From the IMG/VR virus record IMGVR_UViG_3300021356_000147, positions 1 through 25,809 of that record: a DNA stretch of 25,809 nt; one strand, written 5' to 3'. Positions 1 to 25,809 of the stretch are shown here, in pieces. Source of the stretch: a virus. How positions within the stretch are numbered: the stretch's first letter is position 1; every line of letters begins with the position of its first letter. The translations under genes were made by a program, and so were the position numbers. Under the pieces are notes generated by a model. That model was not told the origin of the DNA, ran no database searches, and worked only from the letters and a program-made list of their open reading frames with translations.

Positions 1-2
1 GA

Positions 3-139
3 GACGAAATACGCGCACGTGAAAATACAATCCAATTGCAGACGGGAGTGGTGCTAAGTATTTCGTGCCGATGAACATGCACGACCCCACCGAACCAAAA
101 CCGGAACCAGAAAAAAATATACCTGGTGAGGATCAATAA
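3..139 (+). pseudogene. Portal protein, C-terminal end only, frame broken near base 24-27
   Basis: The left edge carries the last residues of an HK97-type portal protein, the ring through which DNA enters the head. Bases 3-23 read DEIRARE in one frame. From base 23 or 26 the next frame over reads YNPIADGSGAKYFVPMNM and runs to TAA at 137-139. Together they match the usual portal ending, in which an 'NEVRxxE..NP...G...F.P.NM' stretch precedes a polar tail. Joining them needs one extra base around 24-27, within a run of A. This could be a real deletion, a sequencing error or, less likely, recoding. The position directly before the prohead protease is canonical. The rest of the gene lies outside the window. 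Confidence 0.7.
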
Positions 140-157
140 AACAATAGATTTCTAGCG

Positions 158-748
158 ATGAAAAATAAAGAAACAAGAACATACAATGCAGAACTACGAG
201 CAAGCGAAGACGGTAAGACCGTCACCGGATATGCCGCAGTTTTCAATTCGATGTCTGAAGAAATGTGGGGCTTCCGGGAGCGGATCGACCCCAAAGCCTT
301 CGACAATGCAGATATGAGCGACGTTAGAGCGCTATTCAATCACGATCCTAATATGCTTCTGGCTCGTAGCAGTTCAGGAACGTTGGCGCTAAGTGTAGAC
401 GAAAAAGGGCTTAGATATAGCTTCGAATTACCCGACACTACAGCAGGGCGCGACTTACGCGAAATGCTGAAACGTGGCGATGTAAGCCAAAGCTCTTTCG
501 GTTTCACGATTGCAGAAGATGATTGGGAAGAACGCAAAAACGACGCGGGAGAAGTGGTGGAAACTACAAGGATTATTACAAAGGTACACCGCCTTTTTGA
601 TGTAAGCCCGGTTACTTATCCGGCCTATCCTGACGCGACGGTAGCGATACGAAGCCGCGATAAGTGGCAGGAGGAACACAAGAAAGATTCAAAAACAGCA
701 GTAAAAAACACGCCTTTTCGCGATCGCGCAGAGGACATGTTAATTTAA
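158..748 (+). CDS. Prohead maturation protease (HK97 family, peptidase U35)
   Basis: This serine protease trims the capsid scaffold domain during head maturation. The 196-residue product fits the HK97 prohead protease family in length and pattern. An N-terminal 'GYAAVFN' strand is followed by the catalytic His in LFNHDPN (His62) and the catalytic Ser in the QSSFGF motif (Ser112 or 113). Further on come the 'FDVSPVTYPAYPDA' segment and a charged C-terminal tail. It sits between the portal remnant and the major capsid gene, the standard order. No Shine-Dalgarno sequence precedes the ATG, as is usual in Bacteroidota. Identification is firm; exact cleavage targets cannot be read from sequence. 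Confidence 0.93.
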   Translation: MKNKETRTYNAELRASEDGKTVTGYAAVFNSMSEEMWGFRERIDPKAFDNADMSDVRALFNHDPNMLLARSSSGTLALSVDEKGLRYSFELPDTTAGRDLREMLKRGDVSQSSFGFTIAEDDWEERKNDAGEVVETTRIITKVHRLFDVSPVTYPAYPDATVAIRSRDKWQEEHKKDSKTAVKNTPFRDRAEDMLI

Positions 749-766
749 TAATTTAAAACACAAAAG

Positions 767-1999
767 ATGAAAAGTGTTGCAGATTTGAGGCACGAGTACC
801 TCAATATACGCGAACAGATGCGCGATCTTATCAACCGCGCTAAAGGCGAAAGCCGGGATTTGTCCGATGAAGAAAACGGGCAATTTATGAAAATGCACGA
901 GGATCAAGAAAAGCTTGACAAAGCCATTCAAGCCCGTAGCATTATTACAGGCATGGACGCACAGGTTCAGGGGCAAAACATTCTAGGAATGAACGTTGAG
1001 CCCGAAGACACACGCAGCAACGAAGAGCAATATTTTGATGCGTTTGCCGACTTCATGAAGAACGGACAGCGGGCGAACAAACGCAGCTTGAACGTCCTTG
1101 AAAAGCGGGGTACTTCTACCATTACTACTGAAACAACAGGCGGTATTTATGGTGGCTACGCTGTACCTGAAGAACTGGACCGCGAATGGACAAAAGTTTT
1201 GAAACAATACGGCGGGATGATGTCTGCCGCGCGAGTAATCAGAACGCAAACCGGAGGAACGTGGAACCATACCTACACGGATGATACCGCGACCGCTGCC
1301 TTGCTGACAGTAGAAGCAAGTGCAACCACTTTGCAAGACTTTTCTTTCTCTCGCATTGAGTTAGGTTCTTATACCTACCGCTCTAGCGTATTGCTTTCAA
1401 TGGAAGAAATTCAGGATGAGCAGGTGGGAGTAGTTGGATACCTCAACGAAATGCTAGGTATTCGGATGGGCCGCGCATTAAATACCGCCTTCACGACTGG
1501 CGACGGTTCGAGCAAACCAACCGGACTATTGGCGGCTTCAGGTGGAGCGCCAACTGGAAAGACAGCAGCTAGCGCAACGGCTATCACATCAACCGAAATT
1601 CTCGATCTGATACACAGCGTTGACCCTGCGTACCGCATGGGGCCGAACGTGCGATTAATGTTCAATGATAGCACCCTGGCAGCAATTAAGAAGCTGCAAC
1701 TAGGTAGCTCTGATTCTTCCCCGCTTTGGGTTCCTGATATGCGGAGCGGAGGAGAAGGAAATACAATTTGGGGTTACAATTACGTAATTAATCAGGACAT
1801 GCCGACAATTGCGACCGGGGTTAAGTCTATCGCATTTGGTGACTTTTCCTACTACGTCATTCGCGAAGTACGAACCCCAACCTTTGTACGCCTGAACGAA
1901 CTGTATATGGCCAATCTTTCGCAAGGGTTTTTAGCGTTTAGTCGCTACGACGCAAAACTTATTCCTGTAGGAGCGATCAAGCTCTTAGTACAAGCGTAA
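767..1999 (+). CDS. Major capsid protein (HK97 fold)
   Basis: This is the main shell protein of the head. The 410-residue product starts with a charged helical segment (about residues 1-70, probable coiled coil), which corresponds to the HK97 delta/scaffold domain removed by the protease encoded just upstream. The rest has the family features: an N-arm after the 'EEQYFDAFADFMKNG' region, a 'GGYAVPEELDREWTKVLKQYG' E-loop/spine area, and a C-terminal part with 'TGDGSSKPTGLL' and the 'AFGDFSYYVIREV' strand seen in this fold. The start lies after an A-rich leader. The stop codon shares one base with the next start (TAATG), so the head genes are translationally coupled. Confidence 0.94.
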   Translation: MKSVADLRHEYLNIREQMRDLINRAKGESRDLSDEENGQFMKMHEDQEKLDKAIQARSIITGMDAQVQGQNILGMNVEPEDTRSNEEQYFDAFADFMKNGQRANKRSLNVLEKRGTSTITTETTGGIYGGYAVPEELDREWTKVLKQYGGMMSAARVIRTQTGGTWNHTYTDDTATAALLTVEASATTLQDFSFSRIELGSYTYRSSVLLSMEEIQDEQVGVVGYLNEMLGIRMGRALNTAFTTGDGSSKPTGLLAASGGAPTGKTAASATAITSTEILDLIHSVDPAYRMGPNVRLMFNDSTLAAIKKLQLGSSDSSPLWVPDMRSGGEGNTIWGYNYVINQDMPTIATGVKSIAFGDFSYYVIREVRTPTFVRLNELYMANLSQGFLAFSRYDAKLIPVGAIKLLVQA

Positions 2000-2205
2000 T
2001 GATTGACAAGGTTAAAATACGATTATTGACTAGCGTGTCGGGTGTAGAAATGCACCCGGCAGGCTCGATCATTGAAACCACTGTAAAGGAAGCAACCGGG
2101 CTAATTTCTGCCGGGTTCGCTGAGTTGGTAGAAGAGATCGAAACCGCACAGAGCAAGCCTGCAAGAGCCAGGCAAACTACACGAAGAAGAACAAAGAAAA
2201 AATGA
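1999..2205 (+). CDS. Small capsid-adjacent protein, unknown function
   Basis: This 68-residue protein overlaps the capsid stop by one base and the connector start by four. It has a short beta-rich core (residues 1-45, with 'VKIRLLTSVSG' and 'HPAGSIIETTVKEATGLISAGFAELVEE'), then a very basic tail rich in Arg, Lys and Thr. Small proteins with an 'aGtv..l....A..Li..G.A' pattern often sit between capsid and connector genes in HK97-type phages, and some are head-tail joining or decoration factors. That role is inferred from position and pattern only. The basic tail could contact DNA. Confidence 0.75.
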   Translation: MIDKVKIRLLTSVSGVEMHPAGSIIETTVKEATGLISAGFAELVEEIETAQSKPARARQTTRRRTKKK

Positions 2206-2759
2206 GTTGGAAAGTAACAACCGAGCCTACAAGCGAGCCACTGACGTTGACGGAGGTTAAGAACTATCTGAAGGTAGATTTCACTACCGATGACGACCTA
2301 ATTACCCTGCTGATCAAGTCAGCGCGGCAATGGGTAGAACGGCATTGTAATATCGGATTGCTACCTCAAACAGTTACCGAGCTATGCGATGATTTACCAG
2401 ATACTTTGTCCCGATCCCCGGTTCGTAGCGTGTTAAGTATTAGTTACAAGGACTCCGCAGGAGCTACCCAAACATGGGCAAGCGGTAACTACATAGTTGA
2501 CACCTACGACGAACCGGCACGAATCCGGAAAGCGTACGGAGTTATTAAGCCTACATTGTACGACGAGATAGCGAGAGTGACGGTAGTGTACACAATTGGT
2601 TGGGATGATGCAGGAGCACTACCCGCACCGATCAAACGTGCAATGCTACTAACTATCGCAAATGCTTACGAGAATAGAGAAGATAGTATTAAGCGAATGC
2701 CAACAGCGGCAGAGTACGAACTTCAAAGCGCAGGGTATAGAATATGGCTTTTCCGATAG
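2202..2759 (+). CDS. Head-tail connector protein (gp6 / phiE125 gp8-like)
   Basis: This is the adaptor ring that binds beneath the portal. The N-terminal 'PLTLTEVKNYLKVDFTTDDDLITLLIKSARQWVERHCNIGLL' helical signature (residues 12-54) is the hallmark of the gp6-like/phiE125 gp8 connector family. A beta-rich middle ('YKDSAGATQTW...NYIVDTYDEPARI') and the helical end 'PIKRAMLLTIANAYENRE' (about residues 146-161) follow as expected. The 185-residue length is normal for the family. It overlaps the previous gene by four bases and the next by 16, inside the head-completion operon. Confidence 0.87.
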   Translation: MSWKVTTEPTSEPLTLTEVKNYLKVDFTTDDDLITLLIKSARQWVERHCNIGLLPQTVTELCDDLPDTLSRSPVRSVLSISYKDSAGATQTWASGNYIVDTYDEPARIRKAYGVIKPTLYDEIARVTVVYTIGWDDAGALPAPIKRAMLLTIANAYENREDSIKRMPTAAEYELQSAGYRIWLFR

Positions 2760-3196
2760 GCGAACATAATAACAAGAAAGAGCGCATTGGTAGAATGCGT
2801 CACCAAGTGCGATTTGTGTCACCGCACACCTCGATTGACGCGGTAGGCGGAGAAGTACATACATGGGTAACAGGAGATTCGATTTGGGCAAATGTGGATT
2901 ACAAACAAGTGGATAGTGATGATCGGATGATTGCAGACCGATACACAAACATAACAAGCGCACTGACGACGATCCGCTACAACGCAGAAATAGAGGCACA
3001 ATACCGGATGATTTTTGACGGCCTGGAATGGGAAATACGATCAATCCTACCCTACTCGCATAATCGGTACATGCAGTTAGAAGTGGTGCAGTACTTAGGA
3101 GATAGCGACAGTAACGACGACGGAGGACTATTGATAGACGATAACGATTTCCCTTTGATCGACGACGACGGTACATTTTTATCGGACGATGGATGA
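2744..3196 (+). CDS. Head closure / head-tail adaptor protein (SPP1 gp16-like)
   Basis: This protein forms the stopper ring between connector and tail. Residues about 15-125 match the family pattern: 'IGRMRHQVRF' first strand, 'DAVGGEVHTWVTGDSIWANVDYKQ' in the middle, then 'IRYNAEIEAQYRMIFDGLEWEIRSI' and a final 'YMQLEVVQYL' strand. The last 28 residues are strikingly acidic (runs of Asp in DSDSNDDGG and LIDDDGTFLSDDG) and look like an added tail with an internal 'LLIDDNDFPLIDDDG' repeat. The true start could be the later Met at codon 18, because the first 17 residues overlap the connector gene and lie outside the domain. Confidence 0.82.
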   Translation: MAFPIGEHNNKKERIGRMRHQVRFVSPHTSIDAVGGEVHTWVTGDSIWANVDYKQVDSDDRMIADRYTNITSALTTIRYNAEIEAQYRMIFDGLEWEIRSILPYSHNRYMQLEVVQYLGDSDSNDDGGLLIDDNDFPLIDDDGTFLSDDG

Positions 3197-3746
3197 AGCG
3201 ATTAAGATAGATAAGGTTGAGTTGCAAAAGGCGCTCAAAGAATTGGACAAAGTTGCGAATCGCTTTGCAGATACAGAATGGCGGCGGGCTACGATGCAGA
3301 AAGCAAGTAAAACAGTAGTGATTTCAGCCAAGGGCATAGCGATGAATAAAGGACTGAAATCAAAAAAAGTACATTATTACTATCGACTTAAACAAGGGAA
3401 AATAAAGTCAGGGGATAACTTAAAAGAACGCATAGCTATTCATCCCGGCAATCTGATTAACAGTTTGATGTACCTGAACAAAACTAAGCGGCTGAAAACA
3501 CCAAATGCGGTGATAGGGCCAAAAATCAAAAGGAGGATTACATCTAAAAACATTGGCCGAAATCCGGGCAACTCTTCCGGCTACTATGCAGCGATGGCTA
3601 AGAATTACAAAAGCCGAGAAGACTTTAGGCGAGATATTATGGAACCCGCATTAGCAGCGCAAAGAAAGACGGTGCTAATTATTGTAAGCGGAGAAATAGA
3701 GAAACGAAGAAAAGCAACAACGATCCAATTAAGCTTCTGGAAATGA
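3189..3746 (+). CDS. HK97 gp10-like head-tail joining protein
   Basis: This 185-residue, strongly basic protein belongs by pattern and place to the HK97 gp10 / tail-completion family, which helps join finished heads and tails. Visible features are the N-terminal helix 'LQKALKELDKVANRFADTEWRRATMQKASKTVVISAKG', a basic linker, 'IHPGNLINSLMYLN', 'AVIGPKIKRR' and the 'YYAAMAKNYKSREDFRRDIMEPAL' C-terminal helix. It lies between the head closure and tail terminator genes, as in other siphoviruses. It overlaps both neighbours by a few bases, suggesting coupled translation. The family match is made by eye from pattern and order. Confidence 0.78.
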   Translation: MDEAIKIDKVELQKALKELDKVANRFADTEWRRATMQKASKTVVISAKGIAMNKGLKSKKVHYYYRLKQGKIKSGDNLKERIAIHPGNLINSLMYLNKTKRLKTPNAVIGPKIKRRITSKNIGRNPGNSSGYYAAMAKNYKSREDFRRDIMEPALAAQRKTVLIIVSGEIEKRRKATTIQLSFWK

Positions 3747-4138
3747 GTAGAAAAACACACAAGGCGGTGTATAGCATTTTGGCAAACGATTCGACCGTAA
3801 CGGCGGCGTTAGGCACTAGGTTGTATCCGACATTTGTTCCAGAAAATATCAAGTTTCCCGCGCTCATCTACCGAATTACAGAGAAGCAACCGCAGGACAC
3901 AAAGGATGGTGTAATAGGCAGCGTGGACACGTTGTTGATTGAGTTATACGACGAACGAGCAGAACGATTAGTCGACACAGCCGATACGATACGAACAGCG
4001 CTGGATAGATACCGGGGAACGGTGGCAGATGTCGCAATAGATAGAACGATATACGAAGGCGCAAGTGATGAGGTTCTGATTCCCGAATTAGCACTTTTCC
4101 ACTTGACGCAACAGTATAGAATAAGAGTAAAATATTAA
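3743..4138 (+). CDS. Tail terminator / completion protein (DUF3168-like)
   Basis: The 131-residue product shows the DUF3168 pattern: 'AVYSILANDSTVTAALGTRLYPTFVPENIKFPALIYRITEKQPQDTKDG' followed by 'DTLLIELYDERAERLVDTADTIRTALDRYRG'. Proteins of this group cap the tail tube at the head-proximal end, like lambda gpU. The position directly before the tail tube gene supports this. The ATG overlaps the end of the gp10-like gene (ATGA), and 18 A-rich bases separate its stop from the tail tube start. Fold and location agree, so confidence is good; no experimental data are implied. Confidence 0.85.
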   Translation: MSRKTHKAVYSILANDSTVTAALGTRLYPTFVPENIKFPALIYRITEKQPQDTKDGVIGSVDTLLIELYDERAERLVDTADTIRTALDRYRGTVADVAIDRTIYEGASDEVLIPELALFHLTQQYRIRVKY

Positions 4139-4156
4139 CAAAAAAAATAAACGAAC

Positions 4157-4588
4157 ATGGCACAGACCGCAGGGGTGCTTAATGGCACAGACTTTCGAAT
4201 TTGGGTATCAGGCGAAGCGATAGGATACAGTACTTCCTGTAGCTTCTCTATGACTGCCGAAAAACGCGAAACGATACATAAGGATAATCCGGGTAGTGGC
4301 TGGACTACTTTCTCCATTGGGCAAAAGTCCGCTACGATTTCGGTGGATGCTTTCTACAATACCGATGCGAATACAGCCTATAGCGACCGGAAAGACCCGG
4401 ACGACATTGCAGCGCTATTCATTAATGAAACGCCTTTTGAGTGGCAGTTTCGCGCCGCTTCAGGGGATGATATGTATAGCGGTTCAGGCTATGTAACGGA
4501 GATGAGTATAGACTCACCTGTAGAAGATAACGCAACCTACTCGATGACAATTGATGTAAATGGGGCGGTGACGATTGGTAATTATTAA
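4157..4588 (+). CDS. Major tail tube protein (TP901-1 family)
   Basis: This is the repeating subunit of the tail tube. The 143 residues give an all-beta protein with the family's signature start 'GTDFRIWVSGEAIGYSTSCSFSMTAEKRETIHKDNPGSGWTTFSIGQKSATISVDAFYN' and end 'GYVTEMSIDSPVEDNATYSMTIDVNGAVTI'. The length is typical of TP901-1-type tube proteins. A strong A-rich leader (acaaaaaaaataaacgaac) precedes the ATG, consistent with high expression. It sits between the tail terminator and the chaperone genes. The absence of any sheath gene nearby supports a non-contractile tail. Confidence 0.9.
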   Translation: MAQTAGVLNGTDFRIWVSGEAIGYSTSCSFSMTAEKRETIHKDNPGSGWTTFSIGQKSATISVDAFYNTDANTAYSDRKDPDDIAALFINETPFEWQFRAASGDDMYSGSGYVTEMSIDSPVEDNATYSMTIDVNGAVTIGNY

Positions 4589-4604
4589 ACAAAGATGAAA
4601 AAGG

Positions 4605-4982
4605 ATGTACACGAACGTAACGATTGATGGCACAGACTACCCTGTAAGTTTCGGAATGAACGCACTTGCAAAATTCACCCGGAACGCGGGGTTGAGCTTA
4701 AAGGAATTAGGTAATCTTGATGAACATTTAGACTTAGAAAATACACTAATCCTGGTATGGTGTGGATTGGCTGACGGTTTCCGCAAAGCCCGAAAGGACG
4801 GAGCGGCAACCGGTCAATTCACGCTCGCCGTTGAGGACGTGGGCGATTTGCTCGACCAAGACAGCGAAGCCCTTTCAAGGATTATGGACGTTTTCAATGT
4901 CGCAATGCCGGAGCCGGGAAACGTGAAAAAGCAAGCACCGAAGAAACGACGAACAACAAAGAAACAAGCTGGGCAGAGCTAG
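4605..4982 (+). CDS. Tail assembly chaperone, G-like part
   Basis: This 125-residue protein lies where lambda gpG lies, between tail tube and tape measure. The N-terminal domain reads 'YPVSFGMNALAKFTRNAGLSLKELGNLDEHLDLENTLILVWCGLADGFRKA', a pattern common in phage tail assembly chaperones, followed by an acidic middle and a short basic tail rich in Lys and Arg. The following ORF is in the -1 frame and remains open back to base 4835. Ribosomes slipping back one base inside the A-rich end (for instance at G AAA AAG, 4925-4931) would give a longer G-T fusion of about 236 residues. Confidence 0.82.
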   Translation: MYTNVTIDGTDYPVSFGMNALAKFTRNAGLSLKELGNLDEHLDLENTLILVWCGLADGFRKARKDGAATGQFTLAVEDVGDLLDQDSEALSRIMDVFNVAMPEPGNVKKQAPKKRRTTKKQAGQS

Positions 4983-5314
4983 AAAAGTTGGCGTTGGGTA
5001 GCTTGCGTATGTCGGAACAAGAGTACAACGATACGACATTGCGCAGATTGCAGTATCGAATCGAGGGATTCTTTGAAGTGGAGAGCCGCCGCGAGCGGTA
5101 CGAATGGGAGCGCGTAAGATGGCAAAGTGCTTTAATACTGCAAATGTTTGCTAAGAAAGGACGTAAGATCAAGCCGCAGGACATCACTATTTTCCCCTGG
5201 GAGAAAGAAGCAAAAACGATACCGGCAGGGCGCAAAATGTCGCCCGAAGAGATCAAATCTAAGTTTGCGGAAACAGACAAAAGAATGCGAGAAAAATGGC
5301 AAAAAACAGGCTGA
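4835..5314 (+). CDS. Tail assembly chaperone, T-like extension (probably made by -1 frameshift)
   Basis: This ORF is in the -1 frame relative to the upstream chaperone and stays open from 4835 to 5314. It has no convincing start of its own: the first candidate is a TTG at 4988 with no supporting leader. Its core 'SWAELEKLALGSLRMSEQEYNDTTLRRLQYRIEGFFEV' begins upstream of that TTG, at about 4967. This resembles the T-domain and GTA-type chaperone pattern (W..L...A.G.L..s..E......r). I therefore read it as the C-terminal half of a programmed frameshift product that binds tape measure protein during tail assembly. It overlaps the tape measure start by 19 bases. Confidence 0.72.
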   Translation, partial: GRGRFARPRQRSPFKDYGRFQCRNAGAGKREKASTEETTNNKETSWAELEKLALGSLRMSEQEYNDTTLRRLQYRIEGFFEVESRRERYEWERVRWQSALILQMFAKKGRKIKPQDITIFPWEKEAKTIPAGRKMSPEEIKSKFAETDKRMREKWQKTG

Positions 5315-7749
5315 ATATAATTCTTGGCGTTGATGTCGGGCAGTTGGAAAGACAGCTCAACAAGGCAAAGCGCAGTCTAAACAAGTTTTCACGCGATGTA
5401 GAAAGGGTTGGCTCTACGTTAACGCAAAAAATCAGTGGCCCTATCGCGGCGCTAGGTGGGGTAAGCGTAAAAGTTTTTGCTGACTTTGAACTAGCGATGG
5501 CGAAAGTCAAAGCCGTCTCTGGCGCAACTGAAAAAGCGTTTGCTGACCTAAAAGATAGTGCGCTTGAATTAGGCCGAACAACTCAATTCACCGCTTCACA
5601 GGTAGCAGGACTGCAACTTAACTTATCAAAGCTTGGGTTTTCTCCTAAAGAAATCGAACAATCTACAGCCGCAATCTTAGACTTAGCACTCGCTACAGGC
5701 GAGGACTTAGCGCAATCGGCAACGGTCGCCGCTTCAACGCTTAGGGGTTTTGGCTTAGATGCTACCGAGATGCTCCGAGTGAGCAATGTCATGGCTGATA
5801 GTTTTTCAAGTACCGCGCTAGATTTGCAAAAATTTGGTGACGCAATGGCTTATGTTGCACCTGTCGCGACGCAGGCCGGGGCAAGTATGGAGCAAACTAC
5901 TGCCGTGTTAGGTACGCTGGTTAACAGGGGTGTTGATGCATCTAGCGCTGGCGCTGCGCTAAGAAATATATTCTTAGACCTAGCAGACAAGGGTTTGACA
6001 TGGAATGAAGCAATGGAGAAGGTTAGGGGTTCTACTAATCCGCTATCTACCTCTATGGAGCTTTTCGGGAAACGTGGCGCAACAGTAGCCACTATCATTG
6101 CCAATAATAGGGAGGAAATAACAGGGCTTACGGCTGACTTCATGGATAGCGAAGAAGAGGCGCGGCGCATGGCTGAGGTAATGGAAAATACGTTATCTGG
6201 TAGCTTTGAAAAATTAAAGTCAGCAGCGGAGGGCGCAGCCATTAGTCTTGGTGAAATATTAGCGCCGTATATCCGAAAAGCAGCAGACCGACTAAACGAA
6301 TTAATAACAAGATTCAACGAGCTTTCCCCTGAAACAAAGAGCGCTATAATAAGATTTGCGGGAATCGCCGCAGCAATCGGGCCGTTGCTTTTAGGTATTG
6401 CTGGACTAGCGCAAGGCATTGTGTTCATTGGCACAGGCTTAGCAGCGTTGGCTGGCCCGGCTGGACTTATTATAGCTGTTTTTGTAGCTATAGGATTGGC
6501 GGCAAGTAATCTAATAAAACGTTTTGGCGGCGTAGACAAAGCACTTATTTTTTTTCGTGCAAAAGTTGATGCTTTTGTGGCTGCTACAAAAGCAGCGGTA
6601 AATGGGTTAGTGGAAACATTGATTAGTCCGTTTAAAGCGCTAAAGCAAGCATCGTCTGGCGACTTTAAGGCAGCGCTGAACACGCTAAAAGGGGATGGAA
6701 AATCATTAGCGGAGAACATAAGCAATGTATATAATGAAACATTAGAAAACTCTCTTAGGGAAGGTGCTAAGCGAATGTTTGCTAACGAATACAGGCGCGA
6801 GCTAGCAAGCGGGGCTGATGGCGTAGAAGATGTTTTGAAAAGCAAAATTGATTCTATCCAAGGCTTGTTCAACCTGGAAGGTGACCTGACTCCGAACCTT
6901 AGCGGCAGCGGTGGCGATAAAGACGGCGATAAAGATGCAACGCAAAAAATAACAGTCACACCCGAAATAGAATTTTTAGACGCTGACGTGGAAGGATTGG
7001 GCGAGTTTGATTTTAGTATAGACGAAACAGCGGTGTTTACATTAGACGCATACCGCGAAGGGCTGGAAAAAGCAACCGAAGCGTCTAGGCTATTCGGTGC
7101 TACTGCTGGCGATGTATTACAGGAAAAGCTGAACTATACGAAGCAGTCTATACAGTCACTTCTGGACGAAGGTTACACTCCGCAAAGTGAAGCGGTTCAG
7201 ACACTGATGGAGCAATACAATTTACTAGGCAGTGAGTTGGATATACTTAACGAGAAGCAAGGACTTTTTGCACAACAGATACAAGCAGTTTCTGGTGTAG
7301 TTGGCAGTGTTCTTACAAGCGCTTTTGATGGGTTCTTTCAGATCATCGAACAAGGAGGAAAAAACGCTTTTGAGGGATTTGTTCAGGGTGCAAAAAAAGC
7401 GCTCGTGGACTTAGTTAAGCAACTAACGATAACATTGGCGAAAGCGGTTGCAGTGGCTGCCGTTATGTCAATTATCTTTCCCGGTTCAACCGCAACAGCA
7501 GGAGGATTTAAGGCCATATTTGGCAGCGTTTTTTCTGGAATACCTCTCGCCACCGGCGGTATCATTCCCCCAGGATACCCCAACGACACTTTCCCGGCTC
7601 GCTTATCTTCAGGGGAGGCTGTTATTCCGCTTGACAAATTAAACAGATACACAGGTGCAGGTGGCGGTACGTTGGAGGCCCGGATCAGTGGCGAAGACTT
7701 GTTGATATTAATGAAGCAAACAGAAACCAAATATAACAGATTTTCATAG
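5296..7749 (+). CDS. Tape measure protein
   Basis: The 817-residue protein sets tail length and is threaded through the tube. The N-terminal half has the phage minor tail/TMP region: coiled-coil start, then 'FADFELAMAKVKAVSGATEKAFADLKDSALELGRTTQFTASQVAGLQLNLSKLGFS' and 'VTQAGASMEQTTAVLGTLVNRGVDASSAGAALRNIF'. A long hydrophobic Ala/Gly-rich segment at about residues 350-410 and another near 700-730 are typical membrane-interacting TMP segments. The end has 'ATGGIIPPGYPNDTFPARLSSGEAVIPLDKL', a common TMP C-terminal motif. Using the usual rule of about 1.5 angstrom per residue, the tail would be roughly 120 nm long (inference). Confidence 0.94.
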   Translation: MAKNRLNIILGVDVGQLERQLNKAKRSLNKFSRDVERVGSTLTQKISGPIAALGGVSVKVFADFELAMAKVKAVSGATEKAFADLKDSALELGRTTQFTASQVAGLQLNLSKLGFSPKEIEQSTAAILDLALATGEDLAQSATVAASTLRGFGLDATEMLRVSNVMADSFSSTALDLQKFGDAMAYVAPVATQAGASMEQTTAVLGTLVNRGVDASSAGAALRNIFLDLADKGLTWNEAMEKVRGSTNPLSTSMELFGKRGATVATIIANNREEITGLTADFMDSEEEARRMAEVMENTLSGSFEKLKSAAEGAAISLGEILAPYIRKAADRLNELITRFNELSPETKSAIIRFAGIAAAIGPLLLGIAGLAQGIVFIGTGLAALAGPAGLIIAVFVAIGLAASNLIKRFGGVDKALIFFRAKVDAFVAATKAAVNGLVETLISPFKALKQASSGDFKAALNTLKGDGKSLAENISNVYNETLENSLREGAKRMFANEYRRELASGADGVEDVLKSKIDSIQGLFNLEGDLTPNLSGSGGDKDGDKDATQKITVTPEIEFLDADVEGLGEFDFSIDETAVFTLDAYREGLEKATEASRLFGATAGDVLQEKLNYTKQSIQSLLDEGYTPQSEAVQTLMEQYNLLGSELDILNEKQGLFAQQIQAVSGVVGSVLTSAFDGFFQIIEQGGKNAFEGFVQGAKKALVDLVKQLTITLAKAVAVAAVMSIIFPGSTATAGGFKAIFGSVFSGIPLATGGIIPPGYPNDTFPARLSSGEAVIPLDKLNRYTGAGGGTLEARISGEDLLILMKQTETKYNRFS

Positions 7750-10197
7750 ATGGCGATACGGCTTAGTTGTACGTTTTTTTCAAACGAAAATGAAACCTCT
7801 TATACAATAGAGATTCATGATGCCGCCTATTCGGGGAGTGTTATTGATTTTCGCACAGATGATAAAGGTTTTGAAATATCGTACTCAGGGGAAAAGCAAC
7901 AGCTAAGAGCACCAATTCTAACATCAAAATGCGACGTAAATATTTACGTCGAGAATCAAGATATTCAAGATTTAATAGACGACCTAAACAGCGCCTACGA
8001 AGGTCAATTTAGATTACTAATTAGCACAAGCAGCGCGGAAAGATGGGTAGGAATCATTTTGCCAGACTTGGTAAAATACGAAGATAAGCCCTTTGCAATT
8101 CTCCCGATATTCCGCGTAACCGCAACGGATGGAATTAAGCGATTACAAACTATCGCTTACAAGGACACATCTGGCCCCTATTCAGGAAGCAAAAGCGTAG
8201 TAGAACACCTTTCAAATATTGTCGGCAAAATTGGAACTGCTGATTTGATTACCACTAATGCATGGGCGATGGTAGTGGCTACAAATTGGAAGCCCGCCTC
8301 AATTAAGGCTGGCGACGTGATGGCAAACACTTATTTTGAACACCGCGCATTGTATCAGGTAGACGACAAAGGAGAGTATAAGTATAGCAGCGTCTACAGA
8401 GTATTAGAGCAGCTTTGTTTAGTTTTTCATTGTCAGTTCAAGATGGTGAATGGCTCCTTTTTTTTCACGCAACATAATTATCACGAAAGCTCAAGTTTTA
8501 CGACTTATTTATATACCGCTGCCGGATCGCTCGTAATATCTGGATCGTTGGCGATGGATAATACAGTATCTACCCTATTCACAGAAAAATATGCGGGTGG
8601 CTTTTACTCCTTTTTTCCGGCCCTGAACTACGCCCAAGTGAACTATGTACATATGGGCTTTTCTAATATTGCGCAGGGGTACATCTGGGATCATACCGAC
8701 CAGCCAACAATACCGGAAAGCCCGACATCGTATGACGTATCAGACGGGACTGGTTTTTTAGTTAGTTCAAATTTTTACTACTCGTTGGTAGTTACCGGAA
8801 ACAGACCATCGTTCATGAAGTTCAATATTACGCTTCAGGTAGATACTAACTACCTGAAGCGAACTACGAGTTTCACTGGCTTCGGTGCAACAACGGAGCA
8901 GGCGCAAGAAATTAGCGCCACCGTCGCAAACTACGAGCTAATTATCCCGGTTGACGTAACAGTACCGGGTTCACCGTCGCAATTCCTTGGCAGTGGGAAC
9001 ATTCCAATCTCATTTCAAACTATCCCATTTTCTACTGGCGGCGACGTATCTTTTACGATTTCGTATGTAGGCAGTTATGACACTACCGGCACAATTGTAA
9101 GCTCAGGAATTACTGGCCTTAACTGGTCGTTTTTTAATTTGCAACTTTCGCCGCTTCCCGGTGGTGAATTATCCCAATGGTCAAACACGCGAAAAGTAAT
9201 AGGCATAAATGCTACGTCAGGCAACACAGAGAAAAGAGTAATTAATTCAGTTATAGGTCAGGAGTTCGGGTACGGAGTACTGAAGATCGACGACGGCAGT
9301 GTTTTTATTGATGGCGTAGATTGGGGCTTAGGTGCTACCGCTTCGCAGAGCTTGGAAGTACTGCTGACAAAAGAGATAATAAGAACGCAGAGTGTACCGA
9401 TTAAGACGCTACGCGCTACCATAAAAATGTCGATGACGAACATCCACCAAACGATGGTTCACAATTCAAACAGGTGGATACTGCACAAAGGAAAATTTAC
9501 GGGAAATCTTGATCAGATGGCAGGTGAATGGTACTTACTAGACACCACGGGTACAACATCAAGCAGCGAAGAACTGGACGAGATTATAGGTGCAATAGAT
9601 AACGAAGGAAACGACATCAATACACAGATTCCGGTAATAGAAGGAGGTACGCCAGTTATTAACGCGCCACCCGGACAGTCAGAAACCACTTCGGTACTAG
9701 ACGCACTTTTTCCCCGGACTACCGCAGACATAGACGAAGCATCAACCGTCACCACTATTCCGATCACAGCGCGAACAGTAGACGGAGAGTACAAGGTCGG
9801 GCAGATTGTGACGATTATTAATCAGTTTACAGGTGCGCAGCAAGATTTCACGATTACAACCGAAAGTCAAACCAGCGATACGGTTTTGAATGTAACCAGC
9901 GATACCGCCGATTTCTTTTTTACGGAGGGTTCATGGATCGTAACGAGTCAGGAGCAGACATTAAGTAGTGGAGGCTCGACAGCCTTTTATCGAGAAGAAT
10001 TTACAGCACACGCAAGCACCACGATAACCGTAACGGAAAACAGCGGAAACTTACCGACCAATGCCGCAGCGATCCGGGTGTATTACGATACAGGGCAGCT
10101 TATTTCTAAAAATTATTGGAGTCATTCGGGTAGCGTGATTACGCTCACATTTACGCCGCCTGGACAGCAATCAATATGGGTAGAATTTAACGTATGA
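7750..10197 (+). CDS. Large tail-tip / baseplate hub-like protein
   Basis: This 815-residue, beta-rich protein starts one base after the tape measure stop, the place of distal-tail and hub proteins. It has no signal peptide, unlike the genes that follow it. The N-terminal 150 residues ('YTIEIHDAAYSG', 'PILTSKCDVNIYVENQDIQDLIDDL', 'RWVGIILPDL') resemble the tail-tip proteins that follow tape measure genes in Bacteroidota siphophages. Residues about 615-815 look like separate receptor-side domains, ending in 'TITVTENSGNLPTNAAAIRVYYD' and 'SVITLTFTPPGQQSIWVEFNV'. The gene also contains a 20-bp perfect palindrome (7932-7951) and a 12-bp stem hairpin (8831-8861). The exact role is inferred from position. 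Confidence 0.7.
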   Translation: MAIRLSCTFFSNENETSYTIEIHDAAYSGSVIDFRTDDKGFEISYSGEKQQLRAPILTSKCDVNIYVENQDIQDLIDDLNSAYEGQFRLLISTSSAERWVGIILPDLVKYEDKPFAILPIFRVTATDGIKRLQTIAYKDTSGPYSGSKSVVEHLSNIVGKIGTADLITTNAWAMVVATNWKPASIKAGDVMANTYFEHRALYQVDDKGEYKYSSVYRVLEQLCLVFHCQFKMVNGSFFFTQHNYHESSSFTTYLYTAAGSLVISGSLAMDNTVSTLFTEKYAGGFYSFFPALNYAQVNYVHMGFSNIAQGYIWDHTDQPTIPESPTSYDVSDGTGFLVSSNFYYSLVVTGNRPSFMKFNITLQVDTNYLKRTTSFTGFGATTEQAQEISATVANYELIIPVDVTVPGSPSQFLGSGNIPISFQTIPFSTGGDVSFTISYVGSYDTTGTIVSSGITGLNWSFFNLQLSPLPGGELSQWSNTRKVIGINATSGNTEKRVINSVIGQEFGYGVLKIDDGSVFIDGVDWGLGATASQSLEVLLTKEIIRTQSVPIKTLRATIKMSMTNIHQTMVHNSNRWILHKGKFTGNLDQMAGEWYLLDTTGTTSSSEELDEIIGAIDNEGNDINTQIPVIEGGTPVINAPPGQSETTSVLDALFPRTTADIDEASTVTTIPITARTVDGEYKVGQIVTIINQFTGAQQDFTITTESQTSDTVLNVTSDTADFFFTEGSWIVTSQEQTLSSGGSTAFYREEFTAHASTTITVTENSGNLPTNAAAIRVYYDTGQLISKNYWSHSGSVITLTFTPPGQQSIWVEFNV
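7932..7951. repeat. Perfect 20-bp palindrome within the tail-tip gene
   Basis: The half-site cgacgtaaat is followed directly by its exact reverse complement, giving a 20-bp dyad with no spacer. It lies inside a coding region, so it may be chance or a protein-binding site. It could also form a cruciform or hairpin. Confidence 0.6.
8831..8861. repeat. Strong hairpin (12-bp stem, 7-nt loop) inside the tail-tip gene
   Basis: The arms cgcttcaggtag (8831-8842) and ctacctgaagcg (8850-8861) are perfect reverse complements around the loop atactaa. No T run follows, so it is not an ordinary terminator. It is within the coding sequence, in the part encoding NITLQVDTNYLKRTT. Confidence 0.6.
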
Positions 10198-12710
10198 TGA
10201 AGAAATATTTTCGCATATCCTTTTTCTCTTTTGCAGTCAGTCGCCGATCTGATTGGCGCTGGCTGCAATTCGCATTAATAGCCACAGTGCTAACCTCCTG
10301 TACTGTGCAGATGAAAGTGAAAGAGGTTACTTCGCTTCCGGTGCCTAAGCAGCAAGTCGAACGAACACGCAGCGCCGCCGCACCCTGGCCCCGATTGTTT
10401 TGGGAGCAGATCGAAGCTGCCGACACGCTTGGCGCAATTGCGGTAGCGGATAACGATGGTAACGGCTATTGGTCGGACTCGCTTAGGTGGGAAAGTGGCG
10501 TATTGAAATTAGGAATTGATACCGCAGCAACACGTGCCTATGCTCGTAGTGTAAGCGCAGGAGGAGGAAGTACACAAGACTTGTTTTCGCAATTCACAGA
10601 CGTATTAGGCTTCTCCCCTGCCGTAGCCGACGATCCAAACGACGTATTAACGTTCAGGAGTCCTAATAGTACTATTTCGTTTTCGGCTTGGAATGATGAT
10701 GCGACTTATGGAGATTACTTAGCTTTTGACCTTGCGAGTAATGCGGTAAGTTGGTCGAGCTTGAAAGCAGCTGTGCAGGATTCAATACAGTTAGAGCGCG
10801 GCGCTGATGGAAACGGCGTTTTTGATGTCAGCAATTCTGGATCATCTGTGCCTGATAATATGACACTCGACGTAACAGACGAAATAATTTTTTCTACGGA
10901 AAACATTAATCAAAACCCCGTGATGGTTTTTGACTATGATGCAGGGGGTTCATATTCTACGCCGGGGTTCATTGAATTTAATTTGAATGAAACAACGGCC
11001 CCGTCTTTGGGTACGATTTCAGACCTTGTGACGCTTGATAACGCGGGAGTACAGAAGTTCTATTGGCGGTACGTTTCGACAGCCTCAGCAGAACAACTGG
11101 CGATGCAATCTGAAGTTAGTTGGTCTATTGGCAGCGGTGACGACTTTACGCTCTGGTCTGATGCCGATTTGATTATTGGAGACGGTGGCGAAACAGATAT
11201 ATTAGTTAATTTCTCATCCATCCAAAACACCCCTACGATTGATAATATCCTGGTACTTAACAGCAGTACAAATGTATTAGGCTATCGGGATATTTCGACA
11301 CTTGGAACAGACGACCAAACGATAGATGTCTTTTCTATTACTTCCAACACTTTGAATCTATCTTTAGAAGATGATGCAGAGGCAACTAAAACCGTTGACC
11401 TTTCGCCCTACTTAGATAATACAGATGCGCAAACGCTTTCTTTTTCTTCGCCTAACCTGACGATTACAGGGGGTAATTCGGTTGATATTTCAGCGATTCA
11501 GGACGGAACCGGAACAGACGACCAAAATATAAGCGGTTCGGGTCTGTCTGGAACGAACCTAACAATAGGGATTGAGGGTGGAAGTAACGAGGTGGTAGAT
11601 TTGGCCACATTGCAGGACGGAACCGGAACAGACGATCAAACAATAGATGTCTTTTCTATTACTTCCAACACTTTGAATCTATCTTTAGAAAGCGACGGCG
11701 AAGCCACCAAAACCGTTAGTCTTTTACCTTACCTAGATAACACTGACACCCAACTGACAGAGGAACAAGTAGAAGATTTTATTGGTGGCATGGTAACAGG
11801 TAACACTGAGTCCGGTATAACTGTAACTTATCAAGATACTGACGGAACATTAGATTTTTTAGCAACGGACAACTCAACCGTCAATGAGAGTTGGTGGATA
11901 CAAGGCGACACCGGAAGCGAAGCTGGTATAAAAGCCGATGACGGCGCTATAACTTTTGCAGGAGGTACAAACGTAACGACCGCGTATAATTCGACTTCAA
12001 ATACTCTAACGATTAACGCAACAGGTGGGAGTAGTTCTAATCTCTACGACAACGATGGTACATTAGCCGCAGCGCGAACAGTAGACCTTGACGGTAAGGT
12101 ATTGCGTTTCGAAGATAATGCTATTACTTCCTCGTTTCAGGTTGAAACAGGAAATCAAAGCGGGTTATTTGTAATCAAAGATCAATCAGCAGCCGATAGT
12201 CTAGCCTTTAGATACGATTACGCTTCAGGTGGCTATTCGTTGGAGTCTCTAGGATCAACGAATATTAATTTCATTGCTGGCGATGCCGGGAGTGTTGACC
12301 TCGGGGATGGTGACGCAAATTTAAGAATCTACTCGGACATTGAATACGATTCTACCGTGACACAGATATTAGTTAAAGACCCTATCACAAGATTGGTAAA
12401 ATACATCGACCAATCACGTGACAGAGTTTCAGACGAAGAAACAACGACCGTAACGGCTGTTGCAGGCGTGATTAACTTAGTGAATGTCACAAGTGGAACC
12501 GCTACCGTTACGCCTCCAAGCACACCCGAATCGGGAACATGGTTTGCAGTTTCGGATTCGAGAGGAAACGCAAGTACAAATAATATAACCGTCGATCTAA
12601 GTACCGACAAATACCACACTGACGCGGTAGACTACACGATGAATACAGACAACGCTTTTGCCCGGTTTACCTACGTTGATTCGACCGTAGGCTGGATAAG
12701 AAGCTTTTAA
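10194..12710 (+). CDS. Fibre-like repeat protein with lipoprotein signal
   Basis: This 838-residue protein overlaps the tail-tip gene by four bases and lies at the tail-fibre position. The N-terminus has a basic stretch, then a hydrophobic segment ending in a lipobox, LTSC, with Cys36 as the lipid site. The post-Cys segment CTVQMKVKE resembles CTIELHVPE in the next gene. The body is rich in Asp, Thr, Ser and Gly with repeats of the 'TDDQTIDVFSITSNTLNLSLE' and 'QTLSFSSPNLTITGGNSVDIS' types, like phage fibre shafts. The C-terminal part ('NVTSGTATVTPPSTPESGTWFAVSDSRGN') looks like a beta-type tip. A 48-base exact repeat lies within it (11322-11369, 11643-11690). Whether it is virion-bound, host-surface-bound or both is unknown. 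Confidence 0.75.
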   Translation: MMKKYFRISFFSFAVSRRSDWRWLQFALIATVLTSCTVQMKVKEVTSLPVPKQQVERTRSAAAPWPRLFWEQIEAADTLGAIAVADNDGNGYWSDSLRWESGVLKLGIDTAATRAYARSVSAGGGSTQDLFSQFTDVLGFSPAVADDPNDVLTFRSPNSTISFSAWNDDATYGDYLAFDLASNAVSWSSLKAAVQDSIQLERGADGNGVFDVSNSGSSVPDNMTLDVTDEIIFSTENINQNPVMVFDYDAGGSYSTPGFIEFNLNETTAPSLGTISDLVTLDNAGVQKFYWRYVSTASAEQLAMQSEVSWSIGSGDDFTLWSDADLIIGDGGETDILVNFSSIQNTPTIDNILVLNSSTNVLGYRDISTLGTDDQTIDVFSITSNTLNLSLEDDAEATKTVDLSPYLDNTDAQTLSFSSPNLTITGGNSVDISAIQDGTGTDDQNISGSGLSGTNLTIGIEGGSNEVVDLATLQDGTGTDDQTIDVFSITSNTLNLSLESDGEATKTVSLLPYLDNTDTQLTEEQVEDFIGGMVTGNTESGITVTYQDTDGTLDFLATDNSTVNESWWIQGDTGSEAGIKADDGAITFAGGTNVTTAYNSTSNTLTINATGGSSSNLYDNDGTLAAARTVDLDGKVLRFEDNAITSSFQVETGNQSGLFVIKDQSAADSLAFRYDYASGGYSLESLGSTNINFIAGDAGSVDLGDGDANLRIYSDIEYDSTVTQILVKDPITRLVKYIDQSRDRVSDEETTTVTAVAGVINLVNVTSGTATVTPPSTPESGTWFAVSDSRGNASTNNITVDLSTDKYHTDAVDYTMNTDNAFARFTYVDSTVGWIRSF
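11322..11369 (+). repeat. 48-bp exact direct repeat, copy 1
   Basis: Starts atagatgtcttttc and ends ctttagaa. The identical 48 bases occur again at 11643-11690, 321 bases downstream in the same reading frame. The surrounding region is also similar but diverged, so this is a coding duplication of a fibre-shaft unit. Confidence 0.85.
11643..11690 (+). repeat. 48-bp exact direct repeat, copy 2
   Basis: Identical to 11322-11369. After the repeat the copies diverge at synonymous and nonsynonymous sites (DDAEATKTVDL versus SDGEATKTVSL), as expected for an older duplication partly kept identical by recombination or selection. Confidence 0.85.
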
Positions 12711-12721
12711 AAAATAACGAG

Positions 12722-14128
12722 ATGAAAAGAATACTAATAATATTAATCCTATTTCTTGCAGGCTGTACAATCGAGTTGCACGTACCCGAACAGAAACCTA
12801 AGCCAATCGAAGCCGAACTACCCGACGTTAGCACAATTTTAGAAGATGACGCGGAACATGGCGGTATAGGTCAAAACGACGATATACCGCAGGCGTACGG
12901 AAATACGCGAATGGATGAACTACCATACTTGACGACCATATCTGACTCTATCGAGTTTCTGACTATTCACGGCGAAACAGGTTCTAAAGCATGGAAACGA
13001 TTTACCGCCGAAACCGTTCAGAATTATGTAGCATTGGAGGCCGGAGGTATTACCGCCGATATTCTTGCAGATTCGACAGCAGCAGTAAGAGCAGACTTTC
13101 CGGCCAGTGGTGGCGCTTCGGAGCTTTCCGATCTAACCGACGTAAACACCTCTACTCCTACAAATCGCAACGTCTTGATAGGTGATGGCGTAGACTTCGA
13201 AAGCCGCGCATTAGTGGAGGCCGATATAAGCGATTTAAGCCATACAACAAACACCGATGCGCAAACACTTTCTTTTTCTTCGCCTAATATTACGATCACG
13301 GGCGGCAACTCAATCGACATTTCAGCAATTCAAGACGGAACGGGAACTGATGACCAGACCGCAAGCGAGGTAAATATTACAGATGCAGGATACCATTATA
13401 CAGGAACGACGGTAGAAACCGCATTGCAAGAAGTTGGCGATAGTATAGACGTACACCGTACCGCAATCGACGCACTAAGCGCCGCAGGGGTGGCGGATGG
13501 TGACAAAGGAGATATAACCGTTTCGGGTTCCGGCACGGTATGGAGTATCGACGCGGGTGTTGTAGGCGCTACGGAATTAGCGAGTACAACCGTGACCCCG
13601 GCGAGCTATACCTACTCGACAATTACAGTAGACGCAGACGGGCGATTGACGGCGGCAAGTTCGGGAACAGCACCAACAGACGATCAGACCGCCGCAGAGG
13701 TGAACATAACCGATTCGGGTTCGCACTACACAGGAACGACAGTTGAGGCGGCTTTGCAGGAGGTTGGAGATAGTATAGCCGCGCACCAGAGCGAAGCGGA
13801 AAAACACTATAGGTTGCTCGCCGTTACTCCTGCTACAGATAGTACTATTACGATTAACTTGGCAAGCTACAGGGGTACAGTAGCGCAAATCAATATGACA
13901 ACCGCAAGCACAACGAAAACAATTGTCGTGACGGTTTCTAATCCCGTTACGGCGGGTGTTTATACTTTTCATTGGCAGAGTACGGGAAGCACCAACAGTT
14001 TGAATCTGCCAGCTACCTTCTTAGACCAAACCGGAACGGCGTTAGATGCCGGAACGACTTACGATATAGACGCAAGCGACGTATTTTTCACTTGCTATTA
14101 CGACGGCACAAATTACTATTGCAAATGA
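12722..14128 (+). CDS. Second fibre-like lipoprotein with phage tail repeats
   Basis: The 468-residue protein starts with a textbook lipoprotein signal: MKR, a hydrophobic core, and the lipobox LAGC with Cys15. The following stretch CTIELHVPE matches the same place in the previous gene. The middle shares the segment NTDAQTLSFSSPN(I/L)TITGGNS(I/V)DISAIQDGTGTDDQ with that gene. Two copies of the unit TAxEVNITDxGxHYTGTTVExALQEVGDSI (coded at about 13357-13447 and 13687-13777) are phage tail fibre repeats, probably trimeric. The C-terminus has a separate beta domain ending in 'DVFFTCYYDGTNYYCK', with two Cys that could pair after export. The stop overlaps the next start (ATGA). Confidence 0.77.
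   Translation: MKRILIILILFLAGCTIELHVPEQKPKPIEAELPDVSTILEDDAEHGGIGQNDDIPQAYGNTRMDELPYLTTISDSIEFLTIHGETGSKAWKRFTAETVQNYVALEAGGITADILADSTAAVRADFPASGGASELSDLTDVNTSTPTNRNVLIGDGVDFESRALVEADISDLSHTTNTDAQTLSFSSPNITITGGNSIDISAIQDGTGTDDQTASEVNITDAGYHYTGTTVETALQEVGDSIDVHRTAIDALSAAGVADGDKGDITVSGSGTVWSIDAGVVGATELASTTVTPASYTYSTITVDADGRLTAASSGTAPTDDQTAAEVNITDSGSHYTGTTVEAALQEVGDSIAAHQSEAEKHYRLLAVTPATDSTITINLASYRGTVAQINMTTASTTKTIVVTVSNPVTAGVYTFHWQSTGSTNSLNLPATFLDQTGTALDAGTTYDIDASDVFFTCYYDGTNYYCK
13357..13777 (+). repeat. Two diverged copies of a phage tail repeat (13357-13447 and 13687-13777)
   Basis: Each copy is about 91 bases and encodes TAxEVNITDxGxHYTGTTVExALQEVGDSI. The copies differ mainly at third positions. 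The motif is a widespread tail fibre shaft unit; two copies in one chain suggest a modular fibre. Confidence 0.75.
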
Positions 14129-15033
14129 TAAGAACAATCTTAATATTACTTTTTCCGGTGTTCGCTTTTGGTCAACAGGGAATGTTGCTGGTTAGTAGTC
14201 CAGCGGCGGGTGGTGGTGACCTACTACTAGACACCTACACAGGAGCCGAAGCTGCTTACGCAATGAATCTTCTTAGTTCTGACTATTCAGGATCATGTAT
14301 TAGAGTCAGAAGAGATTCAGATGATGCAGAGTCAGATATAGGTTTTTCAGGTAATGATATAGATGAAACAACGCTTCTTTCCTTTTGTGCTTCAACAGAT
14401 TGCTTTGTCACAACTTGGTATGATCAATCAGGAGAAGGTAATAATGCCACACAAACTACTGATGCAAAGCAACCACAAATCGTATCAAGTGGAACAATAA
14501 TTAAAAATGGTGATGGAGAAGTAGCTATCCGGCTTTTTGATGATGATGGTTCTAATACAGAACAACATATGATATTCCCGGTATGGCATACAGTGTCAAC
14601 ACAAGTATTGAATGTATTTGCAGTATATGAATATAATTCCACAAATGGATTTTACGGGGCGTTGATTAGTAATGTTGATGCGCTATATATTAATCAAGAC
14701 GTAGGTGAGTTAAGACCTCGCATAGTATCAGTAAGAGGAAGTGTAAAAATACTACGGGCTGGAGATAAATTAAGCACAGAAAACCCTTTTCTTTTGTATG
14801 CTGGAGTAGATAGAACTAATTTATTTTGGGGGTATAACAATAACGCACTTACGACTGGCTCAGATGTTGATTCTGATTTCAAGTCAACAAGTAAGGATTA
14901 TTATATTGGCAACAGTGAGGCAATAAATAAATATGATTATGACATATCATTAATTATTTGCTACCCCTCCGACCAATCATCAAACCGCACAGCAATAGAA
15001 ACAATTATCAATAATTATTACTCAATATACTAA
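14125..15033 (+). CDS. Exported arabinofuranosidase-catalytic-like / lectin-like domain protein
   Basis: I place the start at ATG 14125, which overlaps the previous stop as ATGA; upstream in-frame codons lie in the preceding gene. The 302-residue product opens with a signal peptide (MIRTILILLFPVFAFG, cleavage likely before Gln-Gln). Then comes 'YAMNLLSSDYSGSCIRVRRDSDDAESDIGF' and 'FCASTDCFVTTWYDQSGEGNNATQTTDAKQPQIV', the signature of the alpha-L-arabinofuranosidase B catalytic-like (concanavalin-like) domain found in many phage and Bacteroidota surface proteins. Such domains bind or cut polysaccharides. After about 14280 the base composition drops sharply (about 27-32% GC in sampled lines against 57% in a sampled line of the previous gene), suggesting acquisition from elsewhere. 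Confidence 0.78.
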   Translation: MIRTILILLFPVFAFGQQGMLLVSSPAAGGGDLLLDTYTGAEAAYAMNLLSSDYSGSCIRVRRDSDDAESDIGFSGNDIDETTLLSFCASTDCFVTTWYDQSGEGNNATQTTDAKQPQIVSSGTIIKNGDGEVAIRLFDDDGSNTEQHMIFPVWHTVSTQVLNVFAVYEYNSTNGFYGALISNVDALYINQDVGELRPRIVSVRGSVKILRAGDKLSTENPFLLYAGVDRTNLFWGYNNNALTTGSDVDSDFKSTSKDYYIGNSEAINKYDYDISLIICYPSDQSSNRTAIETIINNYYSIY

Positions 15034-15034
15034 T

Positions 15035-15427
15035 ATGAAAAAGATACTATTAATTTTCGCGCTTTGCATATTCGCACTAAGCGCAACAGGACAAACCACG
15101 ATTATCGACTACGCCGGAGTTTGGGCCGAAAAACAGCACCAAATTAGGCTCGAAGTAGCCATACACGCTACGGCCTCGAATATTTTAGATACTCCCGCAG
15201 ATTCGATTTTTGCCGCCAAAGCGGTGGGCGTGATCCTAAGTAGTAATATGGATTCTTACAAGCGCAGATACACCCGTGAAGCGATTAAGCGCAAAGTAAA
15301 CCCAAATGCGCTCGGTGACACGCAATTGATAAATGGGGTTCGTTCGCTATTCATCGCCGAATATTGGGCAGAGCAACTTCGGAATGGATTAATTACCGCT
15401 ACCGAATACTACGCCGAAACACAGTAA
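15035..15427 (+). CDS. Small secreted protein, unknown function
   Basis: The 130-residue product begins with a clear signal peptide (MKKILLIFALCIFALSATG, likely cleaved before Gln-Thr-Thr). The mature part is mostly helical: 'VWAEKQHQIRLEVAIHATASNILD', 'FAAKAVGVILSSNMDSYKRRYTREAIKRKVNP' and 'LINGVRSLFIAEYWAEQL'. The mature region resembles small proteins that sit after tail genes in other phages, though those usually lack a signal peptide. It is the fourth gene in a row with an export signal and starts two bases after the previous stop. GC returns to the level of the rest of the phage. Function not recognised. Confidence 0.72.
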   Translation: MKKILLIFALCIFALSATGQTTIIDYAGVWAEKQHQIRLEVAIHATASNILDTPADSIFAAKAVGVILSSNMDSYKRRYTREAIKRKVNPNALGDTQLINGVRSLFIAEYWAEQLRNGLITATEYYAETQ

Positions 15428-15490
15428 TTATACATTAACTGTGATACTACTTATTAGCGACTAACAAACCCCCGTGAAAACCCTAAAAAA

Positions 15491-16093
15491 ATGGACTTGT
15501 TAATTCTGATTTTGTTGGCGTTTGGCGGTGGCTTCGCTTCTACGCATTACGTAATCTACCGTTTGCGAAACTCCAACAAAATGAAATCGGTAATGATCAT
15601 GGAGTTAAAAATTGAGAATGTATTAGAATCAATACTCAATCATACGATTATTGACCGGGCGCTACTGTGCAAAGTTCACAATGGGGGCACACCGATATTA
15701 GTGGGTTCGGAAAAGAAAATATCTATTATCGTCGAACCTGACGATAGCCTTAGACCGCATACTCAGGCGACTTATACCGCGTTTCCGATTGACAATAATT
15801 ATAAACGCATACTAATTGAAATGATGGATCGCAAAGATATGTTTGTAATACATAAAATTAGCGAGGAGCAGGACAGTGTTTTTTTTCGCAAAAGCGAAGC
15901 CGACGGTCTGGTAGAAGTAATGCATTACTATGTCGGAGAAAGTGAAACAGGGGTGTATTATTTGTTTCTTGGCACATTGACCGGGCCAGGGGAAATCTTA
16001 CGACACAACACACAGCGCAACCGGATAGAAGAGCAGTTGGTTGTAGCTAGAAAATTAGTCAAAAAAGCGATAAGAAAAAAAAGATTAAAATAA
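15491..16093 (+). CDS. Membrane-anchored protein with possible GAF-like domain
   Basis: This 200-residue protein has one N-terminal membrane helix (about residues 3-23, LLILILLAFGGGFASTHYVIY), a helical linker and then a cytoplasmic or periplasmic domain. That domain carries 'RALLCKVHNGGTPILVGSEKKISIIVE', 'FPIDNNYKRILIEMMDRKDMFVIHKI' and 'MHYYVGESETGVYYLFLGTL'. The order and the 'K.HNGG' element suggest a GAF-like sensory fold, but I recognise this by impression only. A very basic tail ends the chain. It is the first gene of the block before the holin-like gene, so a role in lysis timing is possible but unproven. Confidence 0.65.
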   Translation: MDLLILILLAFGGGFASTHYVIYRLRNSNKMKSVMIMELKIENVLESILNHTIIDRALLCKVHNGGTPILVGSEKKISIIVEPDDSLRPHTQATYTAFPIDNNYKRILIEMMDRKDMFVIHKISEEQDSVFFRKSEADGLVEVMHYYVGESETGVYYLFLGTLTGPGEILRHNTQRNRIEEQLVVARKLVKKAIRKKRLK

Positions 16094-16109
16094 CGAAAAA
16101 ACAAAAAGG

Positions 16110-16310
16110 ATGGAATTAGAAAAATTAATAGGAAAAGATCTTAGACAGGCCGAAAAGTACGCCGAAGGAATAGACAATACGATCTCTAAGGCACAGGCCG
16201 AATTGGTTGCACTCGAAAACCGACAAAAAGAATTATTGATCGAGTTGGCAGACCTGAACAAAAAAAGTGCCGCCGCGCACAATTACGTCACGCACTTAAA
16301 AAAATTATAA
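16110..16310 (+). CDS. Small coiled-coil protein
   Basis: The 66-residue product is almost entirely a predicted amphipathic helix: 'LIGKDLRQAEKYAEGIDNTISKAQAELVALENRQKELLIELADLNKKSAAAHNYV' with heptad-like leucines. No signal peptide or membrane helix is seen. An A-rich leader (aacgaaaaaacaaaaagg) precedes the ATG, and the stop is one base before the next gene. It is translated together with the holin-like membrane protein and may partner with it, but function is not known. Confidence 0.65.
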   Translation: MELEKLIGKDLRQAEKYAEGIDNTISKAQAELVALENRQKELLIELADLNKKSAAAHNYVTHLKKL

Positions 16311-16311
16311 T

Positions 16312-16713
16312 ATGGAAAATGTAAAGAAATGGTATCAGTCAAGTAATTTTTGGACGGCTGTGGTTTTATTAATTGGTGGGGCTTTTGTAGGTTTCCCGGA
16401 AGAAATAGGGACGCAAGCGGTAGGTCTGATCTTTGCGCTAATCGCAGGGGGTAAGACGTTGCAAAACTTTTTCGACAACGCGAAATTTAATGCAAAACTT
16501 TGGTTGAGTGATGCAAACTTTTGGAATTATTTCGGTGCGATCATGGTCGCTTTGGTTCCTACCCTACCGACAGAAACGATTTTGCACTTAGAAACGGCTG
16601 TGACTTCGGCTATCGGTGGAAATTGGCAAGGAATGATCATCGCGCTGTTTTCACTCGGAACAATCCTGTATAAGATGCTAAAACCCGAACCCGTGCCTCT
16701 TGAGGGTGCGTAA
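16312..16713 (+). CDS. Holin-like membrane protein with internal duplication
   Basis: The 133-residue protein has two similar halves, each starting with Asn-Phe-Trp (residues 12-14 and 69-71) followed by a pair of hydrophobic helices: about 13-28 and 35-51, then 72-86 and about 100-122. The C-terminus is short and charged (MLKPEPVPLEGA). Small phage membrane proteins of this build at the end of the late region are often holins, which make the inner membrane lesion for lysis. No endolysin gene was found nearby, so the call stays tentative. A strong terminator follows at 16743-16770. Confidence 0.6.
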   Translation: MENVKKWYQSSNFWTAVVLLIGGAFVGFPEEIGTQAVGLIFALIAGGKTLQNFFDNAKFNAKLWLSDANFWNYFGAIMVALVPTLPTETILHLETAVTSAIGGNWQGMIIALFSLGTILYKMLKPEPVPLEGA

Positions 16714-16742
16714 ATAATTAATGAGGTTTTGTATTGTGTGCT

Positions 16743-16770
16743 GCCCGGTGCTGATTAGCACCGGGCTTTT
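16743..16770 (+). terminator. Intrinsic terminator of the late (structural) region
   Basis: A 10-bp perfect stem gcccggtgct / agcaccgggc with a GATT loop is followed at once by TTTTGGTTTT. It closes the rightward block that ends at the holin-like gene and faces the converging leftward operon. Confidence 0.9.
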
Positions 16771-16780
16771 GGTTTTGCAC

Positions 16781-16812
16781 AAAAAAAGCCCCTACCTATA
16801 GAAGGTAGGAGC
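16781..16812 (-). terminator. Intrinsic terminator of the leftward membrane/RHH operon
   Basis: Read leftward, gctcctacc (16812-16804) pairs with ggtaggggc (16796-16788) around a 7-nt loop, and a run of seven T follows. It lies just beyond the stop of the leftward 377-residue gene, back-to-back with the rightward terminator. Confidence 0.9.
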
Positions 16813-16838
16813 CGCAGTATTATGGAACAAGACAACCT

Positions 16839-17972
16839 CTATTTTTTGTCGTGAAAATCCTTTCTGCAAGCGTCACAGCAATATTTAGCACGTGCAGTCC
16901 TTTGCGATATGTCAGCGTCGCAATTCAGGCAGTATCTTTTACCGTCGGCTTTTTTTACCGTCGGCTTTTTTTTACGTCGGAGTTTTTGCGTCGAAACCGA
17001 CGGTGTTGCGTCCGTAGGACGATTTACCGTTTGCGTCGCAACCTCCTGTATAATATCCCGTAACTCGCTTATCTGCTGACTTTGCGCAATTATCTGAGCC
17101 GTTACCCTATCTAATTCCATATCCGATGCAATCACTCGTAGGTTAGGTCGTTCCGTCGGAGCGTCGGACGGAACAGAGCGCTTTTGCGTCGGGTTCTTTT
17201 GCGTCCGGTTAGCAAACCGTTCCACGTCGGTTTCGTCTTTTTCGGCCCAAAATAAAAACGCAATTAATAGCAAATCCAACAGCGCAGCAACACCGCCAAA
17301 AATCGCACCGAACCGGGAGAACTTAGTATTATGCGCAATCAACAAGCCGTCGTTTTCTTTTTCGTCGCGTTGGCTTAATCTTATTTTCTCCTGTATTAAT
17401 CCTGCTTTGATTTTGTTCGCTGAATTAATACCGTCACGTGCGCCGCGAGTCAAAACTCCTTTCCATTTTGAAGTAGATAAAATCTTAATCGCTTGGTCTT
17501 GCTCAGCGATCAAAAGCGAGATACTATCGATTGACGCATTATGTACTAGGGTAGCGCCTTTGTTTTCTTCGCTTACAAACTTGTCTCCTCCATGATAAGA
17601 TACCGTCATTGAGGCGGCAAGCGTGATGAATATTAAGACAACCCAACCTCGTTGGTTAGCGTCCTCCGTATTATATACACCTTGTGCAGTTGATAGGATA
17701 GCAAACCGCTTGCCAAGTTCATTAAGGATTAGCAGCATAATTGCAGCAGCCCACACAACGTATATATGAAACCCTGTATAATCTGCCGCGTAATGGTACA
17801 CCGCGTAAGATGCTGTTAAAACGCTGAATATTTGAAAAAGGTAAGATGTACCACGAAGCGCACCAACACGGATGCGCTTGTTCCTGATTTCATCTCTTCT
17901 GATTTCCCGCTTTGAAAGTACCTCATCTATGAATGCTTCGTTTGATTGTTTTATAATGTCCTGATTCCTCAT
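16839..17972 (-). CDS. Four-pass membrane protein with C-terminal zinc finger
   Basis: This 377-residue protein is the last gene of the leftward operon. The N-terminal 40 residues are charged. Hydrophobic helices lie near residues 44-60, 68-85, 109-126 and 221-243; between the third and fourth is a loop of about 95 residues that would be periplasmic. After the fourth helix comes a basic, Pro/Thr-rich linker with a short coiled coil (287-312). The end is a probable zinc finger, with Cys348 and Cys351 in CLNC and Cys365/366 and Cys369 in YCCDAC. The topology puts the finger in the cytoplasm, so it could tether nucleic acid to the membrane. Not recognised as a known phage family; superinfection exclusion, DNA anchoring or host takeover are only possibilities. 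Confidence 0.72.
   Translation of the reverse strand: MRNQDIIKQSNEAFIDEVLSKREIRRDEIRNKRIRVGALRGTSYLFQIFSVLTASYAVYHYAADYTGFHIYVVWAAAIMLLILNELGKRFAILSTAQGVYNTEDANQRGWVVLIFITLAASMTVSYHGGDKFVSEENKGATLVHNASIDSISLLIAEQDQAIKILSTSKWKGVLTRGARDGINSANKIKAGLIQEKIRLSQRDEKENDGLLIAHNTKFSRFGAIFGGVAALLDLLLIAFLFWAEKDETDVERFANRTQKNPTQKRSVPSDAPTERPNLRVIASDMELDRVTAQIIAQSQQISELRDIIQEVATQTVNRPTDATPSVSTQKLRRKKKPTVKKADGKRYCLNCDADISQRTARAKYCCDACRKDFHDKK
16871..17235. repeat. Cluster of CGTC(G/C) motifs
   Basis: Within about 365 bases the tetramer CGTC occurs 14 times on the plus strand, usually as cgtcgg or gcgtcg, and three more times on the other strand. Two 16-base units (accgtcggc plus seven T) repeat at 16941-16972, followed by a partial third. 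Part of this follows from Thr, Pro and Asp codons in the linker of the leftward gene, but the density is far above chance (about 1.5 expected per strand). Confidence 0.6.
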
Positions 17973-17984
17973 AAGGCTTTGATT

Positions 17985-18356
17985 TTATAGGTTAATCTCT
18001 TTTGTTATTTTAATTTCCACTACGAACCCAATTCTTTCCAGTTCAATTTTTGCAGCTTTTAGGGTTTCGAATAATGTCTTTTCGTGCGTATGAACCGAGG
18101 GTGTCCTTATTGCCTTTGTTTTCGTCTTTTTGTGATCGTTATTATATTTATAGACATTTTTCTTTATGCTCAACCTATCTTCTCGGTCGATAGGATTAGG
18201 GCCATTGTATTTTCTATACTCGTTGACAAGGCCCATCTGCCTAATTACTGTAGAGTATGCCCGCGCACATTTCGCTTTGTCGGTTGTTTTGTTAGATACC
18301 AATGACCCGGTTTGAATCAAGTCAAAAAAATAATTTTCTGCATCCGTTAATCTCAT
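17985..18356 (-). CDS. Hypothetical protein of the leftward operon
   Basis: The 123-residue product starts 'MRLTDAENYFFDLIQTGSLVSNKTTDKAKCARAYSTVIRQMGLV', a helical region that could be a small DNA-binding or interaction domain. A basic middle (NNDHKKTKTKAIR) and a mixed end ('LFETLKAAKIELERIGFVVEIKITKEI') follow. No membrane helix or known motif is visible. It overlaps the upstream membrane gene by four bases (ATGA) and lies 12 bases before the zinc-finger gene, so it is part of one transcript. Function unknown. Confidence 0.65.
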   Translation of the reverse strand: MRLTDAENYFFDLIQTGSLVSNKTTDKAKCARAYSTVIRQMGLVNEYRKYNGPNPIDREDRLSIKKNVYKYNNDHKKTKTKAIRTPSVHTHEKTLFETLKAAKIELERIGFVVEIKITKEINL

Positions 18357-18634
18357 AAGGCTTTGATTTTATAATTGATTTCAAATTCTTTTTCTTCTTC
18401 AATTGCTTCTTCCTCCCAATCCTTTCCCGTGTCCTGGTACGTTATATACTCACCTTCATGGTCCGCCTCTAAGCGACCCCGTAAGCGCTTGTTTTCTAAC
18501 TCCAATGCCTGAATGTATAGGCTTCGCTTTTTCTCCCGAAATAGGGTATTGAAAGCGCCCACGAAAAGAAACGCCCATAATTCAAATGTTAAGAGAAAAA
18601 ACGCGATTGCTGAAAGTGCCCATCCGTATTCCAT
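18353..18634 (-). CDS. Single-pass membrane protein with acidic coiled-coil tail
   Basis: This 93-residue protein has one hydrophobic helix near the N-terminus (about residues 5-29, WALSAIAFFLLTFELWAFLFV). A cytoplasmic helix 'RSLYIQALELENKRLRGRLE' and a very acidic end (DWEEEAIEEEKEFE) follow. Its ATG directly abuts the stop of the 38-residue RHH gene, and its end overlaps the next gene by four bases. It probably works with the other membrane protein of the operon, but no family is recognised. Confidence 0.7.
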   Translation of the reverse strand: MEYGWALSAIAFFLLTFELWAFLFVGAFNTLFREKKRSLYIQALELENKRLRGRLEADHEGEYITYQDTGKDWEEEAIEEEKEFEINYKIKAL

Positions 18635-18751
18635 CTAAGTATTTAATTTTTCTTTTACTAATTCGGTCAAGCTTTTCCCGGTTTTAGCCGCTTCAATCTT
18701 TAGTTTTTTGTGGGTTTCAGGATCAACCCAAATTGCTTTTTTATCTTTCAT
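18635..18751 (-). CDS. Small ribbon-helix-helix protein (38 aa), first gene of the leftward operon
   Basis: Bases 18751 down to 18635 encode a 38-residue protein: 'KKAIWVDPETHKKLKIEAA' then 'TGKSLTELVKEKLNT'. This is the classic ribbon-helix-helix pattern: a short strand (AIWV), a helix starting at Pro-Glu-Thr, a turn at Thr-Gly-Lys-Ser, and a second helix. Such proteins are dimeric DNA binders, often autorepressors. The position at the head of the leftward operon, facing a divergent control region, suggests that it represses this operon, the rightward early genes or both (inference). Confidence 0.78.
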   Translation of the reverse strand: MKDKKAIWVDPETHKKLKIEAAKTGKSLTELVKEKLNT

Positions 18752-18901
18752 ATTATTATTTTTTTGTAATATAAGAATATAAAAGTTAAAATATACTATT
18801 ATATCCGTTTACAAACGACTAATTTGCGTTCGGGCTTTTTTTATATGTATAATGTATGTATATTTGTAATATTGAAAGAGGAAATAAAAAAAATAAACAT
18901 C
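18752..18901. promoter_or_regulatory. Divergent control region between leftward and rightward operons
   Basis: This 150-base, very AT-rich gap separates RHH genes reading in opposite directions. On the rightward strand TATATTTG at 18859-18866 matches the Bacteroidota -7 promoter box (TAnnTTTG); no good -33 TTTG is at the usual distance. Leftward, TTTG (18815-18812) and TATATTTT (18795-18788) form a weaker pair with short spacing. An inverted repeat cgttt-ac-aaacg at 18806-18817 sits between them and is a candidate operator for an RHH protein. Confidence 0.6.
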
Positions 18902-19003
18902 ATGGTAAGAACTAAGTCATTAAAACGCTATAGAGAATTAATAGCAAAAAGGATAACAGCAGAACTAATTACTAAAAATTACTTCCACAAACTAAAACAA
19001 TAA
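18902..19003 (+). CDS. Small basic protein (33 aa), first rightward early gene
   Basis: A short ORF encodes 33 residues, 'MVRTKSLKRYRELIAKRITAE' onward, very basic and probably helical. It follows an A-rich leader and is four bases before the next small gene. It may be a real peptide or a leader whose translation helps the next gene. No family is recognised. Confidence 0.45.
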   Translation: MVRTKSLKRYRELIAKRITAELITKNYFHKLKQ

Positions 19004-19007
19004 AATT

Positions 19008-19145
19008 ATGAAAGTAAGGAGTATAAATATATCAGACGAGGACTACCTACAAGCCGAAATACTAGGTAAGAAACAAGGATTAACGAAAGCAGACATTATA
19101 AGAAAAGCTTTAAGAGAATATATCAGAAAACATAAAAAACAATAA
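19008..19145 (+). CDS. Ribbon-helix-helix protein (45 aa)
   Basis: The 45-residue product reads 'KVRSINISDEDYLQAEILG' then 'QGLTKADIIRKALREYI', with a basic tail. The short strand, the first helix beginning at Ser-Asp-Glu, the turn and the second helix ending in 'KALREYI' match the CopG/Arc-type ribbon-helix-helix fold. It is a likely DNA-binding regulator. It lies in the early rightward operon opposite the 38-residue RHH gene and one base before a third one. Confidence 0.78.
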   Translation: MKVRSINISDEDYLQAEILGKKQGLTKADIIRKALREYIRKHKKQ

Positions 19146-19146
19146 A

Positions 19147-19281
19147 ATGATTAGAAAAAGTTTTTTAATTAGCCCCGCGTTATGGGAAGCAGCAAAAAAA
19201 GCGGGGGAAAGATTAGAAACCAGCGCATCCGGTTTTATTCGGATGGCGATTATTGAAAAAATAAAAAATATAAAGAAATGA
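19147..19281 (+). CDS. Third ribbon-helix-helix-like protein (44 aa)
   Basis: The 44-residue product, 'MIRKSFLISPALWEAAKKAG' then 'ERLETSASGFIRMAIIEKI', shows the RHH order: strand (KSFLIS), helix from Pro-Ala-Leu-Trp, a turn, and a helix beginning at Ser-Gly-Phe-Ile-Arg. The stop overlaps the next ATG (ATGA). Together with its neighbours it makes three RHH genes within about 650 bases around the divergent promoter. Confidence 0.72.
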   Translation: MIRKSFLISPALWEAAKKAGERLETSASGFIRMAIIEKIKNIKK

Positions 19282-19559
19282 GAGTACAACAGTTAACAAC
19301 ACCAATTCCATGCCTACAAGCTACGTGGTGGGAAAATGATTTTTTTAATGTCGTTGAAATACCTACAGCATGGGCACTTTCAAAAGTACATCCTTTTCTC
19401 ACTGACAAGCATATTGGTGATAAAGACATAATTGATGGTCTTATTGTATTGATGGAGAGCAACGCGGGCAGATGGGTTGAAATAATCAAAGGCGACGAAG
19501 AATGGAGGATTGAAAGGTTGAAAGTATCTGATTATCCCATACCTGAAATACTACAATGA
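19278..19559 (+). CDS. Hypothetical early protein (93 aa)
   Basis: A 93-residue protein with 'IPCLQATWWENDFFNVVEIPTAWALSKVHPFL' and 'EEWRIERLKVSDYPIPEILQ'. It is acidic and aromatic-rich, with no membrane segment and no motif I recognise. It overlaps the genes on both sides by four bases and belongs to the early rightward transcript. Such small early genes often act on the host or on phage regulation. Confidence 0.62.
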   Translation: MRVQQLTTPIPCLQATWWENDFFNVVEIPTAWALSKVHPFLTDKHIGDKDIIDGLIVLMESNAGRWVEIIKGDEEWRIERLKVSDYPIPEILQ

Positions 19560-19810
19560 AAAATATAATCCACAACCTAGTAACGAAATCAGGGCAGGAG
19601 TACAAAGCACGGATTCTGTTCACGAAGACAGAAGACGCTCACCGTATGAACCGTAACATGCCACAAGACTTCCTATTATATTTATTTGAAATCGAAGGAA
19701 AAAAGGTTTGGCTGAACAACTACAACGCCAAGTTAAAGTACGGAAGAAATAGGAAATGGTACTACGAAATAAACGAACAGGCCAATACTAAAATAAAAAA
19801 GGCGCTTTGA
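19556..19810 (+). CDS. Hypothetical early protein (84 aa)
   Basis: The 84-residue product is basic with a beta-like pattern: 'GQEYKARILFTKTEDAHRMN', 'DFLLYLFEIEGKKVWLNNYNAKLKYG' and 'KWYYEINEQANTKIKKAL'. No known motif is seen. It overlaps the previous gene by four bases. Its stop codon lies in the loop of a strong hairpin (19801-19818). It is the last gene before a 41-base gap and the recombination genes. Confidence 0.62.
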   Translation: MKNIIHNLVTKSGQEYKARILFTKTEDAHRMNRNMPQDFLLYLFEIEGKKVWLNNYNAKLKYGRNRKWYYEINEQANTKIKKAL

Positions 19811-19818
19811 TAAGCGCC
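19787..19818 (-). terminator. Terminator-shaped hairpin facing left
   Basis: Stem ggcgctt (19801-19807) and aagcgcc (19812-19818) with a 4-nt loop. The A run sits on the left, so read leftward it is a hairpin followed by TTTTTTATTTT, an intrinsic terminator shape. On the rightward strand the hairpin is followed by aaagaaaac and should not terminate. Confidence 0.6.
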
Positions 19819-19851
19819 AAAGAAAACAGTTAACAACACAAATTTAAGAAA

Positions 19852-20487
19852 ATGGAAAAAGAAAAGCAAATTACATTTTCGAATTTCAATCAACCTGCTA
19901 ACGTAGGGATAATTGCGAACCAGATAAGGCAGCATGTAGAGGCTCGGAAGCTCACAGTCGTAATAGGAAAAAAGAGGTATCCTAAAGTCGAGGCGTGGCA
20001 GTACGCAGGGGCATTGATAGGGTTGTTTCCTCGCGTGGTTACTTGCGAAAACGTAAGCGATGACAAGGAAATCAAGTACCGCGCAGAGGTGGAAATACTT
20101 AACAGCACCACCAACCAAATAATAAGCAGGGCCTTTGCTTATTGTTCTAACAAAGAAGGAAGTAAACGCAGGTTTGACGAGTACGCAATAGCAAGCATGG
20201 CGCAAACCAGGGCAGTAGGAAAAGCGTTTCGCGTGTTGCTTGCGTGGATATTACAGGCTTCAGGATACGAAGCAACACCTGCCGAAGAAATGACGGAGGT
20301 ATCAGATGATACAGGAGTCGTCAATGAATACAAATCAATATTTCTTTCAGCGCTTGACTTATGCACAGACAGTATCACGGTTGCAAAGCTTTGTAAAGCT
20401 GCAACAGCATTCTACAAAGACCCGGAGGTAATAGCAAAAGCAACCAAATTACATAATCAATTTAAAAATAATCAAAATGGTAAATAG
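19852..20487 (+). CDS. Probable single-strand annealing / recombination protein
   Basis: The 211-residue protein has the pattern of a phage protein group seen beside SSB genes: 'RYPKVEAWQYAGALIGLFPRVVTCEN' (about residues 42-67), 'YRAEVEILN...IISRAFAYCS', then 'RRFDEYAIASMAQTRAVGKAFRVLLAWILQASGYEATPAEEM' (about 105-146). The 'MAQTRA.GKA' and 'GYEATPAEEM' elements recur in this group, whose members are generally thought to be Rad52/RecT-like annealing or ssDNA-binding factors; I recall this from pattern and cannot verify it. It overlaps the SSB gene by 11 bases, supporting a role in recombination or replication. Confidence 0.68.
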   Translation: MEKEKQITFSNFNQPANVGIIANQIRQHVEARKLTVVIGKKRYPKVEAWQYAGALIGLFPRVVTCENVSDDKEIKYRAEVEILNSTTNQIISRAFAYCSNKEGSKRRFDEYAIASMAQTRAVGKAFRVLLAWILQASGYEATPAEEMTEVSDDTGVVNEYKSIFLSALDLCTDSITVAKLCKAATAFYKDPEVIAKATKLHNQFKNNQNGK

Positions 20488-20833
20488 GGTAACCTTAATA
20501 GGAAATATAGGCAAAGACGCAGAAACTAAGGATGCGGCGGGAGTGGCTGTAACAAAATTGTCATTGGCTACAAACGAAAGCTACAAAGACAATGCAGGCG
20601 ATTGGAAAAGCCGAACGGAGTGGCATAATGTTATTGCGTGGCGGCAATCAGCCGAACGTGCGGCAACTCTAAAGAAAGGCGATACAGTATATGTGGAGGG
20701 CAAACTAACAACTCGAAAATGGGAAGACAGTTACCAAGTGACGCGCTACATTACTGAGGTAGTAGTTTCTTATTTTAGAATCCTAACGAAAAAAACCCAA
20801 CCGGAGGAAGGGCCGGATTGGCTGCATGAATAA
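20477..20833 (+). CDS. ssb: Single-stranded DNA-binding protein
   Basis: An OB-fold SSB of 118 residues. The family signature is clear: 'VNRVTLIGNIGKDAETK', 'VTKLSLATNES', 'WKSRTEWHNVIAWRQSAERAATLKKGDTVYVEGKLTTRKW' and 'YITEVVVSYFRIL'. It binds ssDNA during phage replication and recombination. Unlike typical bacterial SSBs it has almost no linker and ends in EEGPDWLHE, not the acidic DDDIPF-type tip that recruits partner proteins. A tip of that kind is found instead on the protein coded at 22914-23312. Confidence 0.93.
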   Translation: MVNRVTLIGNIGKDAETKDAAGVAVTKLSLATNESYKDNAGDWKSRTEWHNVIAWRQSAERAATLKKGDTVYVEGKLTTRKWEDSYQVTRYITEVVVSYFRILTKKTQPEEGPDWLHE

Positions 20834-21243
20834 TGACGTACAATTTGACTATACCGGAGGAAGTAACGAAATTCAAACAGCGTACTGACTTTTTGATTTC
20901 AAAATGAAAGAAAGTTGAATTAACAGAAAAAAGGTACAACCGAACTATAAAACAAAATAAGTACCTGCATTTGATTTTTGGATGGTACGGGATTGAATTA
21001 GGTTATACAAGAGATGAAGTGAAGCAGGATATTTTCAAGCGTGACGTTTGTAAAAGTGTTTTTGAGAGAGTGAAAAATAGCAGGGTAGTGTATAGAAGTA
21101 CATCCGATTTGAACACGATTGAAATGTTTAGAAACCACGCCAGTAAGGATTTACACATCTACCTGCCGGATCCAAACGAACAAGAACAACTCCGCAGCAT
21201 GGAAGAACAATTGAGCCGGTACGCAAATCGGCAATATATATAA
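20833..21243 (+). pseudogene. NinB-like recombination protein interrupted by in-frame TGA
   Basis: From ATG 20833 (sharing a base with the SSB stop) the frame reads MTYNLTIPEEVTKFKQRTDFLISK. It meets TGA at 20905-20907 and continues in the same frame as 'KKVELTEKRYNRTIKQNKYLHLIFGWYGIELGYTRDEVKQDIF' to the stop at 21241-21243. The whole gives about 136 codons. The 'RT..QN.YLHL.f..' and 'YL.S..DL.T.EM..F.NHA' pattern fits a NinB/recombination-mediator-like family of phages. In relatives as I remember them, a Gly often stands where TGA is found, so a one-base change from GGA is plausible. It could be a null allele, a sequencing error or stop readthrough. The second half alone could only start at TTG 20971. 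Confidence 0.65.
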
Positions 21244-21263
21244 AAGCTGAGAACTGTCTTTTT

Positions 21264-21299
21264 GCCGGGGCAGTTAGAGATGATGCCCCGGCGTTTTTT
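21264..21299 (+). terminator. Intrinsic terminator after the NinB-like gene
   Basis: gccggggca (21264-21272) pairs perfectly with tgccccggc (21284-21292) around an 11-nt loop, followed by G and six T. A weaker upstream alternative (aactg at 21252-21256 with cagtt at 21271-21275) would compete with the stem, so attenuation is possible. Confidence 0.82.
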
Positions 21300-21319
21300 A
21301 ATCTTTAAAAATACGTGTA

Positions 21320-22126
21320 ATGGCTAAATATAGGCAAGTACAGACAAGCTTTTGGACTGACCCGGAAATGCTGGAAGAAACTCCGGAAAAGAAATTTTTC
21401 TACATATACTTATTTACAAATCCAAAAGTAACACAGTGCGGGATTTATGAAATTAGCTTGATGGAGATCGCATTTCAAACCGGGTATAATTTTCAGACAG
21501 TAAACAAATTGATTGCATATTTTGAAGAGCGCGGAAAAATAGTTCATAGCAAAGAGACTCATGAGATTTGCTTAATCAACTTCATGAAACATAATACTAG
21601 CTCTTCCCCTAAAATAATTGCATGTGTTCAAAAGGAGTTAAAAAACGTAAAAAACAGGGATTTAATAGGGTATGTATATGGTATAAATAGGGCTTCGCAA
21701 GAAAAAGAAAAAGAAAAAGAAAAAGAAAAAGAAAAAGAAAAAGAAAAAGAAAAAGAATTGATTGTTGATAATGTAATTAATCAATTAGAATACAATGAAC
21801 CAGTAGACTTATTTGAAAAATTCTGGGAATTATATTCTAAAAAAATAGATAAGAAAAAATGCGCCGCAAAATTTAAACGATTGAAAAAATCTGAAATAGA
21901 ATTAATCCTGGCGCATGTTCCTGCTTACGTAAAAAGCACCCCTGACGAACAATACCGGAAGAATCCCCTCACGTACCTAAATGGAAACTGCTGGAACAAT
22001 GAAATCATTAAGCCTCGCCAAAAACAAAAACCGAATGCACATCTACGTGTAGCATCGGGAGAAGAGTATAAACGGAAAGCAAAAGAAGCGGCGATATTAA
22101 CAAAGACCAAAGTTTATTCAATGTAA
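21320..22126 (+). CDS. Phage replication initiator-like protein with Glu-Lys repeat
   Basis: This 268-residue protein has an N-terminal winged-helix region: 'YRQVQTSFWTDPEMLEETPEKKFFYIYLFTNP', 'GIYEISLMEIAFQTGYNFQTVNKLIAYFEERGKIVHS' and 'ICLINFMKH' (to about residue 93). This is the pattern of phage replisome organisers that precede DnaC-like loaders. A (Glu-Lys)9 linker, coded by nine exact gaaaaa units at 21701-21754, separates it from a C-terminal domain ('FEKFWELYSKKIDKKKCAAKFKRLKKSEIELILAHVPAYVKS' ... 'KNPLTYLNGNCWNNEII'). That C-terminal domain is common in phage replication proteins. It likely binds the origin and recruits the loader coded next. Confidence 0.82.
   Translation: MAKYRQVQTSFWTDPEMLEETPEKKFFYIYLFTNPKVTQCGIYEISLMEIAFQTGYNFQTVNKLIAYFEERGKIVHSKETHEICLINFMKHNTSSSPKIIACVQKELKNVKNRDLIGYVYGINRASQEKEKEKEKEKEKEKEKEKELIVDNVINQLEYNEPVDLFEKFWELYSKKIDKKKCAAKFKRLKKSEIELILAHVPAYVKSTPDEQYRKNPLTYLNGNCWNNEIIKPRQKQKPNAHLRVASGEEYKRKAKEAAILTKTKVYSM
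21701..21754 (+). repeat. Hexamer microsatellite (gaaaaa)9 in the initiator gene
   Basis: Nine exact tandem gaaaaa units encode nine Glu-Lys pairs in frame. Since the unit is six bases, gain or loss of copies keeps the reading frame and only changes linker length. It also makes this stretch prone to replication slippage and sequencing error. Confidence 0.95.
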
Positions 22127-22131
22127 CCATC

Positions 22132-22917
22132 ATGACTGAAATCAACCAATTAGTAGAAAACATGCTTAACCACCGTAAGGAGGAAATTGACGAAAAGAAA
22201 CTTGACTTCCTGCAGCGGCACGGATTATTAAAAGGCTGGATGCCTAACGAACCAACCAACGCGGAAGGGAAAGCGTATTTGCAACGCTTCAAGGAGGCGC
22301 TAAAGGCTCAGCCGGAAGAAAGAACCGGATATGACGAAAACGATTTGAAAAGAGCAATAGCGAAACATGCAATTAACCGGGCTAACAAATTGGGGTATGA
22401 ATGGACTTGGGACGAAGCAACAAAGGCGCGGTGTAATATGCTGCTCCACTACTTTGCGAACGACCCGCGCTGCAATTACAGCCTAGAAAAAGGGCTGTGT
22501 TTCTACGGAAGCACTGGCGTAGGAAAAACTGAATTATTCAAGGTCTTCCAAAAGTTCATCATCAGCACGATACCGGAAAGTGAAAAGCGGTTCAAAATGG
22601 TTTCTTGTCGACAGGTGTACGAAGATTACGCACGGGGGCAAGGCGCAGCAATTGAAAGATATACTATTGGTAACTGGTGCTTTGATGACTTAGGAAGCGA
22701 GCCGAATAATTACAAGCACTTCGGAAACGATATTAATGTCATGGAGCAGGTTCTTTTCTACCGGGAAAAGGAGCGGGAAAATGGATACTTAAACACGCTA
22801 ATCACTTCGAACCTGAACACCTCCGAAATATTAGAAAGGTACGGAGATAGAGTCTATGACCGGATCAGGAAAATGGTGACATTCATTGAAATCAAAGGAG
22901 AAAGCAAAAGAATATGA
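22132..22917 (+). CDS. DnaC-like AAA+ helicase loader
   Basis: The 261-residue protein loads the replicative helicase at the origin. It has a helical N-terminus (about 1-100), then an AAA+ core: Walker A GSTGVGKT at residues 126-133, Walker B CFDDLG at about 183-188, sensor region 'TLITSNLN' at 222-229, and an arginine-finger-type segment 'YGDRVYDRIRKM' at 237-248. This layout matches DnaC/IstB-type ATPases, and the gene follows the initiator, as in many phages. No helicase gene is seen here, so the loader probably recruits host DnaB. It overlaps the next gene by four bases. Confidence 0.9.
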   Translation: MTEINQLVENMLNHRKEEIDEKKLDFLQRHGLLKGWMPNEPTNAEGKAYLQRFKEALKAQPEERTGYDENDLKRAIAKHAINRANKLGYEWTWDEATKARCNMLLHYFANDPRCNYSLEKGLCFYGSTGVGKTELFKVFQKFIISTIPESEKRFKMVSCRQVYEDYARGQGAAIERYTIGNWCFDDLGSEPNNYKHFGNDINVMEQVLFYREKERENGYLNTLITSNLNTSEILERYGDRVYDRIRKMVTFIEIKGESKRI

Positions 22918-23312
22918 AGAATTACTTAATAGACAAGGAAATTGTGGAATTCGCAGCACTCAAACAAAAGGAACGAAAAGCGTTATTTGTGGTCATCGCT
23001 CAAATGATTATCGCAGTAATGACCGTATTGAAAGTTGACAGAGCGGAACTAATGGAGCCGCACAGAAACAGGGGGCGGAAAGCATCAGAGGCCCGGCACA
23101 TCTTAATGTTACTCTTATATGCCGAAACTCCGCAAAGCAAAATGTCACGGCAAGTTATCGCGGAAATGTTCGGGTATCATAGCCCTGTAGTGCAACTCAA
23201 AGCGATGCGCAAAAAGAAAAACAACTACTTGTTTCGCAAAAGATACGATATCGTGAAAGCAGCGTATGATAAGATAAGTATTCAGGAATATGATGACAAT
23301 ATTCCTTTTTGA
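22914..23312 (+). CDS. DnaA-domain-IV-like DNA-binding protein with SSB-type C-terminal tip
   Basis: The 132-residue protein contains, at about residues 52-120, 'RGRKASEARHILMLLL...SRQVIAEMFGYHSPVVQLKAMRK'. This follows the DnaA C-terminal (domain IV) pattern: R.R....AR..a..L, s...IA..FG, H..V at the DNA-reading helix. It is then followed by a basic helix and ends exactly in EYDDNIPF, which resembles the conserved DDDIPF tip of bacterial SSB. The N-terminal 50 residues are helical. It comes directly after the DnaC-like loader. I infer an origin-binding role; the SSB-like tip could recruit host SSB-interacting proteins. Both assignments are by pattern only. Confidence 0.7.
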   Translation: MKNYLIDKEIVEFAALKQKERKALFVVIAQMIIAVMTVLKVDRAELMEPHRNRGRKASEARHILMLLLYAETPQSKMSRQVIAEMFGYHSPVVQLKAMRKKKNNYLFRKRYDIVKAAYDKISIQEYDDNIPF

Positions 23313-23342
23313 AAAGAGAGTATGTAGTAGTTATTTGTTCTC

Positions 23343-23366
23343 GGTGCGGTCAAAAGAGACCGCACC
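23343..23366 (+). other. Hairpin after the DnaA-IV-like gene
   Basis: ggtgcggtc (starting 23343) and gaccgcacc form a perfect 9-bp stem with a 6-nt loop (aaaaga). The next T run is about 12 bases further on, so it is a weak terminator at best. It may be an RNA structure or processing signal at the end of the replication genes. Confidence 0.6.
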
Positions 23367-23392
23367 TGAATTTGGAGTTTTTCGTAATCATA

Positions 23393-23458
23393 GCCCCGGC
23401 AATTATTATCTAACAATGTTGAATGATTTTTTAACCGTACCTCGCCGGGGCATTTTTT
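23393..23458 (+). other. Long-loop GC hairpin followed by T run (possible terminator or small RNA)
   Basis: gccccggc (23393-23400) and gccggggc (23444-23451) are perfect complements around a 43-nt loop, followed by a run of six T. It lies between the DnaA-IV-like gene and a small gene. The stem bases are the same as in the terminator at 21264, and the loop length equals that of the structure at 24242. Confidence 0.6.
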
Positions 23459-23479
23459 AATTAACAAAACCACATCAAA

Positions 23480-23662
23480 ATGGAAAACGGGCAAAAAGTA
23501 CATCACCGGACAGCGAAGGCAAATGGGATTGTTAAGCGAATAAGCAATGTAAACAGGAATATGATATACGTCGTGTTCCACTGTAACAACGATTGGGAGA
23601 ATTACGCTAATTACTCAGCCGCATTAATTTCAAAAAGCAGTCTTGCAATAGGATGGCAATGA
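23480..23662 (+). CDS. Small hypothetical protein (60 aa)
   Basis: The 60-residue protein reads 'GQKVHHRTAKANGIVKRISN', 'MIYVVFHCNNDWENYANYSAALISKSSLAIGW'. This looks like a small beta-barrel (SH3-like or chromo-like) of a type common among short phage proteins, where 'G.V..I......v.v.F' precedes 'a.l....L..GW'. An A-rich leader precedes the ATG, and its end overlaps the methyltransferase start by ten bases. Function unknown. Confidence 0.65.
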   Translation: MENGQKVHHRTAKANGIVKRISNVNRNMIYVVFHCNNDWENYANYSAALISKSSLAIGWQ

Positions 23663-24237
23663 GAGTTTTAATTGCATGTGAATACAGCGGAGTTGTTAGG
23701 GATGCTTTTACGAGCATGGGGCATGACGCATGGTCTTGTGATCTCTTGCCGACTGAGCAACCGGGGCAGCACTACCAAGGGAGTGTTCTGGATATATTAT
23801 ACGAAGATTGGGATTTAATGATAGGCCATCCTCCATGTACTTATTTAGCAGTTTCGGGGATACATTGGAATAAGAAAAGACCTGACAGGGCTGCAAAAAC
23901 AAAAGAGGGATTAGAATTTGTAAAATCGCTGATGCTTGCGCCAATCCCCCGGATATGTATAGAGAATCCTGTTTCTGTGATTTCAACGCAATTGAAAAAG
24001 CCTAGCCAGATTATACAACCTTGGCAATTTGGACACGGAGAAACAAAAGCAACATGCCTTTGGCTGAAAAACTTGCCTTTGCTGAAGGCGACAAATATAG
24101 TAGAAGGCAGAGAACAAAGGATTTGGAAGATGCCACCAGGGCCAAACAGATGGAAAGAACGAAGCAGAACATTTACAGGAATCGCGCAGGCAATGGGGGG
24201 TGAAAAGAGCGATACAATTAGGGATTTTTTAAGATAA
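23653..24237 (+). CDS. Compact DNA cytosine methyltransferase-like protein
   Basis: The 194-residue protein starts 'MRVLIACEYSGVVRDAFTSMGHDAWSCDLLP' (SAM-binding motif I area), then 'DWDLMIGHPPCTYLAVSG' with the Pro-Cys catalytic motif IV of C5-cytosine methyltransferases. 'RICIENPVSVI' follows, in the place of the ENV motif VI. It ends in 'RTFTGIAQAMGGEKSDTIRDFLR'. It is about half the size of a normal C5 methyltransferase and lacks the large target-recognition domain. Proteins of this short type are frequent in phages and may protect DNA from host restriction, though activity is unproven. ATG 23653 or 23659 could be the start. No restriction enzyme is adjacent. Confidence 0.78.
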   Translation: MAMRVLIACEYSGVVRDAFTSMGHDAWSCDLLPTEQPGQHYQGSVLDILYEDWDLMIGHPPCTYLAVSGIHWNKKRPDRAAKTKEGLEFVKSLMLAPIPRICIENPVSVISTQLKKPSQIIQPWQFGHGETKATCLWLKNLPLLKATNIVEGREQRIWKMPPGPNRWKERSRTFTGIAQAMGGEKSDTIRDFLR

Positions 24238-24241
24238 GACA

Positions 24242-24310
24242 GGCGGCATATTTTTTCACATTGTTGGAGTAATGCATTGATGTAAAGTTGGGGTACGCCG
24301 CCGCCCCGTT
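24242..24310 (+). other. Structured intergenic element with long-loop hairpin and T runs
   Basis: ggcggcata (24242-24250) pairs with tacgccgcc (24294-24302), one mismatch, around a 43-nt loop, then gccccg and eight T (24309-24316). It follows the methyltransferase stop. A second run of T follows gcttgccg (24355-24369). It may be a terminator or structured RNA. A 38-codon ORF runs through it on the other strand. Confidence 0.45.
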
Positions 24311-24372
24311 TTTTTTAGGTAACGCTTGTATAAACGCAACTGACGTTTAGGAGGCTTGCCGTTTTTTTTCAT
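24256..24372 (-). CDS. Possible small basic protein on the opposite strand (38 aa)
   Basis: From ATG 24372 leftward a 38-residue ORF reads 'MKKNGKPPKRQLRLYKRYLKKTG' then 'RRRTPTLHQCITPTM'. It is very basic and has a protein-like helix pattern, but it opposes all neighbouring genes and overlaps the structured element at 24242-24310. Kept as a low-confidence candidate; it may be chance. Confidence 0.22.
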   Translation of the reverse strand: MKKNGKPPKRQLRLYKRYLKKTGRRRTPTLHQCITPTM

Positions 24373-24385
24373 AAAATAACAAATC

Positions 24386-24457
24386 ATGACAATACTAATA
24401 ATTACCGCGTGCATCATGCATATCTTGATTAACACGTGGAAAAACAAACAGAAATGA
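24386..24457 (+). CDS. Very short hydrophobic ORF (23 aa), possible leader peptide
   Basis: ATG 24386 opens 23 codons (MTILIITACIMHILINTWK...) ending at TGA 24455-24457, which overlaps the next ATG at 24454 (ATGA). The hydrophobic core would make one short membrane helix. The coupled arrangement favours a real translated peptide or leader, but the evidence is thin. Confidence 0.4.
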   Translation: MTILIITACIMHILINTWKNKQK

Positions 24458-24627
24458 AAATAATAATAATACTTGTTGCAATTATAGGTGCTGCATTTGG
24501 AACAGTACTATCCATGATAGTTACCTCATCTGCTTTTTTACAGGTCTTAGCCGGGCTTTGGGTGCTATTTATTTTTACTAAAACGTACTCGATATTATTA
24601 AATATCGAGTATCAAGATAAAATGTAA
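24454..24627 (+). CDS. Small two-helix membrane protein (57 aa)
   Basis: Starting at ATG 24454 (I prefer it to GTG 24436), the 57-residue product has two hydrophobic helices, about residues 2-24 (KIIIILVAIIGAAFGTVLSM) and 27-50 (SAFLQVLAGLWVLFIFTKTY), with a short polar end. It overlaps the next gene by one base (TAATG). Small phage membrane proteins of this kind can be holins, exclusion factors or stress-type effectors; none is favoured by sequence. A 10-bp inverted repeat lies in its 3' end (24587-24610). Confidence 0.65.
   Translation: MKIIIILVAIIGAAFGTVLSMIVTSSAFLQVLAGLWVLFIFTKTYSILLNIEYQDKM
24587..24610. repeat. Perfect inverted repeat inside a small membrane gene
   Basis: actcgatatt (24587-24596) and aatatcgagt (24601-24610) form a perfect 10-bp dyad around atta, extendable by one T-A pair on the outside. 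No T run follows. Candidate protein-binding site or RNA hairpin near the start of the next gene. Confidence 0.6.
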
Positions 24628-24824
24628 TGGAGGACATTATAAAAATAGAAGCGCCTGACGGAAGCATAGTCACGGTGACACTAAAAGGCAATATGTTTTT
24701 CATAAGTGAAAGCATGTTTATGTTTACCGATATGGAGGAACTAATAAAAACAGCAAAAGAACATGACAGAGGAACAGATTCAAAGCCAGTGCGTAACGTG
24801 GTGGAGGGTGACGCACCCAAGTAA
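24627..24824 (+). CDS. Small hypothetical protein (65 aa)
   Basis: The 65-residue product starts 'MEDIIKIEAPDGSIVTVTLKGNMFFISESMFMFTDMEELIKTAKEH', a beta-hairpin followed by a helix. No motif is recognised. It shares one base with the previous stop and overlaps the VRR-NUC gene by 62 bases, an unusually long overlap for this window. The last 20 residues are therefore constrained by the nuclease gene. Confidence 0.6.
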   Translation: MEDIIKIEAPDGSIVTVTLKGNMFFISESMFMFTDMEELIKTAKEHDRGTDSKPVRNVVEGDAPK

Positions 24825-25122
24825 GTACATGCTGCTGTTTTCGTCGTTAAACGGGATTAAGTTAAACGGAGGAGCAAAGCAGGGCGCGAGGTTGAAACGC
24901 GCCGGTATGACTGCTGGAGTGGCTGATTTGTTCCTGAGCATACCTTCGGGAGATTTGGCGGGATTGTACATAGAGATGAAAACGCCAAAGGGCCGACAGC
25001 AGCCGAACCAAAAGGAATTTGAAAAACAAGTAATTGCGGAAGGTTACGGGTACGCAATGCCTAGGAGCCTGGACGAGTTTATTAAAATAGTAAATAATTA
25101 TTTAGAAAAAGGAGAGTATTAG
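24763..25122 (+). CDS. VRR-NUC domain nuclease
   Basis: A 119-residue stand-alone VRR-NUC (PD-(D/E)XK superfamily) nuclease. The N-terminal 'TEEQIQSQCVTWWRVTHP' helix, 'GARLKRAGMTAGVADLFLSIPSGDLAGLYIEMKTPKGRQQPNQKEFEKQVIAEGYGYAM' core and a final helix are all present. The catalytic set is Asp in GVADLF, Glu-Met-Lys in YIEMK, and Gln in QPNQKEF. Family members are linked to repair of branched DNA, and in phages they stand near replication and packaging genes, where Holliday-junction resolution is a plausible role. The length is standard for the phage form. Confidence 0.9.
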   Translation: MTEEQIQSQCVTWWRVTHPSKYMLLFSSLNGIKLNGGAKQGARLKRAGMTAGVADLFLSIPSGDLAGLYIEMKTPKGRQQPNQKEFEKQVIAEGYGYAMPRSLDEFIKIVNNYLEKGEY

Positions 25123-25130
25123 AAAATAAG

Positions 25131-25165
25131 CACGAAAAGACATAATTTGTTTTTTCGTGCTTTTT
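25131..25165 (+). terminator. Probable intrinsic terminator after the VRR-NUC gene
   Basis: agcacgaaaa (starting near 25130) pairs with ttttcgtgct around a loop containing gacataatttg, followed by TTTTT. It closes the replication arm and separates it from the HNH gene, which may have its own promoter in the AT-rich bases 25166-25205. Confidence 0.68.
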
Positions 25166-25205
25166 CGTGTAGTTTTGTAATTATTCGCGCTAATAAATAG
25201 TGCTT

Positions 25206-25604
25206 ATGCCATTTCTACCGAAAAAAAAGAAACCTGCCAAAAATAACATTCCCAACCTGCACAGGTTCTATACCGCTCAGGATTCCTTTCTTCGTACTAG
25301 CCGTTGGCTGAGTGTTCGCAAAATTCAAATTTCTGGAAATCCTTACTGTGAAGCACACCTACAAAATGGCGTGCTGATCGACTGTGCGCAAAATGGTCAT
25401 ATCGATCACGTTGTGCCTCGTTCGCATGGTGGCGCAAAGCTAGATCACAATAACTTGATGACGTTGTGCGCTTCCTGCCACTCTTACAAGACGAAATTAG
25501 AACGACATACTCACATAGATTTTACTGGTGATTACGGCACGTACACCCCTGCTGAGGGAGAGAAAGAAAGGATATTGAATATTGTTGCAAAAAACATTAG
25601 ATGA
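25206..25604 (+). CDS. HNH endonuclease
   Basis: From ATG 25206 (preferred to GTG 25200) the product is 132 residues. It has a basic start, 'FYTAQDSFLRTSRWLSVRKIQISGNPYCEAH', then the HNH core 'GHIDHVVPRSHGGAKLDHNNLMTLCASCHSYKT' with the His-Val pair and final His, and Cys residues for zinc (YCEAH, CASC). Phage HNH enzymes of this size next to terminase genes help cut DNA during packaging, especially in cos-type phages. That fits this phage because the head genes lie at the other end of the window. It overlaps the next gene (ATGA). Confidence 0.88.
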   Translation: MPFLPKKKKPAKNNIPNLHRFYTAQDSFLRTSRWLSVRKIQISGNPYCEAHLQNGVLIDCAQNGHIDHVVPRSHGGAKLDHNNLMTLCASCHSYKTKLERHTHIDFTGDYGTYTPAEGEKERILNIVAKNIR

Positions 25605-25809
25605 AAATACTAATCACTGGAAAGCCAAATTGGTTTGAGAAAGATTGTCATAGTGCAATCTCTTACTATCGCATGCTAGGCCCGCTTGCCGACATTGCGC
25701 GGCGATACAAAAACGTCGAGGTATACGAAAGTGCAACAGGTTACGCTGCCGAGATTCAGAAAGTGGATTTGGTTTTTCTTCACACGCCTAACAATGACGT
25801 TTCACTAAG
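25601..25809 (+). CDS. Partial gene at right edge, possibly glycosyltransferase-like
   Basis: An open frame from ATG 25601 (overlapping the HNH stop) runs off the window after 69 codons: 'MKILITGKPNWFEKDCHSAISYYRMLGPLADIARRY' and 'VDLVFLHTPNNDVSL'. The layout, with an opening beta strand, 'YYR...PL' and a later 'DLVFLHTP', is reminiscent of the N-terminal half of GT-B glycosyltransferases. The call is weak because the gene is cut off. If right, it may modify DNA, the virion or host surface sugars. Confidence 0.55.
   Translation, partial: MKILITGKPNWFEKDCHSAISYYRMLGPLADIARRYKNVEVYESATGYAAEIQKVDLVFLHTPNNDVSL

Follow-up and report, generated by a model that had tools for sequence, protein, structure and literature searches.

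We note that four consecutive genes directly behind the tail-tip gene of a marine siphovirus-like phage, probably infecting Bacteroidota, each begin with an export signal and that, as judged from the sequence, these signals are real and conserved. This leads us to propose that the four probably form an adhesin module (fibre or tailspike) whose proteins leave the cytoplasm through Sec and become attached to tails outside it. The host Sec system would export the products of the genes starting at 10194, 12722, 14125 and 15035; signal peptidase I would cut the 14125 and 15035 precursors before Gln, and the 10194 and 12722 precursors would be lipidated at Cys via the SPII pathway. The periplasm or the outer membrane would then be the place where the mature proteins fold, and the adhesins would join tails where the compartments meet, either as the envelope opens at lysis or afterwards.

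Export signals behind the tail tip

The window, i.e. the whole stretch of DNA analysed (25,809 nucleotides), is a 25.8-kb IMG/VR record with genes for a prohead protease (158), a major capsid protein (767), connectors, a tail terminator (3743; Pfam Tail_completion_gp17) and a tape measure (5296). The tail-tip gene (7750..10197, plus strand) has no signal and lies directly 5' of the exported block; after it come 10194, 12722, 14125 and 15035, then the membrane-anchored 15491 and the holin-like 16312, with no signal-less fibre gene between the tail-tip and holin-like genes. The tail-tip protein is 27% identical to that of L008 (5825-8155) and is a homologue of Cellulophaga phage phi12:1 gp58, whose counterpart in phi18:1, gp59, is annotated in GenBank as an MS/MS virion protein. 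Its resemblance to phi12:1 gp58, together with Gln after both type I signals, makes a Bacteroidota host likely. No large terminase or portal gene was recognised in the 25.8-kb record, so it is probably a fragment, and no integrase or lysogeny gene was recognised in it.

Elsewhere in the window, the protein of 15491-16093, encoded after the exported block and before the holin-like gene, combines a membrane segment at its N-terminus with a ~160-aa soluble domain and has no family match. An identical 22-bp sequence (CTCATAAGGCTTTGATTTTATA) occurs at 17968-17989 and 18352-18373, at the start of and just 5' of two minus-strand genes (16839-17972 and 17985-18356), and the pair is probably a shared promoter or operator. 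The gene at 21320-22126 contains a Lys-Glu codon run (EKEKEKEKEK) at 21696-21760.

The preliminary description had reported four consecutive export signals, and both the translations and the DNA confirm them, all on the plus strand. The first gene (10194..12710) encodes an 838-aa lipoprotein with the N-terminus MMKKYFRISFFSFAVSRRSDWRWLQFALIATVLTSC followed by TVQMKVKE; its signal peptide (10194..10298) has a long n-region and the lipobox LTSC, the codon of Cys36 is at 10299-10301, and the ATG overlaps the stop of the upstream gene. The second (12722..14128) encodes a 468-aa lipoprotein beginning with MKRILIILILFLAGC and then TIELHVPE, with the signal peptide at 12722..12763, the lipobox LAGC and the Cys15 codon at 12764-12766. 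Both lipoboxes place Cys after a hydrophobic core, as in the SPII class, and lipidation is predicted. The third gene (14125..15033) has an ATG that overlaps the stop of 12722, the listed open reading frame starting at an upstream TTG (13972), and encodes a 302-aa protein, predicted to be exported, that begins with MIRTILILLFPVFAFG followed by QQG (type I signal peptide 14125..14172, FAFG/Q). The last of the block (15035..15427) encodes a 130-aa protein, also predicted to be exported, beginning with MKKILLIFALCIFALSATG and then QTT (type I signal peptide 15035..15091, SATG/Q). In both type I cases a hydrophobic signal is followed by Gln, as in Q-rule substrates of signal peptidase I.

Signals were called with a simple caller, not SignalP. 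In the window it flagged 6 of 35 genes, namely the four, the holin-like protein and a 63-aa membrane protein; for four consecutive genes among six flagged, p is ~0.008 from placement alone. At related loci the caller flagged 9 of 694 genes (1.3%), and together the run and this rate put the signals beyond chance. The segment that 10194 and 12722 were said to have in common after the Cys (CTVQMKVKE and CTIELHVPE) is real and short, with 4 of 9 residues identical, and a third phage lipoprotein, from L104, starts alike (C-SLTFEVKQPE). The surface-export signal of Bacteroidota lipoproteins takes the form K-(D/E)2, Q-A-(D/E)2 or one like SDDDD/SDDFE (PMC5080379). No such acidic signal is present at +2 to +6 after the Cys of 10194 or 12722, and none of the four proteins has a Pfam match at E<=1 to a T9SS C-terminal domain (Por_Secre_tail, CHU_C type), so that a periplasmic location before lysis appears more likely than surface display.

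Conservation in homologues, which had been named as a way to check the signals, is borne out by the near relative L004, which retains all four. The 12722 signal is identical there, that of 10194 is conserved and that of 15035 is retained with 3 residues changed; 14125 keeps its signal in a protein that is only 47% identical as a whole and whose mature part is partly alike. The tail-tip gene next to the block is 99% identical between the two. The 12722-14128 gene and its L004 counterpart (13974-15494) encode 468 and 506 aa, with extra repeat material in L004. The tape measures of these nearly identical phages (5296-7749 and L004:6757-9000) differ in the N-terminal part and have the C-terminal part in common; the difference is a module exchange.

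Probable signal cleavage and the spread of signals among phages

Most signal peptidase I substrates of Bacteroidota expose Gln (the Q-rule; PMC5837995). Among 58 exported phage proteins, chosen without regard to Gln, 49 have a Q-type site within residues 13-42; when the same residues were shuffled 2000 times, such sites turned up in 15.7 of the 58 on average and in 28 at most, and 187 of 912 control genes have one. That most proteins conform to the Q-rule points to real signal-peptidase cleavage, and at the level of sequence it is strongly supported that the fibre-locus proteins are exported and not cytoplasmic. For this phage group, the cytoplasmic assembly of tail fibres that the preliminary description took as its premise does not appear to hold.

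D[ST][AILMVT] is the O-glycosylation motif of Bacteroidota. It is found 7.3 times per 1000 aa in the exported proteins as compared to 3.9 in other virion proteins, which composition explains (z 0.5), and because the excess is no greater than composition predicts, the idea that the exported proteins are O-glycosylated is unsupported. Cysteine content is alike, at 4.0 per 1000 in exported and 3.7 in other virion proteins.

The 10194 protein carries fibre repeats of the QDGTGTDDQ type, common to 12722 and to L012, and includes a direct repeat (11304..11753, plus strand) with copies at 11304-11432 and 11625-11753 that are 82% identical. Its first ~120 mature residues are related to signal-bearing proteins of L094, L098, L100, L095 and L092, and its C-terminus to L100. 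In 12722, which likewise has fibre repeats, 13250-13367 repeats 11418-11535 of 10194 (79%), and hypothetical proteins from phages of Rhodobacter, Synechococcus and Maribacter match it in part. The 15035 protein has no match in Pfam, PHROG or the phage collection, its sole homologue found being that of L004. Many chromosomally encoded proteins with signals in Flavobacteriia and their relatives contain the same QDGTGTDDQ repeat, which makes an exchange with host surface genes likely.

Where the 5' end is intact, the repeat protein starts with a Sec-type signal in all 14 other phage contigs related through the fibre repeats (the script called 13; in L101, which has a long n-region, the signal was recognised by eye); the 14 include the independent counterpart set of L012, and L012 adds one more case. 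Signal genes often stand at the fibre locus in blocks of 3-6 consecutive genes (six in L099), the preceding structural genes having no signals. Just 5' of the repeat protein, a paired-cysteine exported family is common to L092:7124, L094:6114, L095:5787 and L100:7147, with CVEGDTLLNDPxCxWC in 3 of its 4 phages; no match to the L012 and L092:7124 proteins turned up in the phage collection. In most relatives through the tape measure, the genes that follow the tail tip lack signals, which indicates that export is dispensable; an exception is L012, where an internal start gives MKRIFLTLFFLIGFLVQC followed by Gln on a protein with the same fibre repeats. Among isolates, no fibre signals were found in phi18:1, phi46:1, Flavobacterium phage 11b, immuto or Maribacter phage Panino, and the structural genes read in phi46:3 likewise had no signal. 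The signal-less fibre proteins of phi18:1 and phi46:1 indicate that both designs exist.

Probable virion membership and competing explanations

In three Cellulophaga isolates (phi19:1, phi10:1 and phi39:1), the GenBank notes give MS/MS detection in virions for 10 of the 11 fibre-locus proteins that bear signals. All four consecutive signal genes of phi19:1 (gp101-104: structural protein, pectate lyase, tail fibre and structural protein) are so listed, as are gp91-94 of the five in phi10:1 (gp91-95) and both gp25 and gp26 of phi39:1; since phi19:1 is related to phi10:1, the three amount to about two independent lineages. Hydrophobic or membrane-type neighbours (phi19:1 gp105-108, phi10:1 gp96-99, phi39:1 gp27 and gp31) carry no such annotation, and this argues against simple contamination by membranes or their general carry-over. 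We also observed that phi39:1 gp23 (NC_021804 15917-16291), MS/MS-listed and with a hydrophobic start, has a doubtful start site and runs in a different frame from gp22, whose end it overlaps. The detection of signal-bearing adhesins in virions suggests that these phages probably export adhesins and mount them in the envelope or after lysis.

Of the window proteins, 14125 has the clearest virion homology. It matches Pfam PF09206 (ArabFuran-catal, 1e-11) over residues 39-115, an adhesin-type domain here, and phrog_10356 (virion structural, 1e-15); an AlphaFold2 model from three sequences reached a mean pLDDT of 33. The domain recurs at 35% identity (E 2e-40) in a signal-less protein of L008 encoded 3' of its tail-tip homologue, and, again with no signal, in Synechococcus phage S-CBS4 gp059 and Gordonia phage Lucky10 gp27. 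In two tape-measure relatives it is fused to the tail terminator (Tail_completion_gp17), in two copies in L044 (3065-5914) and at 7187-8359 in L049, where the adhesin is apparently placed on the terminator. These fusions and the signal-less L008 copy indicate that a domain that is tail-borne in relatives is carried here on an exported protein. Virion or tail homology of 12722 and 10194 comes through repeats and partial matches only, and for 15035 there is no match. From homology and position, the MS/MS annotations of relatives and the terminator fusions, we infer that the window proteins are virion members; if export and virion membership both hold, it would follow that they are mounted either in the envelope or once lysis has occurred.

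The main rival to this explanation is that the four belong to the surface or periplasm of the infected cell or lysogen and serve in receptor masking (superinfection exclusion), sugar binding or altered adhesion, and that the MS/MS detection in relatives reflects vesicles or debris containing non-virion proteins. Two of the four are lipoproteins, chromosomally encoded surface proteins of Bacteroidota with signals contain the same repeats, and outer-membrane modification was suggested for Q-rule proteins of Porphyromonas gingivalis phages (PMC10367356). Nonetheless we consider this unlikely: three isolates list such proteins in virions with the neighbouring membrane-type genes unlisted, relatives fuse the 14125 domain to the tail terminator, neither Cys is followed by the lipoprotein surface-export signal (PMC5080379), and a location straight after the tail tip fits adhesin genes. 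The exported-adhesin explanation is itself weakest where lipidated 10194 and 12722 must reach virions: as lipoproteins they would be membrane-anchored, and the MS/MS-listed signal proteins are type I or ambiguous cases with no canonical lipoprotein among them.

Alternatively, the proteins might be virion fibres of the ordinary sort, built in the cytoplasm, with an uncut hydrophobic N-terminus that serves as a tail plug or anchor, which would explain their presence in virions without a new assembly route. This is improbable, because a tail plug would not need Gln after an SPI-type site in 49 of 58 proteins, the lipoboxes would be equally unexplained, and the equivalent fibres of phi18:1, phi46:1 and L008 have no hydrophobic N-terminus.

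That the proteins are chimeras whose signals and repeats were captured from host surface genes and whose signals are now non-functional remnants seems very improbable: the abundance of the repeat in signal-bearing host proteins makes capture a plausible origin, but the signals are retained in 18 other phage contigs or isolates, including on repeat-unrelated proteins such as pectate lyases, conform to the host Q-rule, and survive exchange of the mature domain (14125 and L004). The interpretations in the preliminary description therefore fare unequally, with attachment to virions on lysis strongly supported by the three Cellulophaga isolates and the tail-borne 14125 domain, the host-gene origin plausible and the remnant status unsupported.

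Comparison with known systems

We are somewhat inclined to extend the exported-adhesin explanation to several lineages of tailed Bacteroidota phages, whose virions would come from two compartments, head and tail being cytoplasmic and the full adhesin set Sec-exported, with some members lipidated. Tail adhesins are of a known kind; their assembly route here is possibly new. If the proposal is true, exported adhesins processed by signal peptidase represent an assembly route unlike that of textbook tailed phages, and would explain why fibre genes of Bacteroidota phages are often labelled ‘hypothetical’ or as outer-membrane modifiers. A missing signal peptide, taken as support for phage origin in a study of phage diversity-generating retroelements (PMC6199706), would then be the wrong criterion for phage virion proteins in Bacteroidota, and receptor-binding-protein prediction would be affected. 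A partial literature search found no report of exported tail fibres in Bacteroidota phages, and the work that came nearest was that on phages of P. gingivalis.

Superinfection-exclusion lipoproteins of the T5 Llp type are short, receptor-blocking and phage-encoded; those of the window are likewise phage lipoproteins, but they are long, repeat-rich and clustered at the fibre locus. Chromosomal QDGTGTDDQ proteins of Bacteroidota resemble them in combining a signal peptide with the same repeat, but are mostly host genes with different N-terminal sequences (VGINTTNP...LIPR type). Phages of P. gingivalis (proposed Nixviridae) encode Q-rule signal proteins of unknown function described as potential outer-membrane modifiers (PMC10367356), a suggestion repeated in PMC10653852. 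As in the window, they have Sec signals with Gln at +1, suited to the Bacteroidota signal peptidase I; unlike in our reading, they were not linked to tail fibres or virions (PMC10367356). The fibres or spikes of phi18:1 (gp60-61) and L008 occupy the same region after the tail-tip gene, with the same C-terminal domain as 14125 in L008, but have no signal peptide. Finally, phi19:1 and phi10:1 (Assiduviridae) and phi39:1 differ in their type I or ambiguous signals, pectate-lyase tailspikes and lack of canonical lipoproteins, but like the window they carry consecutive signal genes (4, 5 and 2, respectively) 3' of their tail genes.
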